This document shows, in pieces, positions 1 to 64,000 of a DNA stretch of 64,000 nt. The translations under genes and the position numbers were made by a program. Source of the stretch: Leptotrichia massiliensis (GTDB taxonomy: Bacteria > Fusobacteriota > Fusobacteriia > Fusobacteriales > Leptotrichiaceae). The stretch is taken from the NCBI RefSeq assembly GCF_900104625.1, contig NZ_FNVZ01000002.1, positions 1-64,000 of the forward strand. Reading direction: 5' to 3'. The notes under the pieces are model-generated. The model made no database searches, had not been told where the DNA came from, and saw nothing but the letters and a program-made list of their open reading frames with translations. The stretch's first letter is position 1. Every line of letters starts with the position of its first letter.

Positions 1-30
1 GAAGAAGCAGTGTAATGAATTAACTCCTTA
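1..30 (-). other. start of the 16S-23S spacer (cut by window edge)
   Basis: These bases lie just 3' of the mature 16S end on the minus strand, so they are the first part of the rRNA internal spacer. No tRNA or 23S sequence is inside the window. Confidence 0.75.
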
Positions 31-1540
<1,510 letters not shown>

Positions 1541-1874
1541 TCAATATATTTTACATATATTTAAATTTCACCTTTATCTTGACGAGAATCTTGTTTTACA
1601 ACAAGAGCTCTTGACTATTATTTATCTTTTACACATTATTGCTTCTTCTATTCTTATCTCAATTGTCCTGCGACACGATTTCGTATCGACAAGATATATA
1701 TTATCATAACTGAATTTATTTGTCAACTACTTTTTTTCAAAAAATTTGTGTTTTTGAATATTTTTATTCGTAGTCTATTTTTTATTTCTTAGAAAGTGCT
1801 TTAAAATCTAATTTTAATTTGTATTCTGTGAAATATTTTGTACTTTGAAGTTTTACCTTCTTTCCAAGTACTTT
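1541..1874 (-). promoter_or_regulatory. rRNA promoter and leader region
   Basis: This 334-base stretch between ruvA and 16S holds no gene. On the minus strand TTGACA (1721-1726), a 17-base spacer and TAATAT (1698-1703) form a strong sigma-70 promoter about 160 bases before the 16S 5' end. The leader between them has self-complementary AAGAGCTCTTG and TTGTTGTAAAACAA-type segments that probably serve rRNA processing or antitermination. A weak two-part hairpin at about 1836-1868 follows ruvA but has no clear T-run. Confidence 0.75.
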
Positions 1875-2510
1875 TTATTTTTGAATTTTTTGTAAAATCA
1901 TTTTTATAGCTTCACTTATATCTTTCACTTGTGCTAATTCCTTATCTGTTATCCATTTAGAAACATCACTATTTATGTATCCTAAAGATTCTAAAGCTAA
2001 CTTTAAATCTTCTTTCATTAGTAGTAATTTTGGATTTGATGTGTTTGATGTTATTAATTTACCTGATGATATATCACTGATTTCTTCTATTGTTTCTGTT
2101 AAATCTAGTTTTTTTACTTTATCTTTTAAGTCTAAAATTATTTTTTGGGCTTTTTTTATTCCTAGCCCTGGAACTCTTGTAAAAATCTTTGACTCATTTT
2201 CATTTACAATGTCTATAATTTCTCGTGTATTAAATGTCGATAATATTGCAATTCCAAGTTTAGGTCCTACACCGCTTATACTTATTAGTGCCTTGAAAAG
2301 TTCTCTTTCATTTTGTGTTTTGAAACCATATAATGAAATATCATCTTCCTTTACATTTGTATAAATGTATAATTTTTCATCATTTCCAATGTTATCTAAT
2401 TTTTCAAACGTTTTTAAGGATACATATACTTTATACGCCAAACCATTTATATCTAAGGCTACATAATCAATTTTTTTGATTGTTAATTTTCCAGAAATAT
2501 ATTCAAACAT
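1875..2510 (-). CDS. ruvA: Holliday junction branch migration protein RuvA
   Basis: RuvA binds four-way DNA junctions as a tetramer and loads the RuvB motor during recombinational repair. The 211-residue product has the N-terminal OB-fold (about 1-62). Two helix-hairpin-helix motifs follow, ISGVGPKLG (about 78-86) and VPGLGIKKA (about 113-121), and then a C-terminal RuvB-contacting domain. Length is normal for the family. The start has AAAGGAA at good spacing. It lies 41 bases downstream of murI on the same strand, so the two are probably cotranscribed; ruvB is not in the window. Confidence 0.96.
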   Translation of the reverse strand: MFEYISGKLTIKKIDYVALDINGLAYKVYVSLKTFEKLDNIGNDEKLYIYTNVKEDDISLYGFKTQNERELFKALISISGVGPKLGIAILSTFNTREIIDIVNENESKIFTRVPGLGIKKAQKIILDLKDKVKKLDLTETIEEISDISSGKLITSNTSNPKLLLMKEDLKLALESLGYINSDVSKWITDKELAQVKDISEAIKMILQKIQK

Positions 2511-2551
2511 TTATTTCCTTTCTTTATAATATGTTATAACTATTTCTATTA

Positions 2552-3337
2552 TTATAATTTAACGAGCTCTACTTTTTTAATATTTTCTTCTAAAAACATA
2601 ATACCGATTTCTTTAAATTTTTCCTGTCCATCAGTTACATAATAATTTACTTCTTCATTTTTAAGAGCATCGTTTTTTAAAAATTTATTTTTTTGTAAAA
2701 TACTTTTTAAATCTAAAGCTGTTTCTTTTGCTGGATCTACTATTTTTATATCAGGATAAATTTTACTAATTGCATCTTTTAACAAAGGATAATGAGTACA
2801 ACCTAATATTAATGTGTCGATTTTTTCTTCAAAATCATCAAGATATGTTTTTATTATTTGGTTTACTAATTTCCCACTTAAAATCCCTTCTTCTACTGCT
2901 GGTACAAAAAGTGGACAAGCTTTCTGAAAAACTTTTACTTTTGGATTGAAAAGCTTTATTTCTTCTATGTATTTTTCTGATTTTATTGTCGCTTTTGTTC
3001 CTATCACTCCAATTTCGTTACTTTTTGTAGTGTTTATCGCCGTTCTTGCACCTGCTTCAATTACTCCTATAATAGGAATTTTAAATATTTCCTTCAACTC
3101 CTTTAAAGCTAGTGCCGTTGCTGTATTGCAGGCTACTACGATTGCACTCACATCTTTTTCTAGCAAAAATTCAACTATTTCTTTTGAATATCGAATAATT
3201 AATTCTTTTGTTTTTTCTCCATACGGAACTCTTGCAGTATCTCCAAAATAATATATTTTTTCATTTGGGAGGACTTTTCTAATTTCTTTTAATACTGTTA
3301 ACCCCCCAATTCCAGAATCAAATACACCAATTGACAT
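2552..3337 (-). CDS. murI: glutamate racemase
   Basis: MurI interconverts L- and D-glutamate in the cytoplasm and supplies D-Glu for peptidoglycan. The 261-residue protein has the N-terminal GVFDSGIGGLTVL signature and both catalytic cysteines, in ACNTATA (Cys70) and GCTHYPLL (Cys180). A good ribosome site (GAAAGGAAG) precedes the ATG. It follows the carboxypeptidase gene by about 90 bases containing a hairpin and precedes ruvA, so this is a cell-wall/repair gene run. Confidence 0.97.
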   Translation of the reverse strand: MSIGVFDSGIGGLTVLKEIRKVLPNEKIYYFGDTARVPYGEKTKELIIRYSKEIVEFLLEKDVSAIVVACNTATALALKELKEIFKIPIIGVIEAGARTAINTTKSNEIGVIGTKATIKSEKYIEEIKLFNPKVKVFQKACPLFVPAVEEGILSGKLVNQIIKTYLDDFEEKIDTLILGCTHYPLLKDAISKIYPDIKIVDPAKETALDLKSILQKNKFLKNDALKNEEVNYYVTDGQEKFKEIGIMFLEENIKKVELVKL

Positions 3338-3387
3338 TGTACTTCCTTTCTTTGTATATTCAAAATTGTTTATCTATAAAACAATAA

Positions 3388-3415
3388 AATTGAGCCGTTA
3401 AAAAACAGCTCTATT
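3388..3415 (-). terminator. rho-independent terminator after the carboxypeptidase gene
   Basis: GAGCCGTT (3392-3399) pairs with AACAGCTC (3404-3411) across a 4-base loop with one C/A mismatch. T-rich tracts lie on both sides, so it could also act on the plus strand. It separates the carboxypeptidase from murI. Confidence 0.6.
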
Positions 3416-3426
3416 TTTATTTTAGT

Positions 3427-4668
3427 TTATTTCATAATTAATTCTCCGCTGTAAGTTAATGTTCCATCAGTTGCAACATATGTCCCTACTACTTTTCCTA
3501 CACTTTTTTTATTAACTCCTGAATTTAAATTTATTGTATAATTTAGATTTGGACGTTGTGTAGCAGTTATTTCAACATCCTTTGTTGGATACAAGTTATA
3601 TTTACTATCTCCTATTGTTGCTATTGCTACTACATCATTTTTACTTATGATTTTCATTTTCTTAGCTGAATTTTCATTATTGTTATTCTTTTTAAAAATC
3701 ATATTGAAAAATTGTTCTATTTTATTTCCTTTTGTTTGAGAATGGTTTTCTGTATTGTTATTATTATCGTTTGTTTGATTATTATTGGCATAAGTGTTAG
3801 TTGCTACACTTGTTTTTCGTGCATAACCATTTGTATAATAATTATTTATTTCTCTTGCTCCTATGGCGTTTCTATCTTTTGCTCTGTTTGATCCTAAAAT
3901 AACAGCTATCATTCTATCGTTTCCTCTATTTGCGGTTAGAACAATGTTTGATCCTGCTGCGTTGTGGTATCCTGTTTTTATTCCATCCACTCCTAGTACA
4001 TTTCCTAAAAGTGCATTTGTTGAAGTTACCTTTGTATTTCCGTTGTCTACATAATCTGTCTTATTTTTTGAGAAGTTCAAGTATTCACTATAATCTTTTA
4101 GTGTTATTTGAGCAAGTTTATACAAATCTTTTGCATTTCCTTGATCCATGCATGAACCTGTATAACTAGGTGGCAATCCATGTGGAGAACAATATCTAAG
4201 AGAATTTAATCCATAACTTCTAGCTTTTTCATTCATGGAATGTACAAAATTCGAAACATCCCCTCCAACATACTCTGCAAGAGCGTATGCAGCATTATTT
4301 GATGATTTTATAATTGTTGCCTTTAACAAATCTCTTACTGTATATTGCTTTCCAGCAGTTAATTTTATTCCATATGGAACTGAAGCAGCTTTTGCTGAAA
4401 CTGTTACTTTATCATCATATGAAATTTGTCCGTTTTTTATTTTATCCAATGTTAATATTGATGTCATAATTTTTGTTACTGAAGCTAATGGACGAACATC
4501 AGAACTATTGTCCTCCTTTATAATATTCCCATTTACATCTCCGATTAACAGCGCTTTATAGTCCTGATAATCTTCACCATCAGCAAAAGAAAATGCTGAT
4601 ATAGCCAAAAATACCATAGAAAATAATAACTTTTTACTTTTTCTCCCAATTTTTACTTTTTTTCCCAT
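3427..4668 (-). CDS. D-alanyl-D-alanine carboxypeptidase (penicillin-binding protein, S11 family)
   Basis: An exported serine peptidase that trims the terminal D-Ala of peptidoglycan pentapeptides. All three motifs are present: S-V-T-K (about residue 63), S-N-N, and K-T-G in VDGIKTG. The N-terminus is a basic stretch followed by a hydrophobic signal segment ending near FSFA. A C-terminal beta-rich PBP5-like domain follows an Asn-rich linker. I chose the ATG at 4668 because AGAGGAAAG lies just upstream; an in-frame ATG at 4692 has no ribosome site. A paralogue lies at 48372-49856. Confidence 0.93.
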   Translation of the reverse strand: MGKKVKIGRKSKKLLFSMVFLAISAFSFADGEDYQDYKALLIGDVNGNIIKEDNSSDVRPLASVTKIMTSILTLDKIKNGQISYDDKVTVSAKAASVPYGIKLTAGKQYTVRDLLKATIIKSSNNAAYALAEYVGGDVSNFVHSMNEKARSYGLNSLRYCSPHGLPPSYTGSCMDQGNAKDLYKLAQITLKDYSEYLNFSKNKTDYVDNGNTKVTSTNALLGNVLGVDGIKTGYHNAAGSNIVLTANRGNDRMIAVILGSNRAKDRNAIGAREINNYYTNGYARKTSVATNTYANNNQTNDNNNNTENHSQTKGNKIEQFFNMIFKKNNNNENSAKKMKIISKNDVVAIATIGDSKYNLYPTKDVEITATQRPNLNYTINLNSGVNKKSVGKVVGTYVATDGTLTYSGELIMK

Positions 4669-5176
4669 TTTACTTTTCTTTCCTCTTTTCATTTCTAAAT
4701 AATTTTACTAAATCGTATTATAACATTTTCATATTAGTTTTTCATTTGTAAATTTTTGAATAAAACTTGTTTAAACTAATTATACCTTACAAATATTTAA
4801 CTATAAAAACTAAATATTCCTTGTTTAATAGTGATTCAAAGTGTTTTAATATTATTAAATATATATTCGTTAAATTTCTATATATATTGAATTCAGTTTT
4901 AAAATGATGTTATTATATATTTTTTATATTAGTATAAAATTTAAGTTATAATTTAGAAAATTTTATTATTAAATTATACAGATTTAATTCGCATTTTCAG
5001 ATTATTTTGAACAATATAATATTATTTTTTTATAAAGTAATTTGAAATCATTACAAAAATTAAAAGTATTTTTTCAAAAAATATGTTATAATTACAAAAG
5101 ATATAAATTCAGAAAAGAGAAAAATTATAAAATAAATAGATTTTAATTGAAAAAGAATTTATGAACAGGAGAAAAT
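4669..5176. promoter_or_regulatory. AT-rich divergent intergenic region with a promoter for the Nudix gene
   Basis: About 500 bases without a gene between divergent transcription units. The clearest element is an extended -10, TGTTATAAT, at 5084-5092 on the plus strand, with no good -35. It would start a transcript about 75 bases before the ATG at 5177. I see no hairpin or repeat that stands out. Confidence 0.5.
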
Positions 5177-5944
5177 ATGATTACAACATTGTGTTATCTT
5201 GAAAAGGATAATAAATATCTGATGTTACATAGAAATAAAAAGGAAATAGATATAAATAAGGGAAAATGGCTTGGTGTAGGAGGAAAGCTGGAAAATGGGG
5301 AAACTCCTGAAGAATGTCTGAGAAGGGAAGTCAGGGAAGAAACAGGCTATGAGCTTAACAGTTTTGAGTACAGGGGACTTGTGATTTTCAACTATAATGC
5401 TGATGAGCCTTTATTTATGTACCTTTATACGAGTTCCGATTTTAATGGAGTAGAGAAAGAATGTGATGAAGGGGATTTAAAATGGATTTCAAAAGATGAA
5501 ATTCTTAATCTTAGGTTATGGGAAGGAGATAAGATTTTCCTGAAACTGCTATTTGAAAACTCTCCATTCTTTTATCTGACTTTAGATTATGAAAATGATG
5601 ACCTAATAGGGTCAAAATTGGAATTTAAGCAAGAATACAGTTCTTTTGAGGTTTTTGTACCGGAAAAATATGTAGAGAAAATTGTGGAAAATCTGCAGAG
5701 ATATTCCTTACTGACAGAAGGGTTTTATGCTGATGTCTACTCTACATCTGATACAATTGGGCATTGGAAAACTCTGGAAGGTGGAAGTCCTTTTGATGGA
5801 GAAGTGGGAAAATCAAGTGTTGCAGATGAAAAAATAATGAAGTTCAGGGTAAAAAGAGAATTTGAGGAACTGGCATATTATCTGGTAAAAGAGGCTCATC
5901 CTTATGAAACTGCAGTTATTAATGTATTCAGGATGGAAGTTTAG
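5177..5944 (+). CDS. Nudix hydrolase with C-terminal NIF3-insert-like domain
   Basis: The first ~135 residues are a Nudix hydrolase. The Nudix box runs from Gly36 to Tyr58 (GKLENGE, then REVREETGY) and fits GX5EX7REUXEEXGU exactly. This points to cleavage of a nucleoside diphosphate linked to X, with an 8-oxo-dGTP or other NTP substrate possible but not shown. Residues ~155-255 are unlike a Nudix fold. They resemble the PII/CutA-like insert of NIF3/YqfO proteins (FVPEKYVEKI, GEVGK, KEAHPYETAV). The ATG has AGGAG upstream. The next gene starts just after this stop, suggesting an operon. Confidence 0.85.
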   Translation: MITTLCYLEKDNKYLMLHRNKKEIDINKGKWLGVGGKLENGETPEECLRREVREETGYELNSFEYRGLVIFNYNADEPLFMYLYTSSDFNGVEKECDEGDLKWISKDEILNLRLWEGDKIFLKLLFENSPFFYLTLDYENDDLIGSKLEFKQEYSSFEVFVPEKYVEKIVENLQRYSLLTEGFYADVYSTSDTIGHWKTLEGGSPFDGEVGKSSVADEKIMKFRVKREFEELAYYLVKEAHPYETAVINVFRMEV

Positions 5945-5960
5945 AAAATTTAAGGAAGGG

Positions 5961-7574
5961 GTGCAAGATATTAAAAAAATTTTTATTAAAATATTTTTAC
6001 TGATATTTTTAATTAGTAATCTGATTTTTTCAGAAAATAAAAAATTAAATGAAAATTATGGAATAGAAGACGGAGAAGTTTATTACATAAATAGAAAAAT
6101 TGAGGGAGCTGATGCAAAGACTTTTGAAATATTTGAAGATAATGAATATGCAAAAGATAAAAATAATGTTTATTACAGTGAATATGTTCTTAATGAAGCA
6201 GATCCTAAAAGTTTTAAATCGTTATCAAAAATTAGTTATGGATTGGGAAAAGATAATCTTTATTTTTTTGAGAACAAAGTAAATAATATAGATATAAAAA
6301 CTCTTGAAATAATGGCAGATGAATTTTTGATTTATTTAAAGGACAAAAATGGATTATATATTTTATTGCCAACTGGTGGAGGATTTCCTGACGATTTAGA
6401 TAATAGGATAATATCTCCAAAAATTTTAAAAAATGTTGACAAACAAACTTTTCAACTAATTGGTGGAGGGTATTCAAAAGATAAAAATAGTGTTTATTAT
6501 ATTGGTAAAAAAATAGATGGAGTGAATCCCAAAAACTTTAAAGTTTTAAAAGATTATATTTTTACAGATGGAAAAAATGTGTATCTTTATGGAGAAAAAA
6601 AAGAAGAAATAGATTTACAGACATTAAAATTTTTTGATGATAACTCCAGTTATTTTTTTGACAAAAATAATATCTATTTTCAAGGAGATAAACTGGAAAA
6701 TGCTGATTTTAAAAGTTTTAAAATAATGGAATCAAATTTTTCAAAAGATAAAAATAATGTTTATGCAGGAAATGAAAAAATAGATGGAGCAGATGCAAAA
6801 ACTTTTGAAGTAATTGATGCTTATGCAGGATTTGCGAGAGACAAAAATTATTTGTATCATTCAAATGAAAGAATAAAAAATTCCGATCCGTATACTTTTG
6901 AAAGAGTAAATGAACATTTAGTAAGAGATAAAAATCAATTTTATTCTAATGACGGAACAGTTTTAAATGTGGATGGAAAAAATTTTCAAATAGTAAAAGA
7001 TTATGAAAAAGATTATTTTATGTATGCAAAAGATAAAAATAAAGCATATTACATAAATTTTATAGATGGAAAAGATGAAATGGTAAAAGAGCTGAAAGGA
7101 TTAAATCCTAAAAATTTTAAAGTGCTAAATCCTTATTATACAAAAGACGATAAAAAAGTTTATTTTAGTAAAGAATATGCGGATATACAAGAAGTTCAAA
7201 ATGTAGATGTAAAATCATTTGAAGTATTATATTTTGAAAATATAGAAAATAAAGATGATTTTGGAAAAGATAAAAATAAAGTTTATTTGTTTGGTCTTGA
7301 ATTAAAAGATGTAAAACCTGAAAAATTTCAAGTTATGAAAGAGCCAATAACAGAAAAAATTATATATGTTCGAGATGAAAATAATTTATTTGTAATTTTT
7401 TATGATTATTTTTCAGGATTTAATTTTGTAAAGACTAAAAAAATTGAAAATATAGATTTTAAAACACTCAAGTGGAAATCAGCAAGAGAACTGGAAGATA
7501 AAAATGGAAAATATATTGTGAATGGCAGCGTAATTGATGAAGATAAAATAGAAATTAAATTTATAAAGAAATAG
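5961..7574 (+). CDS. secreted DKNYY-repeat protein
   Basis: About 14 imperfect repeats of 30-40 residues, each with a core like KDKNNVYY followed by a turn such as GKKIDGVNPKNFKVL. This is the pattern of the DKNYY family, whose function is unknown. A hydrophobic signal segment (KKIFIKIFLLIFLISNL) precedes the repeats, so the protein is probably periplasmic or surface-exposed. The start is ambiguous. GTG 5961 touches the ribosome site AAGGAAGGGG. ATT 5970 is ideally spaced and would give a textbook KKIF signal peptide. The upstream ATG at 5904 lies inside the Nudix gene. Codon use matches the neighbours. Confidence 0.8.
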   Translation: MQDIKKIFIKIFLLIFLISNLIFSENKKLNENYGIEDGEVYYINRKIEGADAKTFEIFEDNEYAKDKNNVYYSEYVLNEADPKSFKSLSKISYGLGKDNLYFFENKVNNIDIKTLEIMADEFLIYLKDKNGLYILLPTGGGFPDDLDNRIISPKILKNVDKQTFQLIGGGYSKDKNSVYYIGKKIDGVNPKNFKVLKDYIFTDGKNVYLYGEKKEEIDLQTLKFFDDNSSYFFDKNNIYFQGDKLENADFKSFKIMESNFSKDKNNVYAGNEKIDGADAKTFEVIDAYAGFARDKNYLYHSNERIKNSDPYTFERVNEHLVRDKNQFYSNDGTVLNVDGKNFQIVKDYEKDYFMYAKDKNKAYYINFIDGKDEMVKELKGLNPKNFKVLNPYYTKDDKKVYFSKEYADIQEVQNVDVKSFEVLYFENIENKDDFGKDKNKVYLFGLELKDVKPEKFQVMKEPITEKIIYVRDENNLFVIFYDYFSGFNFVKTKKIENIDFKTLKWKSARELEDKNGKYIVNGSVIDEDKIEIKFIKK

Positions 7575-7589
7575 AAAAAAGGAGAAAAA

Positions 7590-8621
7590 ATGAGAACAGC
7601 AGTATATTGCGTAAGCAAAAACGGATATGAAACTTGTTTAAAAGTAAAAGAAAATGTGTACAATAATTTGCATATTTACGTATCAGGAAGAGTAGCTAAC
7701 TTGCTAAATCTTGAAAATGAAAATAACGAAAATTTAATTATAATAAATGAAAGAGTGCCAATTTTACTGGAAAAGACATTTAATAAATATGATTTACACA
7801 TATTTGTTGCGGCGACTGGGGCAGTTGTGAGAATTATTGAAGGAAAATTTAAAAGCAAAGATACTGATCCTGCAGTTATAACGATTGATGATCACGCTAA
7901 TTTTGTGATTTCATTACTTTCGGGACATCTTGGAGGGGCAAATGAAGAATGTAAAAAGATTGCTAGTGAAATAGGAGCAATTCCAGTAATTACAACGGCA
8001 TCCGATGTTGGCGGAAAAATAGCAGTTGATACATTATCACAAAAAATCAAAGCCAAATTGAATGATTTGGATGGAGCAAAGAGAGTAACTTCGTTAATTG
8101 TAAATGGAGAAAATGTAAGCCTTCATTTACCAAAAAATATTGTAAATCACGATGAAAATAGTGCTGGAGCAATAATTGTATCAAATAGAAAAAATATTGA
8201 AATCTCAAAAATTATTCCGCAGAATATTTTTATTGGTATTGGATGTAAAAGAGGAGTTAGCAAGGAACACATTATCGAAAAACTAAAATATGCAATGGAT
8301 AAACAGAATTTAGAGCTTTCGGCTATAAAAATGGCAGCATCTGCCTGGGTAAAATCTGATGAAATTGGACTTATTGAGGCAATGGAAGAACTTGGAATTC
8401 CAATTAAATTTTTTGATAAGGAAGAAATATTAAAAGTAGAAGATTTAGTTGAAGAACGTTCAGAATTTGTAAAAAATCAAATCGGAGTATACGGTGTTTC
8501 CGAGCCTTGTGCATTTCTTGCTTCCAGCAGGAAAGGAGCATTTTTAGCAAAAAAAATAAAACTGGATGGTATGACATTGTCGATTTTTGAAGAGGTAATT
8601 GAAAATCAAGAAGGGAAATAG
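7590..8621 (+). CDS. cbiG: cobalt-precorrin-5A hydrolase CbiG
   Basis: CbiG opens the lactone ring of cobalt-precorrin-5A and releases acetaldehyde in the anaerobic (early-cobalt) cobalamin pathway. The 343-residue protein has the expected three parts. The N-terminal domain starts RTAVYCVSKNG. The central domain includes VAATGAVVRII, SLLSGHLGGANE and TTASDVGG. The C-terminal domain includes FIGIGCKRG and SRKGAFLAKK. AAAGGAG precedes the ATG, 15 bases after the repeat-protein gene. cbiH lies 1.2 kb downstream; other cob/cbi genes are not in the window. Confidence 0.93.
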   Translation: MRTAVYCVSKNGYETCLKVKENVYNNLHIYVSGRVANLLNLENENNENLIIINERVPILLEKTFNKYDLHIFVAATGAVVRIIEGKFKSKDTDPAVITIDDHANFVISLLSGHLGGANEECKKIASEIGAIPVITTASDVGGKIAVDTLSQKIKAKLNDLDGAKRVTSLIVNGENVSLHLPKNIVNHDENSAGAIIVSNRKNIEISKIIPQNIFIGIGCKRGVSKEHIIEKLKYAMDKQNLELSAIKMAASAWVKSDEIGLIEAMEELGIPIKFFDKEEILKVEDLVEERSEFVKNQIGVYGVSEPCAFLASSRKGAFLAKKIKLDGMTLSIFEEVIENQEGK

Positions 8622-8623
8622 GC

Positions 8624-9619
8624 ATGAAAAAAATATTTTTATCATTAACATTATTTTGCATCTTAACCCTAAATTTAGATGCTTTAACAATAAAGGAAAA
8701 AATTCAGCAGGATTTGTCAAAAGTTGGGGTGAAGCAGGAAATTATAGATGAAACTGTGAAATTGGATAAAGAAACTGGAGAGGGATTTACAACGAAAAAC
8801 GAAGATGGGGAAGTATCAACAGAAGATAGGGATAAATGGGAAAAAATTTATTTAAAGGATAAAAGAAATTACGTTGCTTTGGAAAGATTGATAGAATTCT
8901 ATTTTTTGACTAGAACAGAGAATGATCCTAAAAAAGAGAAGTATATTTCAGAATATTTGAAAACAAATATTTCTGAAGATAGAAAAAATTTCTTTTTGGG
9001 AAAGAATTTTTGGATCAGTTCAAAAGAAAAAACTGAAAAAAATAAATATTTTGAAAAAGTTAAAAGTATTAGCAATAATCAGTATTATTTGAAAGTAATA
9101 GATTTTTTTGAGTATTTATCAAAGGAATCAAAAAATATAAATCAAGACAATAATTTAAAAACAGTTAAGCCAAAAATAAATGAAATAATGCAAAAAATGC
9201 AGGAAATTGATAAAATACTTAATAATAAAGATTTGAGGGAAAAATATAGAATTTCTGATGAAGAGGCATATTCTGATCAACTAATTTTTTTTATAGCTGG
9301 CGGTATTTTAAAAGCAGTAGCAGGTGATACAGAAGGAATGGTCAATGATTTTATAAATAAAATTGCGAATAAACAGATTTCTAAGGAAGTGGCAGAATAT
9401 AATAAAAATAAAGAAATGATGACTGTTATGACAATTCAGATGACAATGGCTTTGAAAGGATTTTTTGGAGAAATGTCAGAAAAAGAAATTACACAACTTG
9501 AAAAATTGACAAAAAAACTTGAAGATACTGAAATGTTTAAAAGAATTATGGAAAATTCTGAAAAAGAGGAAACTATTGAAAGCGATATTCATTTAGAAGA
9601 TAAAAGAAAAAAATTTTAA
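8624..9619 (+). CDS. exported protein of unknown function
   Basis: I do not recognise this protein. It begins with a clear signal peptide (MKKIFLSLTLFCILTLNLDA), so it is probably periplasmic. The rest is 310 residues of charged, mostly helical sequence rich in Lys and Glu, with no cysteine motif. It begins two bases after cbiG and lies between cbiG and cbiH, so it is probably cotranscribed with cobalamin genes, though that does not prove a shared role. The reading frame stays open for 13 codons past the TAA at 9617-9619, so the C-terminus may have been shortened by a nonsense change. Confidence 0.75.
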   Translation: MKKIFLSLTLFCILTLNLDALTIKEKIQQDLSKVGVKQEIIDETVKLDKETGEGFTTKNEDGEVSTEDRDKWEKIYLKDKRNYVALERLIEFYFLTRTENDPKKEKYISEYLKTNISEDRKNFFLGKNFWISSKEKTEKNKYFEKVKSISNNQYYLKVIDFFEYLSKESKNINQDNNLKTVKPKINEIMQKMQEIDKILNNKDLREKYRISDEEAYSDQLIFFIAGGILKAVAGDTEGMVNDFINKIANKQISKEVAEYNKNKEMMTVMTIQMTMALKGFFGEMSEKEITQLEKLTKKLEDTEMFKRIMENSEKEETIESDIHLEDKRKKF

Positions 9620-9856
9620 TTACTTTCAGATGATGAACAAATAAAAAAAATTGTTAATTAAAAAATTTGACTATATCGAAACAAGAATATACAAGGAGAA
9701 AAAGATTTTTGACTGAACATCTGGATGTAGTGGATTAAATTGTGAACTTATTTTTTTAGTAAAAAATAAAGAATCTTGAAGCATTAGACATATATAATAA
9801 AATTGTAAATTAATTTTTTAATTAATTAGATAATAAAATTTAGGAGGAGAGAAAAA

Positions 9857-10606
9857 ATGAACAAAAAAGGAAAAATTTATGTAGTAGGAATTGGGCCAGG
9901 AAAAAAGGCAGATATGACTTTTAAGGCTTACGAAGCAATGGAGAAAAGCGATATAATCGTTGGATATAAAACTTATACTGACTTGATTAAGGAATATTTT
10001 CCAAATACAGAAATAAAAAGTTCAAGTATGATGAAGGAAGTTGACAGATGTATCGAAGTTCTAGAACTTGCGAAATCTGGTAAAAATGTTGCTTTAATTA
10101 GTAGCGGAGATGCTGGAGTATACGGTATGGCTGGAATAATGTATGAAGTTATTGATGAAAAGGATGATGTGGAAATTGAAGTAATCTCAGGAGTTACAGC
10201 AACAAATGCTGCAGCCGCAATCGTTGGAGCACCAATTATGCACGATTATGTAACAATTAGCTTAAGTAATCTTTTAACAGACTGGGAATTAATAAAAAAA
10301 CGTCTGGAACTGGCAGCACAGGGTGATTTTATCATAAGCTTATACAATCCAAAAAGTAAAGGAAGAACAACACAAATTGTTGAAGCACAAGAAATTATGC
10401 TAAAACACAAATCAAAAGATACTCCTGTTGCAATTGTAAGAAATGCTGGACGGGAAACTGAAGAGTATGAAATTACAACGCTTGAGAAAATGCTTGATTC
10501 TGAAATAAATATGCTTACAATTGTATTAATTGGAAATTCAAATACTTTTGTGAAAAAAGGGAAAATGATTACACCTAGAGGGTATGAGAAAAAATATGAA
10601 TATTAA
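9857..10606 (+). CDS. cbiH: precorrin-3B/cobalt-factor III C17-methyltransferase
   Basis: Transfers a methyl group from SAM to C-17 and contracts the corrin ring in the anaerobic cobalamin pathway. The 249-residue tetrapyrrole methylase has the N-terminal GIGPG loop (VVGIGPGKKADMT), SSGDAGVYGMAG, the GVTATNAAAA segment and the SLYNPKSKGR region typical of CobJ/CbiH. AGGAGGAG precedes the ATG. It acts two steps before CbiG. The preceding 237 bases hold no convincing gene, and a bidirectional terminator follows. Confidence 0.94.
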   Translation: MNKKGKIYVVGIGPGKKADMTFKAYEAMEKSDIIVGYKTYTDLIKEYFPNTEIKSSSMMKEVDRCIEVLELAKSGKNVALISSGDAGVYGMAGIMYEVIDEKDDVEIEVISGVTATNAAAAIVGAPIMHDYVTISLSNLLTDWELIKKRLELAAQGDFIISLYNPKSKGRTTQIVEAQEIMLKHKSKDTPVAIVRNAGRETEEYEITTLEKMLDSEINMLTIVLIGNSNTFVKKGKMITPRGYEKKYEY

Positions 10607-10660
10607 TACTTTTTAGAAAGTTAGTAACAAAATTTGATAATATTTATAAAACAAAAAAAT

Positions 10661-10687
10661 TGGACTACCATATATTAAGTTAGTCCA
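10661..10687. terminator. bidirectional terminator between cbiH and the DUF956 gene
   Basis: TGGACTA (10661-10667) pairs with TAGTCCA (10681-10687). T-runs follow on the plus side, and on the minus side an A-run gives Ts. It sits between two convergent genes and can end both. Confidence 0.75.
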
Positions 10688-10702
10688 TTTTTATTTTCTA
10701 TT

Positions 10703-11086
10703 CTATTTTCCTTTATTTTTTTTTAACCATTCAAATACCCTTTTTAGTGATAAGACAGGTTTATTTCTTACAATTTTTTCATTTCCTAAAAAATCACGCA
10801 TTGTCTTTAATGTTTTTCCAGCATTTTTTACAACGAAATTATATGAGCCAGCACTTTTAGTATCTATGAAAAAACCACGAATATATTTGTCTTTAAAAAA
10901 AATCTGTGCCCTTACTCTTATAATTTCTTCCCAAGGAATCTGAATATAGTCTTCAGGATTACGGTTATTATAAAATTCAAAAGCTTTATCGCCTACGAGT
11001 ATGTTTCCATTTTTATTTCCGATCATTCCTGATAAAGAATTTGCCTTTGTTGTGAATAAGACTTTTGTATTCATTGAAATAGCCAC
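10703..11086 (-). CDS. DUF956 family protein (ManO-like, PTS-associated)
   Basis: A 127-residue cytoplasmic protein of the DUF956 family, usually encoded beside mannose-family PTS genes and in lactic acid bacteria proposed to regulate them. It begins at a GTG with GAGGAAT six bases upstream. No DNA-binding or membrane segment is obvious. It follows manXYZ on the same strand, but a terminator hairpin lies between, so it may be expressed only by readthrough or from its own promoter. No catalytic residues are identifiable. Confidence 0.8.
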   Translation of the reverse strand: MAISMNTKVLFTTKANSLSGMIGNKNGNILVGDKAFEFYNNRNPEDYIQIPWEEIIRVRAQIFFKDKYIRGFFIDTKSAGSYNFVVKNAGKTLKTMRDFLGNEKIVRNKPVLSLKRVFEWLKKNKGK

Positions 11087-11190
11087 TTTTATTCCTCATT
11101 TCTATAACTTATTTATTATTAAAACTTCTGCAATCAAACAATAACTATAAATAAACAATCTGTTTTAAAAAAATTTTAAGTGTAAAATTA

Positions 11191-11219
11191 GAAAAAAGTT
11201 GGCTTTTTAGTTCCAACTT
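11191..11219 (-). terminator. terminator after manXYZ
   Basis: AAGTTGG (11196-11202) pairs with CCAACTT (11213-11219). On the minus strand the right arm runs into six Ts. It lies 60 bases after the manZ stop. Confidence 0.75.
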
Positions 11220-11281
11220 ATTTCTTCTAAATAGATTTTCTATTTATTTAAAATTGAATTTTTAGTAGTCATTCCTTATTT

Positions 11282-12199
11282 TTAGAATATTCCAACTAAG
11301 TGTCCTAAAATTCCCACTGCAAATAATCCAAATATAATTACAATTGGACTTACTTTTCTCTTAAGCAGCCACATACATAGGAAAGTCAATAGTAAAGCTG
11401 CTAATCCTGGTACTAATTGATTTAAGTTATCTTGTAAAGTTGTTACTTTTTCAGGAGAAAGTGATAGTCCACCTGCTATATCTCCAAGAATTTTTTGTAA
11501 CTGAGTACCATCTACAGAGCCTTTTGGAAATTCTACGTAAGCTCCTTTTGCTAAAGGAACTTTTGATACAACCATTGGGAAATTAATTGTTGTCCAACGT
11601 TGAACCAGTATTCCCATAACAAACATTCCTAAAATAGATGCTCCTTTAGTAATTGTTTGTAATAAACCACCTGACAAGTCTTTTGTAATTTCAGCACCTT
11701 TTTGGTAACCAAATTCTTGAGTATACCATAAGAAAGCCACACGAATTACATTCCATACAATGAAGAAAAATAAAGGAGCTATAAGTGATCCACCTGCCGC
11801 CAATGAAGCAGCAATTGCTCCTAAAATAGGACGTACTGTAAACCAGAATACAGGATCTCCAATTCCTGCAAGTGGTCCCATCATTCCAACTTTCACCCCT
11901 TGGATAGCCGCATCATCAACTGGAGCCCCATTAGCTCTCTCTTCTTCCAGAGCTAGAGTTACTCCTAAAATAGGTGCAGCAATATATGGGTGAGTGTTAA
12001 AAAACTCCAAATGTCTTTTTAACGCTGCTGAAGCATCATCTTTATTTGGATATAGTTTTTTTAATGCAGGAATTATAGCGTAAGCCCATCCTCCATTTTG
12101 CATACGTTCATAGTTCCAAGAACCTTGAAGAAATTGTGAACGTAACATTATATTAAAACGATCTGATTTTTCTAATTTTACTTTCTTATTTTCTGCCAT
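11282..12199 (-). CDS. manZ: PTS mannose-family transporter subunit IID
   Basis: Membrane subunit IID of a mannose-family phosphotransferase system, which with IIC moves sugar across the inner membrane. The 305-residue protein has the family signatures FLQGSWNYERMQ, GGWAYAIIPAL and GPLAGIGDPVFWFTVRPI. Hydrophobic segments are concentrated in the C-terminal half, ending in LFAVGILGHLVGIF. AAAGGAGGAAT lies upstream. It is the third gene of the tight manX-manY-manZ operon. The exact sugar cannot be read from sequence; mannose, glucose or another hexose is possible. Confidence 0.95.
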   Translation of the reverse strand: MAENKKVKLEKSDRFNIMLRSQFLQGSWNYERMQNGGWAYAIIPALKKLYPNKDDASAALKRHLEFFNTHPYIAAPILGVTLALEEERANGAPVDDAAIQGVKVGMMGPLAGIGDPVFWFTVRPILGAIAASLAAGGSLIAPLFFFIVWNVIRVAFLWYTQEFGYQKGAEITKDLSGGLLQTITKGASILGMFVMGILVQRWTTINFPMVVSKVPLAKGAYVEFPKGSVDGTQLQKILGDIAGGLSLSPEKVTTLQDNLNQLVPGLAALLLTFLCMWLLKRKVSPIVIIFGLFAVGILGHLVGIF

Positions 12200-12217
12200 T
12201 TCGTATTCCTCCTTTAA

Positions 12218-13024
12218 TTAATAGTCATTTAAAATGTCACCTAGTGGATCTCCAGAAGAAGATGCTCCTCCGTCTCCTCCACCGTTACCTTTGTTGTTTG
12301 TAACATTTAAGTAGATAATAGCCGCAGCTACACCAATAATTCCTGTAGCAATTAATGTAAGCTCTTTTACTGGTGCTAATGCAAAACCTAGGAAGAAGAA
12401 TGGCCATACTTCTTTATTTGCCATTAAGTTAATAACCATTGCGTACCCTACTGCTACAACAAATCCACCACCAATAGCCATTCCTTCAGTAAACCATTGT
12501 GGCAATGAACTCAATGCTCCTTGAATAACATCTGAAGGAACAAATAACAATAACAAAGCAGGAATAGCAATACGTAAACCTTGACATACAAGTGCTATCA
12601 TATGCCATAATTCAACACCTTTAAAGTTACCTTTTTCTGCTTCTCTATCAGCTTGGTGAACAATAACTACTGATAAAGTACGAACAACCATAGTTAAAAC
12701 CAGTCCCGCAGTTGCAAGAGCGACAGCTGTTCCAATTACGGTACCTTGATCTTTAAAATTATTTTTTGCAAAAATTATAGCTGAAGCTACAGAAGCAAGA
12801 GCTGCATCAGGTGCAACAGCTGCTCCTACATTTGCCCAACCTAAAGCCATTAATTGTAAAACTCCACCTAGCATAACACATTCTTTTATGTGTCCTGTCG
12901 CAACTCCAATTAACGAACATGCAATAATTGGCTGATGGAACTGGAACTGGTCAAGGATACCTTCCATTCCTGCTAGAAATGCGACGATTAATATTAAAAT
13001 AATTGATAAAATATTAAAATCCAT
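12218..13024 (-). CDS. manY: PTS mannose-family transporter subunit IIC
   Basis: IIC is the multispanning channel subunit that pairs with IID. The 268-residue protein has several hydrophobic helices and the family motifs FLAGMEGILDQFQFHQP (start) and GGVLQLMALGWANVGAAVAP. The C-terminus ends in an unusual Gly/Ser/Asp-rich tail (GNGGGDGGASSSGDP). TAGGAGG precedes the ATG, and spacing to both neighbours is under 20 bases, consistent with one transcript. Confidence 0.95.
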   Translation of the reverse strand: MDFNILSIILILIVAFLAGMEGILDQFQFHQPIIACSLIGVATGHIKECVMLGGVLQLMALGWANVGAAVAPDAALASVASAIIFAKNNFKDQGTVIGTAVALATAGLVLTMVVRTLSVVIVHQADREAEKGNFKGVELWHMIALVCQGLRIAIPALLLLFVPSDVIQGALSSLPQWFTEGMAIGGGFVVAVGYAMVINLMANKEVWPFFFLGFALAPVKELTLIATGIIGVAAAIIYLNVTNNKGNGGGDGGASSSGDPLGDILNDY

Positions 13025-13039
13025 AATAACCTCCTAAAA

Positions 13040-14029
13040 TTAAAGTTTTAATCCTTCATTTTGTTTTTCTGAAATTAGTTTAAATAAATCTGCTTTCTTG
13101 TCAGCAGCAACTTTTCTTACATCAAATTGAACACCTAAATCTCTAAGCTTCTTATAAGTATCAACATCATTCTGATCCATTGAAAGTACATTGTTTACCA
13201 TAACTTTTCCAACACTATGTGCCATTGATCCTACATTTAACTCTTTAATATCTACACCTTTTTCGATTACATACAGTGCATCCTGAGGATTTTCAAATAG
13301 CAATAATGCTTTTGTATTTCCAAATCTTGGATCTTTTGAAACTTCCACTAATTTGTCAAGTGGAATAACGTGTGCACGTACACCTGGAGGTGCCGCCTGT
13401 TCAATTAATTTTTTACGTAATTCATCTTTTGAAACTGTGTCTGAAACAACAATTATTCTATTTGGATTTGTTGCTTTTGTCCAGCTTGTTGCAACTTGTC
13501 CATGTAACAGACGTGTATCAATACGAGCTAGAACAAATTTTATTTTTCCATCTCCGATAACTGTTCCTTCTGGAATTGCTCCTTTTGGTGTGTCATCTTG
13601 AGTTGCTGCTTTTGCTACTGCTTCTTTAGGCTGTAATTCTTCAGGACGAACCTTAACTTGATCTTTTCCTTCTGGAACAATAGCTTTTGCTACTTCATGA
13701 GCTGTATCTAAATCTTCCCTTTCTGATAAAGCTGCTAATAGCATTGGCAAATTAAGTCCTGCTACAATTGCTCTTTTTTCAGGTGCTTCTTCAAAGAAAC
13801 GATTTGATTGGTTGAAAGGGCTTCCTCCCCATAAGTCAACTAAAAACAGAACTTCTTCAGTTCCTAGTTTGGCAATGGCATCTTGAATTTTTTTATATAA
13901 GTCTTCTGGTCCTTCACTTGGCATAAATACAACTGATTCTAGCAATTCCGCCTCACCTAGAATCATTGAAGCTGACTGCTTTATACCAGCTGCAAATTCA
14001 CCATGACTTGCAACGATAATTCCTACCAT
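13040..14029 (-). CDS. manX: PTS mannose-family transporter subunit IIAB
   Basis: Cytoplasmic phosphotransfer protein with fused IIA and IIB domains. IIA (about 1-125) carries the phosphorylated His9 in IIVASHGEFAAG. After a Pro/Ala-rich linker, IIB (about 165-329) carries its His in DTRLLHGQVATSW. Phosphate passes from HPr to IIA, to IIB, to the sugar. AAAGGAGG precedes the ATG. It is the first gene of the operon and follows a 590-base intergenic region with inverted repeats. Confidence 0.95.
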   Translation of the reverse strand: MVGIIVASHGEFAAGIKQSASMILGEAELLESVVFMPSEGPEDLYKKIQDAIAKLGTEEVLFLVDLWGGSPFNQSNRFFEEAPEKRAIVAGLNLPMLLAALSEREDLDTAHEVAKAIVPEGKDQVKVRPEELQPKEAVAKAATQDDTPKGAIPEGTVIGDGKIKFVLARIDTRLLHGQVATSWTKATNPNRIIVVSDTVSKDELRKKLIEQAAPPGVRAHVIPLDKLVEVSKDPRFGNTKALLLFENPQDALYVIEKGVDIKELNVGSMAHSVGKVMVNNVLSMDQNDVDTYKKLRDLGVQFDVRKVAADKKADLFKLISEKQNEGLKL

Positions 14030-14621
14030 TTTGAACCTCCTTTTAGATAAAATATATTTTTTATGTTTTCACTTTATGAAATTTTAATGTTCCTAATTAT
14101 TTCTAGTAATTGTTTTACTAAAATTAAAAGTGAATAACCTCATAATATGAGTGTACCACATTTTTTTAAATTTGCAAGCATTTTATAAGAAATTTATATA
14201 ATAAAATTAATGGATATTGATTTTTAGTAGTTTTTTTATAATTTATAATATCGAAATCAATATAACTTAATGTCAAAAACATTTTTACTATAAAAAATAA
14301 CAATTTAAAAAACTTACCTATTTATTCTCCTTATTAAGTATTCAATTAAATATAACTTAGCTATATAAAATATAGTAAAACTTCCATACTTTTTTTATTT
14401 ATTATAATTTATTTTTTTATTAGAAAAATACTTGCATTATTTTTTAAAAAATTATAAAATGATTTGATAACGAAAATATCCGATTATCATAGTATTTATT
14501 ACACTTTTGAAATAATTTTAAAGTGAATCCTTAAAAGTTTATCAAAAAACTTATTTTAAAATTATTTTAAATAAAAAAATTTCAGAAATCAAAAAATAAT
14601 AATGAGAGGAGATGGACTAAA
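14030..14621. promoter_or_regulatory. divergent manX/feoA control region
   Basis: 592 bases with no gene. Near manX are two inverted repeats: TAGTAA-5-TTACTA (14104-14120) and CTCATA-A-TATGAG (14139-14151), both possible operators. For feoA, TTGCAT (14432-14437), a 17-base spacer and TAAAAT (14455-14460) form a promoter. Immediately after it lies TGATAA-13-TTATCA (14465-14489), placed to act as an operator for an iron or redox regulator. The middle is AT-rich without clear structure. Confidence 0.5.
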
Positions 14622-14840
14622 ATGACTCTAGTGGAAGGAAAGATTGGAGAGAAATTTTTGCTAAAAGATATTGATGAGAGGACATTGGATACACGATTAT
14701 TAAGTTTGGGAGTTTGTAGAGGCGACGCATGTACAATAGAAAATATTGCAAATGGAAATATCTTAATAAAGACAGTAGAAACAAAAATCGTAATCAGTAC
14801 AAATTTAGCAAATCATATTCAAATTGAGGTGGTAAAATGA
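14622..14840 (+). CDS. feoA: ferrous iron transport protein FeoA
   Basis: A 72-residue SH3-like cytoplasmic protein that supports FeoB-mediated Fe(II) uptake. The fold pattern is recognisable: [19 protein letters not shown], and a C-terminal [16 protein letters not shown] strand region. Length is normal. GAGAGGAGATGG lies upstream. Its last codons overlap the feoB start by four bases (ATGA), indicating translational coupling. Confidence 0.9.
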
Positions 14841-17029
14841 TAAATGTAGCATTTGTCGGAAATCCTAACGTAAGAAAAACCGCTTTAATTAATCAAATCT
14901 CACATGCAAGTTTAAAAATAGGAAACTGGCCAGGGGTAACAATAGAAAAAAAGGAAGTTTTTTTTAAGATAGGCAATGAAGATATAAAACTTATCGATTT
15001 GCCAGGAATTTACAATTTATCAATAAATACTCCTGAAGAGCGTGTTTCAAGAGATTTTTTACTAAATGAAAAAGTTGATGTAATAATCAATGTTATGGAT
15101 TCCACATCGCTTGAGAAAAATATTTATTTAACAGCTCTATTAAAGTAACTCGGCATTCCAATCGTTATAGCACTTAACTTTGAGGATGAATTTAAAAGGA
15201 TTGGTTATAAGCTGGATATAGAGAGATTTCAAAAGCAGCTTGGCATCCCAGTCGTCTTTACAAGTGGAAAATCTGGAAACGGCGTAGATAAGCTTATGGA
15301 AAAAGTAGTTGAAATTTCAAAACAAACTTCATCAGAACATAAACAGAACAGACTTTTGTTTGACAAAGAAATTGAGAGTAATATTGAAACTTTGAAAAAT
15401 AAACTAAAAAATGAGAGATCCTATGAAAAAATGCTAGAAAAATACTCTGCTGACTGGCTTGTTATCAAAATTTTAGAAAATGATACAAATGTAATGGCAA
15501 GAGTAAAAAATGAATTTGGAATCAACTTATTAGATGTTGGAAGTCTTGAGAAGAAAAATCTTGAGGAACATTATGGAATTGAGCCTGAAGATGTATTGGC
15601 AAGGGCAAAATACGGAATTGTGCGTGGAATTATCTCAGCAAATTTGACAAGAGGTACTGGAAATAAATTTGCCTTGACAGATAAAATTGATAAAATACTT
15701 CTAAATAAATTTTTAGGTGGAATCGCATTTCTTGCTATAATTTATGCAGTGTTTGTTATTGTATTTGATGGAAGTTCTCCCTTTATTGACTGGATTGACG
15801 GGTTTTTTAGTGATTTTGTAATAAAATATGTAGGGCATGCTATTGAAGGAGTACCTGACTGGCTAAGCAGCTTTGTGCTAGAAGGGATTCTTGCTGGAGT
15901 AGGTTCAGTCTTGACATTTGTTCCACTTATGTTCTTTATATATTTTTTCATGGCAATTCTTGAAGAAAGTGGGTATATGGCACGTGTAGCGTTTATTCTG
16001 AATAAAATTATGACAAAAGTTGGACTTTCTGGAAAAGCATTTATCCCAATGTTAATCGGATTTGGATGTACAGTTCCAGCAATTTATTCCACAAGAACGT
16101 TAGAAGATGAGAAAACAAGAAGGCTGACAGGAGTTATTGCCACTTTTATGTCTTGTGGTGCAAGACTTCCAGTTTATTCTCTTCTTGCGGCAGCTTTTTT
16201 CAGCAAACAGGCAGCCCTAGTTGTAGTTTCAATTTATCTTTTTGGAGTATTTATGGCTCTTTTTGTAGCATTTATACTAAAAAGATTCAATTACTTCAAA
16301 GGAAATAACACAGAACTTCTAATAGAACTGCCTCCATATAGATTACCAAGTGCAAAAGTTGTATGGAACAATATGAAATCAAAAACTTTTGCCTATGTAA
16401 AAAAAGCAACCACAGTAATTTTAGGAATACTTCTAGTTATCTGGTTTTTCCAATATTTTCCAAATAAAGGAGATGCCGAAAATTCTTACTTAGGACAAGC
16501 GGCAAAAGTTGTACAGCCTGTTTTCAAGCCAACTGGCTTTGGTGACAGATGGGAACCTGTAGCTTCCATTGTACCAAGTATTATAGCAAAGGAGACTGTT
16601 GTGGGATTTTTAGGGCAAATTTTGTTGTCAGAGAAAGAAGACGAGCAACAGGAATATAATTTTGCAAATGATTTAAAAGAGCAAGGAATTGGTCTAGGAA
16701 ATGCTGTACTTGATTCTATAAAATCTTTGGGACACATTGCGACTTTCAAAATTTCAACATTGGAAATGAAAAGTCAAGAAGATCTTGATGAAGATGCTGG
16801 AGGAAATATCGTTCCAGCAATTAGAAATCTATGGAATGACAAATATGGTTCAATAAGAGCTTATTCATTTATGTTGTATGTTCTTCTTGTAGTGCCATGT
16901 GCTGTAGCAATGGGAGCATTAAAACAGGAGTTTGGATGGAAATTATTAGTATTTCAAGTATCAATGCTATTAATTTTACCTTATGCTGTATCAGTACTGT
17001 TTTTTAATGTCGCACGATTATTTGTATAA
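14837..17029 (+). pseudogene. feoB: feoB ferrous iron transporter, interrupted by an in-frame stop
   Basis: Reads as one 730-codon FeoB except for TAA at 15146-15148 (codon 104). The frame continues without shift into LGIPIVIALNFEDEF, so a single base change from a sense codon explains it. The G domain has a second lesion: the G1 loop reads GNPNVRKT, with Arg13 (AGA) where Gly is expected (GGA). G3 (DLPG) and G4 (NFED) are intact. The membrane part from about 15700 is complete, with the two gate repeats. An internal start such as ATG 15296 could give a 577-residue membrane domain without a GTPase. Readthrough is possible but unsupported. Confidence 0.85.
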
Positions 17030-17148
17030 TTTCAGAATCATTGAATTATTATAATTCAAATATATTTTTAGATTAAAATATAATTTTAAAATGATATTTA
17101 TAAATAAAATTTATTATTAATCATGCAATCTTGAAAGGATGTCAAAAC

Positions 17149-17322
17149 ATGGTAAAAACAATCATTGTTACTGTAATTGAAGCTATAATTGTGCTTGCAG
17201 TCTTTAGAAAAATATATAAAGATTATAAGAAAAATAAAAATTTTTGTGGAACAGATTGTTGTAGCTGTTCAGGCACTTCAACCTGCAATTCACATAGAGA
17301 AACGGAAGATTATAATGAATAA
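17149..17322 (+). CDS. FeoB-associated Cys-rich membrane protein
   Basis: A 57-residue protein with one N-terminal membrane helix (TIIVTVIEAIIVLAVF), a basic stretch, and a Cys cluster (CGTDCCSCSGTSTC). This is the layout of the FeoB-associated Cys-rich family found after feoB in Firmicutes and Fusobacteria, thought to assist iron uptake. I chose ATG 17149 because AAAGGATG lies eight bases upstream; a TTG at 17131 is the alternative. Gap to feoB is about 120 bases. Confidence 0.87.
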   Translation: MVKTIIVTVIEAIIVLAVFRKIYKDYKKNKNFCGTDCCSCSGTSTCNSHRETEDYNE

Positions 17323-17452
17323 TACAACTCAAGCATCACTATCTCACAAAGATAAAACAAAGCTTTAAAAAACTTTATTATAAGAGTTGTCCTGTATAAT
17401 CATATCTGACCAATAGAAAAAGTGAAAACTTTTTTCTTCAAAACTCCTTTTT

Positions 17453-17485
17453 AAATATGCTATCACAAGGGTAGCATATTTTTTT
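17453..17485 (+). terminator. terminator of the feo operon
   Basis: AAATATGCTA (17453-17462) pairs perfectly with TAGCATATTT (17472-17481) over a 9-base loop, followed by a T-run on the plus strand. Confidence 0.8.
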
Positions 17486-17533
17486 ATATTATTATATTTT
17501 ATGAAATCAAATAATGGAGTATTTTAAGAATAA

Positions 17534-18217
17534 TTATCTATGTAATCTACGTTTAAACTCTTCTTTATAAGACTTATAGGCATATCTTAACATTATACTC
17601 AAAATAAATAATGGAATAGATGAAAATATGCTCCATGTCATCTTTTTACTTATAATCAGTTCCAAAATCAAAAGAAATATTCCAACAAAAAAAATGAAAA
17701 AATTTAGTATCTTTAATCTGTCACTCTTATGCTTATCCCAGACATATGAAAAAACAAGACTAATAAGATAAAGAGCGATAACAATAGGAATTCCACGCTT
17801 TATACTCCAAGTCAACTTTTTATCTCCAAAATCAAGCAATAAAAAATAACTCGTAAAGCCACTTAGCAATAAAAATAGATTTGTTCTCATTCTATACGAA
17901 TCTAAAAAAACAAATAAACCTAAATCAAATATTAAAATAGATGGAATTGCATAATAACCCCATTCCAATTTTCCATACATTATCAAATTTTGAAAAAGAA
18001 CTTCCAGAATCGAAATGATTGATATTGTAAAAAATGATAAAAATACAGCCTTTTTAACTTTCTTCATTTTCATTTCATACAAATTTATATTAATTGTCGG
18101 ATATTCCTTCACAAATTCCTTATCTTCCAGACCCTCTAATTCAGGAACAGGCGTTTCACACAGCGGACATCTTTGTGCTCCGTCTTCCAGTTCCACTCCA
18201 CATTTTATACAATACAT
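17534..18217 (-). CDS. zinc-ribbon multispanning membrane protein
   Basis: The 227-residue protein begins with a zinc ribbon (CIKCGVELEDGAQRCPLC, two CxxC pairs in residues 3-20). Six or seven hydrophobic helices follow from about residue 58. This layout resembles the DUF6320 family (assignment from memory). AGAGGA lies before the ATG. It is last in a three-gene minus-strand group with a condensation-fold protein and a patatin. A role in lipid or envelope metabolism is only an inference from those neighbours. Confidence 0.75.
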   Translation of the reverse strand: MYCIKCGVELEDGAQRCPLCETPVPELEGLEDKEFVKEYPTININLYEMKMKKVKKAVFLSFFTISIISILEVLFQNLIMYGKLEWGYYAIPSILIFDLGLFVFLDSYRMRTNLFLLLSGFTSYFLLLDFGDKKLTWSIKRGIPIVIALYLISLVFSYVWDKHKSDRLKILNFFIFFVGIFLLILELIISKKMTWSIFSSIPLFILSIMLRYAYKSYKEEFKRRLHR

Positions 18218-18333
18218 ACTTATCCTCTTTTTTCTATAATAATTCTACTTTAAAACTGAACTCAAAAATTGTGCTATTTTTTTCAAAATGTAATTTTCAT
18301 CCATATTAATTTTGAAAAAATTCAATTAAACAT

Positions 18334-19743
18334 TTAAAAATAATTCGTAATAATCTTGGATTTTATTCCTCTCTTTCTTAAATAAACAAAAAAATCTCTC
18401 TCAATATCATAATTTGCAGTCAAATTTCCAAAATTTACATAAACCTTTTTACAATCACTTACAACTCCCATCTTGATTTTGCACCTTTTACTTGGTGGTG
18501 GTAAAAATCGGAGTCCTTTTAGATATTTTTCATACTTTTTATTAACTTTAAAAATTCCTAAATTTGAAAATCCTGTTGTATAGCCCCGTTCTCCGTAATA
18601 ATCAAATATAAAAGGGAAAAACATACGTTTTATCAAATATGGAACAGACTTTATTATTATATTTTGCATTGGATTCATTGCCTTGTATATACTTTTGTAA
18701 AATTCTTTTTTTGTAATTTTTAGGGCAAAATAATTATCCAGATAGGTTATGATTTCAGAGAGAGAATACGCACCAAGACTTGCATCCACGCTAGGAGTTA
18801 TGTTTATAAAAAAATTTCTGTATGTAGTTTCTTCAAAAATTTTTCGTAAATCAACCGGCACTCCAATAACAATCGGATTTTTTGCTTGAGAATACCTATC
18901 CAGCAAAATTTTGAAATATACTGAAAGAAGATACTTCCCAATAGTAGTCCCATATTTTTTACTTTCTTCCTTCAGGCTTTCCACATCAATTTCTCCAGTT
19001 GTAATATGGTACTGCCCTTTTTCCAGTATTTTCATTGGCAAGTGAAATGCTGACTTTATCGTAGTTTCCTTGCTCACTTTCCTCATATATTTTTCATAAA
19101 GGTCGACATACTCGTTTTTTTGAGAATTTTTTAACACACTATCATTTCCCAGCAATTCTCTTGTTTTTTCAAAAAAGTTTTTTTCAGATTTTTTATTTTC
19201 AAAATCTTTTTCATTTTTATTTATCTTTTTCCCAAAATTAATTATTTTATTTATTTTTTCAATTTCTATTTCCTTCTTTTTTTCAGTCTTGTAAATTAAA
19301 TTATTCTTTTTATCTTTTTCAAAATTTTCCAAAAAATACCTTTTCTCCAAATATTCTTCAATCAAATCCTGAAAAAATAATGCCGCACCTTTTCCATCAG
19401 TCAAAAAATGTGCTATTTCTATCGACAATTTATTATTAAAATAAATGATCCTAAGCGGATTATCCTTCTGTATATCCGTACAAGGATAAGTTTTCTCCTC
19501 TTCAATCATAAAATGAGCCTTTTTCTGCTGCAAGTAATTCCAGAAAATCCCCTTTTTCAGTTCCGAATTATAAAATGGATATTTCTTCTCAAGCGAAATC
19601 GCAACTTTTTGCAATATTTCCAAGTCAATATTTTCAGAAAACAATGCTGAAAGCCGAAAACAGGTTGTTCTTCCCTCACTAATTATTGAAGAATATGTTT
19701 TTGCAAAAGCGTCCAACTCATACCATATTTTTTCATTTTTCAC
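18334..19743 (-). CDS. condensation-domain/alcohol-acetyltransferase-like protein
   Basis: A 469-residue protein of the CoA-dependent acyltransferase/condensation superfamily. The catalytic HxxxDG motif is present in EIAHFLTDGKG (about residue 127). A downstream VGVPVDLRKIF region matches the floor-loop area of these enzymes. The substrate is unknown; acyl transfer to an alcohol, sugar or lipid is likely. A Lys/Glu-rich insertion (about 165-205) is unusual. It starts at a GTG with AGAGGA upstream. It lies between a patatin and a zinc-ribbon membrane protein on the same strand. Confidence 0.75.
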   Translation of the reverse strand: MKNEKIWYELDAFAKTYSSIISEGRTTCFRLSALFSENIDLEILQKVAISLEKKYPFYNSELKKGIFWNYLQQKKAHFMIEEEKTYPCTDIQKDNPLRIIYFNNKLSIEIAHFLTDGKGAALFFQDLIEEYLEKRYFLENFEKDKKNNLIYKTEKKKEIEIEKINKIINFGKKINKNEKDFENKKSEKNFFEKTRELLGNDSVLKNSQKNEYVDLYEKYMRKVSKETTIKSAFHLPMKILEKGQYHITTGEIDVESLKEESKKYGTTIGKYLLSVYFKILLDRYSQAKNPIVIGVPVDLRKIFEETTYRNFFINITPSVDASLGAYSLSEIITYLDNYFALKITKKEFYKSIYKAMNPMQNIIIKSVPYLIKRMFFPFIFDYYGERGYTTGFSNLGIFKVNKKYEKYLKGLRFLPPPSKRCKIKMGVVSDCKKVYVNFGNLTANYDIERDFFVYLRKRGIKSKIITNYF

Positions 19744-19867
19744 TTTTTTCCTCTTCCATTTTATTTATTTTTAACAAAGTATTATTTAAACAAACTTTCT
19801 CAATATTTTCCTTTTACAAATTAAATTCTTATTTATAAATGCTCAATACCAAGTAATCAAAAAATTA

Positions 19868-20719
19868 TTACTCTTCCAAATATTTTTTCAAATTTTCATA
19901 ATTTTTTTTCGCTGTTTCATAGCCAATACTATACACTTCCAAAAGTTTCTTCTTATTTTTCTCAATTCTCCCAAGTGTCAGTTCCACTTCTGGACGAATC
20001 ACAAAAATCTCTCCTTTTGCCTCCAACTCATCAATATAGTCAAGCACTTGATTATATCGGCTATATCTTGTATTCATAAGTTCTACAAATTTAGGAAACT
20101 TTTTATATCTTATCCCGGTAATTTTACCCAATGCACTTTGTTTTTTTCTATAATTTTTATCACGTGTCAAGACAACTATATTTTTTGTATTTCCATTTTC
20201 CATAGACTTTTTAATTGGTATTGAATCAGAAACGCCGCCATCCAGATAAACATTTTCATTAATACTAACCATTCTGGCAAGCAACGGCAAAGAGCTTGAA
20301 GCCCTTACATAAACAGTATCCTTGTCAAAGTCTTTGACTTCCGGATATTCCGCTTCTCCAGTCTCACAATTTGTAATCACTACCTGAAATTTTGTCTTAT
20401 TTTTCATAAACGCCTCATTGTCAATTGGATTCAATTTATTTGGAATCTCATTATAAACAAAGTCTACTCCAAACAAATCTCCAGTAGTAATTAAGCTGTA
20501 TAAACTGCAATATCTTTTATCATCCAAATAATCTACCGACACATTAAACGCTCTTTTATGCTGTTTTGCTAAATAACTGCAGGCATGACAAGCCCCAGCA
20601 GATACACCTATGCAACTATCAAATTCAATATTTTTTTCTAAAAAGAAATCCAGCACTCCTGCCGTAAATATCCCCCTAAGTCCTCCACCTTCCAATACTA
20701 ACCCAGTTTTTTCTTTCAT
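19868..20719 (-). CDS. patatin-like phospholipase
   Basis: Serine acyl hydrolase of the patatin family (RssA/YlbK-like), cytoplasmic, expected to release fatty acids from lipids. Motifs are complete: the oxyanion GGGLRG, the nucleophile in GVSAGA, and the catalytic Asp in LDGGVSD. I chose ATG 20719 because AAAGGG lies nine bases upstream; in-frame TTG/ATG codons further upstream overlap that ribosome site. No signal peptide. First gene of the three-gene group. Confidence 0.9.
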   Translation of the reverse strand: MKEKTGLVLEGGGLRGIFTAGVLDFFLEKNIEFDSCIGVSAGACHACSYLAKQHKRAFNVSVDYLDDKRYCSLYSLITTGDLFGVDFVYNEIPNKLNPIDNEAFMKNKTKFQVVITNCETGEAEYPEVKDFDKDTVYVRASSSLPLLARMVSINENVYLDGGVSDSIPIKKSMENGNTKNIVVLTRDKNYRKKQSALGKITGIRYKKFPKFVELMNTRYSRYNQVLDYIDELEAKGEIFVIRPEVELTLGRIEKNKKKLLEVYSIGYETAKKNYENLKKYLEE

Positions 20720-20921
20720 TAATTTCATCCCTTTCAATATTAATTTTTTGTTTTCTCCTATTATACACCCTTTGATTGTATTTTTCTACTTTTTTAATAA
20801 TTTAATTTTTACTGTTCAAATTTTTAAAATAAATTATTAGAAAAAATTGATTTCTATTAATTGTCAAGGTATAATTAAAACGTAGGTTTACAAGTATTAT
20901 ACTAAAATTGAAAAAAATGTG

Positions 20922-20971
20922 TTGACAACTTAATTATTTTTTAGTATAATAAATTTGTAATTATTACAAAT
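20922..20971 (+). promoter_or_regulatory. dps promoter with PerR-type operator
   Basis: TTGACA (20922-20927), 17 bases, TATAAT (20945-20950) is a consensus promoter. Directly after it, TTGTAAT-T-ATTACAA (20955-20969) is a perfect 7-1-7 inverted repeat, extended to 9-1-9 by flanking AT pairs. This is the shape of PerR/Fur boxes and overlaps the expected start of transcription. A near-identical copy precedes ahpC. Confidence 0.8.
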
Positions 20972-21003
20972 ATATAAATATTATAAATTAAGGAGTGATA
21001 AAA

Positions 21004-21441
21004 ATGTCAAAAACAGTTGAAAAATTAAATCTTTACTTAGCTAACTTGAACGTACTTTACAGAAAGGTTCAAAATTATCATTGGAACATTGTTGGTACTG
21101 GATTCTTTGCTGTTCATGAAAAATTAGAGGAATATTATGATGCGATAAATGAACAAATTGACGATGTAGCTGAAAGAATTTTGTCAATAGGAGGTCGTCC
21201 TTTAGGAACATTAAAAGACTACTTGGAAGTTACAACTATTAAGGAAGCTGAAAATAAGGAAATTTCTATTCCAGAAGCAGTAGCTGATGTGAAAAAAGAA
21301 TTTGAAGCAATGTTAAAATTAGTGAAGGAAGTAAAAGAAACTGCTGATGAAGAAAATGACTACGGAACATCTGCATTAGTTGACGAATATATCAATACAT
21401 ACGAAAAAAACTTATGGATGTTAAACGCATATTTAAAATAA
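21004..21441 (+). CDS. dps: Dps-family DNA-protection/ferritin-like protein
   Basis: A 145-residue four-helix protein that forms a dodecamer and oxidises and stores Fe(II) using peroxide. The ferroxidase-site pattern is visible: YHWNIVGTGFFAVHEKLEEYYD, then DDVAERI. Length is typical of MrgA/Dps. ATG 21004 has AAGGAG seven bases upstream; the in-frame GTG at 20995 lies inside that site. The PerR-type operator upstream and the perR gene at 31.6 kb support peroxide control. Confidence 0.95.
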   Translation: MSKTVEKLNLYLANLNVLYRKVQNYHWNIVGTGFFAVHEKLEEYYDAINEQIDDVAERILSIGGRPLGTLKDYLEVTTIKEAENKEISIPEAVADVKKEFEAMLKLVKEVKETADEENDYGTSALVDEYINTYEKNLWMLNAYLK

Positions 21442-21498
21442 GATTTTTATGAGAAAATTACCAAACAAAGTCATTAAAATTACCTATTATATATATTT

Positions 21499-21531
21499 AG
21501 AGAAAATCTTTTTACAGATTTTCTCTTTTTT
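21499..21531 (+). terminator. terminator of dps
   Basis: AGAGAAAATCT (21499-21509) pairs perfectly with AGATTTTCTCT (21516-21526), followed by a T-run. Confidence 0.88.
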
Positions 21532-21532
21532 A

Positions 21533-21561
21533 TTTACAAAATATATAAAAAATGTTATAAT
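21533..21561 (+). promoter_or_regulatory. promoter of comM
   Basis: TTTACA (21533-21538), a 17-base spacer, and TATAAT (21556-21561) with an upstream TG (extended -10). It lies about 35 bases before the gene and directly after the dps terminator. Confidence 0.65.
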
Positions 21562-21594
21562 TAATTATTAACAAAAAATTAAAAAGGTGGGGTT

Positions 21595-23115
21595 ATGGCA
21601 ATAAGTTTATTTAGTTGCAGCTATATGGGGGTGGATACTTATGTTGTGGAAGTGGAAGTTGACCTGTCCAGAGGGCTGCCTGTGTTTAATATAGTTGGGA
21701 TGGGAGATCAGGCGATTTCCGAGAGCAAGGAGCGGATCAGAAGCTGTTTTAAGAATGTGGGATTTGAATTTCCTGTCAGACGTGTGCTGGTAAATTTGTC
21801 ACCTGCAAATATCAGGAAAAAAGGCAGCCATTTCGACTTGAGCATATTTTTAGGAATACTTGCGAATACGGGACATATTTCAAATATAGAAATATTAAAA
21901 AAATATCTAATTTTAGGAGAAATTTCCTTAAATGGAAAGATAAAATCAATAAATGGGGCAATAAATGCCACAATTCTGGCAAAAGAAACAGATTTTAAAG
22001 GCGTTATCGTTCCAATGGAAAATTACAATGAAGCAAAACTGATTTCAGGCGTGGAAATTATTCCTGTTGATGAAATTACCGAATTGCTGGACTTTCTGGA
22101 AGGAAAAACTGATGTAGAAACATTATGCAAAAAAGCTGTTGAAATGAATACTTCAAAATTGGAAAAAGATGAAAACTCAGATGAAACTGTCGATTTTTCA
22201 GATGTGAAAGGGCAACTACTTGCAAAAAGGGCTTTAGAAATTGCAGCGGCTGGTGGGCACAATGTATTTTTAATAGGCGATCCTGGTTCAGGCAAGTCAA
22301 TGCTTGCAAAAAGATTTAACACAATTTTACCTGACATGCCTGAAGAAGAAATAATCGAAACAACAAAAATTTACAGCATTTCAGGAATGCTGAGCCAAAA
22401 TGAGCCAATAATACGCAAACGCCCTTTCAGAGCTCCACATTATTCAGCTACACAAGTGGCTCTAGTAGGCGGTGCAAACAGAGTCGGAGAAATCACTTTG
22501 GCATTAAACGGAATATTATTTTTAGATGAAATTGGAGAGTTTGAAGGGAAAACATTGGAAACATTAAGACAGCCTCTGGAAGATGGAAAAATAGTTATTT
22601 CGAGAGCAAATTTCAGCGTAACCTATCCAGTAAAAAACATTACAATAACTGCCTCAAATCCTACTCCAAGCGGATATTTCCCTGATAATCCACTATGTAA
22701 CGACAGTTTGCATGAAATAAAGCGTTATCAGAAGAAGTTTTCAGGACCGCTTCTCGACAGAATGGATTTATATGTAGAAATGCACCAGTTAAAAAAAGAT
22801 GAAATTTTTGATGAAACTTTATCAGAAAAATCAAAAGAAATTCAGGCAAGGGTAATAAAAGCCCGTGAAATTCAAAGAGAACGTTTTAAATCAAATACTT
22901 TGAATAAAGACATGAATAAGAAACAGTTGAATAAATATTGCAAAATAGATGAAGAAAGCGAAGAAATTATGAAATCTGCCATTGATAATTTAAAATTGTC
23001 AGTCAGAATGTTTGATAAAATCTTGAAAGTATCCAGAACAATAGCAGATCTGGATGGGGAGGAGAACATAAAAAAGGAACATTTATTAGAAGCACTAAAT
23101 TATCGCAGAAAATAA
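21595..23115 (+). CDS. comM: ComM/YifB-family Mg-chelatase-like ATPase
   Basis: A 506-residue AAA+ ATPase. In transformable Gram-negative bacteria ComM is a hexameric helicase that promotes branch migration during integration of incoming DNA. The N-terminal Lon-like (ChlI) domain (about 1-165) has NLSPANIRKKGSHFDL. The ATPase has Walker A GDPGSGKS, Walker B ILFLDEIGEF, and a C-terminal helical lid ending NYRRK. AAAGGTGGGG precedes the ATG. Its presence does not by itself show that the cell takes up DNA. Confidence 0.93.
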   Translation: MAISLFSCSYMGVDTYVVEVEVDLSRGLPVFNIVGMGDQAISESKERIRSCFKNVGFEFPVRRVLVNLSPANIRKKGSHFDLSIFLGILANTGHISNIEILKKYLILGEISLNGKIKSINGAINATILAKETDFKGVIVPMENYNEAKLISGVEIIPVDEITELLDFLEGKTDVETLCKKAVEMNTSKLEKDENSDETVDFSDVKGQLLAKRALEIAAAGGHNVFLIGDPGSGKSMLAKRFNTILPDMPEEEIIETTKIYSISGMLSQNEPIIRKRPFRAPHYSATQVALVGGANRVGEITLALNGILFLDEIGEFEGKTLETLRQPLEDGKIVISRANFSVTYPVKNITITASNPTPSGYFPDNPLCNDSLHEIKRYQKKFSGPLLDRMDLYVEMHQLKKDEIFDETLSEKSKEIQARVIKAREIQRERFKSNTLNKDMNKKQLNKYCKIDEESEEIMKSAIDNLKLSVRMFDKILKVSRTIADLDGEENIKKEHLLEALNYRRK

Positions 23116-23170
23116 ATAGTACTAAACTTATTTAAATTAGATTTGACTTTTTTACAATTTATGAAAATAA

Positions 23171-23214
23171 AAAATGTGTAACTATTCAAATAAAACTGAG
23201 TAATTACACATTTT
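23171..23214. terminator. bidirectional terminator between comM and engB
   Basis: AAAATGTGTAA (23171-23181) pairs with TTACACATTTT (23204-23214). T-runs exist on both strands and the flanking genes converge. Confidence 0.75.
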
Positions 23215-23232
23215 TATATATTCTTTAATTTA

Positions 23233-23823
23233 TTATTTTTTTTCGTTAATCCGTTCTTCTATGAAATCAAGCAATTCTTTTCTTCCAGTATTTTTTAATG
23301 AAGAATAAAAAAATACATCTTCATTTTTAAATACAAGTTTTTTCCTAATCTCCTTTAACTGCTTAAATTTTTCATTATTTGACAATTTATCAGCCTTTGT
23401 AAAGATTATATAATATTCAATTTCAAAATGCTCCAGCCATTTTAACATTTCCATATCCTCATTTGACGGAACTCTACGCAAATCAAGCAATAAAAATACT
23501 ACTTTTTCACGTTTTGACACAAGATAACTTTCTATCGTTTTTCCCCAATTCCTTTTCACAGCCTCAGGAACTTTAGCAAATCCATATCCTGGCAAATCCA
23601 CAAAATGAATTTTATCATTTATCAAAAAATAATTGATTAACTGAGTCCTTCCCGGCGTTTTACTTGTTCTTGCCAGATTTTTTCTTTTTGTGAGTGAATT
23701 TATAAGTGAAGATTTTCCTACATTTGATCTTCCGATAAAAGAAAATTCCACAGTATTATTAAATTCCGGATAATCTTTTTCCACAACTGCTGATTTCACA
23801 AACTCTGACTTGTTTATTTCCAT
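23233..23823 (-). CDS. engB: ribosome biogenesis GTP-binding protein EngB/YsxC
   Basis: Small GTPase needed for 50S subunit assembly. The 196-residue protein has G1 GRSNVGKSS, G3 DLPGYGFAKV and G4 TKAD. Length is typical. ATG 23823 starts EINKSEF; an A-rich stretch without a strong ribosome site precedes it. It lies about 26 bases after the LCP gene on the same strand. Confidence 0.96.
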   Translation of the reverse strand: MEINKSEFVKSAVVEKDYPEFNNTVEFSFIGRSNVGKSSLINSLTKRKNLARTSKTPGRTQLINYFLINDKIHFVDLPGYGFAKVPEAVKRNWGKTIESYLVSKREKVVFLLLDLRRVPSNEDMEMLKWLEHFEIEYYIIFTKADKLSNNEKFKQLKEIRKKLVFKNEDVFFYSSLKNTGRKELLDFIEERINEKK

Positions 23824-23849
23824 ATTTCACCTATTCTTTCTTAAATTTT

Positions 23850-24647
23850 CTAATTTTTAAACTCATCCTTCGCATTTTCCAATGAAGTTTCTTCTGGAAT
23901 AAAATACCAAACTCCATTAATCATTCTTCCATCTCCATTAATTTCATACTGCTTAATTTTTTTATTTAGCAGAAATGCTGGAAATACTGACAATCCTCTA
24001 ATTGGATTTACTGCAATATCCATCTTTTCTTTTGCATATCCGTAAACTTCTGGAATATATTTCCAGCCAGATGGTGCAGCTATTTTTTTGGCAATTCCTT
24101 GAATAACTTGTCTTTGACGCTCTTCTCGCTTGGTAGTTGTGTCACTTTTTCTATGTCTTGTATAGGCAAGTGCCATTCTCCCTCTCAAATTATAGACTTC
24201 TCCTTGATTAAAGTGAAATACTTCCTGACCAAAATAGTCCTGATTAAAGGTATGATTTGAAACAACATCCACTCCATCAATTAAATTTGTCAAGTTCATA
24301 ACATCTTCAAATCTAAACCTTACATGATAATTAATTTTTGTATCAAGAAAACTTTCCACAGCGTCAATGGTACATTGCACGCCTCCAAAATGATGCGAAT
24401 GCGTAATTTTATCCTGCTTATAATTTTCACAAGGAATTTCAGCGTACGTATCACGTGGAATCGAAATCATTTTTATCTGTGCCAAATAAGGAACAACCCT
24501 TATAACAACCAGACCATCGCTTCGAGAACCTTCTGTTGGCTGATTAGCATACGCATCTACTCCTATTATAAGAATGTTAAATGGCACAGAAAGCCACCCT
24601 ATAAGTACTACTAAAAATATTCCTAGTATTATAAATACTTTTTTCAT
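23850..24647 (-). CDS. LytR-CpsA-Psr (LCP) family protein
   Basis: A 265-residue membrane-anchored protein with one N-terminal helix (VFIILGIFLVVLIGWL). The LCP domain follows, with GVDAYANQPTEGSRSDG, SIPRDTYAEIP, and YTRHRKSDTTTKREERQRQVI. LCP enzymes transfer polyprenyl-phosphate-linked glycopolymers, usually to peptidoglycan. The conserved Asp and Arg residues of the active site are present. AAGAGGTG precedes the ATG. The substrate in this diderm is unknown. Confidence 0.9.
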   Translation of the reverse strand: MKKVFIILGIFLVVLIGWLSVPFNILIIGVDAYANQPTEGSRSDGLVVIRVVPYLAQIKMISIPRDTYAEIPCENYKQDKITHSHHFGGVQCTIDAVESFLDTKINYHVRFRFEDVMNLTNLIDGVDVVSNHTFNQDYFGQEVFHFNQGEVYNLRGRMALAYTRHRKSDTTTKREERQRQVIQGIAKKIAAPSGWKYIPEVYGYAKEKMDIAVNPIRGLSVFPAFLLNKKIKQYEINGDGRMINGVWYFIPEETSLENAKDEFKN

Positions 24648-24969
24648 TTTTTCACCTCTTAATTTTTACACTTTTTCAATTAACATATTTTAAATAACAT
24701 AAAGTAAATTATTTAAAGCCTATATTTGACTTTATAACTTTTTAACCTAATAAATTTTATCTTTTAATACTATTTCCCATTTAAATAGTAAAAATCAGAA
24801 AATTCATGGAATTAAAGCCTTTTTTTACAAGATTGTACTGTTTATAACCTATGTAATTATAAAATCCCTTATATGGATACTTAAAAATTAGATTTGATTT
24901 TCTAACAAGGCTATCAAATTAATTATTATAGAATTTTATTGCTATTTTTTAAATGGTGTTTAGTATAAG
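24648..24969. other. intergenic region, nothing distinctive
   Basis: 322 AT-rich bases between the LCP gene and coaE, both on the minus strand. I find no convincing promoter, hairpin or small gene. Confidence 0.5.
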
Positions 24970-25578
24970 TTATTCAAAGTTCATTTTTACTACTTTTTTC
25001 AAAAATTCATCAATTTTTCTTTCTAAATCCTGAATATTTCCGTCATTCTCAATAACGTAATCACTTCGTTTCTTCTTTTCATCCAAAGACATCTGTGAAT
25101 TTATAATATTTAAAGCCTCTTCTTCACTACGTCTGTCCCTGTCTAAAATACGTTGCACTTGCGTACTTTTTTCTGCACTGACTAACAAAATATAATCAAA
25201 TTCCTTTTCCCACTGGACTTCAAAAAGAAGCTGAATTTCCACAAAAACTATCTTGCTTTCTTTTTTATATTCTAAAATTTCCTTCCGCATAGCACGTAAA
25301 ATTTCTGGATGCATAATTGAATTTAAAATAAGCCTTTTTTCCTTATTTCCAAAAATAATTTTCCCTAACTTTTCACGTGAAATATTGTATTTTCCAAAAT
25401 CATCACTTTCTAAAATTTCTCTTCCAAAGTTTTCCACAATTTTTTCCACAACCTTAGGAAATTTAATAACTTCATGAGAAATTACGTCCAGATCAATAAC
25501 TTTATACCCTTTTCTTTGCAAAATCTGGCTAACTGTACTTTTTCCAGTTCCAATTCCACCTGTAAGTCCAATAACCAT
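24970..25578 (-). CDS. coaE: dephospho-CoA kinase
   Basis: Phosphorylates the ribose of dephospho-CoA in the last step of CoA synthesis. The 202-residue P-loop kinase has GLTGGIGTGKST at the start, the LDVISHEV acceptor-binding segment and the DRDRRSEEEAL lid region. Length is typical. AAAGGAG precedes the ATG. It is divergent from accB, which uses acetyl-CoA-derived substrates, but that may be chance. Confidence 0.96.
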   Translation of the reverse strand: MVIGLTGGIGTGKSTVSQILQRKGYKVIDLDVISHEVIKFPKVVEKIVENFGREILESDDFGKYNISREKLGKIIFGNKEKRLILNSIMHPEILRAMRKEILEYKKESKIVFVEIQLLFEVQWEKEFDYILLVSAEKSTQVQRILDRDRRSEEEALNIINSQMSLDEKKKRSDYVIENDGNIQDLERKIDEFLKKVVKMNFE

Positions 25579-25928
25579 TTTTCTCCTTTACGCTTCCTTT
25601 CCACAATAAAATTTTTTTTAACTATTTTATTTTTACAAATTTATTATTATAAAATTTTAAAATATAATGTATTTTATACCTTTTTTCATTTATTTGCAAC
25701 AATTTTTATTTTATAGTTTAAAATTTATTTCTTGTATTAATTTGCTTGTTTGAGGACAAAAATTGAAAAATTTTAGAGAAATAATAAAATTTTACAAGAA
25801 AATATGGTATAATAAAGGTAAGACTTAAAAAAAGAAAAAATTGAAAAAATGCTTGCAATATGATAAAATTACATATACAAAGTTTTTATAATAATGCAAA
25901 GATTTGATTTATAAAACGAGGAGGAAAT
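25579..25928 (+). promoter_or_regulatory. acc operon upstream region with two candidate promoters
   Basis: 350 bases without a gene. P1: extended -10 TGGTATAAT with TATAAT at 25808-25813 and no clear -35. P2: TTGAAA (25841-25846), 17 bases, TAAAAT (25864-25869), also with a TG before the -10. Both read toward accB. No clear FapR-type palindrome is visible. Confidence 0.55.
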
Positions 25929-26330
25929 ATGGAACTTAAGGATATTCAAGAATTGATGCAAGTTCTAAAAAAAGAAGATCTAGCAGAAATTAAAGTAAGA
26001 TACGGAAAAGTAAAGCTTACATTAACAAATTCTGAAACATTAAATACTGTAAACAATCAAGGATCAACATCAAAAAAAGAAGAAAAAGAAACTCCAAAAC
26101 CTGCATTACCAGTAGAGGAAATTATTACATCAGGTAATGTTGGAAAAATAAAGTTATTAAGCTCAAAAACAGGAACAGTGGTAAAAAAAGGGCAAATTCT
26201 TGCTAAAGTTAATACAATGGGAATTGATAATGAGGTAAAATCAACTGTAAATGGTATTTTAACAGAAATTCTTGTTGCAGACGGTTCAGCTGTGGATTTT
26301 GCAAAAGAATTATTTAAAATTGAAGTGTAA
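25929..26330 (+). CDS. accB: AccB-like biotin carboxyl carrier protein lacking the biotinyl lysine
   Basis: A 133-residue AccB homologue with an N-terminal helical segment (1-40), a linker (about 41-62) and a C-terminal biotinyl-like fold. The acceptor hairpin, normally E-A-M-K-M, reads N-T-M-G-I at residues 95-99, so Gly98 (GGA) replaces the lysine that carries biotin. The flanking strands still match (VVKKGQILAKV, NEV, GILTEILVADGSAV, LFKI). The thumb segment is also shortened. It cannot be biotinylated at the usual place. The neighbours (accC, asp23, nusB) are the standard acc cluster. GAGGAGG precedes the ATG. Confidence 0.88.
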   Translation: MELKDIQELMQVLKKEDLAEIKVRYGKVKLTLTNSETLNTVNNQGSTSKKEEKETPKPALPVEEIITSGNVGKIKLLSSKTGTVVKKGQILAKVNTMGIDNEVKSTVNGILTEILVADGSAVDFAKELFKIEV

Positions 26331-26456
26331 ATTATAGTTTTTCTTCTAAAATACAGACTTTATAATTAAAAATAATCAGATTTAATTTTTGAAGTCCGTT
26401 TTTGGAAAAGTGATTGTAATATATAACAGAAAATCTTTTAGGAGGATAGAATATTA

Positions 26457-27812
26457 ATGTTCAAAAAAATATTAATAGCAAACAGAGGAGAAATTGCTGT
26501 TAGAATAATCAGAGCAGCAAGAGAATTAGGAATAGCAACTGTTGCAGTTTATTCAGAAGCTGACAAGGAATCACTTCACGTAAAGCTGGCTGATGAAGCT
26601 ATTTGTATTGGAACTGCAAGTAGTGCAGATTCATACTTAAAAATACCTAATATTATTTCAGCAGCACAAATAACAGGAAGTGAAGCCATTCACCCTGGAT
26701 ATGGTTTTTTAGCAGAAAATCAAAGATTTGCTGAAATATGTGACAAAAACGAAATTGTCTTTATTGGACCAAAACCTGAATTAATCAATATGATGGGAGA
26801 TAAAGCAACAGCAAGGGAAACAGCTATCAAGCATAAAGTTCCTATAACAAAAGGTTCTGATGGAATTGTGCCAAATGTAGAAGAGGCAAAAAAAGTTGCA
26901 CAATGGATAACTTATCCCGTTATGATAAAAGCCACTGCTGGTGGTGGTGGTAAAGGAATGAGAATCGCCCACAACGAAAAAGAACTAGTGGAAAATTACA
27001 CTGCTGCACAAAATGAAGCAAAGGCTGCATTTGGAAATCCAGATGTCTACATTGAAAAATATGTGGAAGAACCAAGACATGTTGAAATACAAGTTGTTGG
27101 GGATAAATTTGGAAATGTCGTTCATTTAGGAGAAAGAGATTGCTCTATTCAAAGACGACACCAAAAATTAATAGAAGAATCCCCATCAGCAGGAATTGAT
27201 TCCAAAACACGTGAAAAAATGGGTAAATTTGCAGCAAAATTAGCTAAAGGTATTGGTTACGATAGTGTTGGAACATTGGAATTTCTCGTTGATAAAAATA
27301 TGAATTTCTATTTTATGGAAATGAATACCAGAATTCAAGTAGAACATACAGTAAGTGAAGAAATTACTGGGGTTGACTTAATAAAAGAACAAATAAGAGT
27401 AGCTGCAGGAGAAAAATTAAGTATTTCTCAAAAAGATATAAATATCAATGGACATGTAATAGAATGTAGAATTAATGCGGAAGATTCTGAAAATGGATTT
27501 TTACCTTCATCTGGAATACTGGAAACATATATTCCATCTGGAGGAATTGGAGTAAGAGTCGACTCACATTCTTATCAAAATTACGAAATCCCACCTTACT
27601 ACGATTCAATGATAGCAAAACTTATCGTAAAAGGTAAAAACAGAGAAGAAGCTATTGCAAGAATGAAACGTGCTTTAAAGGAATTTATTATAGAAGGTGT
27701 TGACACAACTATACCATTTCACTTAAAAGTACTTGATAATCAAGACTTCAAAAAGGGAACTATCTATACAAATTTTATTGAAACACACTTTAAGGAAGCA
27801 CTTGGCAAATAA
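26457..27812 (+). CDS. accC: acetyl-CoA carboxylase biotin carboxylase subunit
   Basis: Carboxylates biotin on its carrier protein with ATP and bicarbonate, the first half-reaction of fatty acid synthesis. The 451-residue protein has HPGYGFLAEN, the ATP-grasp glycine loop GGGGKGMR, ERDCSIQRRHQKLIEESP, and the catalytic NTRIQVEHTVSE segment. It looks fully functional, unlike the adjacent accB. TAGGAGGAT precedes the ATG. The gap to accB is 126 bases. Confidence 0.96.
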   Translation: MFKKILIANRGEIAVRIIRAARELGIATVAVYSEADKESLHVKLADEAICIGTASSADSYLKIPNIISAAQITGSEAIHPGYGFLAENQRFAEICDKNEIVFIGPKPELINMMGDKATARETAIKHKVPITKGSDGIVPNVEEAKKVAQWITYPVMIKATAGGGGKGMRIAHNEKELVENYTAAQNEAKAAFGNPDVYIEKYVEEPRHVEIQVVGDKFGNVVHLGERDCSIQRRHQKLIEESPSAGIDSKTREKMGKFAAKLAKGIGYDSVGTLEFLVDKNMNFYFMEMNTRIQVEHTVSEEITGVDLIKEQIRVAAGEKLSISQKDININGHVIECRINAEDSENGFLPSSGILETYIPSGGIGVRVDSHSYQNYEIPPYYDSMIAKLIVKGKNREEAIARMKRALKEFIIEGVDTTIPFHLKVLDNQDFKKGTIYTNFIETHFKEALGK

Positions 27813-27905
27813 TTAACTTTGTTAGTAAACAAGTAATAATTTTATAAATCAATTAAAATCAGATTATTAAATATTTGATAAAAACAAAAATTAGGAGGAA
27901 TTAAA

Positions 27906-28301
27906 ATGAACGAATTAGGAAATGTAAATATATCACAGGAAGTAGTAGCAACAATTGCAGAATCAGTAGTATCAGAAATCGAGGGAGTAAACAGCCTTGT
28001 TGGTGGAACTTCTAAAAATGAAATTGTTAAATTTTTCCAAAATGTATCTTCAGGTGGTAAAGGTATTGAAGTAGAAGTTGGAGAAACTGAATGTACACTA
28101 GATTTATACATTGTAGCAAAAATGGGACACAAATTACCTGCATTAGCTGGAGAAATCCAAACAAAGGTAGTAAAAGCAATTACTGAAATGACAGGACTAA
28201 AAGTTCAAGAAGTTAATGTTTATATTCAAAAAATTGTCAAAGAAGACAAGAAAGAAGTTGTTCAAACAGCTGTAGCAGAAACAGCAGAAATTGAAGAATA
28301 A
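27906..28301 (+). CDS. Asp23/Gls24 family envelope stress protein
   Basis: A 131-residue Asp23-like protein (YqhY position). Typical segments are GNVNISQEVVATIAESV, EIEGVNSLVGG, and a C-terminal VQEVNVYIQKI. In Bacillus the protein in this position influences acetyl-CoA carboxylase. AGGAGGAATTAAA precedes the ATG. It follows accC and precedes amaP, which in Staphylococcus anchors Asp23 to the membrane. Confidence 0.92.
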   Translation: MNELGNVNISQEVVATIAESVVSEIEGVNSLVGGTSKNEIVKFFQNVSSGGKGIEVEVGETECTLDLYIVAKMGHKLPALAGEIQTKVVKAITEMTGLKVQEVNVYIQKIVKEDKKEVVQTAVAETAEIEE

Positions 28302-28320
28302 TAAAAATCATAATATACTC

Positions 28321-28372
28321 AAACTCTGTAAAACTTATCTAAAATAAATTATTCAGAGTTTGGGTAAACTCT
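28321..28372 (+). promoter_or_regulatory. mutually exclusive hairpins upstream of amaP
   Basis: AAACTCTG (28321-28328) can pair with CAGAGTTT (28354-28361). The same AGAGTTT (28355-28361) can instead pair with AAACTCT (28366-28372) across a GGGT loop. The two structures exclude each other. No T-run follows, so it is not a simple terminator. It may control processing or expression of amaP-nusB. Confidence 0.45.
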
Positions 28373-28464
28373 AAAAGAAAGGAGAGACTGCCCAAAACAT
28401 ACTATTTTTAATATTAATTCTAACATTAATAAAAAATATGGTATATTTTTGACAGTATATATTA

Positions 28465-29115
28465 ATGATTGCAATATTAGGATTTTTGGCAAAATTATCT
28501 GTTATACTCGGATTTATTGGAATCGCGTTTTCAAGTATATCAGATATGCTGTTTAAGACTGATTATTTAGGACAGCTTGATAATTTTATTGATTTAAATA
28601 GTTTAAATTTTAAAATTTTAGTTGGAATACTATCAATTATTTATTTAGTCATATTTTTACTTTCTTACATTAACAAACTTACAAAATATTCTCAGAATAG
28701 AAAAGTTAAAAATAAAAATGGAGAACTTGAAGTTTCCATAAAAACAATAAATGAAACATCAAAAGACTTTTTAAGTGGATTGGAAATTATAAAAAACTCA
28801 AAAGTGAAATCATATCCAAGTGGAAAAGCAGTCATTATAGAGGCCACTGTGGACACTTACAACGTCGATAATCTCAATGAAAAATTAATAGATATTCAAA
28901 ATAAATTATCTGACTATATTTTTCAAGCAACTGGGATTACCGTGAAAAAAAGTAAAGTAAAATTGAAAAAAGTTTTAGGTGAAACAATCATTGAGAAAAA
29001 AATCATTGATTCTCCAGCTGTTCAAAAGGAAGAAAATAATAATAACGAAAACACAAATTTAAAAAACGAAAATGAGGCACAAAATGAAACTTCCCCATCT
29101 GGAAAGGAAAATTAA
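28465..29115 (+). CDS. amaP: alkaline shock response membrane anchor protein AmaP
   Basis: A 216-residue protein with two membrane helices (about 5-25 and 48-70) joined by a short loop, then an Asp23-like cytoplasmic domain and an Asn/Glu-rich tail. This is the AmaP layout; it tethers Asp23 to the membrane. No clear ribosome site precedes the ATG: the only AAAGGAGAG is 80 bases upstream, and an in-frame stop at 28450 excludes a longer form. The stop overlaps the nusB start (TAATG). Confidence 0.85.
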   Translation: MIAILGFLAKLSVILGFIGIAFSSISDMLFKTDYLGQLDNFIDLNSLNFKILVGILSIIYLVIFLLSYINKLTKYSQNRKVKNKNGELEVSIKTINETSKDFLSGLEIIKNSKVKSYPSGKAVIIEATVDTYNVDNLNEKLIDIQNKLSDYIFQATGITVKKSKVKLKKVLGETIIEKKIIDSPAVQKEENNNNENTNLKNENEAQNETSPSGKEN

Positions 29116-29525
29116 TGACACGAAGAGGAATTAGAGAAGAAATATTTAAACTTCTTTTTGAATATGAATTAATTGACAACAATATTGATAAAAGAATAAA
29201 TGATGTAATTAATGAAGAAAATTTTAAAAAAGATGAAGAAATTGACTTTTTAAGAAGTTATGTCACAGAAATAATTGAAAATCAGAATATTCTAATTGAA
29301 AAAATACGGGAAGTGCTAGACGGTTGGACTTATGAGCGTTTGGGAACAATAGAAAAAGTTTTGTTAAAAATATCTTTTTATGAAATTACTATAAAAGATA
29401 TAGGATATGAAATAGCGATTAATGAAGTTCTTGAAATTGCAAAAAAATATTCCTACAATGATACCAAAGACTTTTTAAACGGAATTCTTGCAAAATTAGT
29501 ACAAAATATTAAAGACGAAAAATAA
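29115..29525 (+). CDS. nusB: transcription antitermination factor NusB
   Basis: RNA-binding protein that joins NusE on rRNA boxA to prevent early termination. The 136-residue all-helical protein shows TRRGIREEIFKLLFEYEL, WTYERLGTIEKVLLKISFYE, and the ending FLNGILAKLVQN. Length is typical. Its start overlaps the amaP stop, and GGAAAGGAAA within amaP is its ribosome site. The accB-accC-asp23-nusB order matches Bacillus. Confidence 0.95.
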   Translation: MTRRGIREEIFKLLFEYELIDNNIDKRINDVINEENFKKDEEIDFLRSYVTEIIENQNILIEKIREVLDGWTYERLGTIEKVLLKISFYEITIKDIGYEIAINEVLEIAKKYSYNDTKDFLNGILAKLVQNIKDEK

Positions 29526-29565
29526 AAATAATGTAAGAATATTTCAAGCAAAACAAATAATAAGC

Positions 29566-29600
29566 AAAAAACTTCTGTATTTATATATGGAAGTTTTTTT
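29566..29600 (+). terminator. terminator of the acc-nusB operon
   Basis: AAAAAACTTC (29566-29575) pairs with GAAGTTTTTT (29590-29599), with a T-run built into the right arm. Confidence 0.75.
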
Positions 29601-29788
29601 GTATATAGCAATTCTAGTTTAAAATTACAGTAAAAGGTAACAGTATCTATAACTATAGCCAATAGATTACTTTTTACATATTTTACTTCAATTTTTAAGT
29701 AGATTGACTATAATTTTAAATTTTGTAAACTTAGTATTTAAAAAATTTGAACATACTATAAAATTAAACTAGAAAAGGAAATAACACA

Positions 29789-30901
29789 ATGAAAAAAATA
29801 GGAATAATTATAGGAAAATTTTTCCCTCTTCACATCGGACATGTAAACTTTATTCAAAGAGCCAGTGGGATTGTAGACAGATTATACGTTGTGATCTCAT
29901 ATTCTGATGATGCCGATGATTTACTTACTTCTAATTCCCGTTTTGTAAAGGAAATTACACCAAAGGACAGATTACGTTTTGTAAAGCAGACTTTTAAAAA
30001 CCAACCTAATGTCTCATCCTTTTTACTGGATGAAAATAACTATTCCCAGCAAGGTGACAACTGGCAGGAATGGGCAACAGCTTTAAAAAATGAAATTGAG
30101 AAAAGAGAAAAGCTGCAAAATAAAGAGAAAATAGACTGGCAAAATGATGTAATTTTCATAAGCAATAGAGATGGGGACAAGGAATACAATCTAAAGCATT
30201 TTGGATCTGAAACTAAATCAATTGACAAAAATTATATTGAATACAACGTAAACTCAAAGCAAATACGTGAAAATCCAAGTAAATACTGGGAATTTTTACC
30301 ACGTGAAGTAAGGGAGCATTTAATTCCCATTATTACAATTTGTGGAGGGGAAAGCAGTGGAAAAAGTGTAATGATAGACAAACTTGCAAACGTTTTTAAT
30401 ACAACTTCCGCTTGGGAATATGGACGTGAATATGTTTTTGAAAAATTAGGTGGAGACGAAGAATCATTACAATATTCTGACTATGAAAAAATCGTTTTTG
30501 GACATCAGTCAAATGTTTTGTACGCTGCTAGAAATGCGAATAAATTTGCATTAATTGATACAGATTATATAGCTACTCTAGCTTTTTGTTTGACTTATGA
30601 AAAACGGGACAATCCAATAGTTCGTGAATTTGTCCAAAATTACAGATTTGACTTGACGATTTTACTTGAAAATAATGTTGCTTGGGTAAATGATGGACTT
30701 CGTTCAATTGGTGATAATGACAGACGTCAAAAATTCCAGAATTTATTGAAGGATTTGTATAAAGAATACAATATTCAATATATTACAGTAAAATCAAGCA
30801 GCTACGAAAAAAGATATTTAGCTTGTAAACACATTATAAAAGCATATTTAGATGGTGCTGATAATTCACAGCTTCAAGAAATAGCAGACACTTTTATATA
30901 A
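29789..30901 (+). CDS. nadR: NadR-type NMN adenylyltransferase / nicotinamide riboside kinase
   Basis: Bifunctional NAD salvage enzyme. Residues 1-165 are a nucleotidyltransferase with GKFFPLHIGH (the HIGH motif). The C-terminal part is a ribosylnicotinamide kinase with P-loop GGESSGKS (about residue 190), WEYGREYV and DTDYIAT. The N-terminal DNA-binding domain of the E. coli protein is absent, so it is probably an enzyme only. AAAGGAA precedes the ATG. A monocistronic unit with its own terminator. Confidence 0.93.
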   Translation: MKKIGIIIGKFFPLHIGHVNFIQRASGIVDRLYVVISYSDDADDLLTSNSRFVKEITPKDRLRFVKQTFKNQPNVSSFLLDENNYSQQGDNWQEWATALKNEIEKREKLQNKEKIDWQNDVIFISNRDGDKEYNLKHFGSETKSIDKNYIEYNVNSKQIRENPSKYWEFLPREVREHLIPIITICGGESSGKSVMIDKLANVFNTTSAWEYGREYVFEKLGGDEESLQYSDYEKIVFGHQSNVLYAARNANKFALIDTDYIATLAFCLTYEKRDNPIVREFVQNYRFDLTILLENNVAWVNDGLRSIGDNDRRQKFQNLLKDLYKEYNIQYITVKSSSYEKRYLACKHIIKAYLDGADNSQLQEIADTFI

Positions 30902-30904
30902 AAA

Positions 30905-30955
30905 AATAACCTATTACTAAAATTTATTTTAATTCTTAGTACATAGGTTTTTTTA
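30905..30955 (+). terminator. terminator of nadR
   Basis: AACCTAT-TACTAA (30908-30920) pairs with TTAGTA-C-ATAGGTT (30936-30949), with one bulged C, then a T-run. Confidence 0.85.
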
Positions 30956-31104
30956 TTTTTTATTTATTAAATTGTAAATTTAGAATTTTAGATTTTTGAA
31001 AAAATAGCTAAATACTTTTATCGTGCCCTCCTTAAATCGTGCATACTTAGCCATTTTTGAAAAACCACTTTATAATTATATAATTTAACAAATTATACAT
31101 CTAA

Positions 31105-31602
31105 TTATTCTCTTGTCCCCATTTCCTTGTCTAATAAATATAACGTAGCACTGTTATTATCAACATCAAGTGAAACAATCTTGTCAATTATTTTTTGAGC
31201 TTGTTCCTCTTCTTCTTCCTGCTCTTCAGCAAACTCATTTAAAAATACTTCTGCTCCGTAATCTCCCAATTCTCTAGCAAGTTTGTGAATATTTTCAATT
31301 GCAGCTGTAACAGATTCTTCGTGAGCAAGTGCTGCTTCAAAAACTTCCTTCACTGATGTAAAATCCATTTTAGGTTTATCTAATCCCAAAAATTCAATTT
31401 TTCCATTTCTTTTTAATACATACTCATAAAATTTTTTTGAATGTTCTATTTCCTCTTTTGCTTGATTTCCCATCCAGTTTGCAAAACCTTCTAATGCTCT
31501 TTCGTCAAAATATGCAGCCATAGCTTGATACTGATAAGCCGCTGCTAATTCCATATTTATTTGATTATTTAATAAAATTTCTAATTCTTTATTTAATTTC
31601 AT
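31105..31602 (-). CDS. ftnA: non-haem ferritin
   Basis: A 165-residue ferritin that stores iron in a 24-subunit shell. Ferroxidase ligands are visible in EILLNNQINMELAAAYQYQAM, GNQAKEEIEHSKKF and NEFAEEQEEEEEQ. The run of acidic residues near 125-135 is longer than usual. TGGAG precedes the ATG. It lies 40 bases after perR on the same strand, so it is probably cotranscribed with its likely regulator. Confidence 0.95.
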   Translation of the reverse strand: MKLNKELEILLNNQINMELAAAYQYQAMAAYFDERALEGFANWMGNQAKEEIEHSKKFYEYVLKRNGKIEFLGLDKPKMDFTSVKEVFEAALAHEESVTAAIENIHKLARELGDYGAEVFLNEFAEEQEEEEEQAQKIIDKIVSLDVDNNSATLYLLDKEMGTRE

Positions 31603-31641
31603 ATTTTCTCCATTTCTATTTTTTGTTTTAATAATTTATTT

Positions 31642-32058
31642 CTAATTTTTCTTTTCTAAACATTTTTCGCAAGTACCTTTTATGTAGAAATGTATTTCAT
31701 CAATTTCCACATTACCCAATTTTGATAAATCAAATTTTGATAAATTTACGTCAAAATCTATTATTTCTCCACAATTTTTACATTTGAAATGTCCATGATC
31801 CTCTGTCACTACATCGTATCTCACTTCGTTTTCTTCAATAATAATTTCTTGAATAATGTTATTACTGACAAATATATTTAATGTGTTATACACTGTAGTT
31901 TTTGATAAAGTAGGCATTTCAGGAGATAAATTCTGAAAAATATCGTCGACTGTTGGATGTGTATGATGATCCAGCAGATATTGAAATATTTTCATTCTTT
32001 GTACTGAAGGTTTTATTCCATTTTTCTTTAAATAGTCGCCAACGTTTTCTATATGCAT
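31642..32058 (-). CDS. perR: Fur-family regulator, PerR-like
   Basis: A 138-residue metalloregulator with an N-terminal winged helix (QRMKIFQYLLDHHTHPTVDD, TLSKTTVYNTLNIF) and a C-terminal dimerisation domain. It has the two structural CxxC zinc pairs (CKNC, CEKC) and the HGHFKC metal-site segment. PerR senses peroxide through Fe-catalysed His oxidation. Context favours PerR over Fur: PerR-type boxes precede dps, ahpC and this gene itself, and ferritin follows. AGGAGGGAAT precedes the ATG. Confidence 0.85.
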   Translation of the reverse strand: MHIENVGDYLKKNGIKPSVQRMKIFQYLLDHHTHPTVDDIFQNLSPEMPTLSKTTVYNTLNIFVSNNIIQEIIIEENEVRYDVVTEDHGHFKCKNCGEIIDFDVNLSKFDLSKLGNVEIDEIHFYIKGTCEKCLEKKN

Positions 32059-32116
32059 ATTCCCTCCTAAATTATTTATATCATTTTTTATTTAATTAAT
32101 TATATTTACCTTTCCT

Positions 32117-32159
32117 TTGTATCCATTATAATTTTATACTCTTTTCTATATTTTGTCAA
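32117..32159 (-). promoter_or_regulatory. perR promoter with candidate autoregulatory box
   Basis: On the minus strand TTGACA (32154-32159), 17 bases, TAAAAT (32131-32136). Directly downstream, TTATAAT-G-GATACAA (32117-32131) matches the dps box at 11 of 14 arm positions. This fits autoregulation, but it is weaker than the dps and ahpC boxes. Confidence 0.55.
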
Positions 32160-32264
32160 TACATTTATTTATTTTTATTCTCAAAGTTATTTTTTACAGT
32201 ATTTCAAGATACTTAAAACTTTTTTATAATTAAAATAAAATAACAATAATTTTAAAAATCTCAG

Positions 32265-33980
32265 TTACTGCGAGTCATTTAGTGGAATTAAAAATGTGAA
32301 TACGGTTTTAATATTAGGCACACTTTTTACAAAAATTTCAATATTATGCCGTAAAGCTATTTCTTTTGCAATTGCAAGTCCCAATCCCATTCCATTTTTA
32401 TTTTCCTCAGTATTTGACTTATGATAACGGTTAAAAATTTCTCCAATATTTTCAGGATCAATACCTCTTCCACTGTCACATATTTTAAGCTCGTACTTTT
32501 TATTCTCTTTTTTTAACAAAATATCAACTTTCTGATTTTCATTAGAAAATTTTATTGCGTTATCCAGAACAATTATTATCATTTGCCGAATCCGCTGATA
32601 ATCACCAACAAAAAGATACCTGTCTTCTTCAATTGCATTTTCAGCAGAAAAATTTATTTTCACACCTTTTTTAGTTGAAATCTGTTTCATGCTTCTCACA
32701 GCGTCATTTATAATTTCAAATAAATTTATTGTACTTTTATCAATGGAAAAATCTGTATTTTGAAGTTTCGTCAAATCTATCAAATCATTAACCAGCCTTT
32801 GCAGATGAATACTATCTGATAAAATCTGTTCATTATAATCCTTTAGCTGCTCAGGATTACTTATAACTCCATCGCAAATGGCTTCTATTGAACCACGAAT
32901 CACTGTAATCGGCGTTCGCAGTTCGTGAGAAATATTTGCAATAAAATTTTGCCGCATTTTTTCAAAACGTTCACTTTCTTTTGAGCTTTTATCTAGTTGA
33001 AGTGCCAGTTTATCAATACTTTTTGCAAGTTCCCCAATTTCATCGCTCTGTTTTATCTGTGTTGTTACTTCATAATTTCCCTTTGCCAATTCTGTTGTTG
33101 TATCACGAATTTTATTAAGTGGCTTTGTAAAGCTTATGGAAAGCCAGACCGCACTTATACTTGCAAGGATTAGAGCCGCCAAGATACTGAAAATAAGAGT
33201 ATAAATACCGCTTTTTAATGCTGAAGACATATATTTTACTGGAGAATGAAGGAGCACGACTCCTTCAATTGTTTCACCATTTTTTATTGGAACTGCTACT
33301 GTTATTGAATTTTCATTTAAGTAATCATTAAAATTTTCTGTCGTAGTTGTTTCTCCAGAAATAGCTTTTTTAATAGTTTCTTCTGCATTTGGAGGTAATT
33401 TCAGATATGAAAACGGTTGTCCCTTCTCATTTCTTCCCTGCACAATATTTCCTGTTTTTGCATCCACTATCCAGACTTCTCCCATCGCAATGTCCTCAAT
33501 CATTCGCATACTTCTAAATATTTTGACATTATTGTCCTTCTCATCCACAATTCTATGTCTATGAAAATGTTTTTCATCTAGTAATTTTTTAGAATTTTTT
33601 TCTTCTGGACTTTTTTCAGTTTCATTTTTCCGTATATTTTCAATAACATTGTTTTCAAATGCTTTTCCATTTATATTTCCTACAATTTTAGGTTTTTCTC
33701 TCCTAACTGGCTTTTCAGAAGAAGTTTCCTTTGATGGGGGTTTCCTGTCTTTATTCTCAAGATTCTCATTTCCGTCTTCAAACCACATTTTTGAAAGAGT
33801 TGTTGAAATCTTATAAGCTCTTTCAACCAAATCTTTCTTATGTAAACTAACAGTATTTTGAATATAAATATATCCAAAAATGCTCCCAATCACAATGGAA
33901 AATAACAAAAGCGACAATCCAAAATATGAAAGTAATTTTATGAATATTTTATTTTTAAATTTTATGCCTTTTATTTTCAC
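32265..33980 (-). CDS. membrane sensor histidine kinase
   Basis: A 571-residue sensor kinase: TM1 (about 13-35), a roughly 220-residue extracytoplasmic sensor with a very charged Lys/Glu/Pro-rich insert, TM2 (about 263-285) and HAMP. The HisKA has its phosphorylated His in NISHELRTP (about 350); the HATPase has LDNAIKFS, DSGRGID and GMGLGLAIAK. It starts at a GTG one base after the tannase-like gene stop, with GAAGGAAG as ribosome site, so the two are translationally coupled. No response regulator is adjacent; the nearest is at 53.0 kb. Confidence 0.92.
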   Translation of the reverse strand: MKIKGIKFKNKIFIKLLSYFGLSLLLFSIVIGSIFGYIYIQNTVSLHKKDLVERAYKISTTLSKMWFEDGNENLENKDRKPPSKETSSEKPVRREKPKIVGNINGKAFENNVIENIRKNETEKSPEEKNSKKLLDEKHFHRHRIVDEKDNNVKIFRSMRMIEDIAMGEVWIVDAKTGNIVQGRNEKGQPFSYLKLPPNAEETIKKAISGETTTTENFNDYLNENSITVAVPIKNGETIEGVVLLHSPVKYMSSALKSGIYTLIFSILAALILASISAVWLSISFTKPLNKIRDTTTELAKGNYEVTTQIKQSDEIGELAKSIDKLALQLDKSSKESERFEKMRQNFIANISHELRTPITVIRGSIEAICDGVISNPEQLKDYNEQILSDSIHLQRLVNDLIDLTKLQNTDFSIDKSTINLFEIINDAVRSMKQISTKKGVKINFSAENAIEEDRYLFVGDYQRIRQMIIIVLDNAIKFSNENQKVDILLKKENKKYELKICDSGRGIDPENIGEIFNRYHKSNTEENKNGMGLGLAIAKEIALRHNIEIFVKSVPNIKTVFTFLIPLNDSQ

Positions 33981-33981
33981 A

Positions 33982-35580
33982 CTATCTTCCTTCTGCTACA
34001 ACCTTATCCATCCAGCTAAATAACTCATCTAAATCATAATCTCCAGAATGTGGAGTTGCCCAAGGCGATGCAAAATCAACTTTTTTCCCAAGATTTTCGA
34101 GTTTTATAGCAAGTATCGCAGGTATTGCAAGTGAAGTATCCTTGTCAACCGCACCATGTCTTATTCTCCAGTATTTTACTTTCGAATTTGCAATGTAGTT
34201 CATTGGATTCATCATTTTTATGATTTTTTTATCAGCCATAGTTCCATTTACTGTCGAGTGTTCCAACATGTATTCCGTAAAATGCTTATTGTTCGTAGTT
34301 TCGTCTCCAAACTCATTGTTTTCTCCAGTTGATAAATCCACATTGTCAAACGCTCCAGGTGTTTTTTGTCTACCCATATAAGCCACATATTTATCATAAT
34401 CTAAATCTACAACTTTCCCATTTTTTATTGTCAAAAATTCAAATTCCGATAAATCAGTCCCTTTCTTCAAAGCGACATTTGCAGAATCAATGTAATATTG
34501 CTTAATCTGCTCCTTAAAACTTCCATTTCCATTTTCATCCAATGTTAAAAGTTTCCCATTTTTACATTTTAATTTTAGACTGTTTAAATAGGTAGGAAAC
34601 ATTTTCTTCAAATCATTTGAACGTAAAATTTCATCATCAGTCAACGTACCCTCAGTATATGTTCTTTCCACATTGTAGTCTAACATTGAAATCTCTATCT
34701 TTTTATATGTTTTTACATCGTTAAACATCCATTCGTAAGCTGTATTCGCATTATCCAAGTTAGTTATTGGACAATAAGCTGACACAGCGTAAATATCATC
34801 TCTTACATTCAATGCACCAATTTCCTTTAGATACGGTTCATAATCTCTACTATTCCCAGCTGCACCAAGTAAAGCCGAAACAGCTCCTCCAGCACTTGTC
34901 CCATTGGAAATAATTCTATCCGCTCTTCCTGGCATTCTAGTATCATTATATCGCAAATATCTCACAGCTGCCTTCAAATCTACAATTACAGCAGGTGCCT
35001 TTCCAGTATACTTCCCATCTTTTTCCAAAGTTCTACCTCTAGCTCCAGGACTTGCCACAACATATCCATTTAATAATGCAACTAATGAAGCATCAGGTTT
35101 TCCATCTCTTGCATTTCCAGGCACTCCAGCCGCTCCAGGCATATATCCTCCTACTGTATTTGGGAAAAATATTGGTGCACTTTTTGCATTGTATTTTCCA
35201 ACTGACCTATTTTTAAAATATTCTTCTGGAATATAAATATTTATAGTCTGATAAGCAATATCAACTGGTTTTGCAACATAAACTATATTTTCATAAGCAC
35301 GATAAGTAACCGTTTTCCCATTAACAGTCGCTGTTTTCGCCGTATAATTCTTATTTACATCAAAATTTAAATTATAACCATTTTCTGTTTTATTTGTTAT
35401 CATATCTTCGGTTATTACTTTTTTATTCATAGGTGCTCCCATTTGTGGCTTTTTATCTTCATTCTTATTTACTTCAACATTTTTATGATTTTTACTAGAA
35501 TCTACTAATCCTTTTTTATTATCAGCAGCCATTGAAAAAGCGGAAACCAATAAACTTAAGATAATTAATTTTTTTCTCAT
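33982..35580 (-). CDS. secreted subtype B tannase-like esterase
   Basis: A 532-residue alpha/beta hydrolase with a signal peptide (KKLIILSLLVSAFSMA), probably periplasmic. The nucleophile elbow is GTSAGG, with a His near PHSGDYD at the C-terminus (DE-LFSWMD). The overall pattern (FFPNTVGGYMPG, DLKAAVRYLRYND, VSAYCPITNLDNA) fits bacterial subtype B tannases, which cleave galloyl esters and are known in Fusobacterium. The substrate here is inferred, and feruloyl or other aryl esters are possible. AAAGGAG precedes the ATG. Coupled to the histidine kinase downstream. Confidence 0.8.
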   Translation of the reverse strand: MRKKLIILSLLVSAFSMAADNKKGLVDSSKNHKNVEVNKNEDKKPQMGAPMNKKVITEDMITNKTENGYNLNFDVNKNYTAKTATVNGKTVTYRAYENIVYVAKPVDIAYQTINIYIPEEYFKNRSVGKYNAKSAPIFFPNTVGGYMPGAAGVPGNARDGKPDASLVALLNGYVVASPGARGRTLEKDGKYTGKAPAVIVDLKAAVRYLRYNDTRMPGRADRIISNGTSAGGAVSALLGAAGNSRDYEPYLKEIGALNVRDDIYAVSAYCPITNLDNANTAYEWMFNDVKTYKKIEISMLDYNVERTYTEGTLTDDEILRSNDLKKMFPTYLNSLKLKCKNGKLLTLDENGNGSFKEQIKQYYIDSANVALKKGTDLSEFEFLTIKNGKVVDLDYDKYVAYMGRQKTPGAFDNVDLSTGENNEFGDETTNNKHFTEYMLEHSTVNGTMADKKIIKMMNPMNYIANSKVKYWRIRHGAVDKDTSLAIPAILAIKLENLGKKVDFASPWATPHSGDYDLDELFSWMDKVVAEGR

Positions 35581-35751
35581 AAATTCTCCTTTTATTTTAC
35601 TACATTTTATTTTTTAACAAAAACCTTATAATATTTCCCATTAGAGTATATAGATTTATTATAAATCCTATTTAATAAAGTATCTTAACTCTTTACCAGA
35701 AAATAAATAAAATATCTTTTCAATTTTTTTAGTGTACTATAAATAAAAAAT

Positions 35752-35785
35752 AAAAAAGGACATAAGTATAAAACCTATGCCTTTT
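35752..35785 (-). terminator. terminator of the infA-rplQ operon
   Basis: On the minus strand AAAAGGCATA pairs with TATG-T-CCTTTT (one bulge), followed by a T-rich run. It lies directly after rplQ. Confidence 0.75.
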
Positions 35786-35799
35786 AACTATTATAATCA

Positions 35800-36174
35800 T
35801 TATACTAATTCAATAATTGCCAATTCAGCTGAATCTCCACGTCTAACAGCAGTTTTGATGATTCTTGTATAACCACCATTTCTTTCAGCATATTTAGGTG
35901 CAATTTCATTAAAGATTTTTGCAACTGCTCCTTCATTTCTTAAAAATGCAAAAGCTTGTCTTCTCAAATGCACTCTTCTTGCCGCATCAGTCGAATTATT
36001 ATATTTTTTCCCTAAAGTAATTGCTTTTTCAGCAAACTTTCTTAATTCTTTAGCACGAGTTACTGTTGTTTCAAGTTGCTCATGTTCTACTAAAGAAATT
36101 GTCATATTTTTAAGCATAGCTAATCTATGATCAGTTCTTCTACCTAGTTTTCTATATGATTTATTATGATTCAT
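35800..36174 (-). CDS. rplQ: 50S ribosomal protein L17
   Basis: 124-residue L17, located near the peptide exit tunnel. It shows [41 protein letters not shown] and [17 protein letters not shown]. The length fits the bacterial form. GAGGAGGGAAA precedes the ATG. Last gene of the alpha operon, in the usual order after rpoA. Confidence 0.98.
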
Positions 36175-36226
36175 TTTCCCTCCTCGTTTAAGATTTTATT
36201 CTAAATTCTAGTTTAATTTTATATGA

Positions 36227-37201
36227 TTACTCATCATTACTTTGATTATCACCTAAATCATAACCAAGTTCTTTCATTTTATCGATAATTTCATTTAGTG
36301 ATTTTTTCCCTAAATTCTTAATTTTCAATAATTCATTATATGTCATTGAAGTTAAGTCTGAAATTGTATTTACTCCTGCTTTCTTCAAGCAGTTATAAGA
36401 ACGTACTGTAAAGTCAAGTTCTTCAATTTTCATATCTTCAATATTATTTTCATTTTCAGCATCAGCTTCTGCTAATTCATCTTCACTATCTCTGTATTTG
36501 CTCATACTGTTTCCAATATTTGTAAACGGCTCCAAATGCCAAGTTAATAACTCTACTGCATAAGATAAAGCGTCTTTAATTTCAATACTTCCATCTGTAG
36601 CAATTTCCAAAATTAACTTGTCATAATTTGTAACACGTCCAACCATCGTATCTTCAACACTATAATTTACTCTCTTGATAGGTGTATAAATCGCATCAAC
36701 TGCCAAATATCCTATTGGCCATCCATCAGTATTAATTTCATCAGAAACTACAAATCCTTCTCCAGAATCAACAAGAAATTCTATGTCAATTTGTCTATCA
36801 GTTGTAACAGTCATAATAACTTGTTCAGGATTTATAATTCTTAATCCAGGTTCTACATGGATATCTGCTGCTGTAATTACAGCTGGTCCTTTTACTGAAA
36901 GTGTCATTTTCTTTTCACCAGGCTCATCAGCTTCAACTACTATTTCTTTCACATTTAAAATAATATCTGTAACTGCTTCTTTTACACCTTCTATTGTAGA
37001 AAATTCATTTAACACACCTTCAATTTTAATTCCTTTTATTGCAGTTCCTGGAATTGAGGATAACAATATTCTTCTAAGTGCATTTCCAATAGTATTTCCA
37101 TACCCTCTGTATAAAGGCTCTAGTGTGTATTTTGCTGTATAATTATCTTCTTTTTCTTCAGTTAATCTTACATTTTTAGCTATTTTTTCAATATTTAACA
37201 A
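36227..37201 (-). CDS. rpoA: RNA polymerase alpha subunit
   Basis: 324-residue alpha subunit. The N-terminal domain (about 1-230) has LEPLYRGYGNTIGNALRRILLSS-type dimerisation sequence. An acidic linker (DSEDELAEADAENENN) follows. The C-terminal domain has LDFTVRSYNCLKKAGVNT and IKNLGKKSLNEI, which contact promoter UP elements and activators. Complete and typical. GGAGGAGAT precedes the ATG. Confidence 0.98.
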   Translation of the reverse strand: MLNIEKIAKNVRLTEEKEDNYTAKYTLEPLYRGYGNTIGNALRRILLSSIPGTAIKGIKIEGVLNEFSTIEGVKEAVTDIILNVKEIVVEADEPGEKKMTLSVKGPAVITAADIHVEPGLRIINPEQVIMTVTTDRQIDIEFLVDSGEGFVVSDEINTDGWPIGYLAVDAIYTPIKRVNYSVEDTMVGRVTNYDKLILEIATDGSIEIKDALSYAVELLTWHLEPFTNIGNSMSKYRDSEDELAEADAENENNIEDMKIEELDFTVRSYNCLKKAGVNTISDLTSMTYNELLKIKNLGKKSLNEIIDKMKELGYDLGDNQSNDE

Positions 37202-37231
37202 GCTAATTCATCTCCTCCGATTAAAATATTA

Positions 37232-37819
37232 TTATCTAGAGTAGAACTCGATAATCATCGCTTCGTCAACTTCAAAGTCAACTGCATCTCTTCCTGGATT
37301 TTCTAACACTTTAGCTGTCAAAGCTCCTTCTTCAAGTGATAACCATCCTGGAACTGTTTTTTGTCCAACAGACTCTTTAATTAAAGCTAATTCTTTAGAA
37401 TCTTCTTTAACAGTAATTACATCACCTTGTTTTACTCTATATGATGCAATATTTACTCTTTTTCCATTAATTAAAATATGTCCGTGACTTACGATTTGTC
37501 TTGCTTGTCTTCTTGTAGCACCAAATCCTAATCTGTAAATTACATTATCTAATCTTCTTTCAAGATATTGAAGTAAAAGTTCCCCTGTTACTCCTTCTTT
37601 TCTTGTTGCTTCTTCATATAATTTATAAAATTGTTTTTCCATTACTCCATAAACAAATTTTACTTTTTGTTTTTCTCTTTGTTGTGTTCCGTATTCAGTT
37701 AATTTTCTATTTGCATTTGGTCTAATATTTCTATTTGATTTTTTGTTTACCCCTAAAACAATAGGATCTAAACCAAGATTTCTACATCTTTTTAACACAG
37801 GCTGTCTATCTCTTGCCAT
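37232..37819 (-). CDS. rpsD: 30S ribosomal protein S4
   Basis: 195-residue S4, a primary 16S-binding protein and a common regulator of its own operon. It begins ARDRQPVLKRCRNLGLDP, lacks the N-terminal Cys cluster (C-minus form), and has the S4 RNA-binding domain ERRLDNVIYRLGFGATRRQA. AAGGAGGAAA precedes the ATG. Confidence 0.98.
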   Translation of the reverse strand: MARDRQPVLKRCRNLGLDPIVLGVNKKSNRNIRPNANRKLTEYGTQQREKQKVKFVYGVMEKQFYKLYEEATRKEGVTGELLLQYLERRLDNVIYRLGFGATRRQARQIVSHGHILINGKRVNIASYRVKQGDVITVKEDSKELALIKESVGQKTVPGWLSLEEGALTAKVLENPGRDAVDFEVDEAMIIEFYSR

Positions 37820-37847
37820 TTATCTTTTTCCTCCTTAGTTTATAAAA

Positions 37848-38237
37848 TTACGGTCTTCTCTTTTTAGGTGGTCTTGCACCATTATGAGGTACTGGAGTTA
37901 TATCAACTATTCTTGTTACTTCTAATCCAGTAGCCTGTATTGATCTTATAGAAGCTTCTCTTCCAGATCCAGGTCCTTTTATTTTGATTTCGATTTGTTT
38001 CATTCCGTTTTCAATTGCAACTTGAGCTGCTTGTTCAGCTGCTATTTGAGCTGCAAATGGAGTTCCTTTTTTAGTTCCTTTGAACCCTGAAGTTCCTCCT
38101 GATTTCCAAATTACTACTTTACCTTCTGAATCTGTTATAGTAACAACAGTATTGTTAAAAGTAGAATGTATATATGCGATTCCATTAGGAATATTTTTTA
38201 GTTTTTTCTTTTTTGAAGTTGCTGGTCTTTTTGCCAC
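37848..38237 (-). CDS. rpsK: 30S ribosomal protein S11
   Basis: 129-residue S11 of the 30S platform, with [38 protein letters not shown] and the C-terminal [12 protein letters not shown]. Operon spacing is about 30 bases on each side with GGAGGAAA upstream. Confidence 0.98.
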
Positions 38238-38268
38238 TTATGGTTTCCTCCTTTAACTTAATAGTTTA

Positions 38269-38634
38269 TTATTTTTTCTTAGCAATTGCCATTCTAACTG
38301 GCCCTTTTCTAGTTCTTGCATTTGTTTTAGTTTTTTGTCCTCTTACAGGTAATCCATTTCTATGTCTTAATCCTCTGTAACTCTTAATATCAAGTAGACG
38401 TTTGATGTTAAGTCTAATTTCTTTTCTTAACTCACCTTCAATTTTGTACTCTTCTACAGCGTTTCTCAATTGTGCTACTTGTTCTTCTGTCAAATCTTTT
38501 ACTTTAGTATCTCTGTCGATACCAGTTGCTCCTAAAATTTTGTTTGAAGTGCTTCTACCAATTCCAAAAATATAAGTTAAAGAAACTTCTACTCTTTTAT
38601 TTCTTGGAATATCTACTCCTGCTATTCTAGCCAA
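38269..38634 (-). CDS. rpsM: 30S ribosomal protein S13
   Basis: 121-residue S13 of the 30S head, with [46 protein letters not shown] and the basic tail [23 protein letters not shown] precedes the ATG. A 195-base gap separates it from rpmJ; that leader could hold S4- or S13-dependent control, but I see no definite structure. Confidence 0.98.
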
Positions 38635-38829
38635 ATTTTTTTCCTCCTCGTTTTGATATTTTTAATCTTCTTCAATATGCCCTCACATACATAATATAAG
38701 GAATAAGCTCTACAGCTAAACATACCTTTACAATCTTTATTTAAATATCCATAGTGTCTTTGTATCTTAATTTAATCTATATATATTTTAATAAAAATGT
38801 TTTTAGGTTTATTAATCTGTTTTTTAAAA

Positions 38830-38943
38830 TTATCCTTGTATTTGTTTGTGTTTAGGGTTTTCGCATATTACTCTTACTTTTCCGTGACGTTTAACAATTT
38901 TACATTTGTCACAAATAGGTTTTACTGAAGCTTTTACTTTCAC
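38830..38943 (-). CDS. rpmJ: 50S ribosomal protein L36
   Basis: A 37-residue zinc-ribbon L36 that starts at GTG (38943-38941) with GGAGGG ten bases upstream. It reads [15 protein letters not shown] and ends HKQIQG. The C-x2-C and C-x4-H zinc ligands are present (CDKC, CENPKH), so this is the zinc-binding form. It fits between infA and rpsM in the canonical order. Confidence 0.96.
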
Positions 38944-38964
38944 TAAAAACCCTCCTTCCAACTT

Positions 38965-39183
38965 TTATTTTTTTCTATATACAATTCTGCCTCTTGACAA
39001 GTCATACGGAGAAACTTCCACCGTCACCTTATCTCCTGGCAAAATTTTTATATAGTTCATTCTCATTTTCCCTGAGATATGTCCTAAAACTTCGTGTCCA
39101 TTTTCAAGCCTTACTTGAAACATTGCATTTGGTAATGCTTCAATTATTTCACCTTCCAGCTCAAGAACATCCTGTTTTGCCAT
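38965..39183 (-). CDS. infA: translation initiation factor IF-1
   Basis: 72-residue OB-fold IF-1 that binds the 30S A-site during initiation. Sequence [20 protein letters not shown] and [19 protein letters not shown] is near consensus. GAGGTGATT precedes the ATG. First gene of the operon running to rplQ. Confidence 0.98.
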
Positions 39184-39313
39184 AAATAATCACCTCGGAT
39201 CCTTTCTATTATAACAAAAAAATAAATAAATGTCCAGTTTTTTTGCATTTATTTTTGATATTTAATTTTACATAAAAAACAAAAAACAACTAACACTTTT
39301 TATTTACCTTATC

Positions 39314-39342
39314 ATAATACAGTATTTGTACTCTTTTGTCAA
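39314..39342 (-). promoter_or_regulatory. promoter of the infA-rpoA-rplQ operon
   Basis: On the minus strand TTGACA (39337-39342), 17 bases, TATTAT (39314-39319), about 130 bases before infA. Confidence 0.75.
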
Positions 39343-39363
39343 TTATTTTTATTTTACACTTTT

Positions 39364-39990
39364 CTATTTCTTAACACTTCTAAAAATTCTATACCCCGCA
39401 TTAATTTCGAGAGTTTCACAATTGCCAAAAACTTCTTCCAGCTTTCTCTGTGTACTTTTCGCTCCGTGCTTTGTCTGAATTACACAATAAAATTCTCCAT
39501 TTTCATTTAAATGCTCGAAACTTTGTTCATAAATTTGAAAAATTGTTTGCTTTCCAGCTCGAATTGGTGGATTAGACAAAATTACATCAAACTTTTCAGA
39601 AATATTATCAAATACAAAAGATTTTCTCACTTCAAAATCGTCATTTTCAGCCTTTACAACTCCATTTTTTAAAAGATTTTCCCTAGTAAGATCCAATGCC
39701 CGCTCATTCACATCTGATGAAACAGTTCTAGCATTTTCAAAAAAAGACTTTATAACAACTGATACAACTCCATATCCACAACCAATATCCAGCACATCAA
39801 ACTTTTGACTTTTCCTATTCAAATTTTCTCTCAAAAAAACTTTTAACATAACATCAGTTCCGAAATCTACCTTTGTCTTTGAAAATACTCCATTATCTGT
39901 TACAAACTCAAATTTTTTATTTTTTATTTCATATTTTATTATTTTTCTATCCGATTTTACTTCCTGCTTTTCTGAAAAGTAATGGCTCAT
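39364..39990 (-). CDS. RsmC-like class I SAM-dependent methyltransferase
   Basis: A roughly 208-residue methyltransferase with SAM motif VLDIGCGYGVVS and the catalytic NPPI motif (ILSNPPIRAG) typical of N2-guanine rRNA methylases of the RsmC/YbxB type. The likely target is a guanine of 16S rRNA, but this is inferred. I chose ATG 39990 (MSHYFSEKQ) because AAGAGGTG precedes it; an in-frame ATG 22 codons upstream has no ribosome site. Confidence 0.85.
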   Translation of the reverse strand: MSHYFSEKQEVKSDRKIIKYEIKNKKFEFVTDNGVFSKTKVDFGTDVMLKVFLRENLNRKSQKFDVLDIGCGYGVVSVVIKSFFENARTVSSDVNERALDLTRENLLKNGVVKAENDDFEVRKSFVFDNISEKFDVILSNPPIRAGKQTIFQIYEQSFEHLNENGEFYCVIQTKHGAKSTQRKLEEVFGNCETLEINAGYRIFRSVKK

Positions 39991-40123
39991 TTTTTCACCT
40001 CTTAAATTTTCTGTTTTTATAATTATTATAGCATATTTTTCACAGTTATATGCCATTTTTTATCTTACACATATTTTATTAAAAAACAATTCTCTCTTAA
40101 AATTATTGCACATACAAAATTCC

Positions 40124-40189
40124 TTGCATTCTTTTCAATTTTTTTATATAATAAATTTAACACAAAACTATTAATTTAAAATTTTGTGT
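40124..40189 (+). promoter_or_regulatory. promoter and inverted repeat of the HMA-domain gene
   Basis: TTGCAT (40124-40129), 17 bases, TATAAT (40147-40152). The 5' region then has ACACAAAA (40160-40167) and TTTTGTGT (40182-40189), an 8-base inverted repeat that may be an operator or an mRNA hairpin. Confidence 0.65.
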
Positions 40190-40223
40190 ATAAATAAAAA
40201 TAAAATTTTATGGAGGTTTTGAA

Positions 40224-40448
40224 ATGATTAAAAAACTTGTTGAAATAGAAGGAATGCATTGTGAAAACTGTGCTAAAAAAGTAGAAGATGTTTTATACGG
40301 ACTGCCAGAAGTGGAAAATGTGGAAGTAAACCTTTCTAATAAAAATGCAAAAGTTACTTTAAACGAAGAAGTTGACGATTTGCTGATAGCAGATGTGGTA
40401 AATGGTGCTGGACATTATAAAGTGAAGGATGTTACAGAAATTTCTTAA
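40224..40448 (+). CDS. copper-chaperone-like HMA-domain protein
   Basis: A 74-residue heavy-metal-associated domain with the metal-binding loop GMHCENC and the ferredoxin-like strand pattern VENVEVNLSNKNAKVTL. CopZ proteins of this size carry Cu(I) to P-type ATPases. No copper ATPase or CsoR gene is nearby, so metal identity is inferred. TGGAGG precedes the ATG. I see no terminator directly after it. Confidence 0.88.
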   Translation: MIKKLVEIEGMHCENCAKKVEDVLYGLPEVENVEVNLSNKNAKVTLNEEVDDLLIADVVNGAGHYKVKDVTEIS

Positions 40449-40503
40449 TTTTTTTTATTAACTATTTATTTACAAAAAATTAAAAAATTTATTTTAAATT
40501 GAG

Positions 40504-40532
40504 TTGATTTTTTTATTATAAAATGTTATAAT
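40504..40532 (+). promoter_or_regulatory. promoter of the candidate antitoxin RNA
   Basis: TTGATT (40504-40509), 17 bases, TATAAT (40527-40532) with TG upstream (extended -10). It predicts an RNA start near 40539, with no gene downstream on this strand. Confidence 0.75.
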
Positions 40533-40553
40533 AATGATGTAAAAGAATAAAAA

Positions 40554-40570
40554 TTCTCATTGTAATGTAC
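40554..40570 (+). repeat. direct repeat copy 1 (antitoxin side)
   Basis: TTCTCATTGTAATGTAC. It matches the copy at 40689-40705 at 15 of 17 positions. Both mismatches become G-U pairs when the two RNAs anneal. Confidence 0.85.
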
Positions 40571-40575
40571 AAATC

Positions 40576-40612
40576 AAAAGAGAGCTAACCCCCAAAGTAA
40601 GCTCTCTTTTTT
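40576..40612. terminator. shared bidirectional terminator of the toxin-antitoxin pair
   Basis: AAAAGAGAGCT (40576-40586) pairs perfectly with AGCTCTCTTTT (40600-40610). Six or more Ts follow on the plus side and TTTTGATTT on the minus side. The 13-base loop holds CCCCC (plus) and GGGGG (minus), striking in an AT-rich intergenic region. Confidence 0.85.
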
Positions 40613-40614
40613 CG

Positions 40615-40695
40615 TTATTTCCAAAATTCTTGAATTAAAATTATTACTATCTGTAATAAAATTACAATTAAGATTTTTATCAATAACGTTCTCAT
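40615..40695 (-). CDS. candidate Fst-like type I toxin peptide
   Basis: A 26-residue hydrophobic peptide (MRTLLIKILIVILLQ, ending QEFWK): two basic residues near the start, one continuous membrane helix, then a short polar C-terminus with Trp. The ribosome site AAAGGAGGTG is optimal, nine bases before the ATG, but a TCCTT-GAGA-AAGGA hairpin (40707-40720) can hide it. The start codon lies inside direct repeat 2. The stop is three bases before the shared terminator. It is too short for ordinary gene callers. The function as a membrane toxin is inferred from architecture. Confidence 0.72.
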   Translation of the reverse strand: MRTLLIKILIVILLQIVIILIQEFWK

Positions 40696-40705
40696 CGTAA
40701 TGCAC
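40689..40705 (-). repeat. direct repeat copy 2 (toxin translation start)
   Basis: TTCTCATCGTAATGCAC on the plus strand. In the toxin mRNA its complement covers the ATG and the spacer to the ribosome site. Confidence 0.85.
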
Positions 40706-40706
40706 C

Positions 40707-40720
40707 TCCTTTCTCAAGGA
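40707..40720 (-). promoter_or_regulatory. 5' hairpin over the toxin ribosome site
   Basis: In the mRNA UCCUU and AAGGA pair around a GAGA tetraloop (GNRA class), covering the AAGGA of the Shine-Dalgarno sequence. It would slow translation, as in fst mRNA. Confidence 0.6.
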
Positions 40721-40728
40721 TTGCTAAA

Positions 40729-40757
40729 ATTATATCATTTTTTGAAATGTTTGTATA
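40729..40757 (-). promoter_or_regulatory. promoter of the candidate toxin
   Basis: On the minus strand TATACA (40752-40757), 17 bases, TATAAT (40729-40734) with TG upstream. The expected start near 40722 puts the SD-masking hairpin at the very 5' end of the mRNA. Confidence 0.7.
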
Positions 40758-40799
40758 TCTATTTTTTAATTTTTTTAATAAATTACAAATTTTTATAAA

Positions 40800-40846
40800 A
40801 TAAAAAAGATGATATTGAACAATTTTACTGCTCTTTATCATCTTTT
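40800..40846 (-). terminator. terminator of the 147-residue protein gene
   Basis: AAAAGATGATA (40804-40814) pairs with TATCATCTTTT (40836-40846). On the minus strand a T-run follows. Confidence 0.75.
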
Positions 40847-40851
40847 AAATT

Positions 40852-41295
40852 TTATATAAATTTTTTATCTAACTCATTTATTTTTTCTACGGATTCATGC
40901 TGATATTCTTGAATTGATTTCATTAACTCTTTAAATTCATTTTCATTATATTCTTTTATTGAGCCATCCGAATTTTCACATCCTTTATTTTCAATCTGAT
41001 ACATTCTCTCAAAAAACTTTATCAATAATTTTTTAGTATTGTATAAATATTCATAATCAAAATCAGGATAATTATCTGAATGGATATACTCAAAAAGTTC
41101 ATTTAAAAAATTTTCTTTAGTTTCATAATCTTTTAAATCGAAGATATCTCCCAAATTAAATTTTTTTTCAAACTTTCCTTTAATATTTTGAGTTTCAACT
41201 CTCCACTCATTATTGTCTTCTGATTCAAATGTAATTTTGATATGTTTTAATTCGTTTGAATGCATTAATTTTAAATTCAAATCATATTTTTTCAT
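40852..41295 (-). CDS. hypothetical protein
   Basis: I do not recognise this 147-residue protein. It is acidic, has no signal peptide or membrane helix, and looks like mixed beta (N-terminal third: DLNLKLMHSNELKHIKITFES) and helix. AGGAGGAATTT precedes the ATG, and it has its own terminator, so it is likely expressed. It resembles immunity-type small proteins in size and charge only. A degraded reading frame lies just upstream on the same strand. Confidence 0.7.
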   Translation of the reverse strand: MKKYDLNLKLMHSNELKHIKITFESEDNNEWRVETQNIKGKFEKKFNLGDIFDLKDYETKENFLNELFEYIHSDNYPDFDYEYLYNTKKLLIKFFERMYQIENKGCENSDGSIKEYNENEFKELMKSIQEYQHESVEKINELDKKFI

Positions 41296-41348
41296 AAATT
41301 CCTCCTAAATTTTAAAATTTTAATTTATAATTATATTTTTATTTCTTA

Positions 41349-41594
41349 TTAAAAGTTCTCTATCATATATTCATAATCAATTTTCTCTTTGTAACGAATA
41401 TCTTACTCCAATATACATTCAGATTCATCCACACGACTTATTTTATCTTTTATAGTTAGTTCATTTTCTGTTGATAAATTCATAACTTTTCTATCTTTTT
41501 TTATACAAAATACTATTTTATTATTTTTAAATTCACTTGTTAATAAATCAATACAAACAACACCATACCAACATTTGTTATTATCCTTTGTGTT
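41349..41594 (-). pseudogene. degraded open reading frame
   Basis: A gene-like reading frame runs from 41594 to TAA at 41403-41405 (63 codons) and continues in frame for 17 codons to a second stop at 41349-41351. It reads like real protein (WYGVVCIDLLTSEFKNNK, then RVDESECILE). There is no start codon with a ribosome site, and TGA lies just upstream. It looks like the decayed end of a small gene. The family is not recognised. The rest of the 41296-41661 gap shows nothing else. Confidence 0.45.
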
Positions 41595-41661
41595 TCAATA
41601 CATTTTCCAACATATATTTCTTACTATCAGACTTTTTCATAAATTTATATTATTTTTCTTA

Positions 41662-42918
41662 CTATTCCCTTATTTGACCTTCTCCCCTAATCACATACTT
41701 TGTCGTAGTCAGCTCTCTTATTCCCATAGGCCCACGAGCATGCAGTTTTTGTGTGGAAATTCCAATTTCTCCACCAAAGCCAAATTCCCCTCCGTCGGAA
41801 AATCTTGTTGAAGCGTTTAAATAAACGTTGGCTGAATCTACTTCGTTTAGGAATTTTTCAGCATTTTCTATAGATTTTGTCAAAATTGAGTCAGAATGGT
41901 GCGTTCCATGATTATTTATGTATTCAATTGCTTCTTCTATGTTTTTAACTAATTTTAGTGACATTATTAAATCTAGATATTCAGCCCCAAAATCTTCTTC
42001 TGTTGCCAATTTTACATCATTTCTGTTTCCAACAATTTCTAATGCTTCTTTGCTGTACCTTAGCTCCACACCATCTTTTAAAAGCATTTCTGTTAATTCT
42101 GGCAAGATTGCTTTTGCAATGTTCTCGTGGATAAGTGTTGTTTCAATGGCATTACATACGCTTGGACGTTGTACTTTGGCATTTTCGATAATTGGTAATG
42201 CCTGTTTTATATCGGCTGTTTCGTCCACAAAGATGTGACAGATTCCTGCACCTGTTTCTATCATTGGAATTGTTGCGTTTTCTATGATAAATCTTTTTAA
42301 TCCTTTTCCCCCTCTTGGGATAATTACATCAATATACTTATCTGCACGAATTAAGTCCTTCACAAGTTCCCTTTCTGGCTTTTCTACAAGTTGAACTGTA
42401 TTTTTTGGCAATCCGTGAGCATCTGCAACCCTATTTAATAAATTATTCAAATAAATATTTGAATTCAGGGCATCTTCTGACCCACGTAAAATTATCGCAT
42501 TTGAAGATTTTATTGCAAGTCCTGCCGCATCTACTGTAACGTTTGGACGAGATTCGTAAATCATTCCGATTACTCCAAGGGGAACTCTCTTTTTAGCAAT
42601 ATTCATTCCATTTTTATGATTCCATCCTGTAACGACTTCTCCAATTGGATCTGGAAACATAGCCATTTCACGCAGACTTTGAGCCATTCCTTCAATTCTG
42701 CTGTCTGTAAGCTCCATTCTATCCAGCAAGGAAAATGCCATTCCATTTTTCTTACCATTTTCCATATCTATTTTGTTCGCAGCCTTTATTTCTTCTTTTT
42801 TGTTTATTAATTCATCTGCAATTGCAAACAATACATCATTTTTTGTTTTTGTTCCAATTTTCAAAAGCTCCCTTGAAGCGGCTTTTGCTTTTTTCCCAAG
42901 TTCTTCTATATAATTCAT
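41662..42918 (-). CDS. proA: glutamate-5-semialdehyde dehydrogenase (gamma-glutamyl phosphate reductase)
   Basis: Second step of proline synthesis: NADPH reduction of gamma-glutamyl phosphate. The 418-residue ALDH-fold enzyme has the catalytic Cys in QRPSVCNAIETTL, plus IIPRGGKGLKRFI, FGAEYLDLIMSLK and FGFGGEIGISTQKLHARGP. Complete. GAGGGAAG precedes the ATG. proB lies 1.5 kb upstream on the same strand, separated by two membrane protein genes. Confidence 0.97.
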   Translation of the reverse strand: MNYIEELGKKAKAASRELLKIGTKTKNDVLFAIADELINKKEEIKAANKIDMENGKKNGMAFSLLDRMELTDSRIEGMAQSLREMAMFPDPIGEVVTGWNHKNGMNIAKKRVPLGVIGMIYESRPNVTVDAAGLAIKSSNAIILRGSEDALNSNIYLNNLLNRVADAHGLPKNTVQLVEKPERELVKDLIRADKYIDVIIPRGGKGLKRFIIENATIPMIETGAGICHIFVDETADIKQALPIIENAKVQRPSVCNAIETTLIHENIAKAILPELTEMLLKDGVELRYSKEALEIVGNRNDVKLATEEDFGAEYLDLIMSLKLVKNIEEAIEYINNHGTHHSDSILTKSIENAEKFLNEVDSANVYLNASTRFSDGGEFGFGGEIGISTQKLHARGPMGIRELTTTKYVIRGEGQIRE

Positions 42919-42948
42919 ACTTCCCTCATTTCTTAATTTATCTAATTT

Positions 42949-43536
42949 CTAAAAAAGATCTCCAGCTTTTCTATTCCTATCCTTCATCTTTTTTATTTTT
43001 CTCGTTCTAAATATAGCTATTATAAACATAACTGCAGAAATAGTTAAAAAAATCCAGTAAATTATTAAATATCGCCTAGCCCAGTCAATATTAAAAATAT
43101 TTGTCATAACTTCCATTAAAATATCAAAAAATTTTGTATCTGGATATTGCTTTTTAAAAATTAATGTTAAGTTTAACACTTCTGACAAATATATTGCCAA
43201 ATATGAAAAAATATATATAATAACTACACTAAAAATAGTTATTTCTAATTCATCATACAAATTGTTAAACTTACTTTTTTTTACTTTTCTTATTTTTTCT
43301 CCTTCATTCGAGTCAGTAATTTCTTTAGCTTTTTCTTTTCTTTTTTTACCAAAAAAATTTCCAAATATAACTCCAATATCTATAATTCCCACACCTAAAA
43401 ACATCACTATAATATGTCTTATATTATTTTGAGCCGCAAAAAAATAAAGTACAGTTGCAATTATAAAGCCTAAAAATCCACCAAGAAATGTGTATAATTT
43501 ATTTTCATTTTTATTAAAAATATTTTCACTCTTCAC
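42949..43536 (-). CDS. membrane protein of unknown function
   Basis: A 195-residue protein with about four hydrophobic helices (near 15-33, 40-60, 95-115 and 155-178) and a basic C-terminal tail (TRKIKKMKDRNRK). Not recognised. It starts at GTG with AAGGGAGAAG upstream. It lies about 20 bases after the next membrane gene and 30 bases before proA, so it is probably part of the pro transcript. Confidence 0.65.
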   Translation of the reverse strand: MKSENIFNKNENKLYTFLGGFLGFIIATVLYFFAAQNNIRHIIVMFLGVGIIDIGVIFGNFFGKKRKEKAKEITDSNEGEKIRKVKKSKFNNLYDELEITIFSVVIIYIFSYLAIYLSEVLNLTLIFKKQYPDTKFFDILMEVMTNIFNIDWARRYLIIYWIFLTISAVMFIIAIFRTRKIKKMKDRNRKAGDLF

Positions 43537-43557
43537 TTACTTCTCCCTTTCATTTTT

Positions 43558-44343
43558 TCACTCATTCGCTCCGAAAGTATTAATTATTGTTTCTAATAAA
43601 TTTGTATTATGAATCAACGCTTTGTCTGACAAATGCAATATTTTATTTCCAGCTTTATCTGTTATATTTATTCTTCCAGCCATTGTGCTTATATTGTAGT
43701 CATTCCAATTATAAACTTCGTTATCCAAAGTCAAGGCTTCTCTTGTAACCTTTATTTTCAATGCTTGTTCCAATTTTTTGGATATATACTTTTTAGGAGC
43801 CAACGCCATTATAGATTTTTTTGGATTATTAAATAAAAATTCAACTGGTTCACCATTTTCAATATTTCTCATAGCTTTTGGATAGTTAATTTTAACAAAA
43901 TCTTGCTGAAACAAGTCAAAGGCATTAGATGGATAACCTGCCGCCGCTATATTTTTCCAAGTTCCATTATTATCTTTATACCATATTCCCAAAAATGTAT
44001 TTGGTCTCATTACATTCGGAATAAAAAAATATTCCAAATTTTCATAAAGAATTTTTTCATTTTTTCCAATAGCAAATCCATCTTCATAAAAAGATATTTT
44101 TTCATATTTCTTTATTATAAAATACGGCAAAACATAAGCAAATATTATTAAAAATAAACCTATTAATGTTATTGCTATTATAGCGCCTAGAAGTTTCCCT
44201 CTTTCAGCAGCATCAGACAGATTTTTCACAAAAAGTTTTATAAATATTATCAAAAAAAAGTTAAACAGTAAAAAATTTGCCAATGTAAGCATTTTAAGAT
44301 AAAGTTTCATTCCTACTATTTTTTTAGGTTGTTCATAACTCAT
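43558..44343 (-). CDS. membrane protein of unknown function
   Basis: A 261-residue protein with two N-terminal membrane helices (about 17-38 and 52-75) followed by a roughly 180-residue soluble domain that resembles the PH-like/YcxB-type domains seen after paired helices (FYEDGFAIGKNEKILYENLEYFFI). This likeness is tentative. No catalytic motif. A weak ribosome site (GCGGGACG) precedes the ATG. It lies between proB and a second membrane gene. Confidence 0.65.
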   Translation of the reverse strand: MSYEQPKKIVGMKLYLKMLTLANFLLFNFFLIIFIKLFVKNLSDAAERGKLLGAIIAITLIGLFLIIFAYVLPYFIIKKYEKISFYEDGFAIGKNEKILYENLEYFFIPNVMRPNTFLGIWYKDNNGTWKNIAAAGYPSNAFDLFQQDFVKINYPKAMRNIENGEPVEFLFNNPKKSIMALAPKKYISKKLEQALKIKVTREALTLDNEVYNWNDYNISTMAGRINITDKAGNKILHLSDKALIHNTNLLETIINTFGANE

Positions 44344-44425
44344 AAATCGTCCCGCTTTCTATTTTATTAAAAGTTTTTGATTCTTGTACGCTAAATACTT
44401 TAAATAAAATTTATTATTTTTATTT

Positions 44426-45568
44426 TTATTTTCTAATAACCACATTATCAATATGAATCACAGCGTCATCATATTTGTAGCCCAGCATTTCCTCTATATT
44501 TTCACTTTTTATGCCTTTTATAAGGTTTATTTCCTCTGATGAATAATTTGAAATTCCAGTTGCGATAACTTTTCCTTCTAAATCTTCTATTTCGATAACT
44601 GCCCCCTTGTCAAAATTCCCCTCAACAGACTTTATCCCAACAGACAATAAACTATTTCCATTCTTTAATGCTACTTTTGCACCATTGTCAATTGTTAACG
44701 AACCTTCCTTATTAGGTCCGTATGCCAGCCAGTATTTTCTTAGACTAATTTTTTTATTTTTTTTCACAAAAAGTGTTCCTATATTTTCTTTTTCAACTAT
44801 TCTAGTTATATTTTTAGGATCATCTCCACTAGCAATTACAAGGCTTGTTCCAATTTTTGTTACCATTTCCGCAGCGATGATTTTTGTTATCATTCCGCCA
44901 GTTCCAAATTTTGAACCTTCTGCACCTGCCATCTGCTTTATGTCTTCATTAATATCTCCAACCATATGAATCAGGTTCGCATCCTCATATTTTCTAGGAT
45001 TTTTATTATAAAGCCCATCAATATCCGACAAAATTATAAGTAAATCAGCATCAATTAATCCCGAAACAAGCGCTGACATTGTATCATTGTCCCCAACCTT
45101 TATTTTCAATGCATTAGACACAATTGCATCATTTTCATTTATAATTGGTATAATTTTCCTTTTCAAAAAAGCATTACAAACATTTCTCATATTCAAGTAT
45201 CTTTTTCTATTGGAAAATTCCTCTTTTGTCAACAATAATTGTCCGATTATCTTATTATGCTCTTTAAAAAGAGTTTGATAAATTTGCATAAGTGAAACTT
45301 GCCCAACTGCTGACAGCATCTGCTTTTCTGCCAAAGTTTTAGGCTTTTCGCTTATATTAAGAAGTCCCATTCCAGCTCCAACTGCACCAGAAGTCACAAG
45401 TATTACATCATACCCTTTATCTTGTAAATTACTTAGTTCTAGTACAATTTTCTTTATCTTTTCAATATCTAGATGACCATCCTCTGTTGTAAGTGTAGAA
45501 GTTCCAACTTTCACAACTATCCTCTGTATATTGTCTAAAATTTCTTCTCTTGTATTACTATTTCTCAT
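44426..45568 (-). CDS. proB: glutamate 5-kinase
   Basis: Phosphorylates glutamate in the first, feedback-inhibited step of proline synthesis. The 380-residue protein has the amino-acid-kinase domain with VVKVGTSTLT, TSGAVGAGMG, INENDAIVSN, VGDNDTMSALVS and GTGGMITKI. A C-terminal PUA domain follows (about 275-380, GPNKEGSLTIDNGA). Complete. AGGAGAATAGG precedes the ATG. Confidence 0.97.
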   Translation of the reverse strand: MRNSNTREEILDNIQRIVVKVGTSTLTTEDGHLDIEKIKKIVLELSNLQDKGYDVILVTSGAVGAGMGLLNISEKPKTLAEKQMLSAVGQVSLMQIYQTLFKEHNKIIGQLLLTKEEFSNRKRYLNMRNVCNAFLKRKIIPIINENDAIVSNALKIKVGDNDTMSALVSGLIDADLLIILSDIDGLYNKNPRKYEDANLIHMVGDINEDIKQMAGAEGSKFGTGGMITKIIAAEMVTKIGTSLVIASGDDPKNITRIVEKENIGTLFVKKNKKISLRKYWLAYGPNKEGSLTIDNGAKVALKNGNSLLSVGIKSVEGNFDKGAVIEIEDLEGKVIATGISNYSSEEINLIKGIKSENIEEMLGYKYDDAVIHIDNVVIRK

Positions 45569-45617
45569 TTTTTCCTATTCTCCTGTTTAAACATTTCTAT
45601 GTAGCTCATTTTTTAAC

Positions 45618-45642
45618 GTAAGGGCATTAAACATGCCCTTAC
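45618..45642. repeat. perfect 10-base-pair palindrome between the lipoprotein gene and proB
   Basis: GTAAGGGCAT (45618-45627) and ATGCCCTTAC (45633-45642) are exact reverse complements around TAAAC. No T-run follows on either strand, so it is not a standard terminator. It is GC-richer than its surroundings and may be an interspersed palindrome or an mRNA processing/stability hairpin. Confidence 0.6.
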
Positions 45643-45651
45643 AACCTTAAA

Positions 45652-45795
45652 TTATTTTTTCAATTTATTACAAAGATTTGTATTCAAGCAAGTATATCCT
45701 CCAGCAACTGCTCCTGCTCCCAATGCTACTGCTGTACAAGAACTCAAACTCATCATTAACGCAATTATTGCTCCTATAATTTTAATTTTTCTCAT
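45652..45795 (-). CDS. small lipoprotein
   Basis: A 47-residue protein beginning MRKIKIIGAIIALMMSLSSC, with a lipobox (L-S-S-C, Cys20). After the lipidated Cys come an Ala/Gly-rich stretch and a short tail with two more cysteines (YTCLNTNLCNKLKK). It resembles entericidin-sized lipoproteins. AGAGGTAAG precedes the ATG. It lies between alpha-amylase and proB on the same strand. The function is unknown. Confidence 0.75.
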   Translation of the reverse strand: MRKIKIIGAIIALMMSLSSCTAVALGAGAVAGGYTCLNTNLCNKLKK

Positions 45796-45913
45796 TTGTC
45801 TTACCTCTCAATCTGGTTTTTTATTTAAATTAACCTAAAAAGATTTAATATATTTTAACTTTTTAAATTTATTTATTTCTTTGACAATAATAAATAGTTT
45901 TAGTATTTTAGTC

Positions 45914-47356
45914 TTAACTTTTCTGTATCCAAACAGAAATTTTTTCACTTTCAACTTTAAAGTTAGCATTTCCTTCCTCATCTATTACAATGTCTTCATA
46001 TCCACTACCTGTAACTTCCTGCCAAACTTGTCCAGCTCGCTCTTTTCCAAGCTCAATTTGTATTTCTTCTTCCTCTTCAGAATTTGAAAGTACGGCTACA
46101 CAGCCCGTCCACTCATCTCTTCCTGTTCTTTGAATTGCAATTACATTTGGATTATCCAGATGATTTATTTGTTCTCCATAAGCATGGATTCTTCGTACTT
46201 CCAGAAGTTTGTCAATTATCCATTGATGCGGGCTTTTTTCTCCTCCCACTCCGTAGTAATCGCCATAAAACAGGCATGGATAGCCATCTTTTGATAATAA
46301 TATTATAGCATGCGAATGAGGAATAAACCAGCTGTCAACTTGTGATTCTAAAGCACTTCCCTTTTGTGAATCATGATTATCTACAAATGTTACAGCTGCC
46401 ATCGGATTTGTTGCCACTATCGTATGTTCAAAAATTTCTCTTAAATCATAATCCTTTTTCTTTTTAGATGCATCATACATATTAAAATGAAGCCCAACAT
46501 CGAATAAATCAGTTTTATAACCAACATTATCCAGATATTCCTTCAACTTTTCCAAATCATTTCGCCAGTATTCTCCAACAGAATAAAATTCTTCGCCATA
46601 AGCTGCTCTTACTTGTGTCAAAAATTCAGCTATAAACTCATCTTTTATATGTTTTACGGCATCCATTCTGAATCCATCAATTTTTAACTCATTTACAACC
46701 CATTTACCCCATCGGATTACTTCTTCACGCACTTCAGGATGTGAAAAGTCAATATCGGCATTCATCAAATAGTCATAATTTCCAAGTTCAGAGTCAACTC
46801 CCTCATCCCAGTCCTTATTTTCACCAACAATTTTATAAATTGCTGTTTTACCAGTTTTGTTATCAAAATCCACACCATCAAAAAGATTATAATTCCACTT
46901 GAATGCAGAATATTTATCATTTCTTCCAGGAAAAGTAAACTTTGTCCATCCTTCTATTTCAAAAGGCTCGGTTATTTCCACAGTTCTGTCTTCAGGGTCA
47001 ACTTCTATCGCCAAAAAATTCTCTGTTTCATCAGCTCCGCCCTTATGATTCAAAACAGCGTCCAAATATACATTTATATTGTATTTATGAAGTTCTTCTA
47101 TTGCTTCAATCAGTTCCTGCTTTGTCCCGTATTTCGTTCTGACAGTTCCTTTCTGGTCAAATTCACCTAAGTCCCATAAATCATAGGCACCATATCCCAC
47201 ATCAAATTGTGAAGTTCCTTTATATGCTGGCGGAATCCACACTCCGCTTACACCAATTTCGCTTAGATGTTTTGCATCATCCTTTAATCTTTGCCAATGT
47301 TTCCCATCATTCGGCAAATTCCATTCAAAGTACTGTATCATTACTCCGTTTTCCAT
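45914..47356 (-). CDS. cytoplasmic alpha-amylase (GH13)
   Basis: A 480-residue glycoside hydrolase of family 13 that cleaves alpha-1,4-glucans. It starts MENGVMIQYFEWNLPNDG with no signal peptide, like cytoplasmic bacterial amylases. Conserved regions are YLDAVLNHKG, the nucleophile Asp in GFRMDAVKHI, the acid/base Glu in YSVGEYW, and FVDNHD. A beta-sandwich C-terminal domain ends the protein. AAAAGGAGGAAA precedes the ATG. It follows kdsB by 27 bases. Confidence 0.95.
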   Translation of the reverse strand: MENGVMIQYFEWNLPNDGKHWQRLKDDAKHLSEIGVSGVWIPPAYKGTSQFDVGYGAYDLWDLGEFDQKGTVRTKYGTKQELIEAIEELHKYNINVYLDAVLNHKGGADETENFLAIEVDPEDRTVEITEPFEIEGWTKFTFPGRNDKYSAFKWNYNLFDGVDFDNKTGKTAIYKIVGENKDWDEGVDSELGNYDYLMNADIDFSHPEVREEVIRWGKWVVNELKIDGFRMDAVKHIKDEFIAEFLTQVRAAYGEEFYSVGEYWRNDLEKLKEYLDNVGYKTDLFDVGLHFNMYDASKKKKDYDLREIFEHTIVATNPMAAVTFVDNHDSQKGSALESQVDSWFIPHSHAIILLSKDGYPCLFYGDYYGVGGEKSPHQWIIDKLLEVRRIHAYGEQINHLDNPNVIAIQRTGRDEWTGCVAVLSNSEEEEEIQIELGKERAGQVWQEVTGSGYEDIVIDEEGNANFKVESEKISVWIQKS

Positions 47357-47383
47357 AATTTCCTCCTTTTTACAATATTTTAT

Positions 47384-48136
47384 TTATTTTAATGTTATTC
47401 CATTTTCAGTTATAAATTTAACAGCTTCTTTCAAATCCTCTTGTGTATCCACTCCTATTACCTGCGACTTAGTTTCTAAAACTTTTATTTTATATCCATT
47501 TTCAATAAATCTAAGCTGTTCAAGCGATTCTATCTTTTCCAAAACACCTTCCTTTAAATTTTTCAGTTCATTTAAAAATTTCGCTGTATATCCATAAATT
47601 CCAACATGTTTAAAATATTTAATATTTTGGCTATTATTCTTATCACGCTCATAAGGAATTACTGAACGGCTAAAATAAATGGCATTATCATCAAAGTCTG
47701 TAATAACTTTTACATGATTTGGATTTTCAATTTCATTTTGAGATTTCATTTCCTGCTTTAATGTAACAATTTCTGATTTTTCATTTCTGTAATTATTTGC
47801 TAAAATATTTATTGACTCAATGTCAATTAACGGCTCATCTCCCTGAATATTTATAATAAAATCATAATTTTCATACTCACTTTTGTTTATAACTTCTATT
47901 ATTCTGGAAGTTCCATTCTGATGATTTTCAGCTGTCATAACCACATTTCCTCCAAACTTTTCTACAACCTTAAAAATCCTCTCATCATCTGTAGCGACAA
48001 CAATCTCATCAATATCCGCATTTTTTGCTCTTTTGTAAACCCATTCAATCATAGTATGCCCGCAAATATCCTTAAGCGGTTTCCCTTCAAACCTGCTGGA
48101 CGCATATCTTGCTGGTATCACTCCCAATATTTTCAT
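47384..48136 (-). CDS. kdsB: 3-deoxy-manno-octulosonate cytidylyltransferase
   Basis: Activates Kdo as CMP-Kdo for lipopolysaccharide inner core. The 250-residue protein has VIPARYASSRFEGKPL, ATDDERIF, NHQNGTSRI and NIQGDEPLI. Complete and typical. It indicates an outer membrane with Kdo-containing lipid A core. AAAAAGGAG precedes the ATG. Confidence 0.96.
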   Translation of the reverse strand: MKILGVIPARYASSRFEGKPLKDICGHTMIEWVYKRAKNADIDEIVVATDDERIFKVVEKFGGNVVMTAENHQNGTSRIIEVINKSEYENYDFIINIQGDEPLIDIESINILANNYRNEKSEIVTLKQEMKSQNEIENPNHVKVITDFDDNAIYFSRSVIPYERDKNNSQNIKYFKHVGIYGYTAKFLNELKNLKEGVLEKIESLEQLRFIENGYKIKVLETKSQVIGVDTQEDLKEAVKFITENGITLK

Positions 48137-48324
48137 AAATATATTTCTCCTTTTTTCAATAATTTTATAAAATCGTAGTAATACTCTTTTAAAACTAAAC
48201 TTAAAACTATACTTTTTTAGTATTAAATTTATTCAATTTTTATTAGTTCAATTTTAAATAAGTTTAAATATATTTTACCATATTTTTATTTAAATTACAT
48301 TATATTTATCAGATAAACAAAAAA

Positions 48325-48352
48325 TGAGCCATTTAATTTTCTAAACAGCTCA
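48325..48352 (-). terminator. terminator of the second carboxypeptidase gene
   Basis: TGAGC (48325-48329) pairs with GCTCA (48348-48352). On the minus strand six Ts follow. The stem sequence resembles that after the paralogue at 3.4 kb. Confidence 0.6.
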
Positions 48353-48371
48353 ACTTTTATTTTTAAAATTT

Positions 48372-49856
48372 TTATGCTAATCCAAAAGTTATAAATCTCA
48401 ATATTTTTCCAAATAATGATAATTGTTTATAATCATTTTGTGCTACAATATCAACTGTTCCCACAACTTTATCATCATTTGATAACACTTCAAGCTTCCC
48501 AATTACATCGCCTTTGGCAATCCCTTCTTTTTCAGCGGTAACTTCTAAATCTTTTATTTTAAATTTATAATTTGTATTATCAAGTTGATACACATTACTC
48601 GATAAAATACCTTTTATTTCTTTTTTTTCTGCATTTTTAATTTTAAATTTGCTTCCGATTTCTTGTCCTTCTTTGTAAACTGGTATCATACGTCCTTCTA
48701 GCTTTGTAAATTCTTGCTTTTGATCTTCGGTTCTTGCATCATCAGTTTTGTTTCCAAGTGTAACTGATATAATTTCCAAATTACCAATTTTACTCGAAAC
48801 AATCATATTATACCCAGCTTGTGCATGAAATCCTGTTTTCAATCCATAAATTCCAAATTTATCAAGTAAATGATTTCTATTGTTATAGACTACATCTTCT
48901 CCTTCTGAATTTTGCAATACAAGTTCAGATTCTTTCATCCATGCTCTTAATCTTTCATCTCTTACAGCTCTTCTTCCAAGCAAATACATGTCATAAGCTG
49001 TTGAAATATCCATATTTTTATTAGTCATCGAAGTCGGCAATCCTGCTGGAGTATAATAACGTGTATCATTCATTCCAAGCTCTCTTGCTTTATCATTCAT
49101 TAATTTTACGAAATTATCAAGATTCCCTTTTGAAATATGATGTGCCACCAAATATGCAGCATTATTTGCTGAATAGATAATTTCTGCACGAAGCAAGTCT
49201 TTTAATGTATAACAATCTCCAGCTTTAGCATTTAACCAGCTTCCTCCCATATTTACTATTTGTGGTGTAAAACATACTTTATCATCTAATTTTGCGTTAC
49301 CTCTATCAACTTGATCAAGTGCTACAAGAATATTCATAACTTTTGTAAGTGACGCAATGGGATGTTTTTGTCTTGACATTTTTTCCTTCAAAACATTTCC
49401 ATCTGTCGTTGCAATAAATTTTATAACTTCACCATAATAGTGCGAAACTCCTTCATGCTCATGTTCTATTGCCTGCACAAGTTTTTTCTTTGGTACTGTT
49501 TTATCATCTTTTTTAGCTGTCTTATTTTTATCATTTTCTTTTTCTTTATTATTTTTTGAACCTGTTTGATTCTCAAAATTTTCACCAATTTCTTCAGACT
49601 GTAATGTATGGTTTTTCTTTTTACTATGTCTAGAATGCTTTTCATTTCCCCGTTTTGTTGCCTGCTCAATTTCATTAGATCCTGTATTTTCTTTTGCAGT
49701 TGAGCTTGTTGAACTTTTAGACTTTTCTTCTCTAACAGTAACATTACTTTCTTTTGGAGACACTGTACCTGTTTCTTGCTCTCCTTCCGCATAAACTAAA
49801 GCTGCAAATAACGCTAATACTCCCAAAACCAAAACTCTTTTTACTTTCTTATACAT
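48372..49856 (-). CDS. D-alanyl-D-alanine carboxypeptidase with long charged linker
   Basis: A second S11-family carboxypeptidase, 494 residues. Signal peptide VKRVLVLGVLALFAALVYA, then a roughly 110-residue low-complexity Lys/Glu/Asn/Ser linker (about 28-135). The catalytic domain has S-L-T-K (Ser169), S-A-N-N and YGLKTGFHAQAG, followed by a beta-rich C-terminal domain. The linker is longer than usual and may let the enzyme reach across the periplasm. AGAAAGGAAAAG precedes the ATG. Confidence 0.92.
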   Translation of the reverse strand: MYKKVKRVLVLGVLALFAALVYAEGEQETGTVSPKESNVTVREEKSKSSTSSTAKENTGSNEIEQATKRGNEKHSRHSKKKNHTLQSEEIGENFENQTGSKNNKEKENDKNKTAKKDDKTVPKKKLVQAIEHEHEGVSHYYGEVIKFIATTDGNVLKEKMSRQKHPIASLTKVMNILVALDQVDRGNAKLDDKVCFTPQIVNMGGSWLNAKAGDCYTLKDLLRAEIIYSANNAAYLVAHHISKGNLDNFVKLMNDKARELGMNDTRYYTPAGLPTSMTNKNMDISTAYDMYLLGRRAVRDERLRAWMKESELVLQNSEGEDVVYNNRNHLLDKFGIYGLKTGFHAQAGYNMIVSSKIGNLEIISVTLGNKTDDARTEDQKQEFTKLEGRMIPVYKEGQEIGSKFKIKNAEKKEIKGILSSNVYQLDNTNYKFKIKDLEVTAEKEGIAKGDVIGKLEVLSNDDKVVGTVDIVAQNDYKQLSLFGKILRFITFGLA

Positions 49857-49935
49857 TCTTTTCCTTTCTATCTATATTTTTTTAAAAATTATTCAATTAT
49901 CTAACAATCTAAAAATTTTTTCTATGATTAATTTC

Positions 49936-50595
49936 TTAATTACCAACTTTGCTATTTTTCAAATTATCTAAATTATATTTACAATAATCTCGAATTTCAC
50001 ATATATCACACTTAGGTCTTCTAGCAACGCATTTATCACGTCCATGTAAAATCATATAATGTGAATATACAAACCAATGTTTTTTAGGAAGTAGCTTCAT
50101 TAATTCCCGCTCAATAATTTCAGGATTGTCACTTTTTACAAATCCTATGAGATTTGACAATCTTTTAACATGAGTATCTACAACAATTCCTTCTCGAATA
50201 TTCCACAGTTCCCCTAAAACTACATTTGCTGTTTTTCTCCCTACACCTGGTAACTTTATTAATTTTTCCAGTTCTTTTGGAATCACATCGTTATATTTTT
50301 CCAACATCATTTCAGCATTTAATTTTATATTTTTTGCCTTATTTTTATAAAATCCAGTTGATTTTATATATTTTTCCAGCGTTCCCAAATTCATTTCTCT
50401 TATGTCTTTTGGCTCTCTTACAACTTTAAATAGTTCCTTTGTAACAATGTTTACTCGTGCATCAGTACACTGAGCTGACAAAATTACTGCAACCATTAGT
50501 TGATAAGGAGTTTCAAATTCCAAAGCAGCTTTTGGAACACCAAATTTTTTTTCTAATATTGGGAATACTTTTTTCAATCTTTCCTTTTTTGTCAT
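49936..50595 (-). CDS. nth: endonuclease III
   Basis: Base-excision-repair glycosylase/AP lyase for oxidised pyrimidines. The 219-residue protein has the HhH motif LPGVGRKTANVVLGE with the catalytic Lys, the catalytic Asp in VDTHVKRLSN, and the iron-sulphur loop C-x6-C-x2-C-x5-C (CVARRPKCDICEIRDYC). AGAGGTAAA precedes the ATG. Confidence 0.97.
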   Translation of the reverse strand: MTKKERLKKVFPILEKKFGVPKAALEFETPYQLMVAVILSAQCTDARVNIVTKELFKVVREPKDIREMNLGTLEKYIKSTGFYKNKAKNIKLNAEMMLEKYNDVIPKELEKLIKLPGVGRKTANVVLGELWNIREGIVVDTHVKRLSNLIGFVKSDNPEIIERELMKLLPKKHWFVYSHYMILHGRDKCVARRPKCDICEIRDYCKYNLDNLKNSKVGN

Positions 50596-50629
50596 TTTAC
50601 CTCTCCAAAAACTTATAAAATTATTTTTT

Positions 50630-51286
50630 CTAAAAAAACTTTATTATCCCTAAAATAAAAAAATGTATTGGATAAAATAAATAAAAAAAGTATTTTATGT
50701 TTCTTCCTTTTTCCCCATTATACAAAAAAATAAAAATTAATGAAATTAATGAAAAAATCTGTGTATGAACAATTTGAAAAACATTTGGAAAAACCAAATT
50801 AAAAATATTTAAAGTGAGAAAACTGATTAATATTTTAAGATTATTATTCCTAAAAATATTAAAAATCATTATTAATAGAATTCCATACGCACCATAATCA
50901 AGATTAATTTTCTGAGAAAAATACAATATAAATATGATTAAAATAGCTTTTATAATTTTCATAAATGGTTCTTTTATCCAGCTCTTTTTTAAATTTAAAA
51001 TACAAATTGTAAAAAGTCCCAAAAATAATGTAAAAAATATATTTATATCCCTACCATCTGCACATAAAATAAAAAGACCCTGAATAACTACCGCAAAGCA
51101 AAATAATCGCAGCAAATACTTTTTCAAATTCCGAGTATGTACATACCCTTCATTCAACGTAAAAGCAAATATTGGAAAGGAAAGCCTTCCAATAACTCTC
51201 AGAATCTCACTTCCACCAATCATAACCTGATAATGATCTACAAACATCGTGATTAATCCAATTATTTTTAATATAAATAAACTCAA
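50630..51286 (-). CDS. TraX family membrane protein
   Basis: A roughly 218-residue multispanning protein of the TraX family (named after an F-plasmid pilin acetylase; chromosomal members are of unknown role, possibly acyltransferases). Motifs near the N-terminus: KIIGLITMFVDHYQV and IGRLSFPIFAFTLNEGY. I chose TTG 51286 (SLFILKIIG) because TAGGAGATGA lies just upstream; a TTG six codons earlier overlaps that site. No conjugation genes are nearby. Confidence 0.8.
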   Translation of the reverse strand: MSLFILKIIGLITMFVDHYQVMIGGSEILRVIGRLSFPIFAFTLNEGYVHTRNLKKYLLRLFCFAVVIQGLFILCADGRDINIFFTLFLGLFTICILNLKKSWIKEPFMKIIKAILIIFILYFSQKINLDYGAYGILLIMIFNIFRNNNLKILISFLTLNIFNLVFPNVFQIVHTQIFSLISLIFIFLYNGEKGRNIKYFFYLFYPIHFFILGIIKFF

Positions 51287-51603
51287 ATCATCTCCTAAAT
51301 CCAATTATTTACATTTTAAAAATTTTTATTCTTTAACTTTTAAAAATAATAAATTTAATTTAATTTTAAAAAACTATGCTTTTATTATTTATGAAAGCCT
51401 TTATTTTAACAAATTTTATAAAATTCATTATATTTAATCATATCATTTTTTCAATCTAATTTCAAGAATTTTTTTGTCAAAAAAAAGAGACTGTTTCATA
51501 AAATTAGTATTATGAGACAGCCACTTTTTATACAAGTTTAATTTTTTCTCCCAAATTTTTAGATAAATCAAGTTTCTTTATTTTGTTTTTATATTTTGCA
51601 TAA
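51287..51603 (-). terminator. intergenic region containing the ahpC operon terminator
   Basis: About 315 bases without a gene. At 51481-51520 an 11-base-pair stem (CTGTTTCATAA with TTATGAGACAG, one G-U) is followed on the minus strand by a run of Ts, ending the ahpC/thioredoxin-fold transcript. The rest is AT-rich and shows nothing else. Confidence 0.75.
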
Positions 51604-52236
51604 TTATGCGTTGGCAACAAGCGTTATTAATTCTTCAATAGTTTTTGCACCAACTGATTTTTGTTCTCCATTTATAAATACAACTGGTACTGCCTGAATA
51701 TCTTTTTCTTTTGCTTCTTCAAAAAATACTGCACTGTCTACCATTGTTGTTGTAATATTTTTATTATTTGTTGAAATTAGGTTTAAAGCTTGAACTACAT
51801 CTGGACAATGTGTACATGATAATGAAATAAATGTTTCAATGTTTACAGGCTTATTAACTGATTCAACTTTTGAAAGCTGCTCTCCTTCCAGTTTTTTCCC
51901 AAGTCCTGCAAGTCCCAAAACTGCTAGAATAAAGCTGTTAAATTCATGTCCTCCAGGAATACCTGAAAAATTAATTCCAGTATTTTCCCCATCTTTTAAA
52001 ATTGTAAAAGATGTTGGACGAGTAAGGTTTGCTTTTTCTAAGTCAGCCTTATCATTGTCAAATGATTTTTTTACATAGTTTACTTTTCCAGAAATTGCAT
52101 CAACTTCTTGTAAGAAGCTATCTAATTCAGCTGATTTTTCACTATCATTCAAAAATGCAACTAATTCAATATTTCCATTAATTTTATCAAAATAACCTTT
52201 TAACTGTTCTACAATATTACTATCTAATAAAGCCAT
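51604..52236 (-). CDS. thioredoxin-fold protein resembling the AhpF N-terminal domain
   Basis: A 210-residue protein with two tandem thioredoxin-like folds. The redox-active C-T-H-C lies in the second (Cys141, Cys144: ISLSCTHCPDVV), as in the N-terminal part of AhpF and in protein disulfide oxidoreductases. The FAD/NADH part of AhpF is missing, so it would need an outside reductase such as thioredoxin reductase. It follows ahpC by 34 bases and probably reduces it. AAAAGGAGGTAAA precedes the ATG. Confidence 0.85.
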   Translation of the reverse strand: MALLDSNIVEQLKGYFDKINGNIELVAFLNDSEKSAELDSFLQEVDAISGKVNYVKKSFDNDKADLEKANLTRPTSFTILKDGENTGINFSGIPGGHEFNSFILAVLGLAGLGKKLEGEQLSKVESVNKPVNIETFISLSCTHCPDVVQALNLISTNNKNITTTMVDSAVFFEEAKEKDIQAVPVVFINGEQKSVGAKTIEELITLVANA

Positions 52237-52270
52237 TTTACCTCCTTTTAATTTATTAAGTTTAAAATTA

Positions 52271-52837
52271 TTAAATTTTACCTACTAAATCTAATCCTGG
52301 TTTTAAAGTAGCTTCTCCTTCTTTCCATTTTGCTGGACAAACTAATCCTGGGTTATCAGCTACGAATTTTGCAGCTTTTGCTCTTCTTACTAATTCTGAT
52401 GCATCTCTTCCGATTCCTTCGTCATTTACTTCATAAGCAACGATTTTCCCTTCAGGATTTACGATAAATGTTCCTCTGAATGCAAGTCCACTTTCTTCGT
52501 TTAATACTTCAAATTCTCTTGAAATAGCTTTTGTAGGATCTCCAATCATTGCATATTTAACTTTTCCGATTGCTTCTGAGTGATCGTGCCATGCTTTGTG
52601 AGTAAAGTGAGTATCAGTACTTACTGAATAAACATTAAATCCTAATTTTTCCAATTCTTCTCTATGGTCTTCTAAATCTTCCAATTCAGTTGGACACACA
52701 AATGTAAAGTCAGCTGGATAAAATACGAAAACATTCCATTTTCCTAACATATCCTTTTCAAAGCTCACTTCTTTAAATTCTTCGTTTTGATAAGCTTGAG
52801 CTGTAAAATTTTCAATTTTTTTTCCTATTAACGACAT
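52271..52837 (-). CDS. ahpC: peroxiredoxin AhpC
   Basis: A 188-residue typical 2-Cys peroxiredoxin that reduces hydrogen peroxide and organic peroxides. Peroxidatic Cys48 lies in [14 protein letters not shown] and the resolving Cys in [11 protein letters not shown] near the C-terminus. It belongs to the AhpC/Prx1 group. AGGAGGAAG precedes the ATG. Expression is likely PerR-controlled through the upstream operator. Confidence 0.97.
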
Positions 52838-52872
52838 AACTTCCTCCTAATTTAATAATATTATTGTTTTTA

Positions 52873-52932
52873 ATTTGAAATGATTACAAATATTTCTTGA
52901 TTACATTATACCATAAAAAATTATTTTGTCAA
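52873..52932 (-). promoter_or_regulatory. ahpC promoter with PerR-type operator
   Basis: On the minus strand TTGACA (52927-52932), 16 bases, TATAAT (52905-52910) with TG upstream. Downstream, TTGTAAT-C-ATTTCAA (52875-52889) differs from the perfect dps box by one arm base and the centre base, and has the same flanking AT pairs. Confidence 0.75.
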
Positions 52933-53007
52933 ATAAAATTTAATGTTTGTATTTCAAAGAAATTATGATAAAATTTTATAAGAATAAAAATAAAAAGTGA
53001 GGATAAT

Positions 53008-53697
53008 ATGTATAAAGTATTAATCGCAGACGATAATAAACAAATTGTTTCTATACTGTCAGAATACTGTAAAAAAAATAATTTTACTGTAAGTACTGTT
53101 TTTGATGGGGAAACGGCATTAAAGGAAATTGAAGAAAATGAGTTTGATATAATACTTTTGGATGTAATGATGCCAAAAAAAGATGGTTTTGATGTATGCA
53201 GGCAAGTGCGTACTTTTTCAAATGTTCCAATTATAATGATTACAGCACGTGGAGAAGATTATGAAAAAATAATGGGACTGGAAATAGGGGCAGATGACTA
53301 TATAGTAAAACCTTTCTCGCCTGGAGAGATAATTGCAAGAATAAATGCAATTTTACGTAGAATAACACCTAAAAATGATGAAAGTACAAAAATTTTTACA
53401 TTTGATAATCTTGAGATTGATTTGAATAATTTTACGGTAAAGATAAACGATGAAATAATTTCGTTGACTAAGAAAGAAATAGAAATTTTATGGACTCTTG
53501 CAACAAATCAGAACAAAGTTTTTACAAGAGAAAATTTGTTGGACTTAATATGGGGATTTGATTATTTTGGAGAAAGCCGTACTGTCGATACGCATATAAA
53601 AAGACTTCGTGCAAAGCTTGACAATTATAAGCATGAGAAATGGAATATTAAGACAATTTGGGGAGTTGGCTATAAATTTGATATTTTAGAAAAATAA
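53008..53697 (+). CDS. OmpR-family response regulator
   Basis: A 229-residue two-component regulator. Receiver domain: acidic pair ADDN, phospho-acceptor Asp52 in LLDVMMPKKDG, Thr in ITARGED, Lys in IVKPFSP. C-terminal winged helix: SLTKKEIEILWTLATNQNKVF and SRTVDTHIKRLRAKL. No kinase gene is adjacent. GTGAGGATAA precedes the ATG. A plus-strand TTGTAT/TAAAAT promoter with TG lies upstream. Confidence 0.95.
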   Translation: MYKVLIADDNKQIVSILSEYCKKNNFTVSTVFDGETALKEIEENEFDIILLDVMMPKKDGFDVCRQVRTFSNVPIIMITARGEDYEKIMGLEIGADDYIVKPFSPGEIIARINAILRRITPKNDESTKIFTFDNLEIDLNNFTVKINDEIISLTKKEIEILWTLATNQNKVFTRENLLDLIWGFDYFGESRTVDTHIKRLRAKLDNYKHEKWNIKTIWGVGYKFDILEK

Positions 53698-53767
53698 CTT
53701 TCTTAATAAATCATTGAATAAAAAATGTGAGGTTCAAAAAAATAAAAAAGGAGTGAAGTTTTTTAAA

Positions 53768-54457
53768 ATGGGTAAAAGAATAAAAAAGATTTTTTTTAAT
53801 GGAGAGGAGTATCCGCCAGAGACATTTAGATTAGGAATGATGCTGTGCATGGTTGGAGGATTTATGGACGCATATACTTTTGTTACACGTGGAAAGGTAC
53901 TTGCTAATGCACAGACAGGAAATGTTGTTTATCTTGCTATAAATTTACAAAGGGGAGATTTTGGAAAAGCCTTTAATTATTTTATGCCTATTCTGGTTTT
54001 CACATTTGGAATATTATTTACTGAATTTATTAGAGTAAAATTTGAAAAACATAGAATTTTTAGATGGCAGCAAATTGTTATATTTTATCAAGTTATAATA
54101 ATGTTTTTTATTTCATTCATTCCAAGTGGAAATTGGAATATTGTTGTAAATATGATTATGTCGTTTATTGCCGCAATTCAATATCAAGGATTTAGAAAAA
54201 TTAGGGGACTGGCAGGAGCGACAACAATGTGCACTGGGAATTTACGAAGCGGAATGGAGAACTTATTTAAATATATAAATACAGAAAACAAGTCGTATTT
54301 ACAAAATTTCTGGATATATTTAGGATTAGATGGATTTTTCTTTATTGGGGCAATGCTTTGTGTAGTTTTAGTGAAAATATATGGTATAGGAGCGTTGCTT
54401 GCTTGCTGTATTTTACTGGTTGCGGTGTTTATTATAATGTTTAAGGAGACTATTTAA
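53768..54457 (+). CDS. DUF1275 (YoaK-like) membrane protein
   Basis: A roughly 229-residue membrane protein of the DUF1275 family, function unknown, with about six helices and the motifs MVGGFMDAYTFVTRGKVLANAQTGNVV and TTMCTGNLRSG. ATG 53768 is chosen by homology of the start; the only ribosome site (AAGGAG) is 14 bases upstream, so GTG 53753 or TTG 53714 remain possible. After the stop, another frame stays open to 54555. Confidence 0.85.
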   Translation: MGKRIKKIFFNGEEYPPETFRLGMMLCMVGGFMDAYTFVTRGKVLANAQTGNVVYLAINLQRGDFGKAFNYFMPILVFTFGILFTEFIRVKFEKHRIFRWQQIVIFYQVIIMFFISFIPSGNWNIVVNMIMSFIAAIQYQGFRKIRGLAGATTMCTGNLRSGMENLFKYINTENKSYLQNFWIYLGLDGFFFIGAMLCVVLVKIYGIGALLACCILLVAVFIIMFKETI

Positions 54458-54587
54458 ATCCTGCCTTAGAGGCAAAATTGATTGAAAGGACGATTCCCGA
54501 CAAACCTAATAGTAAAAATCAGAAATACAGGAAATCGGAAAGAATTATTAAATGATAAAAGGGATTGGAAAGGTGGTAAAAATAATG

Positions 54588-55763
54588 AATCTTATAGATA
54601 AAAATACCAAAGTTTACTATATTAGCACCTTTTTACTATTTTTAGCTTCCACAATGCCACATTCCATTCTGACTGTACTTTTTCTGAAAAAAGGCTTGTT
54701 AATGTCGCAGATTGTGCTAATGCAGTCTTTTTTTAACCTTTCAATGATTATTTTTGAGATTCCAAGCGGAGTAATGTCGGATTTATATTCAAGGAAAAAA
54801 GTTTATATTTTATCATTAGTTACCTTGGTTATAACGTTTTTTCTGATTATTTTTTCCAAAAGCCTATTTTGGTTATCGGTGGCATATGTAATATATGGGG
54901 GAGCAAATGCACTGGAAACTGGAACAATTGATGTAGTTTTAATAAATAGTTTGAAAAATAATGAAACTGGATTGCAAAAATTCTTAAAATATCAAAAGCA
55001 AATTTCGACTTTTTCTTCTATTTTAGGTTCAGGAATAGGATTTTTACTTTATTTTAAGATAGGTGTAAATATTTATTTTATTTCTATTACTTTGATACTT
55101 CTCAATATATTTCTAACAACTTTATTTTTTTCCGATGAGAATAAAAAAGCAAATGAAAATATAAACTTTCAAATTTTTAAAAGGCATATAGCCGAGTGCA
55201 TTTCTGAATTGAAAGAAAAAAGAGTAATGAAATATTATTTTATATTCTTTGGAATTATACAAATTTTTATCCAAAGCCATTTTCAGTTATGGCAAAAACT
55301 TTTTTTAGATAAAGGAATTGGAGAAAAGAATTTTTTTGTTATGTATGTACTGTTTCAAATAATTGTGATTATCGCATATAATACGAATATTTTAATGATA
55401 ACTGCAAAAAAGTTATATTTACTCCTAATTTTAATATTTTTATTGACAATAAATATAATAATTTTAAAAAATAACCTTATATTTACAGGAATATATTTAA
55501 TATTGTGTACAATTTTTTTTATAATTAACTATTATTTTGAATTTCACTTTAATAAAATCCTGTCAAAAGAAAAAATAAGTGCAATAACTTCTATGAAGTC
55601 TTTTTTTTCAAGGATTTTCTCATTCGGAACATTATTTATTTCCAGTTTATTATTAAGAAAAATTAGTGTTGTTAATTTATTTGCGATAAATGTTACAGTT
55701 GTTATTTTTGTGGTTATGTATTTAATTTTTAGAATTAACAGATCTATTCGAATCAAGACGTAA
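54588..55763 (+). CDS. MFS transporter
   Basis: A roughly 391-residue major-facilitator protein with about 12 membrane helices. The cytoplasmic loop between helices 2 and 3 carries the MFS signature (GVMSDLYSRKKVYIL, from G-x-x-D-R-x-G-R-K/R). The substrate is unknown; multidrug export is one option. ATG 54588 is chosen because AAAGGTGG lies eight bases upstream; an earlier ATG at 54552 has no ribosome site. The C-terminal half is very Ile/Phe/Asn-rich, in line with the local base composition. Confidence 0.85.
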   Translation, partial: NLIDKNTKVYYISTFLLFLASTMPHSILTVLFLKKGLLMSQIVLMQSFFNLSMIIFEIPSGVMSDLYSRKKVYILSLVTLVITFFLIIFSKSLFWLSVAYVIYGGANALETGTIDVVLINSLKNNETGLQKFLKYQKQISTFSSILGSGIGFLLYFKIGVNIYFISITLILLNIFLTTLFFSDENKKANENINFQIFKRHIAECISELKEKRVMKYYFIFFGIIQIFIQSHFQLWQKLFLDKGIGEKNFFVMYVLFQIIVIIAYNTNILMITAKKLYLLLILIFLLTINIIILKNNLIFTGIYLILCTIFFIINYYFEFHFNKILSKEKISAITSMKSFFSRIFSFGTLFISSLLLRKISVVNLFAINVTVVIFVVMYLIFRINRSIRIKT

Positions 55764-55776
55764 AATAATACTGGTT

Positions 55777-56077
55777 ATGAAAATAATAAATAATGTTGAA
55801 AGAATAAAAAACTTAAAGAAGAAAAGATGTTTAGGGTATTTTTATATAAAAAAAGACAATACTGATATTCAATTCAATGTTTCTGAAGAAGAAATAAAGA
55901 AAAAATTCGATAAAAACATTTGATAGACTAAATGAAGCTAAAAATCAAAATCCAGAAATTAAAGTAATATATGAATTTCCAAAGGAAGAGGCAAAAACCA
56001 AATTTACTGACTGGCTGGATAGAAATTCAGGATATCAAAATATAATAGATGAAATCAGAGTTAGACCAGAAAAATGA
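55777..56077 (+). pseudogene. frameshifted small gene
   Basis: ATG 55777 opens 48 codons (KIINNVERIKNLKKKRCLG, ending EEIKKKFDKN) to TGA at 55921. From about 55916 another frame continues with protein-like sequence (TFDRLNEAKNQNPEIKVIYE, then TKFTDWLDRNSGYQNIIDEI) to TGA at 56075-56077. A one-base indel in the A-rich tract at about 55908-55918 joins them into a roughly 100-residue protein. No clear ribosome site. The family is unknown. Confidence 0.55.
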
Positions 56078-56099
56078 AATTGAAAGGATATTTAAATTT

Positions 56100-56825
56100 A
56101 TGGAAAATAAAGAAAGAACTATCAGAATATACAGAAAAGTAGATGTAAATGAAACGATGGAAGAAAGGCATAAAAAAGTTATGGAAGGACTGTCGAAACT
56201 GGAAGCTCCTTTAGGATTGAAAGATAGTAAAATTCCAGAAACACCTGACTTTGGGACAGAATTAATATGTTTTTATGATGCTAAAAATGTTAAAACTAAA
56301 GGAGTTTCAATAGAAGGTTCATATGATTGGAGAGATGAAAGGATGTTATCGGCATGTTGGGATAAGTTACATTATGAATTTAAGACAACATACAAGTTGA
56401 TAGACTATAAAAAAATAATATATGAAGATCTTCCAAAGGTGATAAATGTTTTTGATCCTTATGTTGCTGATTTATATGTAGCTTATAATGGTGCTTATGA
56501 GGAAGGAAGAACTCCGGAAACAAGAACTTATGGAGAAAGTATAAATCCTGAATTTTTAAAACTGAAGGAGAAAAATTGTAACATAGGAATGCTGGGAGAT
56601 GTATTATTTACATTATCTCCAGTGATGTACTTCAATGAAGAGAGTTACAGTAAGCTAATAAAAATACCTAAGGAAGAGCTTTTGATAAAACTTAAGAATA
56701 AAGCGAAGGGAGTCCTGTTACTTGAAAAGGGTATATACATTATTTTTAATGACAAGGCAGATATTACTTATGAAGAATTTGTAGAAATGAATAATATATT
56801 TAAGCCATTAATGGGATTAATTTAA
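56100..56825 (+). CDS. hypothetical protein
   Basis: I do not recognise this roughly 241-residue soluble protein. It begins MENKERTIRIYRKVDVNETM and has no signal peptide or membrane helix. ATG 56100 is chosen because AAAGGATA precedes it; ATG 56049 overlaps the frameshifted gene and has no ribosome site. The C-terminus (GVLLLEKGIYIIFNDKADI, EFVEMNNIFKPLMGLI) is hydrophobic beta/helix. It may form a pair with the frameshifted gene just upstream. Confidence 0.7.
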   Translation: MENKERTIRIYRKVDVNETMEERHKKVMEGLSKLEAPLGLKDSKIPETPDFGTELICFYDAKNVKTKGVSIEGSYDWRDERMLSACWDKLHYEFKTTYKLIDYKKIIYEDLPKVINVFDPYVADLYVAYNGAYEEGRTPETRTYGESINPEFLKLKEKNCNIGMLGDVLFTLSPVMYFNEESYSKLIKIPKEELLIKLKNKAKGVLLLEKGIYIIFNDKADITYEEFVEMNNIFKPLMGLI

Positions 56826-56984
56826 AATATAATTACATATAATTTGAATTTTTAAAACAACTTTTTACCCCAATAAATTTCAAAAAATATTTATTTAATT
56901 TCTTAAATTAATTTTTTTAAAAAACAGCAAAAATAGTTTCAATTTTTCAAATTCTCCAGTTGTTCCAGTTCACTCTACTCTCTA

Positions 56985-57030
56985 TCTAAAAAGGGAGAAA
57001 ATAAACAAATTCTGAATATTTCTCCCTAAT
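56985..57030 (-). terminator. terminator of the ABC ATPase cluster
   Basis: AGGGAGAA (56992-56999) pairs with TTCTCCCT (57020-57027). On the minus strand five Ts follow. The loop is 20 bases. Confidence 0.65.
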
Positions 57031-57068
57031 TTACTTTTATTATTAATTTTTAAAAACAAATTTCTTGA

Positions 57069-58085
57069 TTAAAAATCACTTTTTAAAATTTCCCCTTTTC
57101 TCAAATCACTTCTCATTTTTTGAATAATATCATCCATTTCATCCAGTTTTTTCAAAATTTTCTTTTCTTCAGGGCTTGTTGTAATAATTTTACTGATTCC
57201 ACCATTTTTTATTATAATTCGTTTGTCTGCTATTAGTGCCAATGTTGGGTCGTGTGTTGCCATTAATACGATTTTGTCTGATGAAACAAGTAATTCCAAG
57301 GCTTTTTTCCTGTCAATTCCTGCATTTTCAATTTCGTCAATTAGGACAATTGGAGATGAGCTTAAAATGGCTGTGTCGGCAATCATTAAAGCACGGGATT
57401 GTCCACCACTTAGGGCTGTGATTGCAGTAGTTAAGTCAAATTGCTCTCCAGCTAGATTGTTTGCAGCGGTAATGATTTTTTCCACAGTTTCGTCAATATT
57501 TTCAATCATTCGGCTTTGAGCGTGCAGTTCTAGAAATTCCTTTACTGATAAATCCATAACAAAATTCATGTTTTGTGATAGTTGTGCGACTAATTTGTTG
57601 TTTGAGGAATAACGCCATTTTTTGTCTGGAAGTTCACCGTTTATAAGTATTTGACGCTGTGTTGGAGTGTCTTTCTGGGCAGTCCATTCGATGTCGGCAA
57701 GAAGTCTTGATTTTCCAGAGCCTGTAGGCCCTACAATGGAAATAATTTCTGATTTATGAATATCAAGCCGCTCAAATCCCTCTTTATTCCCAGATTTATC
57801 TTGCCCAGCGACAATTGTAAGCATATCAATCGAATTTTCCTCTTCCATTCCCAAAAAAAGTTTCATCTGCTCAATGTAGTCAACAAGACTTTCCTCAATT
57901 TTTTCCACATCCAGTGCAAAGTCCTCAATTTTATCTTCTGCAAAAGTTACGATAAACTCGTGAAATGTCTTATTCTGAAAAGTTTCCACAGGCAAGTGGT
58001 TTTCAGTAAAAAAGTTTTCTGCAAAGGGATATTTATTGCTAAGTTCACTAATAGTCAATTTATTTATTAAATCGTTATTTTTCAT
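57069..58085 (-). CDS. ABC-type ATPase with N-terminal DUF1858-like domain
   Basis: A 338-residue soluble ABC ATPase. Residues ~1-65 resemble DUF1858 (LTISELSNKYPFAENFF). The ATPase has Walker A GPTGSGKS (about 117-124), Q-loop AQLSQNM, signature LSGGQSRALMI, Walker B IVLIDEIENAG and H-loop ATHDPT. No permease gene is adjacent. It is the third gene after the binding-protein-like and GTPase genes, with short gaps. It may power a metallocofactor process or a remote transporter; neither is shown. Confidence 0.85.
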   Translation of the reverse strand: MKNNDLINKLTISELSNKYPFAENFFTENHLPVETFQNKTFHEFIVTFAEDKIEDFALDVEKIEESLVDYIEQMKLFLGMEEENSIDMLTIVAGQDKSGNKEGFERLDIHKSEIISIVGPTGSGKSRLLADIEWTAQKDTPTQRQILINGELPDKKWRYSSNNKLVAQLSQNMNFVMDLSVKEFLELHAQSRMIENIDETVEKIITAANNLAGEQFDLTTAITALSGGQSRALMIADTAILSSSPIVLIDEIENAGIDRKKALELLVSSDKIVLMATHDPTLALIADKRIIIKNGGISKIITTSPEEKKILKKLDEMDDIIQKMRSDLRKGEILKSDF

Positions 58086-58119
58086 ATTTTTTCCTTTTTT
58101 ATTATTTTTATCTATTTTT

Positions 58120-58812
58120 TTATTGCTGTAAATTCATTTTTCGGACATTACCCATCTGGTATTTTTCACCGATTCTCTTTTCTCCTAAGCAGTAAGAGCA
58201 AAGTGCTGATGGCATTGGAAATCTAAGTTCCATTCCCTGAACGCTGTCTATTTCCAGTTCTTTTTCATAAAGAAGTGTACTTAATTCGTATGCTCCCTGT
58301 CCAGTAAGCCCGTTAACGTGCATTGTTACAGCTTTTGGATTTACAGAGTTCACACGTGAGGCAAAAACTTCACGTTCAGCTTGTGAAACAATGTCCCCTT
58401 TTGTAATAATCACAATATCAGCGGCTTTTAATAATGGTCCAATCTTTTTAGGTGTATTAATTCCTGATAAATTATCGATTACACAGACTCCCTTGATGTC
58501 CTTGATATATGGCGAACATCTGTTGCAAAGTCCTGCTGATTCTGTAATTAATATTGAAAGTCCAAGACTGTTTCCCCATTGCACAACTTCCTCGATATTT
58601 GATACGAAGAAATGGTCTGGGCATAAAGCTCCTGAAATTCCTTTTTTTACTGGGATTCCTGCTTTTGCGTATAATTTGTCATCATCTGTGTAAAGGCAGT
58701 CGAATTTGACTACTCCAACTGACATTCCTTGTGATTTTAAGGCTTCTACTGTTTTTAGAATAACACTTGTTTTTCCTGATGATGGTGGGCCTGAAAATAT
58801 TATCAAATTCAT
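58120..58812 (-). CDS. HypB/UreG/CobW-like P-loop GTPase
   Basis: A 230-residue P-loop protein with Walker A GPPSSGKTS (8-16), an ESAGLCNRCSPY segment, and TKGD as the guanine-specificity motif, like GTPases that insert metals into enzymes (HypB, UreG, CobW). Extra cysteines could bind metal: CNRC (centre) and CSYC near the C-terminus. AAAAGGAG precedes the ATG. It lies between a binding-protein-like gene and an ABC ATPase. No hydrogenase or urease genes are in the window. Confidence 0.8.
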   Translation of the reverse strand: MNLIIFSGPPSSGKTSVILKTVEALKSQGMSVGVVKFDCLYTDDDKLYAKAGIPVKKGISGALCPDHFFVSNIEEVVQWGNSLGLSILITESAGLCNRCSPYIKDIKGVCVIDNLSGINTPKKIGPLLKAADIVIITKGDIVSQAEREVFASRVNSVNPKAVTMHVNGLTGQGAYELSTLLYEKELEIDSVQGMELRFPMPSALCSYCLGEKRIGEKYQMGNVRKMNLQQ

Positions 58813-58839
58813 AATTTTTCTCCTTTTTTTATTTAAAAA

Positions 58840-60066
58840 TTATTCTGTAAAACTTTTTTGTACATCATTATTAAATTCTTCTTCACATTCACGAATAATT
58901 TTCCCAATATCATGGCTATAGATGTAATCCCAGCCAATCCATTTGAAATTCTGATGTTCTTCTAAATGGTTATCCACATTTGGATTTGTTGATGGGAATT
59001 TTCCGTTTGCAGAAAAAATTGTTCCAATTTCATTTGACATAAATAAGTCCATAAATGGCTTGATTTTATCTGCCTTAGATTTTTTTGTAATCATAAATAT
59101 CGGACTTAGCAAAGCTCCATCTTTTGGCCATACAGCCTCCAAATCTCCTGATCCATCAATCATTTGTGAAAAAAAGTATGGAATAATGCTGACAGCAGGG
59201 GCTTCTGGTGTTCGAGTTCTGGCTTTTACCATTTGAGCAGGGTGCAAGCTCTTTTTGTATGAACGTGCCAATTTATGTATCCCGTCCATTCCAAAATCTT
59301 TGTAAAGATTTGCAAGAAGGGCATTAAACAAGTCTAAATCAGCCATTGGCAATGCAACTGAATCTTCAAATTCTTCATTTAATAAGCCTGCCCAAGTTTC
59401 CGGTGCTTTTCGATCTCCTAAAGAAGTCTTGTTTACTAAAAATATTGCTGGCACGACTCCCATTATTGCGTAACGCTTTTTAGGATCCCGCAAGTCAATA
59501 GTTTCGTTGCAAAAATCTTTATTCATATTTTCAAGGTGTGTTTCAAAAATACCATTTTCCATGTACTGTCCCATCAAATTCTTATCAAAAAATAGTTCAA
59601 ATCCAGCCGAAAGAAGCACATCCGAAACTTTATCAGGATTACCTGTCTTAACTTTTTCTACAACCCAGTCAAGCCCTAAATTTGCTGATTTTAAGGTATA
59701 TGAAATAGTATAATCGTTTTTCTCGTTCTGTTCGTTTACCCAGTCTTTTATACCTTCTAAAAGTGGTATTCTAATAGGGCAAGGCAGAACTCCTTCAATT
59801 ATTAAGTCACTATTTTCATCAGCTTTGCTCTCATCTAGCGAAACATCAATATCTGCATCTTTTTTTAAAAATGTTTCCAGTTTTTCAATAAACAGTTCCT
59901 GATTAAGTTTTTTTGACATAAGAGCCATTTTCAAAGTAATATTTTTCCCCATAACCTCAAGCATCTGCTTATTTTTTAACTGTTCAAATCCATTTGCAAT
60001 AAAAAAATCCAAAGCTTCAGGATATTTATTTATAATTTCATAAAGTGTATCGTCTAAACTAAACAT
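58840..60066 (-). CDS. DUF1858-like domain fused to a periplasmic-binding-protein-type domain, no signal peptide
   Basis: A 408-residue protein. Residues 1-65 resemble DUF1858 (DDTLYEIINKYPEALDFFIANGF). Residues ~90-400 resemble an iron/ABC-type solute-binding protein (PCPIRIPLLEGI, VSDVLLSAGFELFF, DRKAPETWAGLLNEE, SANGKFPSTNP). There is no signal peptide, so this binding-protein fold is probably cytoplasmic, which is unusual. AAGGAGAAA precedes the ATG. It is the first gene of the cluster, after an extended -10 promoter. Confidence 0.8.
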   Translation of the reverse strand: MFSLDDTLYEIINKYPEALDFFIANGFEQLKNKQMLEVMGKNITLKMALMSKKLNQELFIEKLETFLKKDADIDVSLDESKADENSDLIIEGVLPCPIRIPLLEGIKDWVNEQNEKNDYTISYTLKSANLGLDWVVEKVKTGNPDKVSDVLLSAGFELFFDKNLMGQYMENGIFETHLENMNKDFCNETIDLRDPKKRYAIMGVVPAIFLVNKTSLGDRKAPETWAGLLNEEFEDSVALPMADLDLFNALLANLYKDFGMDGIHKLARSYKKSLHPAQMVKARTRTPEAPAVSIIPYFFSQMIDGSGDLEAVWPKDGALLSPIFMITKKSKADKIKPFMDLFMSNEIGTIFSANGKFPSTNPNVDNHLEEHQNFKWIGWDYIYSHDIGKIIRECEEEFNNDVQKSFTE

Positions 60067-60182
60067 ATTAATTTTCTCCTTAAATTAAATAAAATTTAAA
60101 ATATTAAAAAGAGTCTTATGTGAAAATTAAAATATTTTCTGACTCTTTTTAATAAGTTTTGTAAAATTGTCCAGTATGAAAA

Positions 60183-60226
60183 ATTATAACATAAAATAAC
60201 AAAGAAAAAGTGTAATGTTTGTTACA
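60183..60226 (-). promoter_or_regulatory. promoter of the binding-protein/GTPase/ATPase cluster
   Basis: On the minus strand an extended -10 TGTTATAAT (TATAAT at 60183-60188) with a poor -35. Upstream, TGTAA-6-TTACA (60211-60226) is an inverted repeat that could bind a regulator. Confidence 0.5.
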
Positions 60227-60244
60227 TGAATTAAATAAATTTTA

Positions 60245-60285
60245 TAAAAAAAGACTATCTCAAATTTATAAGACAATCCTTTATT
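60245..60285 (-). terminator. terminator of adhE
   Basis: On the minus strand AAGGATTGTCT and AGATAGTCTT form an imperfect stem with G-U pairs and one bulge, followed by seven Ts. Confidence 0.65.
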
Positions 60286-60306
60286 TTTAAGTTATTATTG
60301 TTTTAA

Positions 60307-62934
60307 TTAGAATCCTAAAATTTTTGCTACTCTTTCTTTTTCATTTTCCCATTCTTTTCCGTAGTAAGCCTTCAAGTAAATTTCTCTTAATTCTTCCATT
60401 AGCGGATATCTTGGGTTAGCTGGAGTACATTGGTCATCGAAAGCATCTAGTGACATTTCATCTACAGCTTCCAAGAAGTCTTTTTCAGGCACTCCCCATT
60501 CTTTAATACTTGCTGGAATTCCTATTTTTCTATTTAATTCATTAATTCCTTTAATTAAATTTTCTACTTTTTCTTCTTTAGTATTTCCGCCAAATCCTAG
60601 ATAATCGTTCATTTCAGCGTATCTTTGCATTGCATCAGGATATCTATATTGAGGGAATAATCCCATCTTTGTTGGAGCCTCAGCTGCATTGAAACGGATA
60701 ACTTCTTCAAGAAGCATAGCATTTGCGATACCGTGTGGCACGTGGAATTTTCCTCCAAGTTTGTGTGCAAGTGAGTGGTTTATTCCTAAGAATGCATTTG
60801 CGAAAGCCATTCCTGCAAGACATGAAGCATTTGCCATTTTTTCTTTTGCTTTAATTGCTTTTGAACCTAATTCTACTGATTCTGGTAAGTATTTAAATAC
60901 AAGCCTAGCTGCTTCTTTTGAATAAGGTTTTGTGTATTCTGTTGCCATAACTGAAACATAAGCCTCAAGAGCATGTGTAAATACGTCAATTCCAGAAGCT
61001 ACTGTAAGCCCTTTTGGCATTGTAAGCATAAGTTCAGGGTCATTAATTGCCACGTGTGGTGTCAATGCATAATCTGCAAGAGGATATTTGATTCCAGTTT
61101 CATCATCTGTAATTACTGAGAATGGCGTTACTTCCGAACCAGTTCCAGCTGATGTTGCCACTGCAATAAATTTCGCTTTTTTACCCATTTCAGGAAATTC
61201 AATGATTCTCTTTCTAATATCCATAAATCTCATTGCCAAATCTCTAAATCGAAGTTCTGGATGTTCGTACAATACCCACATAATTTTAGCGGCATCCATT
61301 GCAGATCCTCCACCAAGAGCAATAACAACATCAGGATTGTATTCAAGCATTGCTTTTGCTCCAGCCTGAGCTGAACTTAATGTTGGATCCTCTTTTACTT
61401 CTGAGAATATTCTATAATCGATATGTATACTATCAAGTACTTTTGTAATATGTTCTGTATATCCTAATTCAGCCAATACTTTATCCGTTACGATAAATGC
61501 TTTTTTGTGACTTCCTTTCAATTCTTCTAAAGCTGTCGGAAGCGATCCGTATTTGAAATAAATTTTTTCAGGAACTTTGAACCATAACATATTTTCTCTT
61601 CTTTCTGCAATTGTTTTTACATTTAATAAATGTTTTACTCCTACGTTTTCTGACACAGAATTTCCTCCCCATGAACCACATCCAAGTGTTAATGATGGCT
61701 CTAATTTAAAGTTAAATACATCTCCGATTGCTCCAAGTGATGCTGGCATATTGATTAGTGTACGTCCTGTTTTCATCAATCTTCCAAATTTATCTATTTT
61801 TTCTTTTTCAGCTAAATTAATATATAACGAAGATGTATGTCCTAATCCTCCAAGTCTTACTAATTCATCAGCTTTTTTAAGTCCATCTTCAAAATCTTCT
61901 GCTTTATACATTGCAAGCACTGGAGATAATTTTTCGTGTGCAAAAGGTTCTTCTGTTGCAGTAGATTCTACTTCTCCAATTAAAACTTTTGAACTTTTTG
62001 GAATTTCAAATCCTGCCATACCTGCAATAACGTATGCACTTTTTCCAACTACATCAGCATTCAAGTTTCCATTTATAAACAATATTTCTCTTACTTTGTT
62101 TAATTCTTCTTCATTAAGAATATAAGCTCCTCTGTTTAAAAACTCGCTTCTAACTTTATCATAAATTTCTTTATCTATAATTACAGACTGCTCTGTCGCA
62201 CAAATTACCCCATTATCAAATGTTTTAGACATTAAAATATAGTTTGCAGTCATTTTTATATCTGCTGATTTATCAATTACAACTGGTGTATTTCCAGCTC
62301 CAACCCCAATCGCAGGAGTTCCTGATGAATAAGCAGATTTAACCATTCCTGGTCCACCTGTCGCAAGTATTAAATCAGCACTTGCCATAAGTTCTCTTGA
62401 TAATTCCACACTTGGTTCATCAATCCATCCAATTATATCCTTTGGTGCTCCATATTTTACTGCTGTTTCCAATGCAATTTTAGCTGTTTCAATTGTTGCT
62501 TGTTTCGCTCTTGGATGTGGTGAAAATATTATTGCATTTCTTGTTTTCAATGATATTAATGTTTTGAACATTGCTGTTGAAGTCGGGTTTGTTGTTGGTA
62601 CAATACCTGCGATAATTCCTATTGGAGTTGCAATTTTTTTAACTCCATAAGATCTGTCGTCTTCCAACACTCCACAAGTTTTTTCGTCTTTGTATTTATT
62701 GTAAATATATTCAGAAGCAAAGTGATTTTTTATAACTTTATCTTCCACAATTCCCATTCCAGTTTCTGCCACTGCCAAATTTGCCAGCGTAATTCTTTCA
62801 TCATTCATTTTTTGAGCCACTTTTCTAAAAATCTTGTCGACTCTTTCCTGATCAAATGTCGCAAATTCTTCCTGAGCTTTTCTAACTCTTTGAATAAGTG
62901 CCTTCAAACTTTCCAAATCTTTAACTACTGCCAT
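60307..62934 (-). CDS. adhE: bifunctional acetaldehyde-CoA/alcohol dehydrogenase
   Basis: Converts acetyl-CoA to acetaldehyde and then to ethanol, regenerating NAD in fermentation. The 875-residue protein has an N-terminal ALDH domain with the catalytic Cys in GVICATEQSV (about 245). The C-terminal iron-dependent ADH has GGGSAMDAAK, DVFTHALEAYVS and GKFHVPHGIANA, whose His residues bind iron. Length matches AdhE, which forms spirosomes. TAGGAGGAAA precedes the ATG. Its own promoter and terminator indicate a single-gene unit. Confidence 0.97.
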   Translation of the reverse strand: MAVVKDLESLKALIQRVRKAQEEFATFDQERVDKIFRKVAQKMNDERITLANLAVAETGMGIVEDKVIKNHFASEYIYNKYKDEKTCGVLEDDRSYGVKKIATPIGIIAGIVPTTNPTSTAMFKTLISLKTRNAIIFSPHPRAKQATIETAKIALETAVKYGAPKDIIGWIDEPSVELSRELMASADLILATGGPGMVKSAYSSGTPAIGVGAGNTPVVIDKSADIKMTANYILMSKTFDNGVICATEQSVIIDKEIYDKVRSEFLNRGAYILNEEELNKVREILFINGNLNADVVGKSAYVIAGMAGFEIPKSSKVLIGEVESTATEEPFAHEKLSPVLAMYKAEDFEDGLKKADELVRLGGLGHTSSLYINLAEKEKIDKFGRLMKTGRTLINMPASLGAIGDVFNFKLEPSLTLGCGSWGGNSVSENVGVKHLLNVKTIAERRENMLWFKVPEKIYFKYGSLPTALEELKGSHKKAFIVTDKVLAELGYTEHITKVLDSIHIDYRIFSEVKEDPTLSSAQAGAKAMLEYNPDVVIALGGGSAMDAAKIMWVLYEHPELRFRDLAMRFMDIRKRIIEFPEMGKKAKFIAVATSAGTGSEVTPFSVITDDETGIKYPLADYALTPHVAINDPELMLTMPKGLTVASGIDVFTHALEAYVSVMATEYTKPYSKEAARLVFKYLPESVELGSKAIKAKEKMANASCLAGMAFANAFLGINHSLAHKLGGKFHVPHGIANAMLLEEVIRFNAAEAPTKMGLFPQYRYPDAMQRYAEMNDYLGFGGNTKEEKVENLIKGINELNRKIGIPASIKEWGVPEKDFLEAVDEMSLDAFDDQCTPANPRYPLMEELREIYLKAYYGKEWENEKERVAKILGF

Positions 62935-63397
62935 TTTTCCTCCTATAAATAAAGCATATATTTTGTTACATTCCTTATAAATTATATAATACTCTATTTT
63001 ATCAAAAAACTCAAGTGTTTTTTTTCACTTTCTCATTATAATTTATATTTGTATAACAAAGTAAGGTAATTTTTGGTGAATAAAAACGATTAAATACATT
63101 TATGTATTTCTTTCGTCAAAACCTTTATAACAAATATATTTTATAAATTTTTTCTAAAGCGAGTGTTAGTGAGTTAGTTTTCATAGTAATCAAGGTTTAT
63201 CAAAATAAATTAAAAGTCCTACAAGAATCAAGTAATGATTTATAGGGGACTTGGTATGTTTAATTATACTTTCTTTTTTATATTTGTTAAGCAAAAAATA
63301 AAAAACGAAAAAGGAAGCAGAATCCCAAAAATTCTACTTCCACACACATTAATAACGTTGTTTTGTTTTTTGATTATGATTTTCATTATATCATAAA
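62935..63397 (-). promoter_or_regulatory. adhE upstream region: promoter and hairpins
   Basis: 463 bases without a gene. On the minus strand TTGAGT (63009-63014), 17 bases, TATTAT (62986-62991) is the adhE promoter. AAGTCC (63214-63219) with GGACTT (63247-63252) forms a long interrupted hairpin followed by T-rich sequence, a possible second terminator or leader element. No clear Rex palindrome is seen. Confidence 0.55.
63301..63341 (-). terminator. terminator of trkH
   Basis: GGAAG-C-AGAAT (63313-63323) pairs with ATTCT-A-CTTCC (63331-63341) with one mismatch. On the minus strand TTTTTCGTTTTT follows. Confidence 0.8.

Positions 63398-64000: not shown

Follow-up and report, generated by a model that had tools for sequence, protein, structure and literature searches.

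Acetyl-CoA carboxylase catalyses the committed step of fatty acid synthesis. Non-catalytic paralogues of its carrier protein BCCP are described, in the literature that we searched and as far as its accessible text goes, only for plants, where it is disputed whether they act as glue or as inhibitor. The Arabidopsis proteins BADC1-3 (biotin/lipoyl attachment domain-containing) are BCCP paralogues without the biotinyl lysine, found beside a true BCCP and a separate biotin carboxylase; the accessible part of a 2025 NMR paper presents BADC as glue for BC-BCCP (PMC11926652), while the portion of another study available to us describes competition with BCCP (PMC7712654). In Chloroflexus BC1, according to the accessible sections of PMC11077971, four BCCP N-terminal hairpins form a barrel linking two biotin carboxylase dimers, and this barrel, not the biotinyl core, is required for the tetramer and for full activity. 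As for gene order, Fusobacteria are named among the phyla with the accBC-yqhY arrangement in the available excerpts of PMC5437119, in which we found no mention of a missing lysine in the gene that occupies the accB place of these bacteria. Similarly, the open-access literature searched, as far as its text was available, yielded no description of a bacterial BADC-like or motif-less BCCP paralogue.

Here, we analysed such a paralogue from Leptotrichia massiliensis. It lies in a window of 64,000 nucleotides (the whole stretch of DNA that was analysed), with the following features:

25929..26330, + strand: lysine-less BCCP paralogue, accC-linked, 133 aa, ATG start, frame intact
25935..25973, + strand: N-terminal helix, residues 3-15, part of the BCCP N-terminal oligomerisation region (AlphaFold2, pLDDT about 77)
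25986..26027, + strand: N-terminal beta-hairpin, residues 20-33 (AlphaFold2)
26040..26102, + strand: flexible linker, residues 38-58 (pLDDT under 50)
26115..26327, + strand: C-terminal biotinyl-like domain (BCCP fold), residues 63-133, thumb shortened
26220..26222, + strand: codon 98, GGA (Gly), in the place of the biotinyl lysine
26457..27812, + strand: accC, biotin carboxylase, 451 aa (Biotin_carb_N, CPSase_L_D2 and Biotin_carb_C all found with Pfam; TIGR00514, 741 bits)
27906..28301, + strand: Asp23-family protein, YqhY-like (PF03780, 88 bits)
28465..29115, + strand: 216-aa ORF between asp23 and nusB (no Pfam match at 1e-5)
29115..29525, + strand: nusB (PF01029, 80 bits)

Codons 95-99 read AAT ACA ATG GGA ATT, confirming the N-T-M-G-I motif with Gly98 instead of lysine that the original prediction had reported; GGA is two base changes away from AAA/AAG, and the hairpin turn is without any lysine. 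That the protein is an AccB homologue with an intact frame is borne out by matches to Biotin_lipoyl (PF00364, 39.3 bits, cut-off 22.1) and to the BCCP equivalog TIGR00531 (E=3e-11), and its top PDB sequence match, with the family profile used, is E. coli BCCP (4hr7_B). It shares with AccB/BCCP the two-part architecture, the fold and the operon place in accBC-yqhY, but differs in lacking the biotinyl lysine of the E-A-M-K-M/L hairpin, in scoring 44 bits against the curated TIGR00531 cut-off of 115.2, and in forming a separate clade. The neighbours are those of the predicted accB-accC-asp23-nusB cluster, plus the 216-aa ORF between the last two. Gene order is the same as in the B. subtilis accBC-yqhY operon, with the lysine-less gene occupying the position of accB. 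The adjacent accC, judged from its sequence, is apparently complete. It starts 126 bp after the stop codon of the lysine-less gene, and a crude promoter/terminator scan found no terminator-like site between the two and only promoter-like matches barely above those in shuffles; upstream of the lysine-less gene, no RNA element scored above the gathering score.

An AlphaFold2 single-chain model of moderate confidence (53-row alignment, mean pLDDT 72.7, pTM 0.43) places helix 3-15 and hairpin 20-33 ahead of a disordered linker and a biotinyl-type barrel, the arrangement of a BCCP. Indeed, its top Foldseek domain matches are BCCPs (1bdo, TMt 0.81, rmsd 2.0; 2ejf_C, TMt 0.92 for the barrel). The thumb of the C-domain is shortened in Leptotrichiaceae members, and hairpin residues are kept across the lysine-less family (E20 in 96%, K29 in 93%). 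The hairpin region is thus kept. In Chloroflexus BC1, the BCCP hairpin joins BC dimers with no need for the biotinyl core, although there it forms part of the same chain as BC and the core carries biotin (PMC11077971).

The lysine-less gene and accC go together in the Fusobacteriota genomes searched. We searched 98 genomes of the phylum with profiles for the lysine-less family, accC, accD and BCCP, counting only accC matches above the cut-off and compiling the genome sets by hand from the search tables. Both genes occur together in 81 of the 98 genomes, neither in 17, and one alone in none, a tally that is partly trivial for neighbouring genes in draft genomes. The lysine column reads glycine in all 86 rows, five of which represent the same gene twice, so that glycine is found in 81/81 accC-bearing genomes; relatives with lysine at this position, which would have pointed to a strain-specific mutation, are absent from this set. 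At every locus that includes accC, the lysine-less gene precedes it on the same strand, mostly with a stop-to-start gap of 1-50 bp; the gap of 1223 bp at L067 is an artefact of start-codon parsing, because two open frames abut there. One locus (G032) is cut by a contig end, and the accC of this genome lies on another contig beside a fragment of the lysine-less gene. Of the 48 longer loci, 47 have Asp23 downstream, the contig ending too early in the remaining one, and 44 have nusB. A contig scan by the N-terminal pattern alone recovered just two family members.

None of the 17 genomes without accC has a complete lysine-less gene. In one of them (G072, 71% complete), the family profile matches partially where a contig ends, and two incomplete ones (G091, G095) have a pyruvate-carboxylase-type match only. 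The remainder belong mostly to small-genome genera in which accD is also missing, with accD retained in G086 and in the three genomes of genus g19 (G045, G070, G071); in the latter, accC, the lysine-less gene and a TIGR00531-grade AccB were not found.

Within the genus, the lysine-less protein has a median dN/dS (NG86) of 0.19 (10 genomes), compared with 0.14 in true AccB (6 genomes) and 0.036 in AccC (10 genomes). When the regions of the lysine-less protein are taken separately, the value is 0.08 in residues 1-36, 0.58 in the linker (37-62) and 0.10 in residues 63-133; both folded domains are under strongly purifying selection and the linker is not. Codon 98 is GGA in nine genomes and GGG in one. 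In a 132-row tree, the 80 lysine-less rows fall on one side of a branch as one clade (support 100/99). Across the phylum, mean identity of the N- and C-domains is 0.38 and 0.42 in the lysine-less protein and 0.42 and 0.62 in true AccB, so that it is the C-domain that has been relaxed in comparison with true AccB, while the N-domain is no better conserved than its counterpart.

If this protein cannot carry biotin, either a biotinylatable carrier is encoded elsewhere or malonyl-CoA is made differently, as the original prediction had argued, and the second, lysine-containing BCCP that it proposed to look for is present. The genome of the window has five Biotin_lipoyl match sites: the lysine-less gene, three with E-A-M-K, and a 576-aa frame on C5 (L004) in which the ORF list gives a 344-aa dihydrolipoamide acyltransferase-like protein. 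The three carriers and accD are located as follows:

C3:4742-5200: AccB, 157 aa, EAMKLM, beside folD (L001; TIGR00531, 141.7 bits)
C5:1447171: AccB in a 5-oxoprolinase-type locus, E-A-M-K (L003)
C4:437357: decarboxylase gamma-like carrier, E-A-M-K (L002)
C5:1585620-1586396: accD

An accA-like ORF, recognized by eye from its translation, overlaps accD, and there are two BirA-like biotin ligase matches above the cut-off. With AccB, accA/accD and two ligases, the genome holds the full ordinary set of parts plus the extra lysine-less protein; malonyl-CoA synthesis is thus ordinary in outline, and the suggestion of a different route to malonyl-CoA falls away. Lysine-bearing carriers are likewise encoded in other genomes: 40 further loci, the best BCCP matches of 39 Fusobacteriota genomes, all carry E-A-M-K and are unlinked to the accC cluster. 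Among the 22 of these loci that were listed, most have folD as one neighbour of AccB, in many cases separated from it by a short ACT-like ORF, and corC- or ndk-like genes as the other (names from reading the translations). The lysine AccB is a free-standing gene without an adjoining carboxyltransferase in most Fusobacteriota. In two genomes of two families, no AccB-like lysine carrier was found other than the C-terminal domain of a carboxyltransferase frame of 611-612 aa:

L101:936-2768 (G034): carboxyltransferase-fused carrier, HMGL-like and PYC_OADA domains confirmed
L102:491-2326 (G033): carboxyltransferase-fused carrier

Here, a single carrier may serve two enzymes.

To find relatives of the lysine-less protein outside the phylum, we searched 291 other genomes. 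Direct reading of six that scored high with the family profile showed lysine in each; the other 285 were searched with TIGR00531, and we read 60 best-scoring loci and about 70 more, mainly weak or second matches, a choice that favours exceptions, so that no frequency can be drawn from it. Nine genomes of eight families have a lysine-less BCCP (L203, L206, L218, L220, L243, L247, L248, L263, L268), with the following residues in the lysine position:

Gly: G114 and G261 (both f23), G168, G331, G359
Asp: G388
His: G376
Asn: G219, G239

In six of the nine (G114, G261, G168, G331, G359, G388), accC lies directly downstream; no accC was found within the few kb read around the other three (G219, G239, G376). 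No asp23 was seen near the accC-linked copies in the stretches read. Reading of other loci showed an AccB with lysine in G114, G168, G388 and G359 and, within a 629-aa frame (L221), in G376; among the matches listed, G261, G219 and G239 have a second TIGR00531 match and G331 has none. When four of these cases were placed in a 100-row tree, L218 grouped with accC-linked BCCPs that have the lysine and not with the Fusobacteriota clade, indicating at least two losses of the lysine; another two attach to the Fusobacteriota clade (97/78), but their branches are long and we do not rely on this placement.

The Fusobacteriota protein has two features of the BADC type: it is a BCCP paralogue without the biotinylation motif, and it occurs alongside a BCCP that has the lysine and a biotin carboxylase. 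It differs from plant BADC in being bacterial, in lying directly upstream of accC, in its fixed glycine and in the thumb shortened in Leptotrichiaceae, and its origin is probably separate. The distribution and the linkage suggest that bacteria, too, have a non-catalytic acetyl-CoA carboxylase subunit like the plant one. Going further, on balance we lean towards the view that bacteria repeatedly evolved a BADC-like non-catalytic BCCP from an accC-linked copy of accB, and that it is an obligate fifth subunit in all accC-bearing Fusobacteriota. The comparison with BADC, made already in the original prediction, is thus apt as an analogy; the dampening of the enzyme that came with it is not established, and the phylum-wide pairing with accC fits an assembly subunit at least equally well.

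With a hairpin region under strong constraint, in a gene that adjoins accC and was never found without it, a structural subunit is the best-supported reading: the lysine-less protein is probably a non-catalytic subunit made together with AccC, which would scaffold or tune the AccB-AccC complex. According to this model, a paralogue that could no longer be biotinylated, having kept the N-terminal helix and beta-hairpin and the C-terminal BCCP fold, would be produced with AccC from one gene cluster, would most likely bind AccC and mix with the biotinylated AccB encoded elsewhere, and would serve as a dedicated fifth subunit of the Fusobacteriota acetyl-CoA carboxylase. The AccB-AccC subcomplex would then hold both carrier and non-carrier subunits, and the latter would keep AccC in its active oligomer and set the number of biotinylated arms per AccC.

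Other roles for the protein have to be weighed against this one. It might act as a brake, which at lipid surplus would compete for AccC with the biotinylated AccB and depress carboxylase activity, in keeping with the inhibitor model of BADC, and competition between BADC and BCCP for access to BC is indeed described in the available parts of some plant studies (PMC7712654, PMC11926652). The physical linkage of the accBC cluster to asp23/yqhY points the same way: when this gene is lost in B. subtilis, mutations in every one of the ACC subunits are selected, according to the accessible text of PMC5437119. We nevertheless consider a brake rather unlikely, since it could be lost by itself, yet never was in 98 genomes, and a place directly before accC at short spacing suits a fixed stoichiometry better than regulation. 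The constant company of asp23 and nusB, together with the shortening, in Leptotrichiaceae, of a thumb that contacts BirA in an E. coli model (PMC10863985, in its available part), would fit a protein that has left the carboxylase for another partner, such as Asp23 or a biotin ligase, or become a regulator acting on its own mRNA. Such a departure is improbable given that genera lacking the enzyme have neither this gene nor accC and AccB, and that the accC-linked copies outside the phylum showed no asp23 nearby in the stretches read.

It is also conceivable, though at a very low probability, that the subunit channels a single housekeeping AccC between AccAD and a pyruvate/oxaloacetate carboxyltransferase, with one lysine carrier common to both. 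The carboxyltransferase-fused carriers of the two Fusobacteriota families agree with this, as does the 629-aa frame that holds the lysine carrier of one outside genome; the free-standing AccB of most Fusobacteriota does not. Finally, a decaying duplicate, a strain mutation or a sequencing error, which has nothing in its favour except the missing lysine, can be set aside with near certainty: glycine in 81/81 genomes, synonymous GGA/GGG variation and strong purifying selection rule it out, in line with the earlier judgement that this is not random decay.

The single gene noticed at first belongs to a family that runs through the phylum, and there are more examples, partly independent, outside it. 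Were the protein a non-catalytic carboxylase subunit, this would explain how acetyl-CoA carboxylase is assembled in Fusobacteriota, and the dispute over glue and inhibitor could be put directly to the test in bacteria that have a single gene of this kind in each genome, within the accC cluster. For metabolic models and biotin-labelling work, it matters that the gene in the accB place of the Fusobacteriota accBC cluster is not the biotin carrier.

The genome of the window also encodes a second accC (L280, G000:C4:67021) beside a LamB/YcsF-type gene, which, together with the lysine AccB at L003, apparently makes up a 5-oxoprolinase-type set divided between two loci.
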